The notes under the pieces are model-generated. The model was not told the DNA's origin, did not search any database, and saw nothing but the letters and a program-made list of their open reading frames with translations. The position numbers and the translations under genes were made by a program. From the NCBI RefSeq assembly GCF_000720325.1, contig NZ_JOJM01000027.1, positions 77,379 to 141,378 of the forward strand: DNA of 64,000 nt, written 5' to 3'. Below are positions 1 to 64,000 of this stretch, in pieces. Every line of letters begins with the position of its first letter. Within the stretch, counting starts at the first letter, position 1. This stretch comes from Streptomyces sp. NRRL B-1347. GTDB taxonomy: Bacteria; Actinomycetota; Actinomycetes; Streptomycetales; Streptomycetaceae.

Positions 1-1
1 T

Positions 2-460
2 CTGGAAGGGCTGGTGGCCGACGCCCTGGACATGGCGGGCGAGGACACCTGGACGCCACCGGACACCGGCACACTGGAGGGCGATCTGCGCGCACTCGCC
101 CGCGAGGTCGTGGACGCGTTCGACGACCCGTCGAAGGCGGCCGCGCCGACCGCGTTCATCGCCGCGGCCTTCCAGTCCCCCCGCGCGGCCGATGCCCTGC
201 GCGCGTTCTACACCGAGCGGTTCACGCGCTGCGAGGCCGTGATCGCGCGCGCGGTCGCGCGCGGTGAGGCGACGGCGGACACCGACGCGGCGGCGCTCGT
301 CCGGGCCGTGTCCGCGCCGCTCATGCTGCGCCTGTTCATCACCCGGGAGCCCATCGACACCGCGCTCGCCGATCAGTCGGCAGCCGCGGCGGTGGCCGCC
401 ACGCGCGCGGGGGCGTTCGACCGGCCCGGCGACCGACCCAGTACCCCGGAGAACCGCTGA
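2..460 (+). CDS. TetR-family transcriptional regulator, C-terminal part (cut by window edge)
   Basis: The reading frame is open from base 2 to the stop at 460, so the gene begins upstream and its DNA-binding domain is not visible. The roughly 150 visible residues are Ala/Arg-rich amphipathic helices. The segment from about residue 20 (acidic, TGTLEGDLRAL) through PRAADALRAFYTERF and the late SAPLMLRLFITREP helix is typical of the TetR C-terminal ligand-binding and dimerisation domain. A GTG at 14 could be mistaken for a start, but no ribosome site precedes it and the frame continues upstream. Family assignment rests on the C-terminal domain alone; the ligand and target are unknown. Confidence 0.7.
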   Translation: MEGLVADALDMAGEDTWTPPDTGTLEGDLRALAREVVDAFDDPSKAAAPTAFIAAAFQSPRAADALRAFYTERFTRCEAVIARAVARGEATADTDAAALVRAVSAPLMLRLFITREPIDTALADQSAAAAVAATRAGAFDRPGDRPSTPENR

Positions 461-657
461 CACCTCGGCCGCCACGCGCGCGTGGTGCTCGCCAGGCGCT
501 GGCGTTGCCGTCACTGGCGGACTACGCGCCCAAAGGGCTCGCCCTCAGTAAGGCCCGGCCCTCCGGGCAGCACCTCAGTGGGGCTTGCGTGCGCTCCGGG
601 CAGCAGCCTGCCGCAGGTCCCAAGAAGCCCCCGGCTCCGAGGCCGTGGCCAACCGCG

Positions 658-1263
658 TCACACCGTCCAGGACGGCTCCAGCTCCACGACATCACCCGCG
701 AGCGCCGCGACATCGGCCTCCGTCTGCGCGCGCAGCGAGAGCCGTTCCACCCGCTCGGCGCGGTACTTGCCGTGCTCGGCGGCGGACTGCCACATCGACA
801 GGACCAGGAATTCGTGCCCGGGGGCTTCTCCGAAGAGCCCTCGGACCATCCCCGGCGAGCCGGCCATCGCCGGGTTCCAGACCTTCTCCTGCATCAGCGC
901 GAAGTGTTCGACCCGCTCCTCATGGACACGGCAGTGCGCCACGCGCACCACGTCGGCGTCCGTGAAGCGCGGCTCGAAGCCTGTCTTCACGTCGAAACGG
1001 TGGTCGAACAGTTTGACCTGGATGTCTCTGTAGGTGCCCACCTGCGCCGACGCGAGCCGGTCGTGCGAGCGCGCCATGAAGGAGTCGTAGAAGGCGCGGC
1101 CCTCCCAGAACGCGAAGATGTGCGCCACGTTCGGCCGACCACGACTCCATCCCCCGCCCTGTCCCCGAAAACCCGGCTCCCCCAGAAGCCCCGCCCACTT
1201 TCGCTGCGCCCGCTCGAATCCCCGGCGGTCCACGACGGTGCAGCGAATCCACTTGACCAGCAC
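658..1263 (-). CDS. DUF4937 / YdbC-like domain protein
   Basis: A 201-residue protein with a GTG start and only a weak upstream ribosome site. It opens with MLVKWIRCTVVDRRGFERAQ and has two similar alpha/beta halves containing W-x-x-L and FAFWEGRAFYDSFM-type segments, as in small dimeric-barrel (ABM-like) proteins. I associate this architecture with the YdbC/DUF4937 family, whose biochemical role is not established. The gene follows the arylamine N-acetyltransferase by 33 bp on the same strand, so the two may be cotranscribed. No signal peptide or membrane segment is present. Confidence 0.65.
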   Translation of the reverse strand: MLVKWIRCTVVDRRGFERAQRKWAGLLGEPGFRGQGGGWSRGRPNVAHIFAFWEGRAFYDSFMARSHDRLASAQVGTYRDIQVKLFDHRFDVKTGFEPRFTDADVVRVAHCRVHEERVEHFALMQEKVWNPAMAGSPGMVRGLFGEAPGHEFLVLSMWQSAAEHGKYRAERVERLSLRAQTEADVAALAGDVVELEPSWTV

Positions 1264-1296
1264 CGCGCCATCGTACGGTGCGGCGCGTGGCGCGGG

Positions 1297-2115
1297 TCAC
1301 GCTCCCGGGTAGTGCCCCCGGATCAGGTCAGCGAGCTCCTCGTCGCTGAGCTCGATACCGAACTCGCGCACGAGGACGTCCCCCAACTCGCCTCCGGTTA
1401 CGCCTCGTTTCTCCAGTTCGCCGTCGGGGGCTGTGACAGCCAGCTCCGTGCCGGTCAGCCGAAGACGCGCCTCCGGGGTGGCCTTTTGCAGGATGGGACG
1501 GCGGACGAAGGGGGACGTGGGGTGGGTGGAGATGTAGTGGTTCATGACGGCGTAGTCGACGGGAAGGCACGGGGTCGACGTGTACGAGTAGAGGTCGAAC
1601 CAGCCGTCGGGGTGCTCGGTCCGCAGCACCATCGCTCCGTCCTCGCCCTTCAGGCTGAACCGCCATGCTCCTTGGCGCTCTTCGACGCCGTCGCGCATCA
1701 GGAGGGGCTCGAGCAGCCCTTCGCCGCCGAAGCCGACGTCGCAGTGCCACTGCTCACCGTCCGCCTCGACCTTCAGGAGCATGTGCGTCACCGGGCGCAC
1801 AGACGACGATCCCGCCCTGATGCGGGCGCCGAGTCCCGTCACGGAGAAGCCGAAGCGTTCGAGCGCCGCAGCGAACAACAGGTTCTGTTCGTAGCAGTAG
1901 CCGCCGCGCCTGCGGCGCACCATCTTGTCCTGCAGAGCGGCCACGTCCAGCAGGACGGGACGGCCGAGCATGATCTCGAGGTTCTCGAAAGGGATGGCCG
2001 TCACGTGGGCACGGTGCAGCGCACGCAGCGTCGCCAGATCCGGGTTCGTCTCCCCCTGGTAGGCGATCCTGGCCAGATAGGCCTCGACGTCCAGTTCCTT
2101 CTCGTTCCATGTCAC
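1297..2115 (-). CDS. nat: Arylamine N-acetyltransferase (NAT)
   Basis: A 272-residue cytoplasmic enzyme that transfers acetyl from acetyl-CoA to arylamines and hydrazines. The NAT Cys-His-Asp triad is readable: Cys74 in RRGGYCYEQN, His111 in VTHMLLKV and Asp126 in WHCDVGFGG. The IPFENLEIML segment near residue 41 is also family-typical, and the length matches bacterial NATs (about 270-280). In actinomycetes some NATs act in amide or lactam formation in secondary metabolism, but no biosynthetic neighbours are present, so a detoxification or housekeeping role is equally likely. It lies divergent to the TerD gene. Confidence 0.93.
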   Translation of the reverse strand: MTWNEKELDVEAYLARIAYQGETNPDLATLRALHRAHVTAIPFENLEIMLGRPVLLDVAALQDKMVRRRRGGYCYEQNLLFAAALERFGFSVTGLGARIRAGSSSVRPVTHMLLKVEADGEQWHCDVGFGGEGLLEPLLMRDGVEERQGAWRFSLKGEDGAMVLRTEHPDGWFDLYSYTSTPCLPVDYAVMNHYISTHPTSPFVRRPILQKATPEARLRLTGTELAVTAPDGELEKRGVTGGELGDVLVREFGIELSDEELADLIRGHYPGA

Positions 2116-2169
2116 GGAACAATGATCACCACGGGGGCGCTCGATGCAAAGCCAAGGATCATGACGCCG

Positions 2170-2192
2170 TTGTCAGTGGGAAGCCTTAGCGT
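2170..2192 (+). promoter_or_regulatory. RecA-independent DNA-damage (PafBC-type) promoter of the TerD gene
   Basis: TTGTCAGTG at 2170-2178, exactly 8 nt, then TAGCGT at 2187-2192. This fits the mycobacterial RecA-NDp pattern TTGTCRGTG-N8-TAnnnT recognised with PafBC. The predicted start near 2199 would give a leader of about 36 nt before the GTG at 2235. Assignment is by motif only. Confidence 0.65.
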
Positions 2193-2234
2193 GTCCGTAG
2201 CACTGGCAACCGGCCGACGGTGAGGGGGAGTTCG

Positions 2235-2765
2235 GTGAGCAACATCAGGAAGGGGCTGACGAAGGTCGAGGTCGGCCTGAGATGGGACCCGAGCCCTCTC
2301 GGTACCGCGGCCCACGACCTGGACATCGTCGCCGCGACGTACACCGCCGATGACCCCTACGGCAGCCCCGCCTACCTCGTGCACTTCGACAGCCGCTCCC
2401 CGGACGGCACGATCACGCTCAGCAGGGACAGCAAGACCGGCCAGGGTTTCGGCTACGACGAGGTCATGGTCCTGGAGCTGGCGAGGCTCGCCGAGAGGTA
2501 CGTGCGCGTGGTGGTCGGCGTGGCCATCCAGCAGCCTCCGGAAGGCAGGGTCTTCGGGGACATAGTGAATGCCTCGGTCCGGATCCGGGAGGGGTACACG
2601 GACCTCGTCGAGCACGACTTCACGGAGGTGGCCGGTTCCACGGCCTCCGTGGTCGCCGAGTTCGCCCGGGATCAGCCGGGCGGGCCCTGGGCGTTCCGCG
2701 AGCTGCTCCGCGGCTTCGACACCGACCTGGCGTCCTTCACGTCCGCCATGGGCGGCGTCCGCTGA
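2235..2765 (+). CDS. TerD-family (tellurium-resistance type) protein
   Basis: A 176-residue protein of the TerD/CABP family, Ca2+-binding beta-sandwich proteins linked to tellurite resistance and to stress and membrane-associated complexes. Supporting segments: VGLRWDPS near the N-terminus, DLDIVAATYTADD, VHFDSRSPDGTI and GFGYDEVMVLEL, with the acidic loops expected of the Ca2+ site. I chose GTG 2235 because AGGGGGAG lies 5-12 nt upstream; an in-frame GTG at 2220 lacks such a site. The gene stands alone without the rest of a ter operon. A perfect 15-bp terminator hairpin follows. Its promoter looks DNA-damage inducible. Confidence 0.85.
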   Translation: MSNIRKGLTKVEVGLRWDPSPLGTAAHDLDIVAATYTADDPYGSPAYLVHFDSRSPDGTITLSRDSKTGQGFGYDEVMVLELARLAERYVRVVVGVAIQQPPEGRVFGDIVNASVRIREGYTDLVEHDFTEVAGSTASVVAEFARDQPGGPWAFRELLRGFDTDLASFTSAMGGVR

Positions 2766-2771
2766 GAACGC

Positions 2772-2811
2772 GATGAGGGGCGGCGGACCCAAAGGCCCGC
2801 CGCCCCTCATC
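2772..2811. terminator. Bidirectional terminator between the TerD gene and nrdJ
   Basis: Perfect 15-bp inverted repeat: arms 2772-2786 (GATGAGGGGCGGCGG) and 2797-2811, with a 10-nt loop. It sits between two convergent genes and has no long T tract, as is common in Streptomyces. Confidence 0.85.
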
Positions 2812-2827
2812 TCACGGCGTCATGCGG

Positions 2828-5719
<2,892 letters not shown>

Positions 5720-5790
5720 GCCGCCTCCCTGTATCAGGCTAAAACGCCCTGAAGTGCCGCGTTCTTCCCGCAGCACGGTGTGTGTCTTGC

Positions 5791-5866
5791 GTCGCGAGCG
5801 CCTCTGGGCGCCTCGCGACAGGTCTGGTTCGCCGCCGAACCGTCGGTCCGACGGTCAGTCGGCGGC
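5791..5866 (-). promoter_or_regulatory. Two hairpins in the nrdR-nrdJ spacer
   Basis: Hairpin 1 (5831-5866) has GCCGCCGA/TCGGCGGC arms with an inner ACCGTCGG/CCGACGGT dyad and contains the nrdR stop codon. Hairpin 2 (5791-5819) pairs GTCGCGAG-CGCC with GGCG-C-CTCGCGAC. Neither is followed by a T run, so attenuation or RNA processing that separates nrdR and nrdJ expression is as likely as termination. Confidence 0.5.
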
Positions 5867-6409
5867 AGTGGCAGGCTGCGGGACTTCTGCAGTCCCTCCG
5901 GGCCCGCGGCCGGTCGCGGCACGCTCCGCGCCGGAGCTGTCCGGCGCGCGGTCACCCCGCTCCTCGCACCGGTCCCTCAGCTCCACGATCGCGGCCTCGA
6001 AGTCCTCGAGCGAATCGAACGCCCGGTACACGGACGCGAAGCGCAGATAGGCGACGAGGTCGAGCTCCTGCAGCGGACCGAGTATGGCGAGGCCCACGTC
6101 ATGAGTGGTCAGTTCGGCGCTGCCCGTGGCCCGCACCGCTTCCTCGACCCGCTGGCCCAGCTGAGCCAGCGCGTCCTCCGTCACCGGTCGCCCCTGGCAT
6201 GCCTTGCGGACGCCATTGATGACCTTGGTACGGCTGAAGGGTTCGGTCACGCCGCTGCGCTTGACCACCATCAGTGAGCACGTCTCCACCGTCGTGAAAC
6301 GGCGCGAGCAGTCCGGGCACTGACGGCGCCTGCGGATCGACGTGCCGTCATCGGTGGTGCGGCTGTCGACTACGCGGCTGTCGGGGTGCCTGCAGAAGGG
6401 GCAGTGCAT
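5855..6409 (-). CDS. nrdR: Transcriptional repressor NrdR
   Basis: A 184-residue repressor of ribonucleotide reductase genes. The N-terminal zinc ribbon has Cys3-x2-Cys6 and Cys31-x2-Cys34 with the basic [13 protein letters not shown] stretch. An ATP-cone domain follows (about residues 46-136, beginning [11 protein letters not shown]), which senses ATP/dATP. The tail after about residue 150 is low-complexity and longer than in many homologues (150-170 aa). ATG 6409 is supported by GGAGGGTTGGAG just upstream. It is first in a likely nrdR-nrdJ operon, with two NrdR boxes about 110-155 bp upstream, so autoregulation is expected. Confidence 0.96.
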
Positions 6410-6517
6410 GGAACTCCAACCCTCCTTCACGGCACGACTCACAAGCCTCTGCGGACCCTTGAGGCCCTCGAAGCAGCCCCAAGCATAGGCGATGCCAGAC
6501 CCCCCGAAGGACCGGGG

Positions 6518-6563
6518 ACCACAACTTCTGGGCTGCGGTCGCAATCCAACCACTAGATCTGGG
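6518..6563 (-). promoter_or_regulatory. Tandem NrdR boxes upstream of nrdR-nrdJ
   Basis: Two related 15-bp elements, ACCACAACTTCTGGG (6518-6532) and ACCACTAGATCTGGG (6549-6563), match at 12 of 15 positions and start exactly 31 bp apart, three helical turns. Paired boxes at this spacing are the established NrdR operator layout. The rest of the 514-bp nrdR-lexA spacer holds the lexA promoter and no gene. Confidence 0.8.
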
Positions 6564-6841
6564 GTTTGCCGGAAATTTCGACGCCATCGCGTGTCGCGCC
6601 GGTCGCCCCCGCGCGCCGCGCCGTCCATCCCTTGCGCGCCTTGGGCCCGGCCACACCAACGCCACCCGAGAGAGGCTGGTGCGGGGTTGACGCGGCCGCG
6701 GATGGCACTATGGGAGCCTCACTCGAGAGGGTTACGACCCCGGCGGTGAAGCGTACCGTAATGAACCGAAATGCCTTTCGGCTCGATCGTTAGCTATACA
6801 CCCGGACACATGATCACGGCAGGCAATCTGCGTTTTTTCAC

Positions 6842-6857
6842 TCGAACGTGTGTTTGG
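6842..6857 (+). promoter_or_regulatory. LexA (SOS) box of lexA
   Basis: TCGAACGTGTGTTTGG, against the actinobacterial consensus TCGAAC-N4-GTTCGA: the left half is perfect and the right half matches at 4 of 6. It lies about 70 bp before the lexA start and implies autorepression. Confidence 0.8.
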
Positions 6858-6923
6858 CGCAACCTTTCGAAAGCAACTACCGTTGGCTAACTAGGGAGAA
6901 CATCTCGAGAGGGGCCGACCGAC

Positions 6924-7709
6924 GTGACCACCACCGCAGACAGCGCCACTATCAGTGCCCAGGACCGCTCCCGGAGCCGATTCGAGCCGGTGCATGCCAT
7001 GAATGACGCAGCCACGAACCAGGAGGGGCCCAAGCCCACTCGCTCCCTGCCGGGCCGACCTCCAGGAATCCGCGCCGACAGCTCGGGGCTCACGGACCGC
7101 CAGCGCCGGGTGATCGAGGTCATCCGGGACTCGGTGCAGCGGCGCGGCTACCCGCCGTCGATGCGGGAGATCGGGCAGGCGGTCGGCCTCTCCAGCACCT
7201 CGTCGGTGGCACACCAGCTGATGGCTCTCGAGCGCAAGGGATTCCTGCGCCGCGACCCGCACCGCCCGCGCGCGTACGAGGTCCGCGGCTCGGACCAGCC
7301 CAGCACCCAGGCCACCGACACGACCGGCAAGCCCGCCGCCTCGTACGTCCCCCTCGTCGGCCGCATCGCCGCGGGTGGCCCCATCCTCGCCGAGGAGTCC
7401 GTCGAGGACGTGTTCCCCCTCCCCCGGCAGCTCGTCGGCGACGGTGAGCTGTTCGTCCTCAAGGTCGTCGGCGACTCCATGATCGAGGCCGCGATCTGTG
7501 ACGGCGACTGGGTGACGGTCCGCCGCCAGCCCGTCGCGGAGAACGGCGACATCGTCGCCGCGATGCTGGACGGCGAGGCCACGGTCAAGCGCTTCAAGCG
7601 CGAGGACGGCCACGTCTGGCTGCTGCCGCACAACGCCGCGTACCAGCCGATCCCCGGCGACGAGGCCACGATCCTCGGCAAGGTGGTGGCGGTCCTCCGC
7701 CGGGTGTGA
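6924..7709 (+). CDS. lexA: SOS repressor LexA
   Basis: A 261-residue SOS repressor and self-cleaving protease. The winged helix spans about residues 55-120 ([30 protein letters not shown]). The cleavage bond is Ala150-Gly151 in RIAAGGPIL, and the catalytic dyad is Ser185 (VVGDSM) and Lys222 (ATVKRFKRE). The N-terminus is about 50 residues longer than in E. coli, as is usual in actinomycetes. GTG 6924 follows GAGAGGGG by 9 nt; ATG 6999 is an alternative. A LexA box lies upstream and a 13-bp terminator hairpin downstream. Divergent from nrdR. Confidence 0.97.
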
Positions 7710-7725
7710 GCCTGTGCCCCCGACC

Positions 7726-7760
7726 GGGCCCCGGAACCCACTGCGCCGGTTCCGGGGCCC
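7726..7760 (+). terminator. lexA terminator
   Basis: Perfect 13-bp inverted repeat GGGCCCCGGAACC (7726-7738) / 7748-7760 with a 9-nt loop, 17 nt after the lexA stop. The following 230 bp to the helicase gene holds no gene but shows imperfect 21-bp duplications (7789-7809 against 7810-7830). Confidence 0.85.
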
Positions 7761-7993
7761 TGCTCTGTGCCCTGGCGCTCTGCTCTCTGGGCCCGGGCAC
7801 TCCGGGCTTGTGCCCTGGCACTCCGGCGGGGGATCAGGGCACGCCCAGGTTCATCCTGAAGGGGCTGGGAGGGACGCAACGGGCACCGGGGTGGCCCGGC
7901 CCGTGAAGGGCAGTTCCCAGCGCCTTGTGGCGCCGCCCGATGGCACAGCGGACTGATGGCGCGGCGGCCCGCGCCTACGCGCCCTCGTCTCGC

Positions 7994-9964
7994 CTACTCG
8001 CTCTGCTCCTGAGCCACCGCGGCGATCGCCGCCAGTGAGCGGCGCACCTGATTGCGGTCCGTGGTGTACCAGAAGTCCGGAAGCGACGCCCGCAGATAGC
8101 TGCCGTACCGGGCCGTGGCGAGGCGCGGGTCCAGGACCGCGACGACACCGCGGTCCCCCGACGCCCTTACGAGACGGCCGGCGCCCTGCGCCATCAGCAG
8201 AGCGGCATGCGTCGCCGCGACCGCCATGAAGCCATTGCCGCCCGCCTCGTCCACGGCCTTCTGGCGGGCGCTCATCAGCGGATCGTCCGGGCGCGGGAAC
8301 GGAATCTTGTCCATGACCACCAGCTGACAGCTGGTGCCCGGCACGTCGACGCCCTGCCACAGCGAGAGCGTGCCGAACAGGCAGGTCTGCTCGTCGGCCG
8401 CGAAGTTCTTGATCAACTCGCCCAGGGTCTCCTCGCCCTGGAGCAGGATCGGCATGTCGAGGCGCCCGCGCAGCTCCTCGGCAGCAGACTGCGCCGCACG
8501 CATCGAGGAGAACAGACCGAGCGTGCGCCCGCCCGCGGCCTCGATCAGCTCGGCCAGCTCGTCGAGCATGTCGTCGCGCGTGCCGTCGCGCCCCGGGCGG
8601 GCCAGGTGCTGGGCGACGTACAGGATGCCCTGCTTGCGGTAGTCGAAGGGCGAGCCGACGTCCACGCCCTTCCACACCGGGGCGTCATCGGCCCGGGTGC
8701 CCTCGGGGGCGAGGCCCAGGGACGCCCCCACCCCGTTGAAATCGCCGCCGAGCTTGAGGGTGGCGGACGTGAGGATCACCGAGCGGTCGGTGAAGAGCTT
8801 CTCCCTGAGGAGGCCCGACACCGACATGGGCGCCACCCGCAGGGAGGCGCCGAAGCGGTCGTGGCGCTCGTACCAGACGACGTCGTACTCGGAGCCGGTC
8901 GTGATGCGCTCGGCCACGTCGTGGATGGTCTCCACGGAGGCCAGGGCCTGCTTGCGGACGGCGTCCTCGTCCTGGACCGACTTGTCGCGGGTCGTGCCGA
9001 GCGCAGTGATGACCGCGCGGGCGGCGTCACGCAGGGCCATCAGCGCATAGCCGAGGTCCTCCGGGATCTCCTCCAGGCGGCCGGGCAGCGCCAGCTCCAT
9101 CAGCCGCTCGAAGCCCTCCGCAGCCGTCTGGAGCTGGTCCGCGACCTTCTCGTCGACGAGCTTCGCCGCGCGGCGCACCGCGCGGTTGACCTGTCCCGGA
9201 GTGAGCTCGCCGGTGGCGACGCCGGTCACGCGGGAGACCAGTTCGTGGGCCTCGTCCACGATCAGCACTTCGTGCTGCGGGAGGACCGGGGCGCCCTCGA
9301 TCGCGTCGATGGCAAGGAGGGCGTGGTTGGTGACCACGACCTCGGCGAGCTTGGCGCGCTCGCGGGCCGCCTCGGCGAAGCACTCCTGGCCGTACGCGCA
9401 GCGGGAGGCGCCCAGGCACTCCCGGGAGGAGACCGACACCTGGGCCCAGGCGCGGTCGGAGACACCGGGGGTGAGGTCGTCCCGGTCCCCGTTCTCGGTC
9501 TCGTCCGCCCAGTCCCGCAGGCGCAGCAGGTCGCGGCCGAGCTTGCTGGTGGGGGCTGCCGCCTCGAACTGGTCGAAGAGGCCCTCTTCCTCCTCCTGCG
9601 GCACGCCTTCGTGGAGGCGGTGCAGACACAGATAGTTCGACCGGCCCTTGAGCATGGCGAAGTCGGGGCGGCGGCGCAGCAGCGGATGCAGGGCGTCCAC
9701 CGTCCGCGGCAGGTCCCGCTCCACCAGCTGGCGCTGCAGCGCCAGGGTGGCCGTCGCGACGACGACCCGCTCCCCGTGGGCCAGCGCGGGCACCAGATAG
9801 CCGAGGGACTTGCCGGTGCCGGTGCCGGCCTGGACCAGCGCGTGGGAACCGTCGTCGATCGCCTCGGCGACGGTCTCGGCCATGGTCACCTGGCCAGGGC
9901 GCTCCGTGCCTCCGACGGCGGCGACGGCGGCGTGCAGGAGCTCGGGGAGTGAGGGCTTCGTCAT
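7994..9964 (-). CDS. dinG: DinG/XPD-like ATP-dependent DNA helicase
   Basis: A 656-residue superfamily 2 helicase of the DinG/XPD group. The Walker A motif is QAGTGTGKS near residue 48. Four cysteines suitable for a 4Fe-4S cluster lie in YLCLHRL and SRECLGASRCAYGQECF, followed by VVVTNHALL, the DEAH box (VDEAHELV) and helicase C-terminal motifs ending in VAVLDPRLATARYGSYLRASLP. DinG-type enzymes unwind R-loops, D-loops and forked DNA during damage repair. The promoter is a TTGTCAGTG-N8-TAGGGT element only 9 nt from the start, supporting damage induction independent of LexA; no LexA box was found. Confidence 0.9.
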   Translation of the reverse strand: MTKPSLPELLHAAVAAVGGTERPGQVTMAETVAEAIDDGSHALVQAGTGTGKSLGYLVPALAHGERVVVATATLALQRQLVERDLPRTVDALHPLLRRRPDFAMLKGRSNYLCLHRLHEGVPQEEEEGLFDQFEAAAPTSKLGRDLLRLRDWADETENGDRDDLTPGVSDRAWAQVSVSSRECLGASRCAYGQECFAEAARERAKLAEVVVTNHALLAIDAIEGAPVLPQHEVLIVDEAHELVSRVTGVATGELTPGQVNRAVRRAAKLVDEKVADQLQTAAEGFERLMELALPGRLEEIPEDLGYALMALRDAARAVITALGTTRDKSVQDEDAVRKQALASVETIHDVAERITTGSEYDVVWYERHDRFGASLRVAPMSVSGLLREKLFTDRSVILTSATLKLGGDFNGVGASLGLAPEGTRADDAPVWKGVDVGSPFDYRKQGILYVAQHLARPGRDGTRDDMLDELAELIEAAGGRTLGLFSSMRAAQSAAEELRGRLDMPILLQGEETLGELIKNFAADEQTCLFGTLSLWQGVDVPGTSCQLVVMDKIPFPRPDDPLMSARQKAVDEAGGNGFMAVAATHAALLMAQGAGRLVRASGDRGVVAVLDPRLATARYGSYLRASLPDFWYTTDRNQVRRSLAAIAAVAQEQSE

Positions 9965-9973
9965 AGCCCGACC

Positions 9974-9996
9974 ACCCTACGGTGCCCCACTGACAA
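9974..9996 (-). promoter_or_regulatory. PafBC-type (RecA-NDp) promoter of the dinG-like gene
   Basis: On the minus strand TTGTCAGTG (9996-9988), 8 nt, then TAGGGT (9979-9974), an exact fit to TTGTCRGTG-N8-TAnnnT. The start codon at 9964 is 9 nt behind the -10 element, so the mRNA is leaderless or nearly so. Confidence 0.7.
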
Positions 9997-10004
9997 CACC
10001 GTGC

Positions 10005-11978
10005 TCAAGGCTGGTGGAGCGGGTTCGGCACGGTCCCGTGAACGGCGGCGTGCGGGCGCTCGGCGCGGTCGCGGTAGCCGTCGAGGTGGAGTCGGTTGCG
10101 GTTCAGGCAGAGCCGATCGATACGGGGAGTGAGCAGGTCGAACATCTCGTAGCGCTCTTTGAGCTCGGGGGCGCGCGCCTGGTGGCGCAGGATCTCGGCG
10201 CGGACGAGGGCCCAGAAATCGGATTCGGTGACACCCAGTTGTTCCTCGCACAGCGGTGCCAGATAGCGGAAGACGCCGACGAAGAGCCCGGCATGGATGA
10301 ACTGGGTGAGGAAGGCGGGGGGCTCGGTCAGCAGGATGTCGCGTACGGCGGGAGGCATGGAGTCGTGCTCCGGCACGCGCTTGGCACTGACGTTCACGTC
10401 GTCTACGAAGTCCTTCACCGCGAGCCGTACCGGGACGTCACTGTCGTCGAAAACGACGATGGCGTTCTCACCGTGGGGCGAGAACACCGTGCCGTACCGG
10501 TAGAGGAACTGCAGCAGAGGCGGCAGGAGCGCCGCGAACAAGTGGTTCAGCCAGACGGTCGGTGCAAGGCCGGAGCGCTCGACGAGTTCGGCGACGACAG
10601 CACGCCCCTGCGGGTCGGTGTGCAGCAGACAGGCGAGAGTACGGGCGCGCTCCCCCGGCGCGAGGTAGCGCGTGAGGGGCTCGCGCCAGATGGCTCCCAG
10701 CAGTTCCTTGTACTGATAGGGAACTTCCGGCAGCGAGTCGTATACGGGGTGCTCGACCGCTACGGATGCGACCTCTCCGAGGAGGATGACTCGGCACTCG
10801 TCGCGCAGGAACGGGTCGGTGTCGCGCAAGGCGTGCACCCAGGAGGTGACGGCCGGGGCGGCGAGGGTGCGCTCCGTGGGCAGACCACGCCACACCAGGG
10901 TGTTGAGGACCGACAGTGGCAGCTTGATGGTGTGCCGGTCGGGGTGCGTGGTGTTCAGGAACGTACGGATGGACTGCTGGGGCAGGCGCAGGTCGCCGTC
11001 GGTCGGCAGCGGGACGACCTTTCCGGCGGCGACGGACGGGGCGAAGAGGGGCAGCACGACGTCGTCCCACTGCCAGGGGTGCACCGGCAGGTAGAGGTAC
11101 TCCTCCGGATCGAGCCCCCGAGCGCGGAGTATGGCGGCGTAGGACTCCTCTGTGGCAGGGGTGAGTTCGCGGGCGTAGAGCTTGTCGGAGGTGTCCAGGC
11201 CGGTCACGCCCCGGTAGGTGGCGAGGCTGGTGTGGACCGCGATCCAGGGGATCGACGCGCTGGTGCAGGCCTCGGGTGCCCAGTGCCGGGCGTCGGTCGC
11301 GGAGAACCCGATGCGGCCCTTGTTGAGGACGAGCCAGGGGTGGCCGGTCTGGTGGCCTTCGAGTTCCGCGTATCCGAGGTCGGCCAGCTCGGCCGCGCTC
11401 AGCGCGCCGTGGTCGAGGCGGGTGTCCGCGCTGAGGGTGATCGTCAGTTCACGGATGAGGTGGCCGAGCGTGGCGCCGTCCAGGCCGAGGGTGCGGCGCG
11501 CGGCGGTCAGGAACCGCAGCGGGTCGGTCAGCGGCCGGGGCCGGTCGGCGCCTTCGGCGAGGGCAAGGCTGGCCGGGTCCACGCGCCAGTTGCCGTAGGC
11601 GCCGCGCCGGGCGCGGAAGGTGAGGAGGGGGCGGGGCTGCTCGCCCGCGGGGAGTTCGTCGAGGTGGAGGTGGTACGCCCCCGAGTCCTCGTCCGCGGAA
11701 ACGGGCTGCCCGCCTGCGAGGCCGGGCTGCCCATCTGAGAGACCGAGCTGCCCGTCTGCGGAAACGAGCTGCCCGTCTGCGGAAACGGGCTGCCCGTCTG
11801 CGGGAACAGGCTGCCCGTCTGCGGGAACGGGCTGAATGATCTCCTCGTACGCGAACTCGCTGATGATCTTGGCGAGCAGCCGTCGGCCTGCTTGCTCCCA
11901 GCGTTCCTGTGTCAGCTCGGGCGGGTCGTAGAGCGCGGCGGTGTCGTGGCGTTTGTGGGGGCCTGAGGGATTCGGCAC
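10005..11978 (-). CDS. IucA/IucC-family NIS siderophore synthetase (downstream copy)
   Basis: A 657-residue NRPS-independent siderophore synthetase, which adenylates a carboxylate and condenses it with an amine or hydroxylamine. Family motifs: GHPWLVLNKGRIGFSATDARHWAPEA split by the usual basic residues, LPVHPWQWDD, IKLPLSVLNTLVWRG, PYQYKELLGAIWREPL and SPHGENAIVVFDDSD. GTG 11978 follows GAGGAG. Unusual: residues 50-98 are seven tandem heptapeptides of the type PVPADGQ, encoded by a 21-bp repeat, inserted near the N-terminus. It is last in a minus-strand series with the aminotransferase, second synthetase and acyltransferase genes. The product cannot be predicted from sequence alone. Confidence 0.9.
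   Translation of the reverse strand: MPNPSGPHKRHDTAALYDPPELTQERWEQAGRRLLAKIISEFAYEEIIQPVPADGQPVPADGQPVSADGQLVSADGQLGLSDGQPGLAGGQPVSADEDSGAYHLHLDELPAGEQPRPLLTFRARRGAYGNWRVDPASLALAEGADRPRPLTDPLRFLTAARRTLGLDGATLGHLIRELTITLSADTRLDHGALSAAELADLGYAELEGHQTGHPWLVLNKGRIGFSATDARHWAPEACTSASIPWIAVHTSLATYRGVTGLDTSDKLYARELTPATEESYAAILRARGLDPEEYLYLPVHPWQWDDVVLPLFAPSVAAGKVVPLPTDGDLRLPQQSIRTFLNTTHPDRHTIKLPLSVLNTLVWRGLPTERTLAAPAVTSWVHALRDTDPFLRDECRVILLGEVASVAVEHPVYDSLPEVPYQYKELLGAIWREPLTRYLAPGERARTLACLLHTDPQGRAVVAELVERSGLAPTVWLNHLFAALLPPLLQFLYRYGTVFSPHGENAIVVFDDSDVPVRLAVKDFVDDVNVSAKRVPEHDSMPPAVRDILLTEPPAFLTQFIHAGLFVGVFRYLAPLCEEQLGVTESDFWALVRAEILRHQARAPELKERYEMFDLLTPRIDRLCLNRNRLHLDGYRDRAERPHAAVHGTVPNPLHQP
11685..11831 (-). 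repeat. In-frame 21-bp tandem repeat in the siderophore synthetase gene
   Basis: Seven consecutive 21-bp units encode heptapeptides PVPADGQ, PVPADGQ, PVSADGQ, LVSADGQ, LGLSDGQ, PGLAGGQ and PVSADED (residues 50-98). The first four units are nearly identical and the later ones diverged, so expansion looks recent. Confidence 0.9.
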
Positions 11979-12083
11979 GGGGACTCCTCTGGGAGGGAAC
12001 CGGATCGGGTCGAGCGGTGTATGAGAAGTGAGCAGGTCGCGGTGAGTCGCTGTGAGCAGGGTCAGTGAGTCGGTGTGAGCAGG

Positions 12084-12869
12084 TCAGAGCAGGTCGCGCA
12101 GGGCCCGGTCACGGATCATCAGCGCGGCCCGCTTGTCGGGCAGGTCGACCTCGGCAGCGAAGCGGAAGCCGGCGCTGAGAAAGGCGGAGACGGAGGGGGT
12201 GTTGCGCAGGTCCGGTTCAGCTACGACACGTGCGCAGGAGGGGCGGTGGTCGAGTACGAGATCGGCGACGGCTCTGATCAAGGCGCTGCCGAGTCCTCGG
12301 CCGCGGTCGGCGACGCTACCGATCAGGAGGTGAATTCCGGTGTCGTGCGGGCGGGCTGGGTAGTGGCGTGCCAGTGGATCGAGGTCGGCACGGTAGATCT
12401 CCCAATAGCTCATGGGGGTGCCTTCGAGGACACCGAGGCACGGGACGCTGCGTCCGTCCCCGTCGAACTGGGCACGTAGGTGCGCCTCTGTGACGGACAG
12501 GGGTCCGGCGAGTTCCCAGAACGCGGCGACGGCTGGGTCGTTCATCCACCGGCTGATGAGCGTCAGGTCGTCTTCGGTTCGGACGGGCACGAGTTGGAAG
12601 GTGCCGGTGTCGGTGCCTTTCGGGCTCCAGGCTGCGATGTGGTCGAGGAGGTCCGCTGGTGCCGGGGTGCCCGCCCCGTCGCCCCCACCTGCCGCCGGGA
12701 GTGCGTCGCCGCCGGTGCCGGTTGCCGCGCGGACCGCCTGCCCGTCGCTCTGGGTGGTCAGCGTGCCGAGTTCGTCGGTCAGCCGCAGGTCGAGGGTCTC
12801 TTCGAAGTCCGTCGCGCCCGCGGTGGCGGGCCCGGTTCCGGCGTCAGTGCTCGCGTCGGTGGGAGGCAC
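12084..12869 (-). CDS. IucB-like GNAT acyltransferase of the siderophore cluster
   Basis: A 261-residue protein. Residues from about 90 onward form a GNAT domain of the siderophore type (IucB, AlcB, MbtK group): LVPVRTEDDLTLISRWMNDPAVAAFWEL, YWEIYRADLDPLARHY, HLLIGSVADRGRGLGSALI (acetyl-CoA loop) and ARVVAEPDLRNTPSVSAFLSAGF. Such enzymes N-acylate a hydroxylated diamine or lysine before NIS condensation. The first 85 or so residues are Thr/Ala/Gly/Asp-rich low complexity with no family counterpart. GTG 12869 follows AGGAG by about 8 nt. It lies 106 bp upstream of the synthetase gene at 10005-11978 on the same strand. Confidence 0.85.
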   Translation of the reverse strand: MPPTDASTDAGTGPATAGATDFEETLDLRLTDELGTLTTQSDGQAVRAATGTGGDALPAAGGGDGAGTPAPADLLDHIAAWSPKGTDTGTFQLVPVRTEDDLTLISRWMNDPAVAAFWELAGPLSVTEAHLRAQFDGDGRSVPCLGVLEGTPMSYWEIYRADLDPLARHYPARPHDTGIHLLIGSVADRGRGLGSALIRAVADLVLDHRPSCARVVAEPDLRNTPSVSAFLSAGFRFAAEVDLPDKRAALMIRDRALRDLL

Positions 12870-12973
12870 GACGTCGCTCCTCTCGGCAGGGGGCGGGTTC
12901 AGTGGGGGCCGGGTGTGGTCCTCAGGGGTGGGTCATGACGGGCAGGGGGCAGGGGCGATGGCGAAGTGGAGGT

Positions 12974-15259
12974 TCACATGTGGAGAGGGTTGGCGATGGT
13001 GACGTAGACGGATTGGGTGTCGACGGGTCCGACCAGTTCGTCGAGGCCGTGCAGCCGGGTCAGCAGGTTGGCCTTGCAGCGCAGGACGGGTGAGTCGAGC
13101 AGTCGGGCGGGCAGGGGGGTGCGCAGTCGGCCGGGTCCTGAGGCCGCGTCGGTGAGGAAGCGTCGGAAGGCGGCGAGCAACAGGCGTTCGTCAGCGAGGC
13201 GTTGGGACCCGAGGGCTCCGATGAGGCCGAGGACGTTGTTGATGCCGAGGTAGTAGGCGAAGCGCTCGTCGGTCACCGCGTCGGAGACGAAGGTGTCGCT
13301 GTGCTGCCCGATGCCGGGGAGGCGCTTCTCCAGCTCGGCGCGGTGGGATTCGCGGAAGTAGTAGCCCTGGTTGTCCCGGTAGCGCCCGCCGGTCGGCCAG
13401 CCTTCGGAGTCGAGCAGTAGCAGGGTGTTCTGCTGGTGGGCTTCCAGGGCGACGCCTGCCTCGCTGTCCAGCCACAGCACGGGGCGTACGACGCTTTCGA
13501 GGTAGCGCAGGAACCACTCCGTGGCCACGGCTCCGCGGGGTCGGCCGGTGTGCCCGGCGAGGCGGGTGATGATCTCGGCGAGCCGGGAGCGCAGCGGCGG
13601 CCGGTCCTGGCCGCTGAGCTGGTCGGTGGGCCGGGGCGAGACGAGGCCGGCGATGCAGGTGGCGTCGTCGGTGGGGCCGAAGGGGTTGTGCCGGATCATG
13701 ACGTCGAGCCCGGCGACGGGGTTGCCGTCGGCTCCGGTGACGGCCAGCCAGGCCGGGTCGCGGATCACGTCGAAGCCGGGGTGGACGGCCTGCCACTGTT
13801 CGCCGAGGCCGCTGCGCAGCAGTCGGTGGACCTCGACGCCGCGGTGGAGTTCTTTGTGGAGGTTCTCACGACGGGAGTTGGTGATGCGCAGGCCCAGCGA
13901 CAGCTTCAGCATGGCCGGGGCGCCGGACCGGTAGAGGGTGCGTACGGAGGAGGTGGGGCTCCAGGGCGCACCGTGCGGGCCGCAGTCCTTGAGGAGTCCG
14001 GCGGCCAGGAGCTCGGCGGCTTCGGGGCGGTGCTTGAGTTCCCGCATCTGCCAGGGGTGCACGGGGAGCAGGGCGTGGCCGTCCGGCGGTGCCAGACCGG
14101 GACCGGCCAGGCGTGCGGTGAGCCGGTCGGCCGGGACGGTGCGGCCCCGCTCGGTCCAGGCCGAGGCCATGGCCAGGACGGAGGGGTCGACCGCCAGCCA
14201 GTGCAGTGGGAAGGAGCCGCGCAACTCCGGTGAGTAGAGCCGGGATTCGGTACTGGAGAGGCCCTCGCGGCTCTTCGGGGTCGGGTGCAGGGGGTGACCG
14301 AGAAGGAGGGATTGTTCGGCGGCGAGGAAGCGGTCGGGGGTGTCGTCCAGGTTCTCCCGGCGGCCGGCGAGGAAGTCGGCGGTGCGGCGGACGGAGTCGG
14401 CGACGCGGGCGACGAGTTCGGCGCCGTCTGCGGACTCTTGGGCTGCGGGCGAGGACGTCCTGGGTACGTCGGGCGTCGCGGTTCCGCCGGTGGCTGGGTT
14501 TGATCCAGCGAGGGCTCCGGCCGGGGCAGGTGCGGTCGCGTCCGGTGCCGGGAGGCCCGTAGGTGGCTGCCGGGTGGGCATCTGAGGGCTGGGCGGCTGG
14601 CCCGTGGCATCTGGGGCCAGGGCCTTGCTCTCCGTTGCCTCGCCCTGGGGCGCCTTCGCCTCGGGCGCCGTCACCCCCGCTGCCTGGGGAGCCGATGACG
14701 CCTCACCCGACACGACTGGAGGGGTCAACTCCGGCTCTGCCTCTGCCTGTTCCTGACCGCTCGGGGAGTCGGCCTGCTCTGCGCGAGGGGCACCGGTGGG
14801 CTTGGGGGCGGACGGGCTTTCCTCCGTGGACGCGGACTCGCGGGTCAGGAGGGCCGCGACCGTGACCGCGTCGACCGGGGGCGCGGAGTCGGGGCCGTCC
14901 TCCAGGTAGGGGAGGCCGAAGCGGTGCCAGCCGGTCGGGGACCAGTAGTCGACGGGGACCAGCAGGGCGGTGCCGCTGGCGTGGAGGGGGATGCGGAGGG
15001 AGCCGTGGTCGGGCGCGGCGATGGCGTTCTCCCGCACCCAGCAGCGCAGCAGGTTCTCGACGGCGGCGGCCTGTGCGGCGACCTGCGGGTCGGGGTGGTC
15101 GAGGAGGTCGGCGGTGTGGTGCGGCAGGCGCTTGGCCTCGTAGGTCCTGCCCTTCTGCTGGGGGACTGTGCCGGACTCCGCAGCCAGCGGGGATTGCGTG
15201 CCGTAGGCGCCTGAAGGGTGCGGTTGGGGACGGCCGTCGGGTGCGGGGGTGGCGTTCAA
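12974..15259 (-). CDS. IucA/IucC-family NIS siderophore synthetase (upstream copy, with large low-complexity insert)
   Basis: A 761-residue NIS synthetase, about 130-150 residues longer than usual. Motifs: LLGHPLHPTPKSREG, HALLPVHPWQMRELK, LKLSLGLRITNSRREN, VALEAHQQNTLLLL and the C-terminal LLTRLHGLDE. The excess is a Pro/Ala/Thr/Glu-rich segment at residues 141-277 that splits the N-terminal domain between VAALLTRES and ELVARVADSVRRT, so the conserved fold resumes cleanly after it. The start is TTG 15259 with AAGGAAG five nt upstream. A second synthetase of the same family in the cluster suggests two condensations, for example on the two ends of citrate. Confidence 0.88.
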   Translation of the reverse strand: MNATPAPDGRPQPHPSGAYGTQSPLAAESGTVPQQKGRTYEAKRLPHHTADLLDHPDPQVAAQAAAVENLLRCWVRENAIAAPDHGSLRIPLHASGTALLVPVDYWSPTGWHRFGLPYLEDGPDSAPPVDAVTVAALLTRESASTEESPSAPKPTGAPRAEQADSPSGQEQAEAEPELTPPVVSGEASSAPQAAGVTAPEAKAPQGEATESKALAPDATGQPPSPQMPTRQPPTGLPAPDATAPAPAGALAGSNPATGGTATPDVPRTSSPAAQESADGAELVARVADSVRRTADFLAGRRENLDDTPDRFLAAEQSLLLGHPLHPTPKSREGLSSTESRLYSPELRGSFPLHWLAVDPSVLAMASAWTERGRTVPADRLTARLAGPGLAPPDGHALLPVHPWQMRELKHRPEAAELLAAGLLKDCGPHGAPWSPTSSVRTLYRSGAPAMLKLSLGLRITNSRRENLHKELHRGVEVHRLLRSGLGEQWQAVHPGFDVIRDPAWLAVTGADGNPVAGLDVMIRHNPFGPTDDATCIAGLVSPRPTDQLSGQDRPPLRSRLAEIITRLAGHTGRPRGAVATEWFLRYLESVVRPVLWLDSEAGVALEAHQQNTLLLLDSEGWPTGGRYRDNQGYYFRESHRAELEKRLPGIGQHSDTFVSDAVTDERFAYYLGINNVLGLIGALGSQRLADERLLLAAFRRFLTDAASGPGRLRTPLPARLLDSPVLRCKANLLTRLHGLDELVGPVDTQSVYVTIANPLHM

Positions 15260-15418
15260 GGGGCTTCCTTGCGTGGTGTCGGGCTCCGTGTGGCGACGGG
15301 CAGGGGCTGGGACGAGGGGGTGGGACAGGAGAAGCGGTCGGCTGCCGCCGGGGCAGTCCGGTTCCGTCGTGATCAGCGAGGAAGGGGGCGGCGGGCAGTG
15401 GGGCGTGGGCGGCGGTGG

Positions 15419-17071
15419 CTACCTGTGCTGGGCGCGTGTCGCTGTGGCGAGCGCGTCGGCGAGGCGATCGAGGACGGCGGTCGCCTGTTCGTCGGTGATG
15501 GTGAGGGGAGGCAGGAGCCGTACGACGCTGGAGTGGCGGCCGCCGAGTTCGACGATGAGTCCGCGGCGCAGGCACTCCCGCTGCACGGCGGCGGCGAGTT
15601 CGGGGGCCGGTGGGTGGGGACGGCTTTGCGGAAGGTCGTGTGCGGTGTCGCTCGGGCGCTGATGGAGGTCGGCGTGTTCACCCGCCATGCCCTCGTCGGA
15701 CTGGGAGGGGTGCGGGTGAGCGCCTTCAAGTCGGGCGCCCGCGGATCGGCCGCCTGCTGCGCGGGGGCCGCCCTGACGTGCGGCGGGGACCGTGCGGGCG
15801 GAGCCGGAGTGGTGGTCACGTACGGCGGAGTCGGGCGCGGTTTCGGTCCGCCCGTCCACCACCGCCGAAGACGGGTCGTCGTTTCGGGAGGCACTCCGCG
15901 GCTGGTCGAACTCACCACCGTGCAGGATGGTTTGGCGTCCGGTCGGGTCGACCAGTTCGACGCCGAGCATGAGGCCGCGTCCGCGTACGTCGCCGATGCT
16001 GGAGTGCTCGTGGGCCAGGGAGCGCAGCCCGGCGAGCATGCGGGCGCCGAGGTCGGCGGCACGTTCGGCGAGGCGGTTCTCCCGGACATAGGCCAGGGTC
16101 GCCGCGCCCGCCGCCATGGCGAGCTGGTTGCCGCGGAAGGTGCCCGCGTGGGCGCCGGGCGGCCAGACGTCGAGGTCGTCGCGGTAGACGACGACGGCGA
16201 GCGGCAGGCTGCCGCCGATGGCCTTGGAGAGGACGAGGACGTCGGGGGTGACGCCGCTGTGCTCGACGGCCCAGAAGGCGCCGGTCCGGCCGACGCCCGT
16301 CTGCACTTCGTCCGCGATGAGCGGAATGCCGCGGGCGGCCGTGATGTCGCGCATCCGGCGCATCCAGGCGTCGGGGGCCGGGAGCACGCCGCCCTCACCC
16401 TGCACGGGTTCGACGATCATCCCCGCCGGGGCGGGGACGCCGGACTTGGAGTCGTCGAGCACGCTCTCGGTCCAGCGGGCCGCGAGTTCGGCGCCGCGGG
16501 GACCGCCGATGCCGAAGGGGCAGCGGTAGTCCTGCGGATAGGGCAGGCGCGCCACTCGTACGTCCCGTGCGCCGCCGGATGCTTCGAGCGCCCCCGCCGT
16601 CATGCCGTGGTACGCGCCGGTGAAGGCGAGCAGCCCTTCGCGCCCGGTGGCGGCGCGCACCAGTTTCAGGGCCGCCTCCACCGCGTCCGTGCCCGCGGGA
16701 CCGCAGAACTGGACGCGTGCGCGCTCCGCGAAGCCGCGCGGAAGGGTGCGGAACAGCTCGGTGGTGAAGGCGTCCTTGACCGGTGTGGCCAGGTCGAGGA
16801 CGTGCAGGGGCGCGCCGGAGTCGAGGACCGCGCGGATGGCTTCGAGGACGACGGGGTGGTTGTGTCCGAGGGCGAGGGTGCCCGCGCCGGAGAGGCAGTC
16901 CAGATAGCGCTGCCCGTCGGCGCCCTCGATCGTCATCCCCCGCGCGCGGACGGGCACGATCGGCAGGGCGCGCGCATAGGTGCGCGCGGCGGACTCGCGC
17001 GCCGACTGACGGCGCAGAATCCCTTCGTGCGCCGCGGACACCACCGCGGGGACAGGATCGGTCACGGCCAC
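15419..17071 (-). CDS. Class III aminotransferase (diaminobutyrate-type) with internal insertion
   Basis: A 550-residue PLP enzyme related to diaminobutyrate-2-oxoglutarate aminotransferases that begin rhizobactin/schizokinen-type pathways. Visible are GPAGTDAVEAALKLVR, AYHGMTAGAL, the cofactor Asp254 in LIADEVQTGVGRTG and Lys283 in VLSKAIGG. Residues 379-489 are a His/Arg/Ser/Pro-rich low-complexity insert between MLGVELVDPTG and PELAAAVQRECLRRGLIVELGG; homologues are about 430-460 aa. The start is GTG 17071 behind GGGAGG. It heads the siderophore series, with a 159-bp gap before the next gene. No DmdR/IdeR-type iron box was found upstream. Confidence 0.85.
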   Translation of the reverse strand: MAVTDPVPAVVSAAHEGILRRQSARESAARTYARALPIVPVRARGMTIEGADGQRYLDCLSGAGTLALGHNHPVVLEAIRAVLDSGAPLHVLDLATPVKDAFTTELFRTLPRGFAERARVQFCGPAGTDAVEAALKLVRAATGREGLLAFTGAYHGMTAGALEASGGARDVRVARLPYPQDYRCPFGIGGPRGAELAARWTESVLDDSKSGVPAPAGMIVEPVQGEGGVLPAPDAWMRRMRDITAARGIPLIADEVQTGVGRTGAFWAVEHSGVTPDVLVLSKAIGGSLPLAVVVYRDDLDVWPPGAHAGTFRGNQLAMAAGAATLAYVRENRLAERAADLGARMLAGLRSLAHEHSSIGDVRGRGLMLGVELVDPTGRQTILHGGEFDQPRSASRNDDPSSAVVDGRTETAPDSAVRDHHSGSARTVPAARQGGPRAAGGRSAGARLEGAHPHPSQSDEGMAGEHADLHQRPSDTAHDLPQSRPHPPAPELAAAVQRECLRRGLIVELGGRHSSVVRLLPPLTITDEQATAVLDRLADALATATRAQHR

Positions 17072-17257
17072 GGCTGTTCGTCCTCCCGCTGGGACTGGGC
17101 AGGTGCCCGTTGCATCCGGCCGGGTGCGGCGGGCGAGTTGGCGCGAGGGCTGAACGCGTGTCGCGTGTCCCCCGTACGTACCAACGACGGCGAGTGCGGG
17201 GGATCACGGGTTGCCCGAAGATCCTTGCCGTGACGGAACCGTTGCCGTTCCGTCGGC

Positions 17258-17285
17258 CGTCCCCAACGGCACCGGCATAGTGTGG
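17258..17285 (+). promoter_or_regulatory. Promoter block shared by the two paralogous proteases (copy 1)
   Basis: CGTCCCCAACGGCACCGGCA followed by TAGTGTGG. Nearly the same 28-bp block occurs at 18958-18985 before the second protease. TAGTGT could be a -10; no standard -35 was seen. In the 391-bp gap 17072-17462 it is, with the CGTACG cluster, the only signal seen. Confidence 0.5.
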
Positions 17286-17365
17286 GGTGCCGTTCATCAG
17301 CAGCAAGGCGTTCAGAACCTCTGAGCACCGCGATGCCCAGTGATGAACGGCACTGCTGCGACAGA

Positions 17366-17409
17366 CGTACGGAACTCGTACGAACAGAGCCCGTACGAAA
17401 TGGCGTACG
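17366..17409. repeat. Cluster of four CGTACG palindromes in the protease 1 leader
   Basis: CGTACG occurs at 17366, 17377, 17392 and 17404 between the promoter block and the start codon. The spacing (11, 15, 12) is looser than in the array before the second protease. Confidence 0.5.
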
Positions 17410-17462
17410 ACGCCACGATGTCCGGCATTTTGAACGATTCGAGGCCCAGGGGGATTCTCACC

Positions 17463-18692
17463 ATGCGACCCATACGTCCGCTCTTCACCGCCCGTCGTGG
17501 GAGAAGCGCGCGCGGCAGAACCTCCCCCGTGGCGGCCGCTGTCGCGCTCGGCGCGGCCCTCGTCCTGACGGCGACGGCCTGTGGTCCCGGCGACGACAAG
17601 GACGACTCGTCCGCGTCCCAGCCGGGCGGCAGCGGCGACGGCGACGGCAAGATCCAGCTTCCCGGCGACATCGAGGACCGGCTCAAGGAGCACGGCATCG
17701 ACATCGACAAGTGGAAGGACGGCGCCTGGCGCAACTGGGACAAGGACGACTGGCTCCGCGAGGCGGGCGATTTCGTCAATCCGATCATCGAGGGCCTGTG
17801 GGACCCGGACCGCATGCGGGACGCCGACAAGAACCCGGACCGGGGCGTCGACGACAACGACATCTCCGGTGACCAGGGCGTGACGGACCCGACTCCGAAG
17901 CCGGTCGAGGCGGCGTCCGTGAAGGCGCCGTATCACGACCAGGTCCCCGCGGCCGGGAAGCTGTTCTTCGACGGCCCCGAGGGCTCGATGGTCTGCTCGG
18001 CCACGGTCGTCAAGGACCCGAAGAACCCCGGCAAGTCGAACATGGTGTGGACCGCGGGCCACTGCGTCCACGCGGGCGCCAAGGGCGGTTGGTACCGGAA
18101 CATCGCCTTCGTCCCCTCGTACAACAACGAGGGCAAGGCCGCCGCGCAGCTTCAGGGCGCGCCCAAGGAGGAAGTCGCTCCGTACGGCGTGTGGTGGGGC
18201 GACTGGGCTCAGACCTCCGACCAGTGGATCGAGCAGGGCGGTCCGACCGGCGGCAAGGGTGCTCCGTACGACTTCGCGGTGATCCACGTGACGCCGGAGA
18301 AGGGCAGCGAGGGCAAGTCCCTGGAGGAGACGGTCGGCGCGGCGCTGCCCGTGGACTTCAACGCTCCGGCCGTTCCGGACATCAAGGACATGACGGCGAC
18401 GGGCTACCCGGCGGCGCCGCCGTTCGAGGGCCAGGAGCAGTTCCAGTGCGCGGACAAGCCGGGCCGGCTGTCGATCAGCGAGCCCGACCCGACGATGTAC
18501 CGCATCGGCTGCACCATGACCGGCGGTTCGTCCGGCGGTGGCTGGGTCGCCGCGGGCAAGGACGGCAAGCCCGCCCTGGTGTCGAACACGTCGATCGGCC
18601 CGGTGACGGCCGGCTGGCTGGCGGGCCCGCGCCTGGGTGACGAGGCCAAGGGCATCTACGACGCGGTCAGCAAGAAGTTCGCCGGCCGGTAG
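17463..18692 (+). CDS. Secreted trypsin-like serine protease lipoprotein, paralogue 1
   Basis: A 409-residue exported protein. The N-terminus is a basic stretch (MRPIRPLFTARRGRSARG), a hydrophobic segment and a lipobox-like LTATAC followed by a charged linker, so it is probably lipid-anchored on the cell surface. The catalytic triad of a chymotrypsin/V8-like peptidase is readable: His in VWTAGHCVHAG, Asp in PYDFAVIHV and Ser in TMTGGSSGGGW. A conserved helix-rich region (LKEHGIDIDKWKDGAW...DDWLREAGDFVNPIIEG) lies between anchor and protease domain. ATG 17463 is chosen for its AGGGGG site and signal peptide. The substrate is unknown. The next gene is a close tandem copy. Confidence 0.85.
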   Translation: MRPIRPLFTARRGRSARGRTSPVAAAVALGAALVLTATACGPGDDKDDSSASQPGGSGDGDGKIQLPGDIEDRLKEHGIDIDKWKDGAWRNWDKDDWLREAGDFVNPIIEGLWDPDRMRDADKNPDRGVDDNDISGDQGVTDPTPKPVEAASVKAPYHDQVPAAGKLFFDGPEGSMVCSATVVKDPKNPGKSNMVWTAGHCVHAGAKGGWYRNIAFVPSYNNEGKAAAQLQGAPKEEVAPYGVWWGDWAQTSDQWIEQGGPTGGKGAPYDFAVIHVTPEKGSEGKSLEETVGAALPVDFNAPAVPDIKDMTATGYPAAPPFEGQEQFQCADKPGRLSISEPDPTMYRIGCTMTGGSSGGGWVAAGKDGKPALVSNTSIGPVTAGWLAGPRLGDEAKGIYDAVSKKFAGR

Positions 18693-18843
18693 CAGCAGCT
18701 CACAGGCTGTCGGCAGCTTCCGGAAGTGCGCGCGGCGCACGGTGGGTTCGCTCGCGAGAGGGAACCCACCGGCCGCGCGCGACCGGGGCGCGGTGCCATC
18801 CGCGCGCGGCGCGCATCCGCGCCTCGGAGCTCCACTTTGTGCG

Positions 18844-18918
18844 CGTACGCGTCCGTACGCACCCATCCGCACCCGTACGCATCCATACGTCGGCGTACGT
18901 AGACGTACGAGGCGTACG
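18844..18918. repeat. Phased 10-bp array of CGTACG palindromes
   Basis: CGTACG starts at 18844, 18854, 18874, 18894, 18904 and 18913, with degenerate copies CATCCG (18864) and CATACG (18884). That is eight units at 10-bp steps, the last at 9. It lies 152 bp after the protease 1 stop and 40 bp before the promoter block of protease 2. The rest of the 378-bp gap 18693-19070 holds no gene. Confidence 0.8.
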
Positions 18919-18957
18919 CCGAGGGGACGGCGAAACCTTCACGGCCTCGTCGCCGTT

Positions 18958-18985
18958 CGTCCCCAACTGCACAGGCATAGTGGGA
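18958..18985 (+). promoter_or_regulatory. Promoter block shared by the two paralogous proteases (copy 2)
   Basis: CGTCCCCAACTGCACAGGCA followed by TAGTGGGA, aligned without gaps to 17258-17285. Its retention after gene duplication suggests shared control of both proteases. Confidence 0.5.
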
Positions 18986-19070
18986 GGCCACGTCGGCCCG
19001 GGCGGCGGATGCCGCGCCCATGCCTGACACGCACATGGCAAACACACGTTCCTACGGGGGTTACAGCTCC

Positions 19071-20285
19071 ATGCGTTCCATTCGTGCGCCCTTCGCGCGC
19101 GGCCGCGGTCGTCGTACCGCGCTCGCCGTCACCGGGCTCGCCGCGGCCCTGGCACTCACCGCCACGGCCTGCGGGCCGGGCGACGACAAGGCGAGCGACA
19201 AGGCCGACTCCGGCACCTCGCAAGGTGCCGACAAGGGGTCCGACTCGGGTGGCGGCGGGCTGCCCTCCGACCTCACCGACCGGCTCAAGGAGCACGGCAT
19301 CGATCCGGACAAGTGGAAGGACGGTGCCTGGAAGGACTGGAGCAAGGACGACTGGCTGCGCGAGGCCAAGGACTTCGTCAACCCGGTCATAGAGGACCTG
19401 TGGAAGCCCGAGCGCATGCGCAAGGCCAAGGACCCGAACAAGACGATCGCGGCGAAGGACGCGGCCGCCGACCAGGGCGCGACCGACCCCGAGCCCGAGC
19501 CCGTCCGGGCGGAGCCCGAGAAGACGCCGTACCACGAGCACGCCGCGCCCGTCGGGAAGATCTTCTTCGACTCCCCCGAGGGCTCGATGGTCTGCTCGGG
19601 CACGGTCGTGAAGGATCCGCGCAACCCGGGCAAGTCCAACCTCGTGTGGACCGCGGGCCACTGCGTGCACGCGGGCTCGAAGGGCGGCTGGTACCGCAAC
19701 ATCACCTTCGTGCCCGCCTACAACGACCTGGGCAAGTCCGAGGCGGAGCTGGGCAACGCCGCCCCGCAGGAGGTCTCCCCGTACGGCCAGTGGTGGGCGG
19801 ACTGGGTGTCGACCTCCGGTGAGTGGATCGACCAGGGCGCCGCGTCGGGCGGTGCCGGTGCGCCGTACGACTACGCCGTGATGCACGTGAAGCCGCAGCA
19901 GGGCAGCAAGTCCCTGGAGGAGACGGTCGGCAACGCACTGGATGTCGACTTCTCGACTCCGTCCGCGCAGAGCGTGGGCTCCATGGGCGCCTGGGGCTAC
20001 CCGGCCGCGCCCCCGTTCAACGGCCTGACCATGCACAAGTGCATCGGCAAGCCGGGCCGTCTGTCGCTGGACCCGGCGCAGCCGACGATGTACCGCATCG
20101 GCTGCACGATGACCGGTGGCTCGTCCGGCGGCGGCTGGTTCCGCAGGGCGGACGGCGGCGAGACCAAGCTGGTGTCCAACACCTCGATCGGCCCGGCGGA
20201 GAACACCTGGCTGGCAGGCCCGCAGCTGGGCTCCGGCGCCAAGCAGGTCTTCGACATGATGAGCGAGAAGTACGGGGCGCAGTGA
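19071..20285 (+). CDS. Secreted trypsin-like serine protease lipoprotein, paralogue 2
   Basis: A 404-residue tandem paralogue of the preceding protein, collinear over its whole length: a basic start (MRSIRAPFARGRGRR), a signal segment with LTATAC, the charged linker, the LKEHGIDPDKWKDGAWKDW region and the protease domain with His (VWTAGHCVHAG), Asp (PYDYAVMHV) and Ser (TMTGGSSGGGW). The linker is the most divergent part, as expected for a spacer. ATG 19071 has GGGGG about 11 nt upstream. The two copies probably arose by tandem duplication that included the promoter block. A series of hairpins follows the stop. Confidence 0.85.
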   Translation: MRSIRAPFARGRGRRTALAVTGLAAALALTATACGPGDDKASDKADSGTSQGADKGSDSGGGGLPSDLTDRLKEHGIDPDKWKDGAWKDWSKDDWLREAKDFVNPVIEDLWKPERMRKAKDPNKTIAAKDAAADQGATDPEPEPVRAEPEKTPYHEHAAPVGKIFFDSPEGSMVCSGTVVKDPRNPGKSNLVWTAGHCVHAGSKGGWYRNITFVPAYNDLGKSEAELGNAAPQEVSPYGQWWADWVSTSGEWIDQGAASGGAGAPYDYAVMHVKPQQGSKSLEETVGNALDVDFSTPSAQSVGSMGAWGYPAAPPFNGLTMHKCIGKPGRLSLDPAQPTMYRIGCTMTGGSSGGGWFRRADGGETKLVSNTSIGPAENTWLAGPQLGSGAKQVFDMMSEKYGAQ

Positions 20286-20374
20286 TCCTCCGCGGGATCA
20301 CTGCGGGGATGCCGTGAGTGCCGTTCACGGGTTCATCGCGGGCATGCCGTGAGTGCCCGAGTGCCCCTCACGGC
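20281..20374 (+). terminator. Three successive hairpins after protease 2
   Basis: AGTGATCC/GGATCACT (20281-20302, containing the stop codon), CCGTGA/TCACGG (20312-20330) and GCCGTGAG/CTCACGGC (20346-20374). The second and third share the sequence ATGCCGTGAGTGCC, so one looks like a local duplicate. Confidence 0.6.
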
Positions 20375-20427
20375 ACGAGTCCCGTGACCGCCCCGGCCCG
20401 AGCGGCGCCACGCGACGGCCGCCCGGC

Positions 20428-20473
20428 AAGGCGGAGGCCCCGCCCCCTCGTGAGGGGGCGGGGCCTCCGCCTT
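20428..20473. terminator. Strong bidirectional terminator between protease 2 and hflX
   Basis: Perfect 22-bp inverted repeat, arms 20428-20449 and 20452-20473, only 2 nt between them, lying between two convergent genes. Confidence 0.9.
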
Positions 20474-20497
20474 CTGCTTGCGCGAGCCGCGTCGGCG

Positions 20498-21985
20498 TCA
20501 GTGCGTCGCCGGGACGAACGGCGCCAGCTCCGCCGCCAGCTCCTCGTGCACCCGGGCCTTGAGCAGCGTGCCCTCGGCGGTGTGCTCCTCGGAGAGCACC
20601 TCGCCGTCGGCGTGGGCGCGCGCGACGAGCTTGCCGTGGGTGTACGGCACGAGGGCCTCGATCTCGACCTCGGGCCGCGGCAGCTCGGCGTCGATGAGGC
20701 CGAGCAGCTCTTCGATGCCCGCTCCGGTGCGTGCGGAGACCGCGATCGCGTGCCGCTGCGTGCGCAGCAGCCGCTGGAGGGTCAGCGGATCGGCGGCGTC
20801 CGCCTTGTTGATCACCACGATCTCGGGGACGTCCGTCGCGCCGACCTCGCGGATCACCTCGCGCACGGCGGCGAGCTGCTCCTCGGGGGCGGGGTGCGAG
20901 CCGTCGACCACGTGGAGGATCAGGTCGGACTCGCCGACCTCCTCCATCGTGGAGCGGAACGCCTCCACCAGGTGGTGCGGCAGGTGCCGGACGAAACCGA
21001 CCGTGTCCGCCAGGGTGTACAGGCGGCCGCTCGGCGTCTCGGCCCTGCGGACGGTGGGGTCGAGGGTGGCGAACAGCGCGTTCTCCACCAGGACGCCCGC
21101 GCCCGTGAGGCGGTTGAGCAGCGAGGACTTGCCCGCGTTCGTATATCCGGCGATGGCGACCGAGGGCACCTTGTTGCGCTTGCGCTCCTGGCGCTTGATC
21201 TCGCGGCCCGTCTTCATCTCCGCGATCTCACGGCGCATCTTCGCCATCTTCTCGCGGATCCGTCGCCGGTCCGTCTCGATCTTGGTCTCACCGGGGCCAC
21301 GGGTGGCGAGGCCGCCGCCCTTGCCGCCGCCCATCTGCCGGGACAGCGACTGACCCCAGCCGCGCAGCCTCGGCAGCATGTACTGCATCTGGGCCAGGGC
21401 GACCTGGGCCTTGCCCTCTCGGGACTTGGCGTGCTGGGCGAAGATGTCGAGGATCAGGGCGGTCCGGTCGATCACCTTGACCTTGACGACGTCTTCGAGG
21501 TGGATCAGCTGGCCGGGGCTCAGCTCACCGTCGCAGACGACCGTGTCGGCGCCGGTTTCGAGCACGATGTCACGCAGCTCCAGGGCCTTGCCGGAGCCGA
21601 TGTACGTGGCCGGGTCCGGCTTGTCGCGGCGCTGCACGACGCCGTCGAGCACGAGCGCGCCCGCCGTCTCGGCGAGGGCCGCCAGCTCGGCGAGGGAGTT
21701 CTCCGCGTCCTGAACCGTCCCGGAGGTCCAGACGCCGACGAGGACCACGCGCTCCAGGCGGAGCTGTCGGTACTCGACTTCGGTGACGTCCTCGAGCTCG
21801 GTGGAGAGGCCCGCGACGCGGCGCAGGGCCGCGCGCTCGGCACGGTCCAGCTGCTCGCCGTCCCGCGCTCCGTCGATCTCGTGGCTCCAGGCGACGTCCT
21901 CTTCCATCAGGGCATCGGCCCGAAGACCTTCGGGGTAGTTCTGCACGAAGCTCTGTGCGTCCTGGGAGGAAGAAGAGGAGGTCAT
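20498..21985 (-). CDS. hflX: Ribosome-associated GTPase HflX
   Basis: A 495-residue GTPase that binds and splits stalled or inactive 70S ribosomes. The N-terminal HflX domain includes KPDPATYIGSGKALEL and the Gly-rich QSLSRQMGGGKGGGLATRGPGE before a coiled coil of basic helices. The G domain has G1 GYTNAGKS, G3 DTVGF and G4 NKAD. ATG 21985 follows AAAGGA; the first 40 or so residues are Ser/acid-rich. The neighbour order (hflX, M1 peptidase, rsh, dapF, miaA, all minus strand) is conserved in Streptomyces as I recall. Confidence 0.95.
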   Translation of the reverse strand: MTSSSSSQDAQSFVQNYPEGLRADALMEEDVAWSHEIDGARDGEQLDRAERAALRRVAGLSTELEDVTEVEYRQLRLERVVLVGVWTSGTVQDAENSLAELAALAETAGALVLDGVVQRRDKPDPATYIGSGKALELRDIVLETGADTVVCDGELSPGQLIHLEDVVKVKVIDRTALILDIFAQHAKSREGKAQVALAQMQYMLPRLRGWGQSLSRQMGGGKGGGLATRGPGETKIETDRRRIREKMAKMRREIAEMKTGREIKRQERKRNKVPSVAIAGYTNAGKSSLLNRLTGAGVLVENALFATLDPTVRRAETPSGRLYTLADTVGFVRHLPHHLVEAFRSTMEEVGESDLILHVVDGSHPAPEEQLAAVREVIREVGATDVPEIVVINKADAADPLTLQRLLRTQRHAIAVSARTGAGIEELLGLIDAELPRPEVEIEALVPYTHGKLVARAHADGEVLSEEHTAEGTLLKARVHEELAAELAPFVPATH

Positions 21986-22044
21986 TGGGTCCTTTACGTC
22001 GATGGGAATCCGGTGCGGGGCCTCTCGGGGACGTCGACCGTCCC

Positions 22045-22067
22045 CTGTCGCACCCTGGGTGCGACAG
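22045..22067 (-). other. Near-perfect 23-bp palindrome in the hflX 5' leader
   Basis: CTGTCGCACCC / GGGTGCGACAG with one central base, 60-82 nt upstream of hflX. A hairpin with a 1-nt loop is unlikely as RNA, so a DNA operator or very short stem is more plausible. The rest of the 311-bp hflX/M1 spacer has only the hairpins at 22232-22264. Confidence 0.55.
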
Positions 22068-22231
22068 TGCCTCGCCTGCGACGGCGCCACCCGTCATGTT
22101 CGACAACGCACACGACCGCCCCGGGATTCCCCGGACCGGGCGGAACCGCCCCTGAGATCTCCCTGAGGGGACATCCCGGACGGGCCGCGCCGTCGACCTG
22201 AAGATGGTTGCACGGGACGGCCCGTCTCGTC

Positions 22232-22264
22232 ACCTGGGTTATTGCCAGGTCCGTCACCTGGTGA
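22232..22264 (-). terminator. Hairpins downstream of the M1 peptidase gene
   Basis: ACCTGG/CCAGGT (22232-22250) and the palindrome TCACCTGGTGA (22254-22264), sharing TCACCTGG. They lie 33-65 nt past the peptidase stop; a moderate terminator candidate. Confidence 0.4.
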
Positions 22265-22296
22265 AACGCGGCAGTGCAGGCGACTCGGAAGCTTGA

Positions 22297-23847
22297 TCAG
22301 TGGTGGGTGTGCCCCAGGGCTCCCCGGTCGCCGCCTGCCCGGCCGGGCTGCTTCTTGCCCGGTGCCTCCGACGTCCAGTCCGGGTGCCCCGGCATCGGCG
22401 GCGTCTTCGTGCCGTACAGCCAGGCGGCGAAGAACTCGCGCAGGTCCCGGCCCGAGACGTGGGAGGCCAGGCGCGTGAAGTCGGCGGTGGTCGCGTTCCC
22501 GTCGCGGTGGGCGCGCACCCAGGCGCGCTCCACGCTCTCGAAGGCGGACCGCCCGATCTCCTGGCGCAGCGCGTAGAGCACGAGCGCGCTGCCGTCGTAC
22601 ACGACAGGACGGAAGAGGCTGATCTTCTCCCCCGGCTTGGGCGCCTTGGGCGCGGCGGGCGGGCCGCCCGTGGCGCGCCACTGGTCCGAGTACCGGTAGG
22701 CCTCGCGCATCCGCGTCCGCAGCTCGTGCCCCGACTTCTCCTCGCCGTACAGGGCCTCGTACCAGGTGGCGTGCCCTTCGTTGAGCCACAGGTCGGACCA
22801 GGTGCGCGGGCTGACGCTGTCGCCGAACCACTGGTGCGCCAGTTCGTGGACCATGATCGTGTCCACGTACCACTCGGGGAACTCCGGCCGCGTGAACAGC
22901 TGCTTCTCGAAGAGCGAGAGCGTCTGCGTCTCCAGGGCGAAGCCGGTCTGGGCGTCGGCGACGAGCACCCCGTAGTTCTCGAACGGGTAGCGGCCGACCT
23001 TGCCCTCCATCCACGCGATCTGGCCGGGCGTCTTCTTGAGCCACCGTTGCAGCTTCTCGTGGCCCTTGGTCGGTACGACGTCTCGTACGGGGAGGCCGCG
23101 CGGGCCGGTGCGGTGCAGCACCGTGGAGCGGCCGATGGAGACCTGTGCCAGTTCGGTGGCCATGGGGTGTTCGGTGCGGTACGCCCACGTGGTGGTGGCC
23201 CCGGCACGCTCCGTGGCCACCGGGAGGCCGTTGGCGACGACGGTGAGCGCCTTGGGGGCGGTGACGCGGAAGGTGAACTGCGCCTTGTCGGCGGGGTGGT
23301 CGTTGCAGGGGAAGACGCGGTGCGCGGCGTCGGCCTGGTTGGCCATGGCGAGACCGTCGGCGGTGCGCACCCAGCCGCCCTCCTCCTTGCCGCCGACGGG
23401 GTGGCTGGTGTGGTGGACCGTGACCTGCATGCGCTGACCGCGCTCCACGCGCGCGTGGGGGGTGACGACGAGGTCTTCGCCGCTGCTGTCGAAGGTGGCG
23501 GGCGCGCCGTTGACGGCGACGGAGCGGACTTCGCCCTGCGAGAAGTCGAGGTTGATCCGCTCCAGCGGGGCGGTCGCGCGGGCGTCGATCTTCGTGACGG
23601 TGTCGAGCGGCTTGGCGTTGTCGCCCCCGTACGTGAAGGCGATGTCGTACTCCAGGACGTCGTATCCCGGGTTGCCGAGGTGCGGGAAGAGCCGGTCGCC
23701 GATGCCGAGCGGTGCGGCCGGCTGCGGAACGCTCGCGGCGAGCAGGGCGGCGGAGGCGGCGGTCGCCAGGAGGGCGATGGCGACGCGGACGGACGTGGGC
23801 CGCACGGCCTTGGTCCTCGGGGCCTTGGGGCGTGGGGTGAGCAGCAT
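22297..23847 (-). CDS. Secreted M1-family zinc metallopeptidase
   Basis: A 516-residue aminopeptidase N-like protein. The N-terminus has a twin-basic region and a hydrophobic signal (VRVAIALLATAASAALLAASVPQ). The N-terminal M1 beta domain contains DFSQGEVRSVAVNG. The catalytic region has HELAHQWFGDSVSPRTW...LWLNEGHATWYE: the HExxH zinc site plus the distal Glu. The C-terminal helical domain is short, ending in AAWLYGTKTPPMPGHPDW, as in the small secreted M1 proteins of actinomycetes. The start ATG 23847 is consistent with the signal sequence. The substrate is unknown. Confidence 0.9.
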   Translation of the reverse strand: MLLTPRPKAPRTKAVRPTSVRVAIALLATAASAALLAASVPQPAAPLGIGDRLFPHLGNPGYDVLEYDIAFTYGGDNAKPLDTVTKIDARATAPLERINLDFSQGEVRSVAVNGAPATFDSSGEDLVVTPHARVERGQRMQVTVHHTSHPVGGKEEGGWVRTADGLAMANQADAAHRVFPCNDHPADKAQFTFRVTAPKALTVVANGLPVATERAGATTTWAYRTEHPMATELAQVSIGRSTVLHRTGPRGLPVRDVVPTKGHEKLQRWLKKTPGQIAWMEGKVGRYPFENYGVLVADAQTGFALETQTLSLFEKQLFTRPEFPEWYVDTIMVHELAHQWFGDSVSPRTWSDLWLNEGHATWYEALYGEEKSGHELRTRMREAYRYSDQWRATGGPPAAPKAPKPGEKISLFRPVVYDGSALVLYALRQEIGRSAFESVERAWVRAHRDGNATTADFTRLASHVSGRDLREFFAAWLYGTKTPPMPGHPDWTSEAPGKKQPGRAGGDRGALGHTHH

Positions 23848-24004
23848 GAACTACCGCTATCAGCGCACACCTTCCGTGCCGTGCTGACGCGCGCCGGGCC
23901 ACTCGAACGAGTCGGGGCGGGGGTGGCCGGATGCCTCAGCGACGCGGCCGGGCGAGCGGATCGGATCTCTCAGGGGGCGCGCCGGGCGGATGAGGCGCCC
24001 CTCC

Positions 24005-24114
24005 AGGGCACCGCTGCGGCCGCTCCAGGACGTAACCGCCGCCCCTGTAGGACGTGACCGCCATCCCTCTAGGGCATAGCCGCAGTCCCTCTAGGACGTT
24101 GCCGCGGCCCGGTG
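24005..24114. repeat. 22-bp tandem repeat, five units, running into the 3' end of the RSH gene
   Basis: Units start at 24005, 24027, 24049, 24071 and 24093, exactly 22 bp apart, typified by AGGACGTGACCGCCATCCCT (24049). The stop codon of the RSH gene (24091-24093) and its last residues lie in the array, so repeat expansion may have set the C-terminus. Confidence 0.85.
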
Positions 24115-26259
24115 CTGTGCCCTGCTGACGTCGTACACCCCGGGTACGTTCCGCATCGCGCGCATCAGGCCAGGCAGGTGGGCGGCGTCCGGGAGTTGCA
24201 GGGTGTACGTGTGGCGGACGCGCTGCTGGCTGGGGGGCTCCACGGTCGCCGAGATGATGGCTGCGCCTTCCAGGGCGATGGCTTCGGTGAGGTCGGCGAG
24301 CAGGTGCGGCCTGCCGAACGACTCGGCGATGAGCGTGACCCGGCACTCGGCGCTGTCCCCCCAGCGCACGCCCACCTCCGGGCGCCCCACGCCCTTCATG
24401 CGCGCCACCGCCGGGCAGCTGACGCGGTGGACGGTGACGACGCCGCCGCGCACCGCGAAGCCCGTGACCTCGTCGGGCGGTACGGGCGTACAACAGCCCG
24501 CGAGGCGCACGGTCGCGCCCTCCCGGTCGACCACGACGTTCGCGGCGGCCGGGCGCAGGGCCGCCGGCACCGGCGGTCGGGGGGCGGACGCGGGCACCGC
24601 CGCCGGGGGCAGGTCCGCCGTCGCGGGCAGGCTGGGGGCCGGGGTCGGATGGGAGGCGAGCCAGCGCCGGATGGCGATCCGCGCGGCGGGCGTACGCGCG
24701 TGGTCGAGCCATTCGCGTGAGGGCCCGGAGGACGGGTCCTGCCCCATGAGGAGCTGCACCGAGTCGCCGTCCCGCAGGACCGTGCTGAGCGTCGCGAGGC
24801 GGCCGTTCACGCGCGCGCCGATGCAGGCGTGGGCGTCCTCGCCGTACTGGGCGTACGCGGCGTCGACGCAGCTGGCGCCCGCGGGCAGCCCGAGCGTGCC
24901 GCCGTCGGGGCGGAAGACGGCGATCTCGCGGTCCTGGGCGAGGTCCTCGCGGAGCGTGGACCAGAACGTGTCGGGGTCGGGCGCGGCCTGCTGCCATTCG
25001 AGGAGGCGCGAGAGCCAGCCGGGCCGGGTGGGGTCGGCGCGCTCGCCGTCGACGGGCTGCTCCTCCACGGGGGGCGCGTACGGGCTGCGCAGGGCGACGA
25101 CGCCCGCCTCGGCGACGCGGTGCATCTTGTGGGTGCGGATGAGGACTTCGGCGACCTCGCCGTCGGGGCGCGCGACGGCCGTGTGCAACGACTGGTAGAG
25201 GTTGAACTTCGGTACGGCGATGAAGTCCTTGAACTCCGCCACGACCGGCGTGAAGCAGGTGTGCAGCTCGCCGAGCACCCCGTAGCAGTCGGCGTCCTCG
25301 GCGACGAGGACGAGCAGGCGTCCGAAGTCGGAGGGGCGCAGTCCGCCGCGTTTGCGGTGCACGCGGTGCACGGAGACGAAGTGGCGGGGCCTGATGAGCA
25401 CTTCGGCCGTGATGCCCGCCTCGCGCAGCACGCCGCGCACCTCTTCGGCGATGTCCGCGAGCGGGTCGGAGCCGTCGGCGTTCTTCGCCGCGATGAGCCC
25501 CTCGACCGCCGCGTACTCCTCGGGGTGGAGGATCGCGAAGACGAGGTCCTCCAGCTCGGTCTTCAGGGCCTGCACGCCGAGCCGCTCGGCGAGCGGGATG
25601 AGCACGTCCCGGGTGACCTTGGCGATGCGCGCCTGCTTCTCGGGGCGCATCACGCCGAGGGTGCGCATGTTGTGCAGCCGGTCGGCGAGTTTGATCGACA
25701 TCACGCGGACGTCGTTGCCGGTGGCCACGAGCATCTTGCGGAAGGTCTCGGGCTCGGCGGCCGCTCCGTAGTCGACCTTCTCCAGCTTGGTGACGCCGTC
25801 GACCAGATAGCACACGTCCTCGCCGAACTCGGTGCGCACCTGATCGAGCGTCACGTCCGTGTCCTCGACCGTGTCGTGGAGCAGGGACGCGGTCAGGGTG
25901 GTCGTCTCGGCGCCCAGTTGGGCCAGGATCAGGGTGACGGCGAGCGGGTGGGTGATGTACGGCTCGCCGCTCTTGCGCATCTGGCCGCGGTGCGAGGACT
26001 CCGCGAGGACGTAGGCGCGGCGCAGCGGCTCCAGGTCGGCGTCCGGGTGGTGGCCGCGGTGGGCCTCGGCGACGTGGCTGATCGCGTCCGGGACGCGGCC
26101 GCGCGCGGCGGTGCCGAGGAGCGCGGCCCAGCCGAGTCTGCGCAGGTCGAGCCGGGGGCGGGCGCGGCGCCGCTGGCCTGGGGATCCCGCTGTCGCCGGG
26201 GGTGGGCCCGAGGGCGTCGTGGGGCCGGGCGTCGCGGGATTCGTGGCCTCCGCACTCAT
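24091..26259 (-). CDS. rshA: Long RelA/SpoT homologue (RshA-type), hydrolase intact, synthetase motifs altered
   Basis: A 722-residue bifunctional-type RSH. The HD hydrolase site is complete: His90, His128-Asp129, Glu132-Asp133, Asp193 and Asn197 (SSHRGQMRKSGEPY, LLHDTVEDT, KLADRLHNMRT). The synthetase region (about 285-390) keeps Arg290, Ser296, Asp311 and Glu371, but the usual GRPKH is IRPRHF, the DLxxxR arginine is Leu316, ExQIRT is EVLIRT and the AAHW motif is lost. TGS (about 440-500) and C-terminal ACT domains follow. ATG 26259 has GGAGGTG. In S. coelicolor a second RSH at this locus is called rshA. The 421-bp gap upstream (26260-26680) holds no gene. Confidence 0.88.
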   Translation of the reverse strand: MSAEATNPATPGPTTPSGPPPATAGSPGQRRRARPRLDLRRLGWAALLGTAARGRVPDAISHVAEAHRGHHPDADLEPLRRAYVLAESSHRGQMRKSGEPYITHPLAVTLILAQLGAETTTLTASLLHDTVEDTDVTLDQVRTEFGEDVCYLVDGVTKLEKVDYGAAAEPETFRKMLVATGNDVRVMSIKLADRLHNMRTLGVMRPEKQARIAKVTRDVLIPLAERLGVQALKTELEDLVFAILHPEEYAAVEGLIAAKNADGSDPLADIAEEVRGVLREAGITAEVLIRPRHFVSVHRVHRKRGGLRPSDFGRLLVLVAEDADCYGVLGELHTCFTPVVAEFKDFIAVPKFNLYQSLHTAVARPDGEVAEVLIRTHKMHRVAEAGVVALRSPYAPPVEEQPVDGERADPTRPGWLSRLLEWQQAAPDPDTFWSTLREDLAQDREIAVFRPDGGTLGLPAGASCVDAAYAQYGEDAHACIGARVNGRLATLSTVLRDGDSVQLLMGQDPSSGPSREWLDHARTPAARIAIRRWLASHPTPAPSLPATADLPPAAVPASAPRPPVPAALRPAAANVVVDREGATVRLAGCCTPVPPDEVTGFAVRGGVVTVHRVSCPAVARMKGVGRPEVGVRWGDSAECRVTLIAESFGRPHLLADLTEAIALEGAAIISATVEPPSQQRVRHTYTLQLPDAAHLPGLMRAMRNVPGVYDVSRAQHRAAATS

Positions 26260-26425
26260 GGGCACCTCCGGCAGCTCCGACCGGCGGTGTACGAACGGCA
26301 GCCTGCTCCGTCCGGGCCGGTGCTTGATGCTACCGAGCCCATCACGCGGTGCTGACCCGCTCTCGCCGAGCGTGAAACGGATCACCCATTCGAGCGACAG
26401 TTCTGTGAAGTGCTGTTTCGAGTGA

Positions 26426-26455
26426 TGATTCGACTGGGACGAGTACTGATTCGAC
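26426..26455. repeat. Direct repeat TGATTCGAC upstream of the RSH gene
   Basis: TGATTCGAC at 26426-26434 and 26447-26455, 21 bp apart, in a relatively AT-rich, TTCGA-rich stretch of the dapF-rsh spacer. A possible operator; no regulator is suggested by the context. Confidence 0.35.
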
Positions 26456-26680
26456 ACCAGGGAGCCCCATCGTGACGGGGCAGCCTCCCGTTTCGACTGT
26501 TTCACCCGCCGTACGGGCGCCCGGCGGCGCCGGAAGCGGTTGCGCGGTGTGGGTGCGGCCACGTGGCGCAGAGACGGCGCCCTGACGCTCCGCAGGGGGC
26601 CCGGAGCGTCCGTCGCGGGTTCACGGGTCCGCGCCGGGCACGGGGCCCGTCGCGGCACTCCTCGCGCGCGTGCGGCAGCC

Positions 26681-27571
26681 TCAGCGCGTGACGGCGGCCA
26701 GCCACTCCGGGTCGATCTCGCCTTCGGCGACGATCACGGCGGGGCCCGTCATCTCGATCTCGCCGTCGGGCCGCTCGGTGATCACCAGGGTGCCGCCGAG
26801 CACGTCCACGGTGTACGTCACCGGGGTGCCGGTCGTCGCGGGGTCCAGGCCGTCCCTGCGGGCCGCGGCGACGGCGACGGCGCACGCGCCCGTGCCGCAC
26901 GAGCGGGTCTCGCCGACGCCGCGCTCGTGGACGCGCATGGCGACGTGGCGGGGGCCTCGGTCGACCACGAACTCCACGTTCACCCCGTCCGGGTACGCGG
27001 TGGCCGGGGTGAACGGCGGCGGGTCGTAGAGGGTGCCCGCGTGCGCCAGGTCGGCCACGAAGGCGACGGCGTGGGGGTTGCCCATGTTCACGTTGCGGGC
27101 GGGCCAGTGGCGGTCGTCCACGGAGACCGTGACGTCGCCTTCGGGGAGTGCGGCCTTGCCCATGGCGACGGTGACGTCCCCGTCCGGGCCGCCGGGGGCC
27201 GCGGGCTTGGCGATGTGCACGCGCTTCACTCCGCCCCGGGTGGCCACGGCCAAGTCGCCCTCGCTGACGAGCCCGGCGCGCTGGAGGTAGCGCGCGAACA
27301 CGCGCACGCCATTGCCGCACATCTCGACGATCGAGCCGTCCGCGTTGCGGTAGTCCATGAACCACTCGGCCTCGGCGGCCAGATGCCGCGCGTCCGGGTG
27401 CGCGGCGGAGCGCACGACGTGCAGCAGGCCGTCGCCACCGATGCCCGCGCGCCGGTCGCACAGGGCGGCGACGGCGGTCGGGGACAGCTCGATGGTGTTG
27501 TCGGCGTCGGGGACGATCACGAAGTCGTTCTCGGTCCCGTGCCCCTTGAGGAAGGCGATCGGCGTGCTCAT
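26681..27571 (-). CDS. dapF: Diaminopimelate epimerase
   Basis: A 296-residue cofactor-independent racemase converting LL- to meso-diaminopimelate for lysine and peptidoglycan synthesis. Streptomyces walls use LL-DAP, so here the enzyme mainly feeds lysine synthesis. The two catalytic cysteines are in EMCGNGVRVFARY and TRSCGTGACAVAV, and the N-terminal FLKGHGTENDFVIVPD is diagnostic. Length matches the actinobacterial family. The start is ATG 27571. It lies between a small membrane protein gene and the RSH gene, all on the minus strand. Confidence 0.97.
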   Translation of the reverse strand: MSTPIAFLKGHGTENDFVIVPDADNTIELSPTAVAALCDRRAGIGGDGLLHVVRSAAHPDARHLAAEAEWFMDYRNADGSIVEMCGNGVRVFARYLQRAGLVSEGDLAVATRGGVKRVHIAKPAAPGGPDGDVTVAMGKAALPEGDVTVSVDDRHWPARNVNMGNPHAVAFVADLAHAGTLYDPPPFTPATAYPDGVNVEFVVDRGPRHVAMRVHERGVGETRSCGTGACAVAVAAARRDGLDPATTGTPVTYTVDVLGGTLVITERPDGEIEMTGPAVIVAEGEIDPEWLAAVTR

Positions 27572-27632
27572 TCCTCGATCGTACGGGGTGGGTACGACAC
27601 CGGCGGGAGAGCGGTCCGGCGCAGCGTCCGGC

Positions 27633-28124
27633 TCAGCGGAGCCGGGCCACCCGCCACACCGCGAGGACGGCGGCGACGGCGACGACCAGGGTGTACGCGG
27701 AGACCACCCGCCAGTCCGGGCGCCGCCCCGAGCCGCGCTCCGGCAGGCCCGGCCAGGTGTAGCCGACGCGGCGGGCGGCCATCATGCCCCAGCCCGCCGC
27801 GCAGGAGCTGATCAGCAGCCCGAGCATGGCGACCACGGCACCGCCGTCGCCGAACTCGAAGGCCAGCGGGAAGGCGAACATCAGGGAGCCGACGGCGGCG
27901 AGGATCACGATCGGGGCGAGCTGCCAGATGCGCAGTCTGCGCTGGGGGCGCAGTTCGACCTCGACCTCGGGCTCCGCGGCCAGCTCGGCCTCGGTGGGTC
28001 CGTCGTCGGTCACGCCACCCACGGTCACGTCCTGGTCGTCCGGGCCGTCCGGGCTGAGCCGCGCCCCGTCAGGAGCGGTGTGCCGCTCGCCGTCATGTGC
28101 GGTGTCACGAGGGCCGGCCTCCAT
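27633..28124 (-). CDS. Small integral membrane protein of unknown function
   Basis: A 163-residue protein. The first 70 residues are acidic and polar; then three hydrophobic segments follow: IWQLAPIVILAAVGSLMFAF, GGAVVAMLGLLISSCAAGW and VVSAYTLVVAVAAVLAVW, separated by a basic loop (RRVGYTWPGLPERGSGRRPDW). I chose ATG 28124, 9 nt after GGAGGG; a GTG at 28181 would add 19 residues but has no ribosome site. A short CCGGCTC/GAGCCGG hairpin spans its stop codon. Position between miaA and dapF suggests cotranscription. No recognised family. Confidence 0.65.
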   Translation of the reverse strand: MEAGPRDTAHDGERHTAPDGARLSPDGPDDQDVTVGGVTDDGPTEAELAAEPEVEVELRPQRRLRIWQLAPIVILAAVGSLMFAFPLAFEFGDGGAVVAMLGLLISSCAAGWGMMAARRVGYTWPGLPERGSGRRPDWRVVSAYTLVVAVAAVLAVWRVARLR

Positions 28125-28231
28125 CGCCACGCGCCCTCCCACTTCGGACTCCACTGGTCGATCGATGGTCGATGATGGCACGGCGTCAGGTGCCGCGATG
28201 ACCGGCGGAGCGTCCCGATGCCATCACGTGA

Positions 28232-29170
28232 TCAGGCTGTGACCGCTCGTTCGACCAACGCCACTGCTTGCCCGGGGAGTTCCCCGCGGTCGGCGACCGC
28301 TCCGCTGAGCCAGTGCACCCGGGGGTCGCGGCGGAACCACGAGTCCTGACGGCGCGCGAAGCGCTTGGTGGCGCGTACGGTTTCGGTGCGCGCTTCTTCC
28401 TCGGTGCACTCCCCCGCGAGCGCCGCGAGGACCTGCTGATACCCGAGCGCGCGGGACGCCGTGCGCCCCTCCCGCAGTCCCTGCGCCTCCAGCGTGCGCA
28501 CCTCGTCGACGAGCCCCGCCTCCCACATGCGGTCCACGCGCACGGCGATGCGTTCGTCCAGCTCGGGCCGGCCCACGTCGACGCCGATCTGCACGGTGTC
28601 GTACACGGACTCGTGGCTGGGCAGGTTGGCGGTGAAGGGCTTCCCCGTGATCTCGATGACCTCCAGGGCGCGGACGATCCGGCGGCCGTTGCCGGGCAGG
28701 ATCGCCCGGGCCGCGTCGGGGTCGGCGGCGGCGAGCCGGGCGTGCAGCGCGCCGGGGCCGTGCAGTTCCAGCTCCGCCTCCAGACGGGCGCGCACGGCGG
28801 GGTCGGTGCCGGGGAAGTCCAGGTGGTCCACGGCCCCCCTGACGTACAGGCCGGAGCCGCCGACGAGGATCGGCCACCGGCCGTCGGCGAGCAGCCGGTC
28901 GATCTCGGCGCGCGCCAGCTTCTGGTACTCGGCGACGCTCGCCGCCTCGGTGACGTCCCAGATGTCCAGGAGGTGATGCGGGACGCCGTCGCGCTCGGCG
29001 GGCGTCAGCTTGGCGGTACCGATGTCCATCCCCCGGTACAGCTGCATCGAGTCGGCGTTGACGACTTCGCCGCCGAGATGCTGCGCAAGGAAGACTCCCA
29101 GATCGGACTTTCCGGCCGCGGTGGGCCCGACGACGGCGATGACCCGCGGGGCGGGGGCTGCACTACTCAC
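28232..29170 (-). CDS. miaA: tRNA dimethylallyltransferase
   Basis: A 312-residue enzyme that adds dimethylallyl to N6 of A37 in tRNAs reading UNN codons, including Leu-UUA, the bldA tRNA in Streptomyces. Motifs: P-loop VVGPTAAGKSDLG, NADSMQLYRGMDIGTAK, HHLLDIWDV, PILVGGSGLYVRG and the RRQDSWFRRDPRVHWL C-terminal segment. The start is GTG 29170 with a weak GGGGCGG site. Its product is the substrate for MiaB, encoded 1.8 kb further on the same strand (30986-32509), so both modification steps are encoded here but separated by three small genes. Confidence 0.96.
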   Translation of the reverse strand: MSSAAPAPRVIAVVGPTAAGKSDLGVFLAQHLGGEVVNADSMQLYRGMDIGTAKLTPAERDGVPHHLLDIWDVTEAASVAEYQKLARAEIDRLLADGRWPILVGGSGLYVRGAVDHLDFPGTDPAVRARLEAELELHGPGALHARLAAADPDAARAILPGNGRRIVRALEVIEITGKPFTANLPSHESVYDTVQIGVDVGRPELDERIAVRVDRMWEAGLVDEVRTLEAQGLREGRTASRALGYQQVLAALAGECTEEEARTETVRATKRFARRQDSWFRRDPRVHWLSGAVADRGELPGQAVALVERAVTA

Positions 29171-29351
29171 CGCCCCAGTCTCGCAAATCACGCCGCGACT
29201 GCCCGAACGAGCTACGTGACGGCACGGCCGCGGGGTCGTTGCCTGTTGCGAGGTCCCGGCCGCCGGTTTCGAGGCCGGTAACCCGGGCGACGCAATCTGA
29301 CGCACCGGGCGGCGCGGGATTTCGCCCACACGAGTAACGTATGGAGTAGTA

Positions 29352-29663
29352 ATGGGTGTTTTTTCACGGTTCCGCCGCAAGAAGTCCGAGGCATCGGCTG
29401 AGGAGGCAGCGGCGGCGACGCTCACGGCGGAGCCGGAGGGTGCCGCGGAGTCTTCCGATGCCACGGAGGCCGCCGAGACCGAGGCGGCCGCCGAGGGCGA
29501 TGCCACGAGTGAGGCGAAGGGCGAGGCCGAGGGCGGCAAGGACGATACGGGCGACAAGGCGGAGGCCACCGAGGCGGCCGCCACGGAGAACGTGGAGATC
29601 CCCAAGCAGCAGTCCGCCCAGGAGGCGGCCGACAACGAGGCCGGTGAGGGCGCCCGTAAGTGA
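29352..29663 (+). CDS. Acidic Ala/Glu-rich small protein, unknown function
   Basis: A 103-residue protein. A short basic N-terminus (MGVFSRFRRKKSE) is followed by a highly acidic, Ala/Glu/Thr-rich tail to the end, so it is probably disordered. GGAG lies 5 nt before ATG 29352, and TAACGT at about 29335 may be a -10. The basic amphipathic head could bind membrane or nucleic acid. Homologous Streptomyces proteins are sometimes labelled gliding motility proteins, which I consider uninformative. The next gene starts 25 bp later, so the two are likely cotranscribed. Confidence 0.65.
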   Translation: MGVFSRFRRKKSEASAEEAAAATLTAEPEGAAESSDATEAAETEAAAEGDATSEAKGEAEGGKDDTGDKAEATEAAATENVEIPKQQSAQEAADNEAGEGARK

Positions 29664-29687
29664 CTCCCGGTGAGGGAAGGTGAACCC

Positions 29688-29963
29688 ATGGGCTTCCTGC
29701 AGAATCTGAAAGCCAAGCTCGCCCCCGCGAAGGACAAGGTCTCCGGCCTCGCGCAGCAGCACGGGGACAAGATCGACCAGGGTCTGGACAAGGCCGCGAA
29801 GATGGTCGACAGCAAGACCAAGGGCAAGTACAGCGACAAGATCCAGACGGGGACGGGCAAGGCGAAGGACGCCCTGGATCGCCTCGCCGGGAGCCAGGAC
29901 GGCAAGGGCACGGGGGACGGCACGACTCCCCCGTCGTCGCCGTCACCCCCGTCGGCCTCGTGA
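29688..29963 (+). CDS. MT0933/Rv0909-type antitoxin-like protein
   Basis: A 91-residue protein beginning MGFLQNLKAKLAPAKDKVSG with a Lys-rich central DSKTKGKYSDKIQTGTGKAKD segment. This is typical of the MT0933-like antitoxin family, named after mycobacterial Rv0909 (antitoxin of the Rv0910 SRPBCC-type toxin). ATG 29688 has GGGAAGG about 8 nt upstream. No SRPBCC toxin gene is adjacent; the only partner is the acidic protein upstream, so toxin-antitoxin function is unproven. The last 20 residues are Pro/Ser-rich. A 14-bp terminator follows. Confidence 0.7.
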   Translation: MGFLQNLKAKLAPAKDKVSGLAQQHGDKIDQGLDKAAKMVDSKTKGKYSDKIQTGTGKAKDALDRLAGSQDGKGTGDGTTPPSSPSPPSAS

Positions 29964-29974
29964 ACACACCGACG

Positions 29975-30009
29975 GACGGCCGTGAAGCGCGCTCAGCTTC
30001 ACGGCCGTC
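29975..30009. terminator. Terminator after the antitoxin-like gene
   Basis: Perfect 14-bp stem GACGGCCGTGAAGC (29975-29988) / 29996-30009, 7-nt loop, between convergent genes. Confidence 0.85.
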
Positions 30010-30103
30010 GGCGTGTGCGGGAGGCGTACGGCCGTCGGCGTGAGCGGGAGCGAGCGCTCCACGGGGACCGCTCCACTGGGGCCGGGCCGCTGGGGCCGGG
30101 CCG
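30001..30103. repeat. Short tandem duplications behind the terminator
   Basis: A 23-bp element beginning ACGGCCGTCGGCGTG occurs at 30001-30023 and 30028-30050 (one mismatch, 27-bp step), and CTGGGGCCGGGCCG is repeated in tandem at 30076 and 30090 (14-bp step). Confidence 0.7.
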
Positions 30104-30158
30104 CCGAGGCCGAGCGGCCGCCAGGCCGCCGCCGGGCCGCCGTCCAGGGCGTGCCCGC

Positions 30159-30884
30159 CTAGGACCAGGCCGCCACCAGATAGCCCACGCCGTACGGCGC
30201 GTCGTCGAAGAGCAGGGCACCGCGCAGGCCCGCCCCCTCGGCGGCGCCCGCGAGCACCTGCCAGGGCGCCCGGCCCGCGGCCTTCAGCTCGTACGCCAGC
30301 TCGGCGTCCAAGGTCTTGAGCGCCGCCACGTCCGCCGCGCCGAGCGACTCGGCGACGCGCGCGTCGAAGCCCTCCGCCCGGTGGTCGAGATAGCCGGGCG
30401 CCTTCAGCGTGCGGCAGGCACTGGCGTCGCCCATCACGAGGAGCGCCACCCGGTCGGCGCGGGCGGCGATGCTCTCCCCGCTCTGGATACACCGCTCGGG
30501 CGCGAGAGGTTCCCCCACGCCGAGGCCCTCCACGGGCGCGGCCGACCACTCCGTGCGGCCGAGCAGCCATCCGGCGACAGCGAGGGACGTCGGAAGCCCG
30601 TGCTCCGACGCCGTGGCGCCCTGCCCGGCGGGCGCATCGCCGAGTGTGACGTCGAGGTCCACGCCGAATCCGCGGAACGATCCGGGAGCGCCCTGCGCGT
30701 GGGGGCCGCGGCCGCTCTCTTCGGCGGGGCCGACGACCACCAGGAGGTCCGGCCGGGAGGCCGCGAGGACGGCGAGCGCGTCCGAGCAGGCCGCGCGCGC
30801 GGCGTCCAGCTCCGGAGCGGCGCCCGCGGCGACCTCGGGCACGAGCAACGGCGGGCAGGGACAGACGGCAGCGGCGACAAGCAT
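30159..30884 (-). CDS. Class III extradiol dioxygenase-like (LigB-fold) protein
   Basis: A 241-residue protein with the LigB-like fold signature: MLVAAAVCPCPPLLVPEVAAG at the N-terminus, RPDLLVVVGPAEES, a central VALLVMGDASACRTLKAPGYLD and the C-terminal LLFDDAPYGVGYLVAAW. The metal ligands of true LigB enzymes (two His and a Glu) are not clearly conserved, so dioxygenase activity is doubtful. In actinomycetes this gene regularly neighbours miaB, here 101 bp upstream on the same strand. The start ATG 30884 gives a family-typical length. Confidence 0.75.
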   Translation of the reverse strand: MLVAAAVCPCPPLLVPEVAAGAAPELDAARAACSDALAVLAASRPDLLVVVGPAEESGRGPHAQGAPGSFRGFGVDLDVTLGDAPAGQGATASEHGLPTSLAVAGWLLGRTEWSAAPVEGLGVGEPLAPERCIQSGESIAARADRVALLVMGDASACRTLKAPGYLDHRAEGFDARVAESLGAADVAALKTLDAELAYELKAAGRAPWQVLAGAAEGAGLRGALLFDDAPYGVGYLVAAWS

Positions 30885-30985
30885 GATCCGCAGCGTAACG
30901 CGCCCCGCCGACAGCGGAGAGCCCGGCGGCCGAACGCGGGGCCAGGCGGACCGGGCGCCACAGGGGGGCGCCCGGTCGTGAACCG

Positions 30986-32509
30986 TCAGTCGAGGGCGCA
31001 GCCGCCGCCCGTCGCCACCGGCAGGGGCTCCGGGACGCCCACCGTAGGGAGGCCGAGCAGCACGCCGGCCGGCTTCGCGGCCTCGGCGGCGTTGCGCTTC
31101 TCCCAGGCGTCGCCCGCGCGCGTGCGGCGCACGTCGAGGGTGGGGCCCTCGGCGAGCAGGTGGTGCGGCGCCGCGTACGTCACCTCGACGGTCACCACGT
31201 CACCCGGGCGCACCTCGGCGTCCGGCTTGGTGAAGTGGACCAGGCGGTTGTCGGGGGCGCGGCCGGAGAGGCGGTGCGTGGCGCCGTCCTTGCGGCCCTC
31301 GCCCTCGGCGACCATGAGCTCCAGGGTGCGGCCGACCTGCTTCTTGTTCTCGTCCCAGGAGATCTCCTCCTGGAGGGCCACCAGGCGCTCGTAGCGCGCC
31401 TGCACGACCTCCTTGGGGATCTGGCCCTCCATGTCGGCGGCGGGGGTGCCGGGCCGCTTGGAGTACTGGAAGGTGAAGGCCTGGGCGAAGCGGGCCTCGC
31501 GGACCACGTGCAGGGTCTGCTCGAAGTCCTCCTCGGTCTCCCCGGGGAAGCCCACGATGATGTCCGTGGTGATGGCCGCGTGCGGAATGGCGGCGCGGAC
31601 CTTCTCGATGATGCCGAGGTAGCGCTCCTGGCGGTAGGAGCGGCGCATCGCCTTCAGGACGGGGTCCGAGCCGGACTGCAGCGGCATGTGCAGCTGGGGC
31701 ATCACGTTCGGCGTCTCGGCCATCGCGGCGATCACGTCGTCCGTGAAGTCGCGCGGGTGCGGCGAGGTGAAGCGGACCCGCTCCAGGCCCTCGATGGCGC
31801 CGCAGGCGCGCAGCAGCTTGCTGAAGGCCTCCCGGTCGCCGATGTCGGAGCCGTACGCGTTGACGTTCTGCCCGAGGAGCGTGATCTCGGAGACGCCCTC
31901 GGCGACGAGGGCCTCGATCTCGGCGAGGATGTCGCCGGTCCTGCGGTCCTTCTCCTTGCCGCGCAGGGCGGGCACGATGCAGAAGGTGCAGGTGTTGTTG
32001 CAGCCGACGGAGATCGACACCCACGCCGCGTACGCGCTCTCGCGGCGCGTGGGCAGCGTCGAGGGGAACGCCTCCAGGGACTCGGCGATCTCGATCTGCG
32101 CCTCTTCCTGGACGCGGGCCCGCTCCAGGAGGACCGGCAGCTTGCCGATGTTGTGCGTACCGAAGACGACGTCGACCCAGGGGGCCTTCTTGACGATGGT
32201 GTCCCGGTCCTTCTGCGCCAGGCAGCCGCCGACGGCGATCTGCATGCCGGGGCGCGAGGCCTTCCTCGGGGCGAGGCGGCCGAGGTTGCCGTACAGGCGG
32301 TTGTCGGCGTTCTCACGCACCGCGCACGTGTTGAAGACCACGACGTCGGCGTCGCCGTCGGAGCCTTCGGGGGCGCGCACGTACCCCGCGCCCTCCAGGA
32401 GCCCGGAGAGGCGCTCGGAGTCGTGGACGTTCATCTGGCACCCGTAGGTGCGCACCTCGTAGGTCTTCAATCCGTCCACTGCTCCACCAGCCACGTCGTC
32501 ACCGCTCAC
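30986..32509 (-). CDS. miaB: tRNA-2-methylthio-N6-dimethylallyladenosine synthase
   Basis: A 507-residue radical-SAM methylthiotransferase that converts the MiaA product i6A37 to ms2i6A37. The N-terminal UPF0004 domain has Cys in [26 protein letters not shown] and VGGCLAQKD (auxiliary cluster). The radical-SAM CxxxCxxC is in [19 protein letters not shown], and a C-terminal TRAM domain follows ([14 protein letters not shown]). About 35 C-terminal residues after the TRAM domain are variable. ATG 32509 is the best available start. Confidence 0.97.
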
Positions 32510-32714
32510 CCGTCCAGGGTAAGGGCTTGGATCAGTACACCGTGCGGAGCGGCCGCGCGGCCCCGGTCCTACGGGGTCAGCGGCTCGGCGCGGGCCTCCC
32601 GGGACCGAGACGGGCGAGCCCTTGTGACGGTCCGTGCCGGAGCACCCAACTCACCCCGCTAGATTGCGTGTTGACATCCGCACCGGCCCACCCCTCGCGC
32701 CAGGAGACGATCAC

Positions 32715-33584
32715 GTGACCGGGAACCCCTCCCCTGAGGCTCCACGGAGCGCCCAGGACCCGTCCCTCAAGGACGCAGCCGACGCCGTACGGAGCCGGAT
32801 CAACACCGCGCAGCCGCACACGGCACGGATCTGGAACTACTGGCTCGGCGGCAAGGACAACTACGCCGTCGACCGCGAGGCGGGCGACCGCATCCGCGAG
32901 CTGCACCCCGGGATCGGTGACTACGCGCGCGCGGACCGGCTGTTCCTGGGCCGCGCGGTGCGCCACCTGGTGACCGACTGCGGGGTGCGCCAGTTCCTCG
33001 ACATCGGCACCGGCCTGCCGACGGCCGACAACACGCATGAGGTGGCCCAGCGGATCGCCCCGGAGTCACGCATCGTCTACGTGGACAACGATCCGCTGGT
33101 CCTCACCCACGCGCGTGCCCTGCTGACCAGTTCCCCGGAGGGGCGCACCGACTATCTGGACGCCGACATGAGGGACGTCGAGAGCGTCCTGAAGCACGCG
33201 GCGCGGATCCTGGACTTCAGTGAGCCGGTCGCATTGATGCTCCTGGGGGTCGTGATTTTCATCGACGACGACCAGGAGGCCTACGGTCTCGTACGCCGCC
33301 TCATGGACGCCCTGCCCGCCGGGAGCCATCTGGTGCTGTCGCACACGATCACCAGCCCGGCGATGCCGGACGTGGACGCGGCGGTGGCCTTCTGGAACGA
33401 GCACGGCACTCCGAAGCTGACGCAGCGCACACCCGACCGGGTGGCCCGGTTCTTCGACGGCCTCGACCTGCTGGAGCCCGGCGTGGTCTCGTGCTCGCGC
33501 TGGCGCCCGGAGGGTGCCGACGACGACCCGGAGGCGCTGCCGGACGAGGTGGCCATGTACGCGGGCGTGGCCCGCAAGAGCTGA
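32715..33584 (+). CDS. DUF574-type S-adenosylmethionine methyltransferase
   Basis: A 289-residue protein of the SAM-dependent methyltransferase family (PF04672, DUF574) that is expanded in Streptomyces. Diagnostic segments: NTAQPHTARIWNYWLGGKDNYAVDREAGD near residue 35 (two pieces), RQFLDIGTGLPTADNTHEVAQ (SAM motif), VYVDNDPLVLTHARALL and the acidic DADMRDVESVL. GTG 32715 has AGGAG 8 nt upstream; a GTG at 32634 lacks one. Substrates for this family are mostly unknown. It stands alone, divergent from miaB. Confidence 0.88.
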   Translation: MTGNPSPEAPRSAQDPSLKDAADAVRSRINTAQPHTARIWNYWLGGKDNYAVDREAGDRIRELHPGIGDYARADRLFLGRAVRHLVTDCGVRQFLDIGTGLPTADNTHEVAQRIAPESRIVYVDNDPLVLTHARALLTSSPEGRTDYLDADMRDVESVLKHAARILDFSEPVALMLLGVVIFIDDDQEAYGLVRRLMDALPAGSHLVLSHTITSPAMPDVDAAVAFWNEHGTPKLTQRTPDRVARFFDGLDLLEPGVVSCSRWRPEGADDDPEALPDEVAMYAGVARKS

Positions 33585-33620
33585 GCCGGACCGCCCCGCA
33601 AGGCACGGGGCGGCGGGCCG

Positions 33621-34532
33621 TCAGGGCAGGGGCGCCCAGACCGTGCGCCCCTGGGGGTCGCGTTCCGCCCGGCCGAACACCACGTCCGCGAAGTGGATGC
33701 CGAAGCCCAGCGTGCCCGGCTCGGCCAGCTCGCCCACGAGCCAGTGGCGGTACTCGGCCGCGACCTCGGGGTCGTGGTCCACGGCCGCCGACCACTCCGG
33801 GTGGGTGACCTGGACCGGCGAGTGCATGGCGTCGCCGAAGGCCAGGAGCCGCTCGCCGCCCGAGGTGATCTCAAACGTCACGTGGCCCACCGTGTGCCCC
33901 GGCCGCACGAGGGCGCGCACGCCCGGGAAGAACTCCTCGCCGTCCGTGAGGGTGCGTGCCTTGGGCGCGAGGACGGCCAGGACCTCCTCGGTCGCGCCGT
34001 GGCTCGCGGCCAGGTGGCGCTGCTCCCACTCGGGCTCTCCGAAGAGGTAGGCGGCCCGTGTGAAGGCGGGCTCGGCGCTGCCCGGGGCGGGGTTCCAGGC
34101 CCACCCGATGTGGTCGCCGTGCAGATGCGTGAAGGCGACCGCCTCGATCGTGTCGGGGGCGCGGCCCAGCCGGTCGAGGCCGTCGAGCAGCCGACCGCCG
34201 CGCAGGGCGCCTATCAGGGGGTTGTCCGGCTTGTCGGGGAAGGCCTGCGGGCCGAATCCGGCGTCGATCAGCAGGGCGCGGTCGCCGTGCTCGACGAGCA
34301 GTCCGCCGACGCTCGCCACGAGGTGTCCGTGCTCGTCCAGGTGATCCGCGTACGCCGCCCAGTCGCTCTCGGTCGTGGCGGGCAGCCAGCCGCGGGGCTT
34401 GAGGCCCACGGCACCGTCCGCCACGTAGCTGACGCGCAGCTCGCCGAGGTGGAACGTACGGGTGCGAGCGGGCCTGCGGAGCCGCTCGGCGGCGCCGCCG
34501 AGCACCTCGGTGGCGGTCTCGGACGTGGGCAT
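33621..34532 (-). CDS. Metallo-beta-lactamase-fold hydrolase (lactonase-like)
   Basis: A 303-residue MBL-fold enzyme. The metal motif HxHxDH is in AVAFTHLHGDHIGWAWNP, with further ligands expected in VRPGHTVGHVTFEI and LLAFGDAMHSPVQ. Sequence style and length resemble the MBL group that includes AHL lactonases and related esterases, but substrate cannot be inferred. It is divergent from a MarR regulator with a shared operator region, so the MarR protein probably controls it. Promoter: TTGCAA-18 nt-TAACAT on the minus strand at 34602-34631. Confidence 0.85.
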   Translation of the reverse strand: MPTSETATEVLGGAAERLRRPARTRTFHLGELRVSYVADGAVGLKPRGWLPATTESDWAAYADHLDEHGHLVASVGGLLVEHGDRALLIDAGFGPQAFPDKPDNPLIGALRGGRLLDGLDRLGRAPDTIEAVAFTHLHGDHIGWAWNPAPGSAEPAFTRAAYLFGEPEWEQRHLAASHGATEEVLAVLAPKARTLTDGEEFFPGVRALVRPGHTVGHVTFEITSGGERLLAFGDAMHSPVQVTHPEWSAAVDHDPEVAAEYRHWLVGELAEPGTLGFGIHFADVVFGRAERDPQGRTVWAPLP

Positions 34533-34601
34533 GGGCCCTCCAGTGCAGTCGGTTCAGCCGTCGGCGCGGCCGTCACGCCTCGTGCCGCCGCACCGACCGA
34601 A

Positions 34602-34660
34602 ATGTTAGAGCTAGAACCATTCGAGTTGCAACTATTGAAGTTGCATGGACTGAGTAGGCT
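34602..34660. promoter_or_regulatory. Divergent promoter and MarR operator candidate
   Basis: The palindrome AGTTGCAACT (34624-34633) contains the -35 (TTGCAA) of the MBL gene, whose -10 TAACAT is at 34602-34607 after 18 nt. AGTTGCA recurs at 34639-34645, 15 bp on. TAGGCT (34655-34660) is a -10 for marR, 6 nt before its ATG. Both promoters would be covered by one repressor. Confidence 0.65.
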
Positions 34661-34666
34661 GGGGCC

Positions 34667-35173
34667 ATGGCGAACACGCGCGGGAACGCTCAGGAACGCG
34701 GCCAGGCGGGCCGTACGGCGCCCGCGAGCCCGGAGAGGGGCCGGACGGCCCCCGAGGCGGACGAGAGCCTCACAGCGGCCGACTGGCGCGTCTGCGGGCT
34801 CGTGAACGCCCTCGCCCGGCGCATCGAGACGCATGTGCGCGAGCACGCCACCGCCCTCGGCCTGACCGCGCCGCAGGCCGTCGCGCTGCGGGAGCTGACG
34901 GGGCCCATGACCCTGCGCGAGCTGGCGCAGCGGATGAGCTGCGAGCCGTCCAACGCCACGTTCGTCTCCGACCGCCTGGAGGAGCAGGAGCTCGTCGAGC
35001 GCCGCCCCCACCCCAGCGACCGCCGCGCCAAGCAGCTCGTCCTCACCCCCAAAGGCTCCGCACTGCGGGAGCGCCTGATGGCGTCGCTCTCCAAGGAGTC
35101 ACCCCTGAGCCCCCTCTCGGACCAGGAACAGGACACGCTCCAGGAGCTGCTGATGCGGGCCGTGGTGCGCTGA
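34667..35173 (+). CDS. MarR-family transcriptional regulator
   Basis: A 168-residue winged-helix regulator. After a basic/acidic N-terminal tail of about 35 residues the MarR fold begins at CGLVNALARRIETHVREHATALGLT; the recognition helix and wing are in MTLRELAQRMSCEPSNATFVSDRLEEQELVERRPHPSDRRAKQL (split by family-typical residues). ATG 34667 lies 6 nt behind a TAGGCT -10 and has no spaced ribosome site, so the mRNA is probably leaderless. The divergent MBL hydrolase is the likely target. Ligand unknown. Confidence 0.9.
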   Translation: MANTRGNAQERGQAGRTAPASPERGRTAPEADESLTAADWRVCGLVNALARRIETHVREHATALGLTAPQAVALRELTGPMTLRELAQRMSCEPSNATFVSDRLEEQELVERRPHPSDRRAKQLVLTPKGSALRERLMASLSKESPLSPLSDQEQDTLQELLMRAVVR

Positions 35174-35258
35174 GGCGCGCTCCGGCGCGGGGCGGCCCGC
35201 CCCTCGCTCCCGCCCCGCCCCTGGTCACCACGGCGAAGGGAATGGCAGGATCGCGCCC

Positions 35259-36254
35259 ATGTTCGCGGCCCTGCCCCACCTCACCCGACGGCGCGCCCTC
35301 CAGGGCTCGGCCGCAGGCCTCGTGGTGTTCGGGCTGCTCCTGTGGTGGCTGCTCCCGGTGGGCGACGGGTCACCCAAGGGGCGGATGAGCTTCAGCACGG
35401 GCATCAAGGGCGCCGTCTACGAGACGTACGGGAACCTGCTCCGGGGCGCCGCCGCCAAGGACATGCCGGACGTCTCCATCGACCTCCTGAACAGCCAGGG
35501 ATCGCAGCAGAACGTGCAGCGGGTGGCCAAAGGGAAGGCCGACTTCACCATCGCGGCGGCCGACGCCGTGGAGAAGTACCGCCTGGACGGCGGCCCCGGC
35601 GCGGACCGGCTGCGGGGCTGCGCCCGGCTTTACGACGACTACGTACACGTCGTCGTGCGCCGCTCGTCCGCCATCATGTCGGCGGGTGACCTGCGTGGGA
35701 AGAAGGTCGCCGTCGGGCAGCCGCGCTCCGGGGTGCGCCTGATCGCCGACCGCGTCCTCCAGGCCGCCGGGCTCGACCTGGAGAAGGACCTCACGGCACT
35801 GCCCGCCGGCATAGACACCGCGCCCGAGCTCCTGCGGCGCGGCAAGATCGACGCCTTCTTCTGGTCCGGCGGGCTGCCCACGACCTCCGTGCAGGAGCTC
35901 TCGGAGCGCCTCAGCATCCGCCTGGTACCGCTCGGCGACCTCGTCGACGCGCTGCACCGGCAGGGCCGTGAGTCGCGCTACTACCGTGCCGCCGTGATGC
36001 CCGCCGACGCCTACCCGGAGGCCCAGCAGAACGCGTCCGTGCGCACCCTGGCGGTGGCCAACCTCCTGGTGACCACCGACCGCGCCGACCCGAAGCTGAC
36101 GGAGGGCCTGACCCGTACGGTCATCGACAGCCGGGACCGCATCGGCGCGCGCGTGCACGCCGCGCAACTGGTCGACCTGCGGACGGCCCTGTACACGCAC
36201 CCCCTGGCGCTGCACGAGGGCGCGCGGCGCTACTACCGCTCGGTCAAGCCCTAG
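35259..36254 (+). CDS. TAXI-family solute-binding protein
   Basis: A 331-residue TRAP-associated extracytoplasmic immunogenic (TAXI) protein. An N-terminal anchor (LQGSAAGLVVFGLLLWWLLP) without a lipobox cysteine is followed by the binding domain: MSFSTGIKGAVYETYGNLL, VSIDLLNSQGSQQNVQRVAKGKADF, VGQPRSGVRLIADRVL and KIDAFFWSGGLPTTSVQEL. Family members characterised elsewhere bind glutamate or related carboxylates. No TRAP membrane subunits are present. It converges on gluK with an 11-bp stop-to-stop overlap, suggesting a link with glutamate sensing. The start ATG 35259 has GAAGGGA upstream. Confidence 0.85.
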   Translation: MFAALPHLTRRRALQGSAAGLVVFGLLLWWLLPVGDGSPKGRMSFSTGIKGAVYETYGNLLRGAAAKDMPDVSIDLLNSQGSQQNVQRVAKGKADFTIAAADAVEKYRLDGGPGADRLRGCARLYDDYVHVVVRRSSAIMSAGDLRGKKVAVGQPRSGVRLIADRVLQAAGLDLEKDLTALPAGIDTAPELLRRGKIDAFFWSGGLPTTSVQELSERLSIRLVPLGDLVDALHRQGRESRYYRAAVMPADAYPEAQQNASVRTLAVANLLVTTDRADPKLTEGLTRTVIDSRDRIGARVHAAQLVDLRTALYTHPLALHEGARRYYRSVKP

Positions 36255-37674
36255 CCGCCGGCGCGCCCGCCGGAGCCTGCCGGGGCACCCCGACCGTCAC
36301 CTTCAGGCCGTGCGGCTCGTGGCGCTCGTACACCAGGGAGCCGCCGCCCGCGGCGAGCAGCGCCCCGGAGATCGACAGGCCGAGACCTGAGCCCTTCACG
36401 TTCTGGTGGCGGTTGCTGCGCCAGAACCGGTCGCCGATGCGGGCCAGTTCGTCGTCGGTGAGGCCCGGGCCGCGGTCGGTGACGACGACCGTCGCCGTCC
36501 CGTCGGACGAGGCGACCTGCACCTCGACCCGCTCCCCCTCCGGCGTGAACTTGAGGGCGTTGTCGATCACCGCGTCCAGGGCGCTGGACAGAGCGATCGG
36601 GTCCGCCCAGGCGGTGGTCGCGGGGCAGTGCCCCTCCAGGCGCACGCCCCGCTCCTCGGCGAGCGGACGCCAGGACGCCACGCGCTCGGCCGCCAGCTCG
36701 CCGATGTCGGTGAGCTGGAGGTCCGCCGCCGCGTGCTCGGCCAGCGCCAGGTCGAGGAGGTCGTCGAGGACCTGGGCGAGGCGCTTGCCCTCGGTGCGGA
36801 CCGAGGCGATCTCCGCATTGCCTTCGGGCAGCTCAAGGGCGAGCAGCTCGATGCGCAGGAGGAGGGCGGACAGGGGATTGCGCAGCTGGTGGGAGGCGTC
36901 GGCGACGAAGGCGCGCTGCTGCTCCAGGACGTCCTCGACGTGGTCGGCCATCTCGTTGAACGAACGGGCCAGGCGCCGGAGTTCCGGCGGCCCCCCGGCC
37001 GCCGCGACCCGGGAGGCGAGGCGTCCGGTCGCGATGTCGTGCGTGGTCGCGTCCAGGACGCCCACCGGGCGCAGGATCCAGCGGGTGAGGCGCAGCGCGG
37101 CGCCGACCGCGAGGAGCATCGCGGCCGACTCTCCCGCGACGATCAGCAGCCAGCCGTGCAGGGTCTGCGCGCGCATGCGGCCGGTGGGCGAGTCGGTGAC
37201 GACGACGGCGACCACGTCACCGTCCCGGATCACCGGTGACGCCACCACGATGCGCCCACCCTCCTCCCAGGGCCACACCTGGGGCGGGTCATGGCTCCCC
37301 CGGGAGCGCAGCGCCTCCTCGAAGGCGTCGCGCACGGGGTGGCCCTGGCCCGGCAGGTACCAGGCGGCGGGGGCGTGCGCCATGGGGTAGGTGTCCCGGA
37401 AGAAGACGCCCGCCTTGATGCCGTAGACCTCGTTGTAGTAGTCGAGTTCCTTCTGGAGGGTCTCGCGCCGCTCGTCCTTGTCGCGCATCCGCGAGCCGAC
37501 GGGCCGCTTCGTGACGAACTGCGCGAGCGAGGCGAAGCGCGCCGTGTCGTCGATGCGGTCGACGACGACCTTCTGCTGCTGGGCCGATGCCACGCTCACC
37601 GCGAGCGGGAAGCCGAGGGCCAGCAGGACGCCCGCCATCAGGACGATGAGCAGCGGCAGGAGACGCGCGCACAC
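36244..37674 (-). CDS. gluK: Sensor histidine kinase GluK
   Basis: A 476-residue membrane kinase. TM1 is at about 5-28 (LLPLLIVLMAGVLLALGFPL), followed by an extracellular sensor region of about 130 residues, TM2 (GWLLIVAGESAAMLLAVGAAL) and a HAMP domain. The phosphorylated His is in ADASHQLRNPLSALLLR, with ATPase boxes N (AVIDNALKFTPEG), G1 (VTDRGPGLTDDE) and G2 (KGSGLGLSI). It lies 9 bp behind gluR and next to gluABCD. In S. coelicolor the pair at this locus, GluR-GluK, senses extracellular glutamate and controls gluABCD. The start is GTG 37674. Confidence 0.92.
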   Translation of the reverse strand: MCARLLPLLIVLMAGVLLALGFPLAVSVASAQQQKVVVDRIDDTARFASLAQFVTKRPVGSRMRDKDERRETLQKELDYYNEVYGIKAGVFFRDTYPMAHAPAAWYLPGQGHPVRDAFEEALRSRGSHDPPQVWPWEEGGRIVVASPVIRDGDVVAVVVTDSPTGRMRAQTLHGWLLIVAGESAAMLLAVGAALRLTRWILRPVGVLDATTHDIATGRLASRVAAAGGPPELRRLARSFNEMADHVEDVLEQQRAFVADASHQLRNPLSALLLRIELLALELPEGNAEIASVRTEGKRLAQVLDDLLDLALAEHAAADLQLTDIGELAAERVASWRPLAEERGVRLEGHCPATTAWADPIALSSALDAVIDNALKFTPEGERVEVQVASSDGTATVVVTDRGPGLTDDELARIGDRFWRSNRHQNVKGSGLGLSISGALLAAGGGSLVYERHEPHGLKVTVGVPRQAPAGAPAARA

Positions 37675-37683
37675 CTGACCCCG

Positions 37684-38376
37684 CTACGACGCCGGGGCGA
37701 CGAGCCGGTACCCGACTCCGCGCACCGTCTCGATCAGGGCGGGCATGTGCAGCTTGGCCCGCAGGGACGCGACGTGCACCTCCAGCGTGCGACCCGTGCC
37801 CTCCCAACTGGTGCGCCACACCTCGCTGATGATCTGCTCCCGGCGGAAGACCACGCCGGGCCGCTGGGCGAGCAGCGCGAGCAAGTCGAACTCCTTGCGG
37901 GTCAGTTGCACCTTGGCACCGTCCACGCTGACCTGACGGGTGGGCAGTTCGATGCGTACGTTGCCGAGGCGCAGCTCCGTCTCGGCGGGGGCCGCGGCGG
38001 CCTCGGCCGTGGTCGGGCGGCGGGTGACCGCGTGGATGCGCGCGATGAGCTCCCCGGTGTCGTACGGCTTCACCACGTAGTCGTCGGCTCCGAGGTTCAG
38101 ACCGTGGATGCGGGAGCGCACGTCGGCGCGCGCGGTCACCATGATGACCGGGATGCGCGTGCGCTTGCGGATCTTCCCGCAGACCTCGTAGCCGTCCTGG
38201 TCGGGCAGGCCCAGGTCGAGGAGCACCACTCCGAAGGGGGCAGCTTCGCCCGGCAGCAGGGCCTGGAGGGCCTCCTCGCCGTTGCGCGCGTGGGTGACGG
38301 CGAAGCCGTGCCGGGCCAGGACCGCGGACAAGGCGGCGGCCACGTGGTCGTCGTCCTCGACGAGCAGCAGTCTCAT
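37684..38376 (-). CDS. gluR: OmpR-family response regulator GluR
   Basis: A 230-residue two-component regulator. The receiver domain MRLLLVEDDDHVAAAL has the phospho-acceptor Asp in VVLLDLGLPDQDG, then IPVIMVTARAD and the Lys in DDYVVKPYD. The winged-helix DNA-binding domain starts near residue 135 (LRLGNVRIELPTRQVSVDGAKVQLTRKEF read in parts) and ends ETVRGVGYRL. ATG 38376 is preceded by GGAGGAGGG. It is divergent from gluA. A 20-bp-spaced direct repeat 33-66 bp upstream of its start is the best operator candidate. Confidence 0.93.
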   Translation of the reverse strand: MRLLLVEDDDHVAAALSAVLARHGFAVTHARNGEEALQALLPGEAAPFGVVLLDLGLPDQDGYEVCGKIRKRTRIPVIMVTARADVRSRIHGLNLGADDYVVKPYDTGELIARIHAVTRRPTTAEAAAAPAETELRLGNVRIELPTRQVSVDGAKVQLTRKEFDLLALLAQRPGVVFRREQIISEVWRTSWEGTGRTLEVHVASLRAKLHMPALIETVRGVGYRLVAPAS

Positions 38377-38408
38377 GCGGCCCTCCTCCAGCCCATAGGC
38401 TCCCCTGT

Positions 38409-38442
38409 AGTTCATCGGTCGTACCGTCAGTTCATTGATCGT
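38409..38442. promoter_or_regulatory. Direct repeat, candidate GluR operator
   Basis: AGTTCATCGGTCGT (38409-38422) and AGTTCATTGATCGT (38429-38442): 12 of 14 identical, starts exactly 20 bp apart. OmpR-type regulators bind such tandem half-sites two turns apart. It lies in the 382-bp gluR-gluA spacer, which holds no gene. Confidence 0.6.
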
Positions 38443-38758
38443 TCCGCTCCCGCTCGCGCGGGGGCTACGCCCTTTGTCGTAGGCGTGCCCTACGCGCGCG
38501 TGCGCGCGGATCCAGCGGCCTGCCGGACGCTGCCGAGCGCCCCAAGGCATCCACGCCGATGGATAAGGACCGCGTCAAGGCCCTTCGGGTCACGGACACG
38601 TTCCGTTATGCACCCGGTACGCGCGCGGGGCGCCCTCTTCACACGGAGTGTCCGGTTGCGGCCGGATCGTTATGCTCAATTTCCCCTCAGATGTAATGAC
38701 GCTGGTCGCACCGGGTTACTACTGTCCTCCCAACCCGAGGAGGATGGAGCAACAAGCC

Positions 38759-39535
38759 GTGACCGAAGTATCGGTGACCAAGGACGCCATACCCGCGGCG
38801 GACGACCTTGTCGTGCTGAAGAACGTCAACAAGCACTTCGGCGCACTGCACGTCCTCCAGGACATCGACCTGACCATCGCCCGCGGCGAAGTCGTCGTCG
38901 TGATCGGACCCTCCGGGTCCGGCAAGTCGACGCTGTGCCGCACGATCAACCGCCTGGAGACAATCGACTCCGGTGCCATCACGATCGACGGCAAGCCGCT
39001 GCCCCAGGAGGGCAAGGAGCTCGCCAGGCTCCGCGCCGACGTGGGCATGGTCTTCCAGTCCTTCAACCTCTTCGCGCACAAGACCGTGCTCGAGAACGTG
39101 ATGCTGGGCCAGGTCAAAGTACGCAGGACGGCCAAGGCGGAGGCGGAGGAGAAGGCACGCGGTCTGCTCGACCGCGTGGGCGTCGGCACCCAGGCCGACA
39201 AGTACCCGGCGCAGCTCTCCGGTGGCCAGCAGCAGCGTGTGGCGATCGCCAGGGCGCTCGCCATGGGGCCCAAGGTCATGCTCTTCGACGAGCCCACGTC
39301 GGCGCTCGACCCCGAGATGATCAATGAGGTCCTCGAGGTGATGCAGCAGCTCGCCCGGGACGGCATGACCATGGTCGTCGTCACCCACGAGATGGGCTTC
39401 GCCCGGTCGGCCGCCAACCGCGTCGTCTTCATGGCGGACGGCCGGATCGTCGAAGAGGCCACGCCGGACCAGTTCTTCAGCAACCCGCGCAGCGACCGTG
39501 CCAAGGACTTCCTGTCGAAGATCCTGCACCACTGA
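38759..39535 (+). CDS. gluA: Glutamate ABC transporter ATP-binding protein
   Basis: A 258-residue ATPase of a polar amino acid importer. Walker A is in [22 protein letters not shown], the Q-loop in [19 protein letters not shown], the signature [16 protein letters not shown], Walker [15 protein letters not shown] and the H-loop VVTHEMGF. I chose GTG 38759, 9 nt after GGAG; an ATG at 38744 sits directly on the AGGAGG and is less likely. It is first of four genes gluABCD with even spacing. A repressible or GluR-activated promoter is expected in the spacer to gluR. Confidence 0.95.
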
Positions 39536-39629
39536 CGCGCCGCACGCGCTCCCGCGCGCGGGACGCCTCATCGCGCATGACGCTCGGCAGCGTCTCCCCC
39601 AACCTCCGCCGACACGAAGGATGTTCACC

Positions 39630-40469
39630 ATGAAGGTTCGCAAGGTCACCGCGGCAGCCTCCGTTCTGCTCGCGCTCTCCCTCACGGCCACCGCTTGTGG
39701 CGGTGACGACAAGGACGACAAGAAGGGCTCCGGCGGGGGCGGCAAGGTCACCATCGGCATCAAGTTCGACCAGCCCGGCCTCGGCCAGAAGACGCCGGAC
39801 GGCAAGTACGAGGGCTTCGACGTCGACGTCGCGACCTACGTGGCCAAGAAGCTCGGCTACAAGGAGGGCGACATCGAGTGGAAGGAAGCCAAGAGCGCCG
39901 ACCGCGAGACGATGCTCCAGCGCGGTGACGTGGACTTCATCGCGGCGACCTACTCGATCACGCCGGAGCGCGAGGAGAAGGTCGACTTCGCGGGCCCGTA
40001 CCTGCTCGCCCACCAGGACGTCCTGGTCCGCGCCGACGACAAGTCGATCAAGTCGCCGAAGGACCTGAACAGCAAGAAGCTCTGCTCGGTGACGGGTTCG
40101 ACTTCGGCACAGAACGTCAAGGAGAAGCTGGCGCCCAAGGCCCAGCTCCAGAACTACGGCGCGTACTCCCAGTGCCTGACCGGCCTGCAGAACGACGCCA
40201 TCGACGCGCTCACCACCGACGACTCGATCCTCGCCGGTTACGCCGCGCAGAAGAACTTCCAGGGCAAGTTCAAGCTCGGCGGCTTCAAGATGACCAATGA
40301 GAACTACGGCATCGGCGTCAAGAAGGGCTCCGACCTCAAGAAGAAGATCAACGACGCGCTGACCGCGATGGTCAAGGACGGCTCGTGGGACAAGGCCGTG
40401 AAGGACAACTTCGGCCCGGCCAGCTACAAGAACGAGCCCGCCCCGAAGATCGGCGACATCGTCAAGTAA
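39630..40469 (+). CDS. gluB: Glutamate-binding lipoprotein of the ABC transporter
   Basis: A 279-residue solute-binding protein. The signal peptide MKVRKVTAAASVLLALSLTA ends in the lipobox-like LTATAC, so it is lipid-anchored outside the membrane. The type 2 periplasmic-binding fold is evident in TPDGKYEGFDVDVATYVAKKLGY, FIAATYSITPEREEKVDFAG and LTTDDSILAGYA. ATG 39630 has GAAGG 9 nt upstream. It is followed by a stable 13-bp stem-loop before gluC, a usual device for higher expression of the binding protein than of the permeases. Confidence 0.95.
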   Translation: MKVRKVTAAASVLLALSLTATACGGDDKDDKKGSGGGGKVTIGIKFDQPGLGQKTPDGKYEGFDVDVATYVAKKLGYKEGDIEWKEAKSADRETMLQRGDVDFIAATYSITPEREEKVDFAGPYLLAHQDVLVRADDKSIKSPKDLNSKKLCSVTGSTSAQNVKEKLAPKAQLQNYGAYSQCLTGLQNDAIDALTTDDSILAGYAAQKNFQGKFKLGGFKMTNENYGIGVKKGSDLKKKINDALTAMVKDGSWDKAVKDNFGPASYKNEPAPKIGDIVK

Positions 40470-40479
40470 GCAGGACGTG

Positions 40480-40513
40480 AGGGGCGTGCCGCTCACCATG
40501 GCGGCGCGCCCCT
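40480..40513 (+). other. Intercistronic stem-loop between gluB and gluC
   Basis: AGGGGCGTGCCGC (40480-40492) pairs with GCGGCGCGCCCCT (40501-40513) over 13 bp with one G-U pair and an 8-nt loop. It probably protects the gluAB mRNA 3' end or terminates part of the transcripts. Confidence 0.65.
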
Positions 40514-40516
40514 TCG

Positions 40517-40551
40517 CCCTCTACGCGGAAGCTGTCCCTCTACGCGGAAGC
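40517..40551 (+). repeat. 16-bp direct repeat before gluC
   Basis: CCCTCTACGCGGAAGC at 40517-40532 and 40536-40551, identical, 19 bp apart, between the stem-loop and the gluC start. Confidence 0.8.
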
Positions 40552-40561
40552 GCGGGAGAAC

Positions 40562-41227
40562 GTGTTCGACTTTCTTGAAGGCTATGACCTATGGGGGGCC
40601 TTCTGGGAGACGGTGAAACTCACCGGACTCTCAGCGGTCGGCTCCCTGATATGGGGAACCGTGCTGGCGGGCATGCGCGTCAGCCCCGTGCCCCTGATGC
40701 GCGGCTTCGGAGCCGTCTACGTCAACGTCGTGCGGAACATTCCGCTGACCATCATCATCGTGTTCACGTCGCTCGGCCTGAACCAGACGCTGGGCATCAG
40801 CCTGGGCGCCGATGACTTCGACACCATCAACTTCCGCCTCGCCGTGCTCGGTCTGACCGCCTACACCGCCGCATTCGTCTGTGAGGCGCTGCGCTCGGGC
40901 ATCAACACCGTGCCGATGGGCCAGGCGGAAGCCGCCCGGGCACTCGGGCTGAGCTTCACGCAGGTCCTCACCCTCGTCGTGCTCCCCCAGGCCTTCCGCT
41001 CGGTGGTGGCACCGCTCGCCAACGTTTTGATCGCGCTCACGAAGAACACCACCGTGGCCGCCGCGATCGGCGTCGCCGAGGCGGCCCTGCTGATGAAGGG
41101 CATGATCGAGAACGAGGCCCAGACGATCGCGATCGCCGCCGTCTTCGCCTTCGGCTTCATCTGCCTCACGCTCCCGACCGGCCTGATCCTCGGCTGGGTC
41201 AGCAAGAAGGTGGCGGTCAAGCGATGA
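40562..41227 (+). CDS. gluC: Glutamate ABC transporter permease
   Basis: A 221-residue permease of the HisM/GlnP type with about five membrane segments (LIWGTVLAGMRVSPVPLM, NIPLTIIIVFTSLGLNQ, LGLTAYTAAFVCEALRSG, AVFAFGFICLTLPTGLI). The EAA loop that contacts the ATPase is in GQAEAARALGLSFTQVLTLVVLPQAFR. GTG 40562 follows GGGAGAAC. It overlaps gluD by 4 bp (ATGA), so translation is coupled. Confidence 0.94.
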   Translation: MFDFLEGYDLWGAFWETVKLTGLSAVGSLIWGTVLAGMRVSPVPLMRGFGAVYVNVVRNIPLTIIIVFTSLGLNQTLGISLGADDFDTINFRLAVLGLTAYTAAFVCEALRSGINTVPMGQAEAARALGLSFTQVLTLVVLPQAFRSVVAPLANVLIALTKNTTVAAAIGVAEAALLMKGMIENEAQTIAIAAVFAFGFICLTLPTGLILGWVSKKVAVKR

Positions 41228-42114
41228 ACTCCGTCCTTTACGACGCCCCGGGCCCCCGCGCCAAACAGCGCAACATCATCTACTCGGTGATCTTCGTGAT
41301 CGCCTTCGGCCTGGTGGCCTGGTGGGTCTACAGCTCCCTCTCCGACAAGGGCCAGCTCGACTGGGAGAAGTGGAAGCCCTTCTTCACGGACAGCAGGGCC
41401 TGGACGACGTACATCTGGCCCGGCCTGGAGAACACGCTCAAGGCAGCCGCGTACTCCATGGTCATCGCACTGCCGCTGGGTGCGGCCCTCGGCATCGCGC
41501 GCCTCTCGGACCACCTCCCGGTGCGCATCGTGGCCGGCGCGATCGTGGAGTTCTTCCGCGCGATCCCGGTCCTGATCCTGATGCTGTTCGCCAACGAGGC
41601 CTTCTCCAAGTACAGCGACGTCTCCTCCGACGACCGACCCATGTACGCGGTCGTGACCGGTCTCGTCCTGTACAACGCCTCCGTGCTCGCGGAGATCGTA
41701 CGGGCGGGCATCCTGGCGCTGCCCAAGGGCCAGACCGAGGCGGCCAAGGCCATCGGCCTGCGCAAGGGCCAGACCATGCGGTCCGTGCTCCTTCCGCAGT
41801 CGGTCACGGCGATGCTGCCCGCGATCGTCAGCCAGATCGTGGTCATCGTGAAGGACACCGCGCTCGGCGGTGCCATGCTCACGTTCTCCGAGCTCCTGTC
41901 GACTGTCAGCACGATGAGCGGCTACTACGGCGCCAACGTCATCGCCAGCTTCACGATCGTCGCGTTGATCTACATCGCGCTCAACTTCGCCCTCACGACG
42001 TTCGCGAGCTGGCTGGAGCGACGGCTGCGGCGGGCCAAGAAGTCCACCGGCGTGGTCTTGCCTCCGGCGGCCGTGGCCGGCACCGAATCGACCGGAGCCG
42101 GTGGCACGATCTGA
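41224..42114 (+). CDS. gluD: Glutamate ABC transporter permease
   Basis: A 296-residue partner permease. It is longer than GluC because of an N-terminal cytoplasmic tail plus an extra segment (NIIYSVIFVIAFGLVAWWVY) and an extracellular loop with DKGQLDWEKWKPFF. The EAA loop is GQTEAAKAIGLRKGQTMRSVLLPQSV. It ends in a short Ala/Gly/Thr-rich tail. The start ATG overlaps the gluC stop. A perfect 15-bp terminator follows 35 bp after the stop, closing the operon. Confidence 0.94.
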   Translation: MNSVLYDAPGPRAKQRNIIYSVIFVIAFGLVAWWVYSSLSDKGQLDWEKWKPFFTDSRAWTTYIWPGLENTLKAAAYSMVIALPLGAALGIARLSDHLPVRIVAGAIVEFFRAIPVLILMLFANEAFSKYSDVSSDDRPMYAVVTGLVLYNASVLAEIVRAGILALPKGQTEAAKAIGLRKGQTMRSVLLPQSVTAMLPAIVSQIVVIVKDTALGGAMLTFSELLSTVSTMSGYYGANVIASFTIVALIYIALNFALTTFASWLERRLRRAKKSTGVVLPPAAVAGTESTGAGGTI

Positions 42115-42149
42115 GCCGACCCCGGGCGCTCACCCGATGATCTGCAAGA

Positions 42150-42183
42150 ACGAAGGCAGTGGCGATCACGCCACTGCCTTCGT
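42150..42183 (+). terminator. gluABCD terminator
   Basis: Perfect 15-bp stem ACGAAGGCAGTGGCG (42150-42164) / 42169-42183 with loop ATCA. Confidence 0.9.
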
Positions 42184-42305
42184 CGCTTGACGCAGGAACC
42201 AGCAGTGGGTTGCATACGTTCTGTGATCGTGCACCGGGTTTCAACTGCCATTTCCTGTACGTACGTCCAGCGCTCGCGGACAGTCCTGGCAGGAGGCCGC
42301 GCGCC

Positions 42306-44129
42306 GTGGACCCGGTGATCGTCGTCGGCGCGGGCCCCGTGGGGCTCACGCTCGCCCTGGCCCTCGCCCGTCACTCGGTCCCCACCGTGGTCCTGGACGA
42401 GGGGCCCGGCAAGGACGAGCAGCGCCCCGCGCGGACCGTCGTCCTGCGGGAGGACACGGCAGCGCTCGTCGAGCGCCTCGCCGGGGTGTCCTTCGGAGGC
42501 TCGGACACGGGGGCGCGCTGGAGCGGCTGGCGGTCGATGCGGCGCAAGCAGGTGATGCGGCAGCTCACGTTCAGTGACGAAATGCCCTCCCCGCTGCACC
42601 TGCCGCAGCACGTGCTGACCGCTGCCCTGCGGGACGCGATCGCCGACGAGCGGCTCGTGAAGGTCGCGGTCGAGAGCAAGCTGGACACCCTGGAGCAGGA
42701 CTCCTCGGGGCTGACGGCCCACGCGCGCGGCCCCAAGGACACCTGGTGGCGCGGCAGCTATCTGGTCGGCTGCGACGGGCCCCGGTCCACCGTCCGCAAG
42801 CTGCTCGACATCCGCTTCCCGGGGCGCACCGCCGTCGAGCGGCACGCGGTCGCCGCCCTGCGGACGGAACTTCCCTGGCCCGGTGAGGCGTTGTTGCACC
42901 GGAGCCCGCCGTGGCCCGGCGGAGGTCCCGAGGTGACGGCACGTCCGCTGCCGGGCGGCCTCTGGCGGATCGACTGGCTGCTGCCGCCGCGCGGCGACCT
43001 GGTGACACCCGACGCCCTCGTCGCCCGCGTCCGGGAGACGCTCTCGGGCTGGTGCGGCGCCACCCCGCCGTACGACCTGCTGGACACCGGCGTCCACACG
43101 GTCCACCACCGGCTCGCCCGCCGGTGGCGGGTCGGGCGCTGTTTCCTGGCCGGGGACGCCGCCCACCTCCTCGGCGCGCTCGGCACCCAGGGCCTGGACG
43201 AGAGCCTGCGGGACGCGGACAACCTCGCGTGGAAGCTGGCGCTGGCCTGGCACCACGGCCCGAGCGGCGCACTGCTCGACAGCTACCAGACCGAGCGGCG
43301 CGCCGCCGTGGCCGCGCGCCTGCGCGCCGCCGACCAGTCGCTGCCGCTGCTCCGCGGCGGCGGAGGTCTGCGCTCCTACGTCCCGGGGGCCGCGCGCGGC
43401 CAGGACGCGCTGCTCACGGACGGCCATGTGGGGCGCGGCCAGCTGGGCGCGCCGGGGGCGTACGCCGACTCGCCCCTGTCCCCCGGACGTTCGGACTCCA
43501 CGGTGCTCGTGGCCACGGAGCCGGGCGCTCCGGTCATCGACGTGGCCGTGACGGCTCCGGACGGCTCGGTCGTGCGGCTGCGGGACCGGTTCGGCCTCAG
43601 CCAGCTCCTCGTGGTGCTCGTGGCGCCGGGAACGGTCGTATGGGACCGGCGGCACTGGATGACGGCCGGGATCATGCCCCGCCTCGCCGCCGCGGTGACC
43701 GCGCTGCCGTGCCCGGCCGAACTCCTCGTCGCGGAGAGCTACCCCGGCGCCGCGGCGCACACGGTCCTGCTCGTGCGCCCGGACGGGCATCTGGTCGCCG
43801 CGCTGAACGGCGTACGCCCCGCGGAGCTGTACGCGGCCGCCGAGGCGGCACTGGGCAAGGCGGTGCGGGAGGCGCCGGAGAAGGGACGGGCGAAGGGCAC
43901 GCCGAGGAGGGACCGCGGCGGCCCGAAGAGCAGCGGAAGCCCCAAGGACGGCGGAAGCCCTAAGGACGCCGGGGCCGCCCCCGGGAAGCCCGGCAGCGAG
44001 CCTGGTGACGCCCGGGCGGCCGACCGGACGGCCCACGAGACGCCCGGTTCCGATACGAAGGACGGCCGAGCAGCCGGCGGGAAACCTGCCACCGGGCCGT
44101 CGAGCGAGCCGAAGAAGCCATCCCCGTAG
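42306..44129 (+). CDS. FAD-dependent aromatic-hydroxylase-type monooxygenase
   Basis: A 607-residue flavoprotein of the PHBH/PheA group. The FAD-binding motif is VDPVIVVGAGPVGLTLALAL at the very N-terminus, the middle DG-type motif is LVGCDGPRSTVRKLL and the ribityl-binding motif is CFLAGDAAHLLGALGTQGLDE. A thioredoxin-like C-terminal domain follows (LLVVLVAPGTVVWDRR), then an 80-90 residue Lys/Gly/Pro/Ser-rich tail of no known role. GTG 42306 has AGGAGG 9 nt upstream. Such enzymes hydroxylate aromatic rings or inactivate rifampicin; the substrate is unknown. No partner gene is adjacent. Confidence 0.88.
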   Translation: MDPVIVVGAGPVGLTLALALARHSVPTVVLDEGPGKDEQRPARTVVLREDTAALVERLAGVSFGGSDTGARWSGWRSMRRKQVMRQLTFSDEMPSPLHLPQHVLTAALRDAIADERLVKVAVESKLDTLEQDSSGLTAHARGPKDTWWRGSYLVGCDGPRSTVRKLLDIRFPGRTAVERHAVAALRTELPWPGEALLHRSPPWPGGGPEVTARPLPGGLWRIDWLLPPRGDLVTPDALVARVRETLSGWCGATPPYDLLDTGVHTVHHRLARRWRVGRCFLAGDAAHLLGALGTQGLDESLRDADNLAWKLALAWHHGPSGALLDSYQTERRAAVAARLRAADQSLPLLRGGGGLRSYVPGAARGQDALLTDGHVGRGQLGAPGAYADSPLSPGRSDSTVLVATEPGAPVIDVAVTAPDGSVVRLRDRFGLSQLLVVLVAPGTVVWDRRHWMTAGIMPRLAAAVTALPCPAELLVAESYPGAAAHTVLLVRPDGHLVAALNGVRPAELYAAAEAALGKAVREAPEKGRAKGTPRRDRGGPKSSGSPKDGGSPKDAGAAPGKPGSEPGDARAADRTAHETPGSDTKDGRAAGGKPATGPSSEPKKPSP

Positions 44130-44232
44130 GCCCCGATCCAGGTCTCCCGGCCGGGTCGAGGGGCTGCTCCAGGCCCCGTAGACAGCTGCTGTTGAAGCAG
44201 AAACGATCGTCCGACCGCATACTGGGCGCGAG

Positions 44233-44274
44233 TTGACCACTTCCCACGGTCATGGTCTACTCCGGACCATGACC
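44233..44274 (+). promoter_or_regulatory. Promoter and inverted-repeat operator of the cysteine dioxygenase operon
   Basis: The -35 is TTGACC (44233-44238); 17 nt later TCTACT (44256-44261) is a possible -10. A perfect 10-bp inverted repeat GGTCATGGTC (44248-44257) / GACCATGACC (44265-44274) with a 7-nt spacer straddles the -10 and the predicted start near 44266-44269, a good repressor site. Confidence 0.65.
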
Positions 44275-44355
44275 GACACCGCTGTCCGCTTGTGGCGGAG
44301 GGTCCACATGGACCTCGTCCGCTATGCGGGCTGCGTGTGTCAGACGTCCTGCTGA
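44269..44355 (+). CDS. Cys-rich leader peptide upstream of cysteine dioxygenase
   Basis: A 28-codon ORF whose last 15 residues are MDLVRYAGCVCQTSC, with Cys at positions 22, 24 and 28 and a stop right after the last. ATG 44269 lies at or within a few bases of the predicted transcription start (leaderless). An in-frame ATG at 44308 is preceded by GGAGGG at 44297-44302 and would give only the 15-residue form. The segment CGTCCTG at 44345-44351, covering the last codons, is complementary to CAGGACG at 44414-44420, next to the start of the dioxygenase gene. This architecture matches the polycysteine leader ORFs known from mycobacterial cysteine operons. A regulatory rather than structural role is inferred. 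Confidence 0.65.
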   Translation: MTDTAVRLWRRVHMDLVRYAGCVCQTSC

Positions 44356-44425
44356 ATTCGCCATCTCCACCCCTCTCGCGTGCCCGTCGTCGGCGCGCCG
44401 TTCCGCGAACTCCCAGGACGGTCTC

Positions 44426-44977
44426 ATGTCAGCGTCTGTCTCCAGCCCTGCCCCTTTGCCCTCCCCTTCCGGCTCCCGCGTGGCCCCGCCCACCTCGGCC
44501 GACCTCCTCCACTTCGTGCGCCGCACCGCCGCGGACGCAGATCTCGTCGCCTCGCTCCCCCTCGACCCCGAGGGCCGCACCTGGGTGCGCCTCGACGGGC
44601 CGGGCGGCAGCGAGGCCTGGCTGATCGGGTGGCCGCCCGGCACCGGCACCGGCTGGCACGACCACGCCGAGTCGGTCGGCGCCTTCACCACCGCCTCGGG
44701 CGCCCTCAAGGAGTACTCCCTCGCCGCCCGGCTCCCCACCGACGGCTGGAAGACCCTGGAACTCACCGAGGGCATCGACCGCGAGCGGCAGCTGCCCGCC
44801 GGGCAGGGACGGGCGTTCGGCCGCAACCACGTGCACGAGGTGCTCAACGAGTCCACTACGGAGCACGCCGTCTCCGTGCACGCGTACTATCCGCCACTTC
44901 CACGGATCCGTCGCTACAGCCGCACCGGTGACGTGCTACGCCTTGAGCACGTCGAGCGTCCGGAGGACTGGCAGTGA
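44426..44977 (+). CDS. cdoA: Cysteine dioxygenase (cupin)
   Basis: A 183-residue non-haem iron enzyme that oxidises cysteine to cysteine sulfinate. The 3-His site is readable: His-x-His in GTGWHDHAESVGAF and the third His in FGRNHVHEVLNES, with the family's Tyr in VHAYYPPLPRIRRY. I chose ATG 44426, 5 nt after AGGACGG; an upstream in-frame ATG at 44324 overlaps the leader ORF and lacks a ribosome site. It overlaps the rhodanese gene by 4 bp (GTGA). Together they would channel cysteine sulfur toward oxidation and transfer. Confidence 0.9.
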   Translation: MSASVSSPAPLPSPSGSRVAPPTSADLLHFVRRTAADADLVASLPLDPEGRTWVRLDGPGGSEAWLIGWPPGTGTGWHDHAESVGAFTTASGALKEYSLAARLPTDGWKTLELTEGIDRERQLPAGQGRAFGRNHVHEVLNESTTEHAVSVHAYYPPLPRIRRYSRTGDVLRLEHVERPEDWQ

Positions 44978-45426
44978 GTGCGGGCCTTGAGCTGAACAGC
45001 ATCCCGGGTGTACCGACGGCTTCGGCGACCGCCGCGGAGCCGCTCACACCCGTGGGCATAGACGAGTTCCTGGAACGGGTGCGGCGCGACCTCGACCGGG
45101 TCACGCCCCGGCAGGCGTACGAGATCGACCGGTCCGGGGGCCTGCTCGTCGACATCCGGTACGCGGCACTGCGCGAGCGCGACGGCCTGATCCCGGGGGC
45201 GCTGGTCGTCGAGCGCAACGAACTGGAGTGGCGCCTCGACCCCCAGGGCAGCCACCGCGCCCCGCAGGCCGTCAGCCACGACCTGGAGATCGTCATCGTC
45301 TGCAACGAGGGCTACGCGTCGAGCCTCGCGGCCCACTCCCTGCGCCAACTCGGACTGCGGCACGCGACCGACCTCGTCGGCGGCTTCCAGGCCTGGAAGG
45401 CGGATGGTTTCCCCATCGCCGAGTGA
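44974..45426 (+). CDS. Rhodanese-like sulfurtransferase domain protein
   Basis: A 150-residue single rhodanese domain. LLVDIRYAALRERDGLIPGALVVER is the CH2-like N-terminal element, and the catalytic loop Cys lies in VIVCNEGYASSLAAHSL, followed by GGFQAWKADGFPI. The first 35 residues are variable. The GTG start overlaps the dioxygenase stop, so the two are translationally coupled. Pairing with cysteine dioxygenase suggests handling of persulfide, thiosulfate or sulfite produced in cysteine breakdown. Confidence 0.9.
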   Translation: MSAGLELNSIPGVPTASATAAEPLTPVGIDEFLERVRRDLDRVTPRQAYEIDRSGGLLVDIRYAALRERDGLIPGALVVERNELEWRLDPQGSHRAPQAVSHDLEIVIVCNEGYASSLAAHSLRQLGLRHATDLVGGFQAWKADGFPIAE

Positions 45427-45448
45427 CTGCCGTTCACGTTTTCCAGGT

Positions 45449-45507
45449 ACGCGTACGTTCTCCGGGAACTCGAACGCGCTTTGGGCACGCGTACGGTCTC
45501 CGGGAAC
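45449..45507. repeat. 21-bp direct repeat after the rhodanese gene
   Basis: A 21-bp element starting ACGCGTACG at 45449-45469 and 45487-45507, one mismatch, 38 bp apart, just before the operon terminator. Confidence 0.75.
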
Positions 45508-45512
45508 ACGTC

Positions 45513-45558
45513 AGCGCCCCTTACACACGCTCCCGGAGGAGCGTGTGTAAGGGGCGCT
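45513..45558. terminator. Terminator of the cysteine dioxygenase operon (bidirectional)
   Basis: Perfect 21-bp stem, arms 45513-45533 and 45538-45558, loop CGGA, between convergent genes. Confidence 0.92.
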
Positions 45559-45577
45559 CGCTATAGCGTATCGACCC

Positions 45578-48124
45578 TTACTCCTTGGCGGTGGCCACCG
45601 ACACCGGAAGCGGCTTCAGGGCAGTGCGGCCGGGCAGCGCCGTCGCCGTGAGGGCGAGCAGTCCCGCCACGGCGACCACCGCGACGTACAGCAGCGGCAG
45701 GACCACGGGGGCGGCGGAACCGGTCATGCCGACGCTGAACGCGGTCAGGACGGCGAGCGCGATGCCGCTGCCCAGGGCGGTCGCGATGAGCAGGACCGAC
45801 AGCGCCTCGGCCCGCAGCATCCCGCGGACCTGGCGGCGCGTGGCCCCCGCAAGGCGCAGCAGCGCGAACTCCCGGACGCGCTCCGACACCGACATCGCGA
45901 GCGTGTTGACGACGGCGATCGCGGTGAAGGCCAGCACGAGCCCCATGGCGAGGAGGTTCACGTCGGCGCTCGACTGGCCGCGCTCGGCCTGGAGGCGGTC
46001 GACGGCGTCCGGGGACTCCACCCGCACGTTCGGGAACTTCCGCAGGGCCGCCGCGAGTTGATCCTTCGTACGGTCGCTCCTGACGAGGACCGTGGCAGCG
46101 AGCGGGTTGTCGACGTGGCGGGCGACCAGGTCGTGCGCCAGGGTCAGGTCGCCGAAGCCGAGCCCGCGCGTGTAGACGGCGCTGACCTTCAGGGTGGTCG
46201 GTGTGCCGTCGCCGAGGGTGAGCTTGAGGCTGCTGCCGGGCTTCAGGCCGAGCTGGTCGGCGGCGAGTTCACTGACGGCTATGTCGCCCGCGCCGAAGGA
46301 GGTCAGCGAGCCCGCCGTGACGTCCGGGTCCCAGGTGCGGGTGAGGCCCGCCGGCGTCACGCCCTGCGCCGGGTACTAGTCGAGCCCGACGCGCACGGTG
46401 GTGCGGACGACCTCGGTGACGGCCTCGACGCCCTCGGCCGCCCGCAGCTGCCGCGCGGCCTCCGTCGGTACGCCGGGACCCTGCGCGGCGAGCGACCAGT
46501 CCGCGCGGACGCCGTCGCGCGCCTGGTCCCGGGCGGCGGCGGTGAGCGTGGGCTGTGCGAAGAGGACCGTGCACGTCATGCCGACGAGCAGCACGAGCGG
46601 GGTGACGACGGCGGCCATGCGGGCCGCGTTCCCCCGGAGGTTGGCGTGCGCGAGGCGCCCGGCCGGTCCGGTGAGCCGCAGCACGCGGCCAAGGACGGCG
46701 GCCGAGGCCCTGACGACGAGCGGGCCGAGCAGGGCGACGGCCGAGGCGAGCACCACGACGGCCAGGAACGTGACGGGGGTCGACGCGGGCTCGGTCCGCA
46801 GCAGACTGAGGACGAAGACGAGGACGACGCCTCCCGCGAGGAAGAGCAGCCCGGCGACGACACGCGCCCAGGAGAGCTTCGTACGCTCCGCACCCGCCTC
46901 GGTCAGGGCCTCTCCGGGGCGGATGCGGGCGATGCGGCGGGCGGAGACCCGCGCGGCCGCCCAGGCGCCGAACAGCGTCGCGGCGACGGCCACCAGCGGC
47001 GGGAAGACGCTGACGACCCGGTCGAGCGTCGCCGGAACCACTCCCTCGTCGACGAACTTCCCGTACAGCAGTCCGCCGAGCGGGATGCCCGCCAGCGAGC
47101 CGAGTGCTCCGGCGGCCGCTCCGACGAGGAGCGCCTCGCGGCCGAGGAGCTTGCGGAGCTGCTTCGGGCTCGCGGCGATGGCCCGCAGCAGGGCGAGTTC
47201 GCGGTGGCGCTGCTGGATGGACAGGGCGAAGGTGCCGACGACCACGAGGACGGCGACGAGCAGCGACGTGCCACCCATCGCGCCGCCCATGCTGACGAGC
47301 TTCACCCGCGCGCCCGCCGCGTCGAGGAACTCGACGGGGCCACGGCCATCGCCACTGCTGACCTGCGCGGTCGTCCCGTCGAGCGCCTTCTTGACCGCTG
47401 CGGTGAGCGCCTGCACGGACGTGCCGTCGGCCGGCAGGACACCGAGGGCGGTGACCCGGCCGGGGTGGGCCGCGAGCCGCTCCGCCTCACGGTCGGAGAA
47501 GAACAGCGAGGTCTGGTGCGCGAGGGCGCTCCCGCCGCCGACCGGCGCGGCGATGCCCGTGACGCGGTACGTGCGCGGAGCCCGCGTCGACTGGACGGTG
47601 AGCCGGTCGCCGGGCTCGATGCGGGCGCGCTCGGCGAGGCCGCGGTCGACGACGAGGTCCCCCGCGGCACGCGGGGCCCGGCCGTCGGCGATCCGGAAGG
47701 GCGTGAGGGCGGCCGAGGTCCACGCGTGCCCGTACGCGGGACGCTCCGGGTCGCGAGCTCCGGACGTCAACGGCTCTGCCAGGAAGGTGAGTTCGGGTAC
47801 GACCGAGCCGACGCCGGGCACCCCTTCCAGCCGTTTGGTGACGTCGTGCGGCAGCCAGGCCCGTTCGGCGATCGGCTTCGCCTTGTGCTTGACCTTCGTC
47901 TTGCCCTTCTTGTGCTTGACGATGGTCCGGTGCACGTTCTGATCGGCGGAGACCAGCACGGGAGCGGCGGCGTAGCGCTCGGGGCTGATGCTGCCGCGCA
48001 GGCCGGTCTCCAGGAGGGTGCCGCAGGCCGTGATGAGCGCGGCGGCGCACATCAACGCGACGAAGGCCCCTAGGAATCCGCCCTTCCGGTCGCGGATCGT
48101 CTGCAGTGCGTAGCGCAGCATCAT
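45578..48124 (-). pseudogene. FtsX-type ABC transporter permease interrupted by an in-frame amber codon
   Basis: One continuous frame of 849 codons encodes a two-FtsX-domain permease: N-terminal TM (GGFLGAFVALMCAAALITACG), a large extracytoplasmic MacB-PCD-like domain, FtsX domain 1 (SLLVAVLVVVGTFALSIQQRHRELALLRAIA), central TMs, a second extracytoplasmic part and FtsX domain 2 (VVNTLAMSVSERVREFALLRLAG). A TAG at 46376-46378 splits it after VRTTVRVGLD, 582 codons in; the frame is otherwise intact to 45578. ATG 48124 overlaps the regulator's stop (ATGA). No ATPase gene is adjacent. It could be a recent pseudogene, a sequencing error or stop-codon read-through; the 5' part (46376-48124) may still be made. 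Confidence 0.8.
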
Positions 48125-48864
48125 GAGGTCTCGGTCTCTCTTCTGTTGTCGTCGGGGGTGCCGGATGGTCCGCCGGACGTGTCGGACGGTGCGTCGGCCG
48201 GACCGGACGGTGCGGGGAAGGCCAGGAAGCGGGTGAGGACGGTGCGGGCCCCGGGCGGGGTGTCGGCGTCGGCGCGCTTGTAGCGGTTGAGGAGGGCGAT
48301 GTACTCCTCGAAGAACTCGCGCAGCTCGGCCACCGTCAGCCGCATCGTGCCGCGCGAGTACGGGTAGGCGTCGGCCCACTCGTCGGCGTCGGCGTCGCCG
48401 CTCTCGCGCTGCAGCTGCTCGAAGAGCTCCAGGTCAGCGGCGTACGACAGGTGGTTCAGCTCGTCCATGACGAGCCGCGTCTCGGCGTTCTGCCGACTGC
48501 GCGGCGGGAAGCGCTGGTCTCCGGGCACCGCGCGCCACCAGCGCTCGCGCCCGTGCCCGGTGCCGTCCGTCTCTTCTACGAAGCCGTACCGGGCGAGCTC
48601 GCGCAGGTGGTAGCTCGTGGCCCCGGTGTTCAGCCCCAGGGCCCTGGCCAGGGTCGCGGACGTGGCGGGCCCGTGCACGGTGAGGTGCTGGAGCATCTGC
48701 TGCCGTCGGGGCTGCGCGAGGGCTTTGAGGACCCGCAGGTCGTTCAGCTCTTCGGGAACGGGTGCGGCGCCGTCGGCCCCGGCATGGCCGGACCCGATGG
48801 CCGGGTCGGCCTCGGCGGCCCCGTCAGGGGCTCGGCCCTCGCTTCTTCCCTGGTCGTGAACCAT
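48121..48864 (-). CDS. ArsR-like winged-helix regulator of the FtsX permease
   Basis: A 247-residue protein. The winged helix is at about 45-115: DLRVLKALAQPRRQQMLQHL, ATSATLARALGLNTGATSYHLRELARYGFVEE and RERWWRAVPG. The C-terminal half contains a helical effector region (YAADLELFEQLQRES, RLTVAELREFFEEYIALL) and a disordered acidic tail. I chose ATG 48864 because a cluster of TGTGCACA-type operator sequence lies directly upstream (48868-48900), inside what a longer reading would make coding. It overlaps the permease gene by 4 bp, so it likely controls it. Confidence 0.8.
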   Translation of the reverse strand: MVHDQGRSEGRAPDGAAEADPAIGSGHAGADGAAPVPEELNDLRVLKALAQPRRQQMLQHLTVHGPATSATLARALGLNTGATSYHLRELARYGFVEETDGTGHGRERWWRAVPGDQRFPPRSRQNAETRLVMDELNHLSYAADLELFEQLQRESGDADADEWADAYPYSRGTMRLTVAELREFFEEYIALLNRYKRADADTPPGARTVLTRFLAFPAPSGPADAPSDTSGGPSGTPDDNRRETETS

Positions 48865-48869
48865 GCGTA

Positions 48870-48900
48870 CACAGTCGCCTGTGCACAGGTTCTTGTGCAC
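48870..48900. promoter_or_regulatory. TGTGCAC palindrome cluster, candidate operator
   Basis: Perfect 12-bp palindrome CCTGTGCACAGG (48878-48889), a further TTGTGCAC (48893-48900) and CACAG-TCGC-CTGTG (48870-48882), all within 31 bp immediately before the regulator gene. Confidence 0.5.
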
Positions 48901-48938
48901 GGTGGCAACCAGGCGTCTTCCATGGGGGGTTAGCCCCA

Positions 48939-48990
48939 CCCCGGGCGCTCACCCCGGGCCTTCACCCCGTGCTCACGCCCCGTGCTCTCG
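48939..48990. repeat. 13-bp tandem repeat between the ArsR-like gene and recX
   Basis: CCCCGGGCGCTCA (48939), CCCCGGGCCTTCA (48952), CCCCGTGCTCACG (48965) and CCCCGTGCTCTCG (48978), exactly 13 bp apart; decayed units seem to continue to about 49016. It lies downstream of recX; nothing else is visible in 48940-49147. Confidence 0.7.
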
Positions 48991-49147
48991 CCTCGGAGGC
49001 TCGCCGGGGCCTCGCCTCTGGATCTCACGCCGAGGGCTCCCCTGGCTCACCGGGCCCGCGGCCTCCCCCGCCGCCCGGAACACTCCGCCCCGGGCCGGAA
49101 TTCCAGCGACCGGGTCGGAGCCTCTACTCGGCGGGGCCGCCGGCAGT

Positions 49148-49870
49148 TCAGAGGCTCTCGTACCCGAGGTCCTCCGTGTCCTCCCCCTCTTGCTCCAGCG
49201 CCTCGCGGACCAGGCGCAGCGCCATGCCCTCCGGATATCCCTTGCGGGCGAGCATGCCCGCAAGGCGGCGCAGCCTCTTGTCGCGGTCGAGGCCACGGGT
49301 GGAGCGCAGCTTGCGGGCGACGAGCTCGCGCGCGGTGGCCTCCTCCTGCTCGGTGTCGAGCTGGCCGACGGCCTCGTCGATCAGTGCCGCGTCCACGCCC
49401 TTGGTCCGCAGCTCGCGGGCCAGGGCCCGCCGGGCGAGGCCCCGGCCGTGGTGCCGGGATTCCACCCAGGCGTCCGCGAAGGCCTCGTCGTTGATCAGTC
49501 CGACCTCTTCGAAGCGGGACAGCACCTCGTCCGCCACGTCCTCGGGGATGTCCCGCTTGCGCAGGGCGTCGGCCAGCTGCTTGCGCGTGCGGGGCGTCCC
49601 GGTGAGCAGGCGCAAGCAGATGGCCCGCGCCCGCTCAGCGGGATCCCCCATGGGCGGTTCCCCGTTCTCGGCCCTCGACGAGGACGGGGAACCGCTGTCC
49701 TGATGGCCGCTGGGACCGCCGCGCCGCCGACGGCGGCGGCCGCCTTGGCCCTCCTGGTCACCGCTCCACGGGCCGTCGGCATCGGCACCCGAACCGTCCG
49801 GCCCGCTGCCACTCCAGTGGCCGCTTCCCGGGGGGTCCGTGTGCTCCGCCCAGTCGGTACGTCGTGTCAC
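49148..49870 (-). CDS. recX: RecA regulator RecX
   Basis: A 240-residue modulator of RecA filaments. The three-repeat helical RecX domain occupies about 75-230: RARAICLRLLTGTPRTRKQLADALRKRDIP, VGLINDEAFADAWVESRHHGRGLARRALARELRTKGV (each read in parts) and RLRRLAGMLARKGYPEGMALRLVREAL. The first 75 residues are a Gly/Ser/Asp/Arg-rich extension with an RRRRRR run, absent from E. coli RecX. The GTG start is 3 bp past the recA stop, so the genes are cotranscribed and likely coupled. Confidence 0.93.
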   Translation of the reverse strand: MTRRTDWAEHTDPPGSGHWSGSGPDGSGADADGPWSGDQEGQGGRRRRRRGGPSGHQDSGSPSSSRAENGEPPMGDPAERARAICLRLLTGTPRTRKQLADALRKRDIPEDVADEVLSRFEEVGLINDEAFADAWVESRHHGRGLARRALARELRTKGVDAALIDEAVGQLDTEQEEATARELVARKLRSTRGLDRDKRLRRLAGMLARKGYPEGMALRLVREALEQEGEDTEDLGYESL

Positions 49871-49873
49871 GGC

Positions 49874-50998
49874 CTAGCTCTTGGCCGCCGCGGCCTTGGA
49901 CTTGGTGGCCTTCGCCGCCGGAGCGGGCACCGTCTTGGCGGCGTCGGCCGCCGGGGCCTCGCCCGCGGCGTCCGCGGCGGGCTCGCTCTCGGTGCTCTCC
50001 GGCCGGACGCCGACGCCCAGCTTCTCCTTGATCTTCCTCTCGATCTCGTTGGCGAGGTCGGGGTTGTCCTTCAGGAAGTTGCGGGCGTTCTCCTTGCCCT
50101 GGCCGAGCTGGTCGCCCTCGTACGTGTACCAGGCGCCGGCCTTGCGGACGAAGCCGTGCTCCACGCCCATGTCGATCAGGCCGCCCTCGCGGGAGATGCC
50201 CTGGCCGTAGAGGATGTCGAACTCGGCCTGCTTGAAGGGCGGCGCGACCTTGTTCTTGACGACCTTGACGCGGGTGCGGTTGCCCACCGCGTCCGTGCCG
50301 TCCTTCAGGGTCTCGATGCGGCGGATGTCCATGCGCACCGAGGCGTAGAACTTCAGCGCGCGGCCACCGGTCGTGGTCTCCGGGGAGCCGAACATCACGC
50401 CGATCTTCTCGCGCAGCTGGTTGATGAAGATCGCAGTGGTCTTCGACTGGTTGAGCGCGCTGGTGATCTTCCGCAGGGCCTGGCTCATCAGACGGGCCTG
50501 CAGACCCACGTGCGAGTCACCCATCTCGCCCTCGATCTCGGCGCGGGGCACCAAGGCCGCCACGGAGTCGATGACGATCAGGTCGAGCGCGCCGGAGCGG
50601 ACCAGCATGTCGACGATCTCGAGCGCCTGCTCGCCGTTGTCCGGCTGGGACAGGATGAGGTTGTCGATGTCGACGCCGAGCTTCTTCGCGTACTCGGGGT
50701 CGAGGGCGTGCTCCGCGTCCACGAAGGCGACGGCGCCGCCGGCCCGCTGCGCGTTGGCCACGGCGTGCAGCGTGAGGGTCGTCTTACCGGAGGACTCCGG
50801 GCCGTAGATCTCCACCACACGGCCGCGCGGGATGCCGCCGACGCCGAGCGCGACGTCGAGCGCGGTCGAGCCGGTCGGGATGACCTCGATGGGCTCCTGG
50901 GACCGCTCGCCCATGCGCATGACCGCGCCCTTGCCGAATTGCCGTTCAATCTGTGCGAGCGCGGCGTCGAGCGCCTTCTCGCGGTCGGTTCCTGCCAT
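49874..50998 (-). CDS. recA: Recombinase RecA
   Basis: A 374-residue recombinase and LexA co-protease. Walker A is GPESSGKT at 66-73, Walker [18 protein letters not shown]-binding loop L1 [22 protein letters not shown] in part and L2 [21 protein letters not shown] in part. The C-terminal tail after about 330 is Ala/Lys/Glu-rich as in other Streptomyces. I chose ATG 50998 (GGTGGA upstream) over a longer reading from 51064, since the segment between carries a promoter. Two promoters are visible: a PafBC-type one close to the gene and a LexA-controlled one further upstream. Confidence 0.98.
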
Positions 50999-51041
50999 GG
51001 GTTCCACCCGGTTTGCTTGAGTCGATCGCTTCACGTCAAAG

Positions 51042-51064
51042 ACGCTAACGCCTGCCACTGACAA
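51042..51064 (-). promoter_or_regulatory. recA proximal promoter, PafBC/RecA-NDp type
   Basis: On the minus strand TTGTCAGTG (51064-51056), 8 nt, TAGCGT (51047-51042), an exact motif fit. The predicted start near 51035 leaves about 37 nt before recA. Confidence 0.75.
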
Positions 51065-51180
51065 TGCGCCCCGACGCCCGTCCGGCCTGTGGATAACTCG
51101 GGCTCCGCGGCCCCCCGAAATCCACCGGCGCGCCCGGGAATCCCCCCGCGAACCCCCGGTACGACGCCGCCGGAGCCCCC

Positions 51181-51210
51181 ATAAGAATGGATGTTCGATT
51201 TTGCTGTCAA
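51181..51210 (-). promoter_or_regulatory. recA distal promoter with LexA box
   Basis: The -35 is TTGACA (51210-51205) and, 18 nt later, TCTTAT (51186-51181) is the -10. The LexA-type sequence TCGAACATCCATTCT (51198-51184) overlaps spacer and -10. This gives the same two-promoter layout as mycobacterial recA. The 320-bp gap 50999-51318 holds no gene. Confidence 0.75.
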
Positions 51211-51318
51211 GCGCACCACGCCAGGCGTGCCCGATGCGTCAGCCCGCGAGCGGAACCCTCGCTTCAGTCGCCGGGACCCGGTGGCGCACGCCTCGGTCGG
51301 CGCGGCTCGGCCGAGCCC

Positions 51319-52626
51319 TCAGCCCTCGCGTCCCGGCGGCGTCAGCGCGCGCCGCAGCCGGGTGAGCAGGGGCGTGCCGCCGCGGCGGCGGTGGCCGTGC
51401 ACCCGCGGGTCGTCCATGACGTCGTACCGCTTCACGTACGCCCCGAGGAACGCCTGCAGCGTCGCCACCGCCGGGATGGCGATCAGGGCGCCGACCGCGC
51501 CGAGCAGGGCCGTGCCCGCGATGACCGACCCGAAGGCGACCGCCGGGTGGATGTCCACGCTCTTGGCGGTGAGCTTGGGCTGGAGCACGTAGTTCTCGAA
51601 CTGCTGGTAGATGACCACGAAGCCCAGCACCCAGACCGCGTACCAGGGGTCCACGGTGAAGGCGATCAGCATCGGCAGGGCGCCCGCCAGGTACGTGCCG
51701 ATCGTCGGGATGAACTGCGAGACCAGGCCCACCCACACCGCGAGGGCGGGGGCGTAGGGCACCTCGAGGATCTGCAGCAGGATGTAGTGCGCGATCCCGG
51801 AGATCAGCGCCATCAGGCCGCGCGAGTAGAGGTAGCCGCCGGTCTTGTTGACCGCGATCTCCCAGGCGCGCAGCACCTCGGCCTGCTTGGCGGGCGGGAG
51901 CACGGAGCACAGCGCGCGCCGCAGCCGGGGCCCGTCGGCGGCGAAGTAGAACGAGAACAGCAGGATCGTCAGGAGCTGGAAGAGGCCGCCGAGCACCTGC
52001 GCGGAGACGTCCAGGACGCCGCTCGCGCTGTTCTGCACGTACTTCCGCAGCCAGTCGGAGTGGACCAGGCTGTCCTGGACCTCGACGCGGGACAGGTCCG
52101 TGTCGAAGGTCTGGTTGATCCAGCGGATGACCTTGTCCAGGTAGTCCGGGAAGTCCTCGACCATGTCGACGATCTGGCCCGCGAGCATCGAGCCCATCAT
52201 CGTGATGAAGCCCGCGCTGGCGATGATCACGCCGAGGAAGACGATGCCCGTGGCCAGGCCCCGGCGCAGCCCGCGCGCCGCCATCCAGCTCACCGCGGGC
52301 TCGACGGCGAGCGCCAGGAAGAACGCGATCAGGATGTTGATCAGCAGCCCGGTCAGCTGGTGGAAGGCCCAGCTGCCGAGCTGGAAACAGGCGACCAGGG
52401 CGAGCGCGAGCACCATGGCCCGCGGCAGCCAGCGCGGCATGCCCGCGCCGCGTCCCTGCTCGGCCCCGGTGGGGGGCTGGGCGGGCGGCGTGGTGCCGGG
52501 CGGCGTCACGGCCTCGGAGGTGATCTGCGCGGTGTCGTCTGTGGGTGCCACCGTGCCAGTCTCGCCCACGGAGACCGCGATCGGCCGTCGCCCCCGCCTG
52601 TTCGCGGCGCTCCTCACATCCGGCAC
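51319..52626 (-). CDS. AI-2E family transporter-like membrane protein
   Basis: A 435-residue polytopic protein of the AI-2E/PerM (UPF0118) family. Membrane segments include AMVLALALVACFQLGSWAF, LLINILIAFFLALAVEPAV, LATGIVFLGVIIASAGFITM, LLTILLFSFYFAADGP and LVSQFIPTIGTYLAGALPML; the family's GSVIAGTALLGAVGALIAIP lies near the C-terminus. The first 65 residues are Pro/Thr-rich and the last 30 basic. Members are linked to autoinducer export or Na+/H+ exchange; the substrate here is unknown. Starts further inside (for example GTG before APTDDTAQ) are possible. Confidence 0.87.
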   Translation of the reverse strand: MPDVRSAANRRGRRPIAVSVGETGTVAPTDDTAQITSEAVTPPGTTPPAQPPTGAEQGRGAGMPRWLPRAMVLALALVACFQLGSWAFHQLTGLLINILIAFFLALAVEPAVSWMAARGLRRGLATGIVFLGVIIASAGFITMMGSMLAGQIVDMVEDFPDYLDKVIRWINQTFDTDLSRVEVQDSLVHSDWLRKYVQNSASGVLDVSAQVLGGLFQLLTILLFSFYFAADGPRLRRALCSVLPPAKQAEVLRAWEIAVNKTGGYLYSRGLMALISGIAHYILLQILEVPYAPALAVWVGLVSQFIPTIGTYLAGALPMLIAFTVDPWYAVWVLGFVVIYQQFENYVLQPKLTAKSVDIHPAVAFGSVIAGTALLGAVGALIAIPAVATLQAFLGAYVKRYDVMDDPRVHGHRRRGGTPLLTRLRRALTPPGREG

Positions 52627-52855
52627 GCCGCTCTACGGACTCCGCGCGCCCGCCCGCGGCTCCGCGTGCTCTCTCCGGAGACACCTCTGTGCCCTCGAAG
52701 GGACGCCTCTCGGCTCCCTCGTCTCCCGAGTCGCGGCACAAGCAACTCACGCGCGCGTGGAGCCCCAGGACCCGCACCCGAGGTCTTCCGGCCAGTGCCG
52801 GACGACGGCTACGCGTGCGTGAAGTCACCGCGGCGCGAGTCGTCGCTCCTGTGGA

Positions 52856-53050
52856 TCAACGCTTTTCGGCCGGTACGTCCATGGCCCTGCACACCGCGCG
52901 CCAGACGTCCTTCGCCTCCCAGCCCGCGTCCAGCGCTTCGTGCACCGTTCGCCCGCCCAGCTCGGACATCACGTGGTCACGCGCGAAGGAGTCCGCGTAC
53001 CCCGCGCCGAAGTGAGCTGCCATTCGCTGCCAGAAGACCGTCAACCGCAT
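52856..53050 (-). CDS. DUF3046 small protein
   Basis: A 64-residue protein, MRLTVFWQRMAAHFGAGYAD followed by DHVMSELGGRTVHEALDAGW and ending VCRAMDVPAEKR. This is the complete DUF3046 domain found in actinobacteria near recA. ATG 53050 is preferred to a reading from 53110 because it matches the domain start; GATACT just upstream may be a -10, giving a leaderless mRNA. Function unknown. The 229 bp between it and the AI-2E gene hold nothing recognisable. Confidence 0.85.
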   Translation of the reverse strand: MRLTVFWQRMAAHFGAGYADSFARDHVMSELGGRTVHEALDAGWEAKDVWRAVCRAMDVPAEKR

Positions 53051-53095
53051 GCGTCCAGTATCGCGCCCCTGAGAGTGCAGCCGGGCCCGGAGGGC

Positions 53096-53123
53096 TTGTC
53101 GGCGGCGCATTCCGCCCTACCGT
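53096..53123 (+). promoter_or_regulatory. Promoter of the gene at 53130 (leaderless)
   Basis: The -35 is TTGTCG (53096-53101), then 16 nt and TACCGT (53118-53123). ATG 53130 begins 6 nt after the -10, so the transcript should start at or next to the start codon. Confidence 0.6.
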
Positions 53124-53129
53124 CGGAAC

Positions 53130-54077
53130 ATGGCCGAAAACGGAGCGTCCTCGCACGCCGCGTCCTCCCCGCTCGCGCGCGCCGAACAGTTCGTCTGGCT
53201 CACCGCGCGCGTCCTCGAACAGCGTCGATTCGCGTACCACTTCCTGGACGGCGCGGGCAGTGGCGACAGCGCCGACGCGGTGGAGACGGCGCTCGCCGCG
53301 TACGGCAACGCGGACGGAGGGTACGCCCACGCGCTCGAACCCGATCTGCGCGGGCCCGTCAGCCAGCCGCTGCACACCGGTCACGCGCTGCGGGTCCTGG
53401 ACTCCATCGGCCGCTGCGGCGGACTGCGGGTGGAGCGCGTGTGCCGCTATCTGACGTCGGTGTCGACGGCCGAGGGCGCCCTGCCCGCGATCCATCCGAG
53501 CCAGCGCGGCTACCCCCTGGCGCCGTTCGTGCCCGTCGTGGACGACCCGCCGAGCGAGCTGCTCGCCACCGGGCCCGTGGTGGGCCTGCTGCACCGCAAC
53601 GAGGTCTGGCACGCCTGGCTGTTCCGGGCCACCGACTTCTGCTGGCAGGTCGTGGAGTCCCTGGAGAAGTCGCATCCGTACGAGGTCCAGGCGGCGGTCG
53701 CCTTCCTCGACGGCGCGCCGGACCGCCCGCGCGCGGAGGCGGCGGCCGACCGGCTCGGCCGTCTGGTGCGCGAGCAGCGCCTCGTGGCCCTGGAGCCGGA
53801 GCGGGCCGACGCGTATCCGGTGCCTGAGGGGTACGCGCCCGGTGAGCACCACTTCGCCCACGACTTCGCGAGGTCCCCGGACTCGCTCGCCCGCGCCTGG
53901 TTCACGGACGAGGAGATGGCGCGCTCCGTGGACTTCCTCGTGAACGACCAACAAGAAGACGGCGGTTGGCCGATCCGGTGGCGTCAGTGGGCCCCGGGCA
54001 CCGCGTTGGAGTGGCGGCCGATCGTGACGATCGACGCCCTGCGCACGCTCGCCGCGTACGGGCGGCCGATCGGCTGA
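53130..54077 (+). CDS. Alpha/alpha-barrel (terpenoid cyclase/prenyltransferase-like) hypothetical protein
   Basis: A 315-residue soluble protein. Helical repeats carry Gly-rich turns typical of (alpha/alpha)6 toroids: ALAAYGNADGGYAHALEPDL near residue 50 and NDQQEDGGWPIRWRQWAPG near 275, both resembling QW-type or prenyltransferase-beta motifs. There is no DxDD cyclase motif and no clear zinc site, so catalytic activity as a cyclase or prenyltransferase is doubtful. The conserved HALRVLDSIGRCGGLRVERVC and HRNEVWHAWLFRATDFCW contain Cys/His of unknown role. The start is set by the promoter geometry. Orphan between DUF3046 and azlD. Confidence 0.75.
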   Translation: MAENGASSHAASSPLARAEQFVWLTARVLEQRRFAYHFLDGAGSGDSADAVETALAAYGNADGGYAHALEPDLRGPVSQPLHTGHALRVLDSIGRCGGLRVERVCRYLTSVSTAEGALPAIHPSQRGYPLAPFVPVVDDPPSELLATGPVVGLLHRNEVWHAWLFRATDFCWQVVESLEKSHPYEVQAAVAFLDGAPDRPRAEAAADRLGRLVREQRLVALEPERADAYPVPEGYAPGEHHFAHDFARSPDSLARAWFTDEEMARSVDFLVNDQQEDGGWPIRWRQWAPGTALEWRPIVTIDALRTLAAYGRPIG

Positions 54078-54105
54078 GGCGGCCCCTGGGGTGACGGCCC
54101 GGCCG

Positions 54106-54414
54106 TCACCCCGTCAGCGCCCGTACGCCCGCCGTGACGACGACGGCGGCCGCGATGACGACGAGGAACGGCGCGCGTAGCAGCAGCGCCACGGCGGCCG
54201 CCGCGAGCCCGATGGCCTTGGCGTCGAGCACCAGGGTCCGGCCGTCGGCGAAGGCCTGCTGGGCGGTGAGAGCGGCGAGCAGCGCGACCGGCAGCAGGGC
54301 GGCCATGCGCTTCACGAGCGGCCGCTCCAGGGCTCCGGCGGGCACAAGGAGACCCGCGAGTTTGACCGCGTAGCAGCTGACGGCGGTCACGGCGATGGCT
54401 GTCCAGATGTTCAA
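54106..54414 (-). CDS. azlD: AzlD-type branched-chain amino acid exporter subunit
   Basis: A 102-residue membrane protein with about four segments: NIWTAIAVTAVSCYAVKLAG, KRMAALLPVALLAALTAQQ, AKAIGLAAAAVALLLRAP and LVVIAAAVVVTAGVRAL. This is the small subunit of AzlCD (LIV-E) exporters. It starts with TTG 54414, overlapping the azlC stop (TTGA), with GGGAGGGCAGGG upstream. Confidence 0.88.
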   Translation of the reverse strand: MNIWTAIAVTAVSCYAVKLAGLLVPAGALERPLVKRMAALLPVALLAALTAQQAFADGRTLVLDAKAIGLAAAAVALLLRAPFLVVIAAAVVVTAGVRALTG

Positions 54415-55214
54415 CGGCCCTGCCCTCCCGTCGTGCGCTGTGCGCGGAGGCCTGCTCCGTAGAGGACGATCGGCACGGCGAGCGCGGCCATCAGGACCGG
54501 CACGCCGGCGGGCAGCACGGGCAGCAGTCCGAGTCCCAGGAGGACCGCGACGGCGGCGACCGCGCGCTCCTGGGCGCTCCTGACCATCGGCGCGAGGAGG
54601 GCGAGGAAGACCGCGGGGCCCGCGGCGTCCAGGCCCCAGGCGTCGGTGTCCCCGATCGCCTCGGCGCCGACCGTGCCCAGGAGGGTGGTCAGGTTCCACA
54701 GGGTGTAGAGGCTGAGCCCCGTGACGGTGAAGCCGATGCGGGCGCCGCGCCGTCCGCGCTGCGCGAGCGACACGGCCGTGGTCTCGTCGATCACCCAGTG
54801 GGCCGCGAACGGCCGTACCGCGCGCGGGAGAGCGAGCAGCTGGGAGAGCCTCAGCCCGTAGAACGCGTTGCGTACGCCCAGGAAGAACGCACCCGCCGCC
54901 GCGGTGAACGGGCTCCCGCCCCCGGCGAGCGCGCCCACCAGGGCGAACTGCGAGGCCCCGGTGAACACCAGGAGGCTCAGCGCACAGGTCTGCAGCACGG
55001 TGAGGCCGCTGCCGGCCGAGGTCACGCCGAAGGCGAATCCGGAGAGGCCGACGGCGATTCCGACACCGAGGGCGTCGCGGACGACGGCGGAGTCCGCGCG
55101 GTCCGTGCCGCCCTCGGTGCCGGAGTCCGGACGGTCCGCGGCTGAGCTCGGACGGCCCGCGGCTGAGTCCACGCGGTCCGCGACGGCGTCCGTGCCGTCT
55201 ACGGAGGTGTCCAT
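54411..55214 (-). CDS. azlC: AzlC-type branched-chain amino acid exporter subunit
   Basis: A 267-residue membrane protein. After an acidic repetitive N-terminus of about 45 residues come LGVGIAVGLSGFAFGVTSAG, LSLLVFTGASQFALVGALAG, the family motif FFLGVRNAFYGLRL and HWVIDETTAVSLAQ, typical of AzlC (the large subunit exporting branched-chain amino acids or analogues). The start is uncertain: ATG 55214 avoids overlap with the AraC gene but has no clear ribosome site, and GTG 55283 would add 23 residues. The N-terminus is encoded by 21-bp repeats. An AraC regulator precedes it. Confidence 0.85.
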   Translation of the reverse strand: MDTSVDGTDAVADRVDSAAGRPSSAADRPDSGTEGGTDRADSAVVRDALGVGIAVGLSGFAFGVTSAGSGLTVLQTCALSLLVFTGASQFALVGALAGGGSPFTAAAGAFFLGVRNAFYGLRLSQLLALPRAVRPFAAHWVIDETTAVSLAQRGRRGARIGFTVTGLSLYTLWNLTTLLGTVGAEAIGDTDAWGLDAAGPAVFLALLAPMVRSAQERAVAAVAVLLGLGLLPVLPAGVPVLMAALAVPIVLYGAGLRAQRTTGGQGR

Positions 55215-55232
55215 GCCGTCTACGGAGGCGTC
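55123..55232 (-). repeat. 21-bp repeats at the azlC 5' end
   Basis: Two families: CATGCCGTCTACGGAGGCGTC-type units (plus strand) at 55191 and 55212, and GAGTCCGGACGGTCCGCGGC-type units at 55123, 55144 and 55165. All steps within a family are 21 bp, so translated heptads are kept in frame. Confidence 0.75.
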
Positions 55233-55240
55233 GAGTGGGG

Positions 55241-56146
55241 CTACGGGGCTGGGTATGTCTGCGCGTGATGTTCGTTCTGCCACGCCAAGGACGCTACGAG
55301 GGGTCCGCCCGGACGGTCTTGTACGTTCTTGCGCTCCCGCTGGTACGCGCCCGGAGGTACCCCGACGATGCGGGTGAAGTGGCGGTTGAGGTGCGGCTGG
55401 TCGGTGAAGCCGACGGCCACGGCCGCCTCCGCGGGCGTCGTACCGGCGTCCAGGAGGTGACGGGCGCGGCGTACGCGCGCGTCGGTGAGCCAGGCGTGCG
55501 GCGGCATGCCGTACGCGTCGCGGAAGGCGCGCAGCAGGGCGAAGGGCCCGACGCCGAGATCGGCGGCCAGCCGGTCCAGGCTCGGCGGATCCGAGAGGCG
55601 CTCTTCGAGGACGGCACGCGCGCGTGCGGCCACGCGGTGGCCCGCGGACCGCACGGTGCGCTCGGGCAGGGCGCCGCCGTTGAGCCGCAGCATCCGGGTC
55701 ACGGCGATCCGCAGGAACGTGTCGGCGGCCAGGGCGTTGCCCTCCTCGGCGGCCCGCAGCACCTGGTGGACGAGGGCCACCGCGTACGCGTCCTCGAACA
55801 CCGGCTGGACGAAGCCGGGCGTGCCGCGGATGGCCGTCGTCTCCGCGGCGATGGCCGCGACGAGGTCCGGCGCCGGGTACACCGCTCCGTACCGCCAGCC
55901 CTCGGGCCCTCCTCCGCGGCCGGTGTGCGGGGTGTCGGGGTTGATCAGGGCGAGCATCCCGGGGCCCGCGTGCCGGTCGGCGCCGCTGTGGTGGAAGACG
56001 TCGACGCCTTCGGTGACCGCGGCAAGCACGAAGTGCTCGTGGGTGTGCCGCACGAAGGTCTTGCGGACGTAGTGGGCACGCAGCAGGTCGACGCCCGGCA
56101 GCTCGGCGTAGGTCCAGTGCCGCGCCCGCTCCGGCGAACCTGTCAT
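55241..56146 (-). CDS. AraC-family transcriptional regulator
   Basis: A 301-residue regulator. The N-terminal cupin-like sensor domain has RKTFVRHTHEHFVLAAVTEG and GPGMLALINPDTPHTGR, typical of AraC proteins linked to LysE/AzlCD-type exporters. The C-terminal double helix-turn-helix comprises PPSLDRLAADLGVGPFALLR and TPAEAAVAVGFTDQPHLNRHFTRIVGVPPGAY in parts. ATG 56146 has GGCGGC upstream. It lies directly before azlCD on the same strand and divergent from lhr, so it presumably controls export in response to an amino acid. Confidence 0.9.
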   Translation of the reverse strand: MTGSPERARHWTYAELPGVDLLRAHYVRKTFVRHTHEHFVLAAVTEGVDVFHHSGADRHAGPGMLALINPDTPHTGRGGGPEGWRYGAVYPAPDLVAAIAAETTAIRGTPGFVQPVFEDAYAVALVHQVLRAAEEGNALAADTFLRIAVTRMLRLNGGALPERTVRSAGHRVAARARAVLEERLSDPPSLDRLAADLGVGPFALLRAFRDAYGMPPHAWLTDARVRRARHLLDAGTTPAEAAVAVGFTDQPHLNRHFTRIVGVPPGAYQRERKNVQDRPGGPLVASLAWQNEHHAQTYPAP

Positions 56147-56232
56147 GCCGCCATTCTGCGCCACTGGCGCAAACCATTTCCCGGGCTGCGGCCTCGACCC
56201 GACGGGAATGTCGTTCGCGCAGGTCAGGGTCA

Positions 56233-56255
56233 TTGTCAGTGGCGGGGTGCACGAT
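56233..56255 (+). promoter_or_regulatory. Possible PafBC-type promoter of lhr (weak -10)
   Basis: TTGTCAGTG (56233-56241), 8 nt, then CACGAT (56250-56255), which keeps only the A and final T of TAnnnT. ATG 56262 starts 6 nt later, so the mRNA would be leaderless. Confidence 0.5.
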
Positions 56256-56261
56256 GGGTCC

Positions 56262-60928
<4,667 letters not shown>

Positions 60929-60929
<1 letters not shown>

Positions 60930-61008
60930 GCACACCAGGCGCCGGGCCGACCAGACGCCGGGCCAAACAGGTACCTGGCCGAACAGTCGCCGCGCCGACC
61001 AGCCAAGA
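60929..61008. repeat. 16-bp tandem repeat between lhr and nei2
   Basis: Five units at exact 16-bp steps: AGCACACCAGGCGCCG (60929), GGCCGACCAGACGCCG (60945), GGCCAAACAGGTACCT (60961), GGCCGAACAGTCGCCG (60977) and CGCCGACCAGCCAAGA (60993). The first unit begins on the last base of the lhr stop codon. No gene or other signal is seen in 60930-61158. Confidence 0.85.
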
Positions 61009-61158
61009 GCCAGGACGGCCACCCCAGCATCAGAGAGCCGCCCCCTGCCCACCCGCACTCGCCCCCGCGAGCCAGCGCGCTCCAGGACAGGTGCCTGACA
61101 ACCCCACCCAACCCCTGGCAAGGCGCCGACACCCCACCCCCAGTGACACCCTGTCCCC

Positions 61159-61959
61159 ATGCCCGAAGGAGACACAGTCCACCAGACGGCCCGCCGCCTC
61201 CACCGGGCCCTGGCCGGTCACCCCCTCACCCGCTCCGACCTCCGCGTCCCCAAGCTGGCCACGGCGGACCTCACCGGCCGCACCGTCCTGGACGTCACTC
61301 CGCGCGGCAAACACCTGCTCACCCGCGTGGAGGGCGGCCTCACCCTCCACTCCCATCTGCGCATGGACGGCTCCTGGAAGGTCTACGCCCCGCACGAACG
61401 CTGGCGCGGCGGCCCCGCCCACCAGATCCGGGCCATCCTCGCCACCGCGGAGCACACGGCCGTCGGCTACCGCCTGCCCGTCCTCGAACTGCTGCGCACC
61501 GCCGACGAACAGCGCGCCGTCGGCCACCTGGGCCCCGACCTCCTCGGCCCCGACTGGGACCCCGACCGGGCCCTGCGCAACCTCCTCGCGGCCCCCGAGC
61601 GCGCCCTGGGCGAGGCCCTGCTCGACCAGCGCAACCTCGCGGGCATCGGCAACATCTACAAGAGCGAGCTGTGCTTCCTGCTCGGCGTCACCCCCTGGCT
61701 GCCGATCGGCGAACTCCCCGCCGAGACGGCGAACCGCCTGCCCGCCCTCGCCAAGAAGCTCCTGGAAGCCAACCGCGACCGCCCGGACCGCACGACCACG
61801 GGCATCCCCCGCCCCGACCGACGGCTGTACGTGTACGGCCGGGCGCCGCGCCCCTGTCTGCGCTGCGGCACCCCCGTACGGTCGGCGGACCAGGGCGACG
61901 GCTCCCGCCAGCGCCCGACGTACTGGTGCCCGACCTGCCAGAGCGGCCCGACCCCATAG
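61159..61959 (+). CDS. nei2: Nei2-type DNA glycosylase (Fpg/Nei family)
   Basis: A 266-residue base-excision enzyme. The N-terminus MPEGDTVHQTARRL carries the catalytic Pro2 and Glu3. The H2TH segment is ALLDQRNLAGIGNIYKSELCF, and the C-terminal zinc finger is CLRCGTPV...YWCPTCQ. Such enzymes excise oxidised pyrimidines. The start ATG 61159 is fixed because Pro2 must follow the initiator Met. It lies downstream of lhr on the same strand, 229 bp away across a repeat-filled spacer; the pairing Lhr-Nei2 is conserved in actinobacteria. Confidence 0.93.
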   Translation: MPEGDTVHQTARRLHRALAGHPLTRSDLRVPKLATADLTGRTVLDVTPRGKHLLTRVEGGLTLHSHLRMDGSWKVYAPHERWRGGPAHQIRAILATAEHTAVGYRLPVLELLRTADEQRAVGHLGPDLLGPDWDPDRALRNLLAAPERALGEALLDQRNLAGIGNIYKSELCFLLGVTPWLPIGELPAETANRLPALAKKLLEANRDRPDRTTTGIPRPDRRLYVYGRAPRPCLRCGTPVRSADQGDGSRQRPTYWCPTCQSGPTP

Positions 61960-62046
61960 CGCCAAGCCCCGACCCCATAGCTCCAGGCCCCGCATCAGCT
62001 CCAGGCCCTGCCCCCCGGCTTCCGGAACCCGCCCCACCCCCACCAA

Positions 62047-62075
62047 TTGACGGACCGTCAGCTCTCTCCTACGGT
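62047..62075 (+). promoter_or_regulatory. Leaderless promoter with TetR-like palindrome before the SDR gene
   Basis: The -35 is TTGACG (62047-62052), 17 nt, then the -10 TACGGT (62070-62075), with ATG 62082 six nt further. The palindrome TGACGG-A-CCGTCA (62048-62060) overlaps the -35 and resembles TetR-family operators. Confidence 0.65.
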
Positions 62076-62081
62076 CCCGTC

Positions 62082-62858
62082 ATGCCCTCCAAGGCGTACG
62101 ACCTCACCGGCCGCACCGCGTTCGTCACCGGCGCCGCGAGCGGCATCGGCCGTGCCAGTGCCGTCCTGCTCGCGCGGGCGGGAGCCGCGGTGCACTGCGC
62201 CGACCGGGACGCACCGGGCCTGCACGAGACGGCAGGACTCATCAAGGAGTCGGGCGGCACCGCCCACCCGCACCTCCTGGACGTAGCCGACCGAACGCAG
62301 GTGGACCAGGCCGTGGCGGCCGCGGCCGAGTCGACGGGGCGCGTCGACGTCCTGGCCGCCATCGCCGGGATCATGCACAGCAGCCCGGTCCTGGAGACCC
62401 GCGAGGAGGACCTCGACCGGGTCCTGGACGTGAACTTCAAGGGGGTCCTGTACGCCTGCCAGGCGGCGGCCCGCGTGATGGTCGAGGCGGGCACGGGCGG
62501 CAGCATCGTCACGATGGCGTCGGGCGCCGTGGACACCGGCGGCCCGGGCCTGCTTTGCTACGGCGCTTCGAAGGCCGCGGTGGTGCAGCTGACGAAGACC
62601 CTGGCCACCGAGGTCGGGCCGCACGGCATCCGCGTCAACGCCGTGGCACCGGGCTGGATCCGTACGCCGATGACGGACCGCCACGACGCCGCGGCGCGGG
62701 CCCGTACCGAGGACCTCATGGCCCGGAGATCGCCGCTCGGCCGCGTGGGCACGCCCGAGGACGTCGCCCACGCCGTGCTGTACCTGGCGTCGGACGCGGC
62801 GGCGTTCACGACCGGCCAGATCCTCCGCCCCAACGGCGGCGTCGCGATGCCTTGGTAG
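62082..62858 (+). CDS. Short-chain dehydrogenase/reductase (SDR)
   Basis: A 258-residue NAD(P)-dependent oxidoreductase of the classical SDR type. The cofactor motif is FVTGAASGIGRAS with Asp in HCADRD (NAD preference suggested). The catalytic Ser is in GSIVTMASGAV, and Tyr and Lys are in LLCYGASKAAVVQLTK. NAG is replaced by AIAGIMHSS. The substrate is unknown. The start is set by a strong promoter six nt upstream of ATG 62082 (leaderless). The stop is followed at once by a 21-bp tandem repeat. Confidence 0.9.
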   Translation: MPSKAYDLTGRTAFVTGAASGIGRASAVLLARAGAAVHCADRDAPGLHETAGLIKESGGTAHPHLLDVADRTQVDQAVAAAAESTGRVDVLAAIAGIMHSSPVLETREEDLDRVLDVNFKGVLYACQAAARVMVEAGTGGSIVTMASGAVDTGGPGLLCYGASKAAVVQLTKTLATEVGPHGIRVNAVAPGWIRTPMTDRHDAAARARTEDLMARRSPLGRVGTPEDVAHAVLYLASDAAAFTTGQILRPNGGVAMPW

Positions 62859-63129
62859 CCGAGCCACGCCCCCGCGCCCCGCTCCGCACCCCCCGCGCTC
62901 CCCTCCCCAGCCCCCGCGCTCCGCTCAGCCGCCGACGCGCCCCGGCCGCCCCCAGCGCCCGCTCCTTGGGCACGCAGTGCACGGGCAGCAGACTCAGCCC
63001 CCATCCCCCGGCGGCGATGGTGCCTTCGAGGGCGCCCGCGTCGGGCGCCGACGCGAGCCGCAGCACCGCCCACCACCACAGCGCGGCGACACCGAGAGCC
63101 GAAGCCCACCGCAGGACGCGCCCCGCCAC
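62806..63129 (-). CDS. Hypothetical protein with one membrane segment (doubtful 3' part)
   Basis: A possible 107-residue product starting at GTG 63129, 8 nt after GGGAGG. The first 60 residues look protein-like: VLRWASALGVAALWWWAVLR is a membrane segment, followed by GTIAAGGWGLSLLPVHCVPK. The remaining Arg/Gly-rich half is encoded by 21-bp repeats and its end overlaps the SDR gene on the other strand by 53 bp. It may be a real small membrane protein whose C-terminus was extended by repeat expansion. Confidence 0.4.
   Translation of the reverse strand: MAGRVLRWASALGVAALWWWAVLRLASAPDAGALEGTIAAGGWGLSLLPVHCVPKERALGAAGARRRLSGARGLGRGARGVRSGARGRGSATKASRRRRWGGGSGRS
62869..62931. repeat. 21-bp tandem repeat after the SDR gene
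   Basis: CCCCCGCGC recurs at 62869, 62890 and 62911, exactly 21 bp apart, with related sequence following each copy. It starts 11 bp after the SDR stop. Confidence 0.75.
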
Positions 63130-63263
63130 GGCTGTCACCTCCCGCCAGACGACGCTAGACCCGGCCCGTCCCCCTGCGGCAGGGCGCACCGGGCGCATCG
63201 AAGGTGCGCGAGCGCCGTCGACCGGCCCGCCCCTGGCGGCGGGCGCCCCGCCGGTGGGGGCCG

Positions 63264-63734
63264 TTATCCGTTCTCGGCCTGGAACATCCAGTGGTGCTTC
63301 TCCAGGTCGGCGGTGATGCCGATGAAGATGTCCTGGCTCACCGGGTCGGCGTCGCCGGTGGAGTTCACCCGCTCCCGCATGCGCGTGATCACGGCGCCGA
63401 GGGCCGCCACGAGCGTCCCCACCGCGTCCGTGTCCTTGACCCAGCCCTCGGGGACGGCGGCGATGCCGCTGCTGCCCGCGACGGTGGCCGCGCGACCGTC
63501 GGGCGAGACGCCGAGCGTCGAGGCCCGCTCCGCGACGGTGTCGGAGTGCAGGCGTGCCGTGTCGACGACCTCGTCGAGCTGGAGGTGGATGGAGCGGAAG
63601 CGCGGTCCGACCACGTTCCAGTGGATCTGCTTGGCGACCAGGGACAGGTCCACGAGGTCGACGAGCGCGCCCTGCAGGGCCTCGGACACCGTCTTCAGAT
63701 CATCATCGGGCAGCGGGCTCTTCACGACGTACAT
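63264..63734 (-). CDS. dps: Dps-family ferritin-like DNA-protection protein
   Basis: A 156-residue Dps homologue: iron-storing, DNA-protecting dodecamer subunit. The ferroxidase ligands lie in AKQIHWNVVGPRFRSIHLQL with the following acidic helix (DEVVDTARLHSDTVAERAS), as in the family. The C-terminal helix is GITADLEKHHWMFQAENG, with little tail. ATG 63734 has GGAGGAG upstream. It is the last gene recognised in the window. Confidence 0.93.
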   Translation of the reverse strand: MYVVKSPLPDDDLKTVSEALQGALVDLVDLSLVAKQIHWNVVGPRFRSIHLQLDEVVDTARLHSDTVAERASTLGVSPDGRAATVAGSSGIAAVPEGWVKDTDAVGTLVAALGAVITRMRERVNSTGDADPVSQDIFIGITADLEKHHWMFQAENG

Positions 63735-64000
63735 CGGTCTCCTCCGGCTACACGGGTCGTCCAGGCGTGTTCGACCTCGCGGTTACCCGCGGTCGGCGTC
63801 ACACACCCATCAACCATCGCGCACCGGCACTACTACGGCCACTTCGGAAAGCACGCCCCGGCACAGCCCCGGCAGCACGCCCAAGGGCCCAGCAAGCGCC
63901 GCGGTAACTGGTTAGGTCTGTGGGGCTGGTGGGTGTGCCGGGCTGCAGGTTGGCGGTTGCCGGTGTCCCGGCGTTGAGAGGGCTCCTGGTTTGATCTTGG
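63735..64000. other. Dps upstream region and window end, no supported gene
   Basis: 266 bp with no convincing coding frame, RNA gene or repeat. A minus-strand frame from the window edge (KIKPGALSTPGH...) stops after 28 codons at about 63913 and could be the tail of a gene entering from the right, but nothing in it is recognisable. Confidence 0.4.

Follow-up and report, generated by a model that had tools for sequence, protein, structure and literature searches.

The window, a stretch of 64,000 nucleotides from the genome of Streptomyces sp. NRRL B-1347, carries on its plus strand a cysteine dioxygenase (CDO) gene and, shortly upstream of it, a small open reading frame with three Cys codons near its end. 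The initial annotation described this reading frame as a leader peptide, and its coordinates proved accurate: the leader ATG lies at 44269, CGTCCTG at 44345-44351, CAGGACG at 44414-44420 and the CDO ATG at 44426. The leader stop codon is at 44353-44355, and 70 nt separate the end of the leader from the CDO ATG. In the list of open reading frames the leader is given from a TTG further upstream, at 44233. The features are as follows, leader codons being numbered from the histidine of HMDL, which is codon 0.

44233 to 44261, plus strand: promoter-like element, TTGACC, 17-nt spacer and TCTACT with TG before it; putative, from column conservation
44269 to 44355, plus strand: leader open reading frame, 28 codons, peptide MTDTAVRLWRRVHMDLVRYAGCVCQTSC, stop TGA; match to NF042934
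44294 to 44323, plus strand: predicted leader-internal hairpin around GGUCC-ACAU-GGACC (44301-44314), from the consensus fold of 124 elements
44332 to 44334, plus strand: first Cys codon, TGC, position +9
44338 to 44340, plus strand: second Cys codon, TGT, position +11, the likely control codon
44344 to 44351, plus strand: anti-Shine-Dalgarno (anti-SD) arm, CCGUCCUG in most relatives and ACGUCCUG in the window, where it forms 7 pairs
44350 to 44352, plus strand: third Cys codon, TGC, position +15
44357 to 44361, plus strand: 5' arm UUCGC of a weaker inner helix, partner GCGAA at 44405-44409, found by eye
44414 to 44421, plus strand: CDO Shine-Dalgarno (SD) region CAGGACGG, 3' arm of the sequestering helix
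44426 to 44977, plus strand: cysteine dioxygenase type I gene, the controlled gene (PF05995, 158.8 bits)
44974 to 45426, plus strand: rhodanese-domain gene (PF00581), overlapping the CDO stop and probably co-transcribed

By eye, and with mammalian CDO as the comparison, the CDO may have an Arg-type active site; the solved CDO structures are distant relatives only. A rhodanese gene follows CDO in 157 of 170 relatives, as recognized by two sequence motifs. SCO3035 was considered as the CDO of S. coelicolor; one paper calls it hypothetical, and the candidate was dropped.

The two parts of the promoter-like element, TTGACC (44233-44238) and TCTACT (44256-44261), are kept in 155 of 164 distinct relatives, the nine remaining elements having been excluded as no start codon stood at the expected place. 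Since the conserved columns end 7 nt upstream of the leader ATG, the transcript is likely to be leaderless and to start at or beside this codon. A sigma-70 consensus scan detected no site. No terminator-like site was found on the plus strand in 44130-44440, where the intrinsic terminator of a classical transcription attenuator was looked for; the single terminator-like site near the leader is on the minus strand (44218-44203). The sequence of the leader-internal hairpin hardly varies, and the same stretch is also coding. In its commonest form among the relatives, GGTCCATATGGACC, the segment 44301-44314 is a perfect 14-bp DNA palindrome, the window having GGTCCACATGGACC; an RNA hairpin is the simpler reading and a protein-binding site a possible one. 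A known Rfam element was rejected, the three weak matches all lying below the gathering score.

Occurrence of the leader and its Cys codons

Altogether 186 CDO loci were scanned, namely those of 80 named relatives (79 labelled Streptomyces) and 106 further ones including that of the window, with some species present in both sets. The script detected the leader at 171 loci and overlooked an intact one at L180, so that with L180 added the leader is present at 172 of the 175 close CDO loci. Locus L188 stops at a contig edge, and at L191, which holds just the end of the CDO gene, no leader was seen. In Streptomyces tailanensis (L048:20-1950) an insertion of about 1.9 kb splits the CDO leader into two halves, offering a natural test case for CDO expression. 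No leader was found at two loci from another genus of the order (L189 and L190), nor at nine distant CDO homologues of 39-47% identity (L192-L200), seven from Streptomyces genomes and two from other genera of the order. The absence from the distant homologues indicates that the leader goes with one type of CDO.

All three Cys codons had been thought to matter. Conservation does not support this as stated: among the 171 detected CDO leaders Cys stands at +9 in 167 and at +11 in all 171, and the third codon is Cys in only 154 and replaced in 17. The codon at +11 never varies, being TGT in every one of the 171; Ser +14 is encoded by TCC in 164. The paralogous leaders follow the same rule, with TGT in 75 of the 76 that have Cys at +11 and TGC in the remaining one (78 non-CDO leaders were considered and two, with TGA and GTT at +11 and one of them probably spurious, were dropped). 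Cys codons of neighbouring and downstream reading frames comprise 191 TGC and 30 TGT (n = 221, some of these frames being wrong). The other Cys codons in the gathered leaders are TGC in 77 of 98 cases, but at +12 to +14 TGT accounts for 10 of 21.

Two readings involving the fixed UGU were rejected. In the consensus fold it pairs with a 5' GACAC, yet it stays in CDO leaders devoid of the GACAC segment and in paralogues with other surroundings, which speaks against RNA pairing as the reason. The idea that leader and CDO are fused by a +1 frameshift at a hungry UGU, prompted by the CDO frame of the window being open upstream beyond this codon, fails on the gap lengths, which modulo 3 are distributed 82:51:37 over 170 loci; in the 51 loci CDO shares the leader's own frame, closed by the leader stop.

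Pairing of the leader end with the CDO Shine-Dalgarno region

The exact complementarity of CGTCCTG and CAGGACG was noted in the initial annotation, and the pairing of the leader end with the dioxygenase SD is conserved. Its length of 7 bp applies to the window; in most relatives the helix is one of 8 bp, CCGUCCUG with CAGGACGG. The SD could be located at 170 loci (L079 was dropped) and reads CAGGACGG in 161 of them. Among the 164 distinct elements the mean is 7.69 of 8 pairs: all 8 are formed in 126, 7 in 27, 6 in nine and 5 in two. When the register is slid by 1-4 nt, the mean falls to 1.98-4.24 pairs. Shuffling SDs among the loci reached the observed 7.69 in 0 of 1000 trials; the margin is small (the shuffle mean is already 7.64) because both arms hardly vary.

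Covariation, proposed as a mark of a real helix, was found in part. The seventh pair is U-A in most elements, and is apparently retained through change as A-U in L016 and L103 and as U.G in L133, while L168 and L171 have UUCC opposite GGAA. Twelve loci are uncompensated at this pair, with the SD changed in L015, L017, L025 and L055 and the leader changed in L035, L042, L084, L113, L131, L170, L176 and L182. Nine elements have CCCUCC or CCUUCC opposite an unchanged SD, with loss of the pair. Compensation in this helix is thus partial, some changes being compensated and many not. The region of the inner helix contributes just three pairs to the consensus fold, two of them formed in 90/124 elements. 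The gaps between leader and gene measure 62-148 nt and look C-rich by eye.

The effect of a ribosome on this helix was calculated with ViennaRNA at 30 C as the cost of freeing AGGA when the ribosome footprint is forced to be unpaired. When no ribosome is present, the median cost over 124 loci is 8.85 kcal/mol; an A site at +9 lowers it to 7.0, one at +10 to 4.4, one at +11 to 3.4 and one at the stop to 2.6, and at the stop it is below 2 kcal/mol in just 27% of the loci. According to the folding calculation the SD would therefore still be mostly shut at the first Cys codon. The order of positions stayed the same when the 3' edge of the footprint, counted from the first base in the P site, was set at 11, 13 or 15 nt, and at 17 nt +9 was already half open (4.04 kcal/mol; 42 loci in both cases). 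The window itself gives 8.8 kcal/mol with no ribosome, 10.4 at +9, 5.0 at +11, 6.5 at +12, 7.1 at +13, 4.1 at +14, 2.3 at +15 and 2.2 at the stop, so that here clear opening is predicted at the leader end only.

When 200 genomes of the family were searched with a leader pattern allowing up to three mismatches, 113 gave a match, many of the three-mismatch matches looking unrelated. Forty loci outside Streptomyces were picked by eye and 36 yielded a leader; as the pattern ended in TGT, they say nothing on codon choice. At seven loci from the genera g127, g129, g134 and g137 the leader ends in RPSC or RPSR and pairs with the SD at 8 of 8 positions, or at 7 in L332. The seventh pair is C-G in three of these loci, all of g134, and U.G in two, both of g137. 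One allied lineage has thus kept the pairing while both arms changed, and this includes leaders with Arg in place of the last Cys. The opening cost for the seven loci is 11.4 kcal/mol with no ribosome and then 8.0, 3.9 and 3.3 kcal/mol at the successive positions.

Leaders of the genus g128 retain the RYAGCVC core, with small variants, and the TGT. They have an end of the TAAR or PGSR type and an SD that is mostly GGGTGG, and the SD pairing is lost. At 26 g128 loci the ribosome position had no effect on SD opening (5.5 to 5.9 kcal/mol; 3 of the 36 loci outside Streptomyces, at which no start was found, were dropped from the calculation). By eye, most g128 leaders (L315-L330 and L338-L350) end in TAAR, with their stop codon spanned by a GC-rich hairpin, and a small local hairpin seems able to form at the CDO SD, which in many reads AGGGTGGTNACCC. 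A strong SD switch thus appears, from these calculations, to belong to the Streptomyces-type CDO leader.

The leader family and related systems

The window leader matches the NCBIfam model NF042934, 'putative leader peptide', over positions 1-19 of 19 with 37.2 bits (cut-off 27), and it lies a short distance upstream of sulfur-metabolism genes, here CDO and rhodanese, as is expected of this family. The entry as displayed contains no mechanism, SD pairing, fixed UGU or CDO target. Neither the CDO leader nor the UGU rule was found described in a literature search, most subscription papers being outside its coverage. The leader family is known, and what is new is the CDO target, the SD pairing and the fixed UGU. 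All 21 Streptomyces genomes scanned have leaders of this family, between 3 and 13 each; in a sample of 149 genomes from across the phylum they were found in 10, of which four are Streptomyces.

From the fetched loci 88 distinct leaders were collected, 78 of them other than CDO leaders. The core R.H.DL.R.....C seems, from the codons used, to be kept as a peptide: Arg -2 and Arg +5 are each encoded by five codons and Leu +3 by three. Part of the core invariance is due to selection, because the leaders were collected by the NF042934 profile together with a regular expression that demands R, H, D/E, L/A and R. Pfam assignments for representatives place the paralogues at genes for ThiS/CysO, PALP cysteine synthase, sulfite reductase, sulfatase, flavin and FMN reductases, luciferase-like monooxygenases, ABC permease and binding proteins, an SDF symporter and an SBP_bac_5 protein; a 2OG-Fe(II) oxygenase, a ROK protein and a gene with no Pfam hit occur once each. 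The genome of the window (G000) has further NF042934-type leaders at loci L001, L002, L004, L006, L007, L008 and L009, the last three below the family cut-off. They precede genes for CysO, sulfite reductase, sulfatase, ABC permease, flavin reductase, luciferase-like monooxygenase and SDF symporter, named by Pfam on the loci themselves or on group representatives. According to the accessible text of one study, ssuABC, cysNDCH, cysI and cysM-SCO2911-SCO2912 of S. coelicolor rise together under oxidative stress in dependence on HbpS-SenS-SenR, and that text names no dioxygenase among them (PMC4991794).

In eight paralogue families of 2 to 12 loci each, with starts set by pattern, the folding calculation gave no SD switch comparable to that of CDO. 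The nearest was the symporter family (3 loci), with 6.2 kcal/mol for no ribosome, 4.1 at +9, 4.4 at +11 and 6.7 at the stop. The paralogous leaders L250 and L289 carry GTCTCCA, the exact 7-nt complement of TGGAGAC at the downstream SD, before the Cys codon and not after it; here the calculation gave no ribosome effect.

The mycobacterial polycysteine leaders (the Ms5788A family, NF042933; Canestrari 2020) have in common with the window leader a short, here presumably leaderless, reading frame with Cys codons before sulfur genes, and attenuation by cysteine supply is reported for them in PMC9031893 and PMC13236596 (see also PMC4633059). They differ in having adjacent Cys codons before the stop, whereas the window leader has CVC and a separate last Cys and scores 14 bits with the NF042933 profile, below its cut-off of 45; moreover, the gene controlled in the window degrades cysteine. 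The cys leaders predicted in Mycobacterium, Propionibacterium and Bifidobacterium by Seliverstov 2005 likewise have Cys codons near the stop. Unlike here, the accessible text mentions neither a cys leader from Streptomyces nor any conserved pairing at the cys operons (PMC1262725). The published 'methionine' leader metL before metNIQ of S. lividans TK24 ends in RCMCRRMCAF (PMC8079986); as its last part holds three Cys codons next to two Met codons, it might read cysteine instead of methionine.

Mechanism and direction of the response

The CDO gene has a real, conserved cysteine leader, and that the leader end forms an SD-sequestering helix and acts at the SD is likely. About evenly balanced, in our estimate, is the further proposal that the leader is a translational attenuator, in which the timing of SD opening by the UGU reads Cys-tRNA supply and moderate cysteine limitation favours CDO-rhodanese. 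Transcription would start at the leader ATG or right next to it. As long as the leader end is free of ribosomes, its last codons would pair with the CDO SD and CDO would be off. A ribosome waiting at the first Cys codon would fall short of the anti-SD arm, and one with its A site at or beyond the UGU at +11 would cover this arm and free the SD, most fully at the stop. The time spent at the UGU, a rare Cys codon that is presumably decoded slowly, and at the later codons would set how long the SD is open, and the leader would thereby read the supply of Cys-tRNA. Moderate limitation would then favour CDO-rhodanese in the direction presumed for the sulfur-acquisition operons with the same kind of leader. 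The sulfite made by CDO-rhodanese might be recovered by sulfite reductase and CysO-CysM, which have such leaders; this would be a conceivable purpose.

The sign was explored in a time-share kinetic sketch with assumed rates, the SD being taken as open from +11 onward. As Cys-tRNA drops hundredfold, the open fraction rises from 0.18 to 0.73, and with Cys +9 removed it rises to 0.89; a leader with Cys at +9 alone is the only such leader that would fall. The sketch thus predicts CDO to be on in cysteine limitation, Cys +9 damping the response and not inverting it. As the SD opens in the last codons, any ribosome there would free it. The opening profile of the window and the count of uncompensated loci weigh against the translational attenuator, as do the small share of loci below 2 kcal/mol at the stop, the half-open +9 with the 17-nt edge, the g128 leaders with peptide and UGU but no helix, the paralogues with no comparable SD effect and the rise of CDO genes in feather medium given below. 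So does the reaction itself, since oxidation of cysteine by bacterial CDO is reported (Dominy 2006, cited in PMC7181669) and its induction by cysteine shortage looks wasteful; such induction would be reasonable if sulfite reductase received from CDO the sulfite of thiols.

For a cysteine-destroying gene the initial annotation had left a choice between an inverted logic, in which with ample cysteine a ribosome that completes the leader masks CGTCCTG, and a cysteine oxidation that serves another need. In the calculation such a ribosome indeed opens the SD, in the window more clearly than one at +11, and to that extent the first idea holds. Across the 124 loci, however, the ribosome at +11 opens it too, and the sketch, with its assumed rates, gives more opening when cysteine is short. 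The second idea gains favour from the other family members, which precede mostly sulfur-acquisition genes.

An action mainly on transcription, Rho-dependent or ribosome-coupled and probably as in the paralogues, is a further explanation that we regard as unlikely; the SD helix of Streptomyces and a few allied genera would then be an extra that only deepens repression. The peptide and UGU of g128 persist despite the missing helix, most paralogue families have no SD effect, and the C-rich gaps fit such control, which Seliverstov 2005 suggested in its Rho-dependent form for the mycobacterial cys leaders and graded as a weak prediction (PMC1262725). Against this, Streptomyces and four allied genera have a conserved helix in which some changes are compensated and whose calculated effect is large, and the plus strand has no intrinsic terminator.

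An inversion of the sign would need a nascent-chain sensor, and we consider it quite unlikely that the core R.H.DL.R.....C acts as one in the manner of TnaC, high cysteine holding the ribosome near the leader end with the SD freed. The tnaC leader of E. coli works by Rho-dependent termination with tryptophan as ligand; it differs in this ligand effect from the CDO leader, for which a sensor role is a candidate only. Both may be compared as leader peptides with conserved residues ahead of an amino-acid catabolic gene, tnaC governing the operon tnaC-tnaAB (PMC10941005). The synonymous codons of the core point to a selected peptide, which goes beyond the need of a plain codon-counting attenuator, and the SD is most open with a ribosome at the stop codon, especially in the window. 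Yet the same core stands before assimilation genes, expected to be off at high cysteine, and part of its invariance stems from the way the paralogues were selected. CDO genes are also up in keratin medium, which would agree with such a sensor: in feather medium cdo1 rose 50.2-fold and cdo2 8.3-fold (PMC7181669). In another strain, two CDO genes were up 21.65- and 6.36-fold at 96 h together with cysD, cysNC, cysC and cysH (PMC12763843). The published expression is ambiguous on the sign, as the leader-bearing gene is not named and cysteine is not separated from other signals. More doubtful still is a scheme in which one cysteine-reading nascent peptide with a fixed UGU serves the sulfur regulon of Streptomyces as a whole and the sign for each gene depends on where the anti-SD lies with respect to the Cys codons, so that cysteine would switch the catabolic CDO on and the acquisition genes off.

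The sign of cysteine control is reduced to one reporter experiment. The UGU found in almost every leader, next to kept residues with varying codons, marks cleanly, and so far without explanation, what these leaders sense. The leader finding also bears on keratin degradation by Streptomyces, in which the sulfite made by CDO has been proposed to help break disulfides (PMC7181669). It connects an enzyme that oxidises cysteine with a family of leaders found elsewhere mostly at sulfur-acquisition genes, and it poses the puzzle of a cysteine-destroying gene in a set with many genes that gather sulfur.
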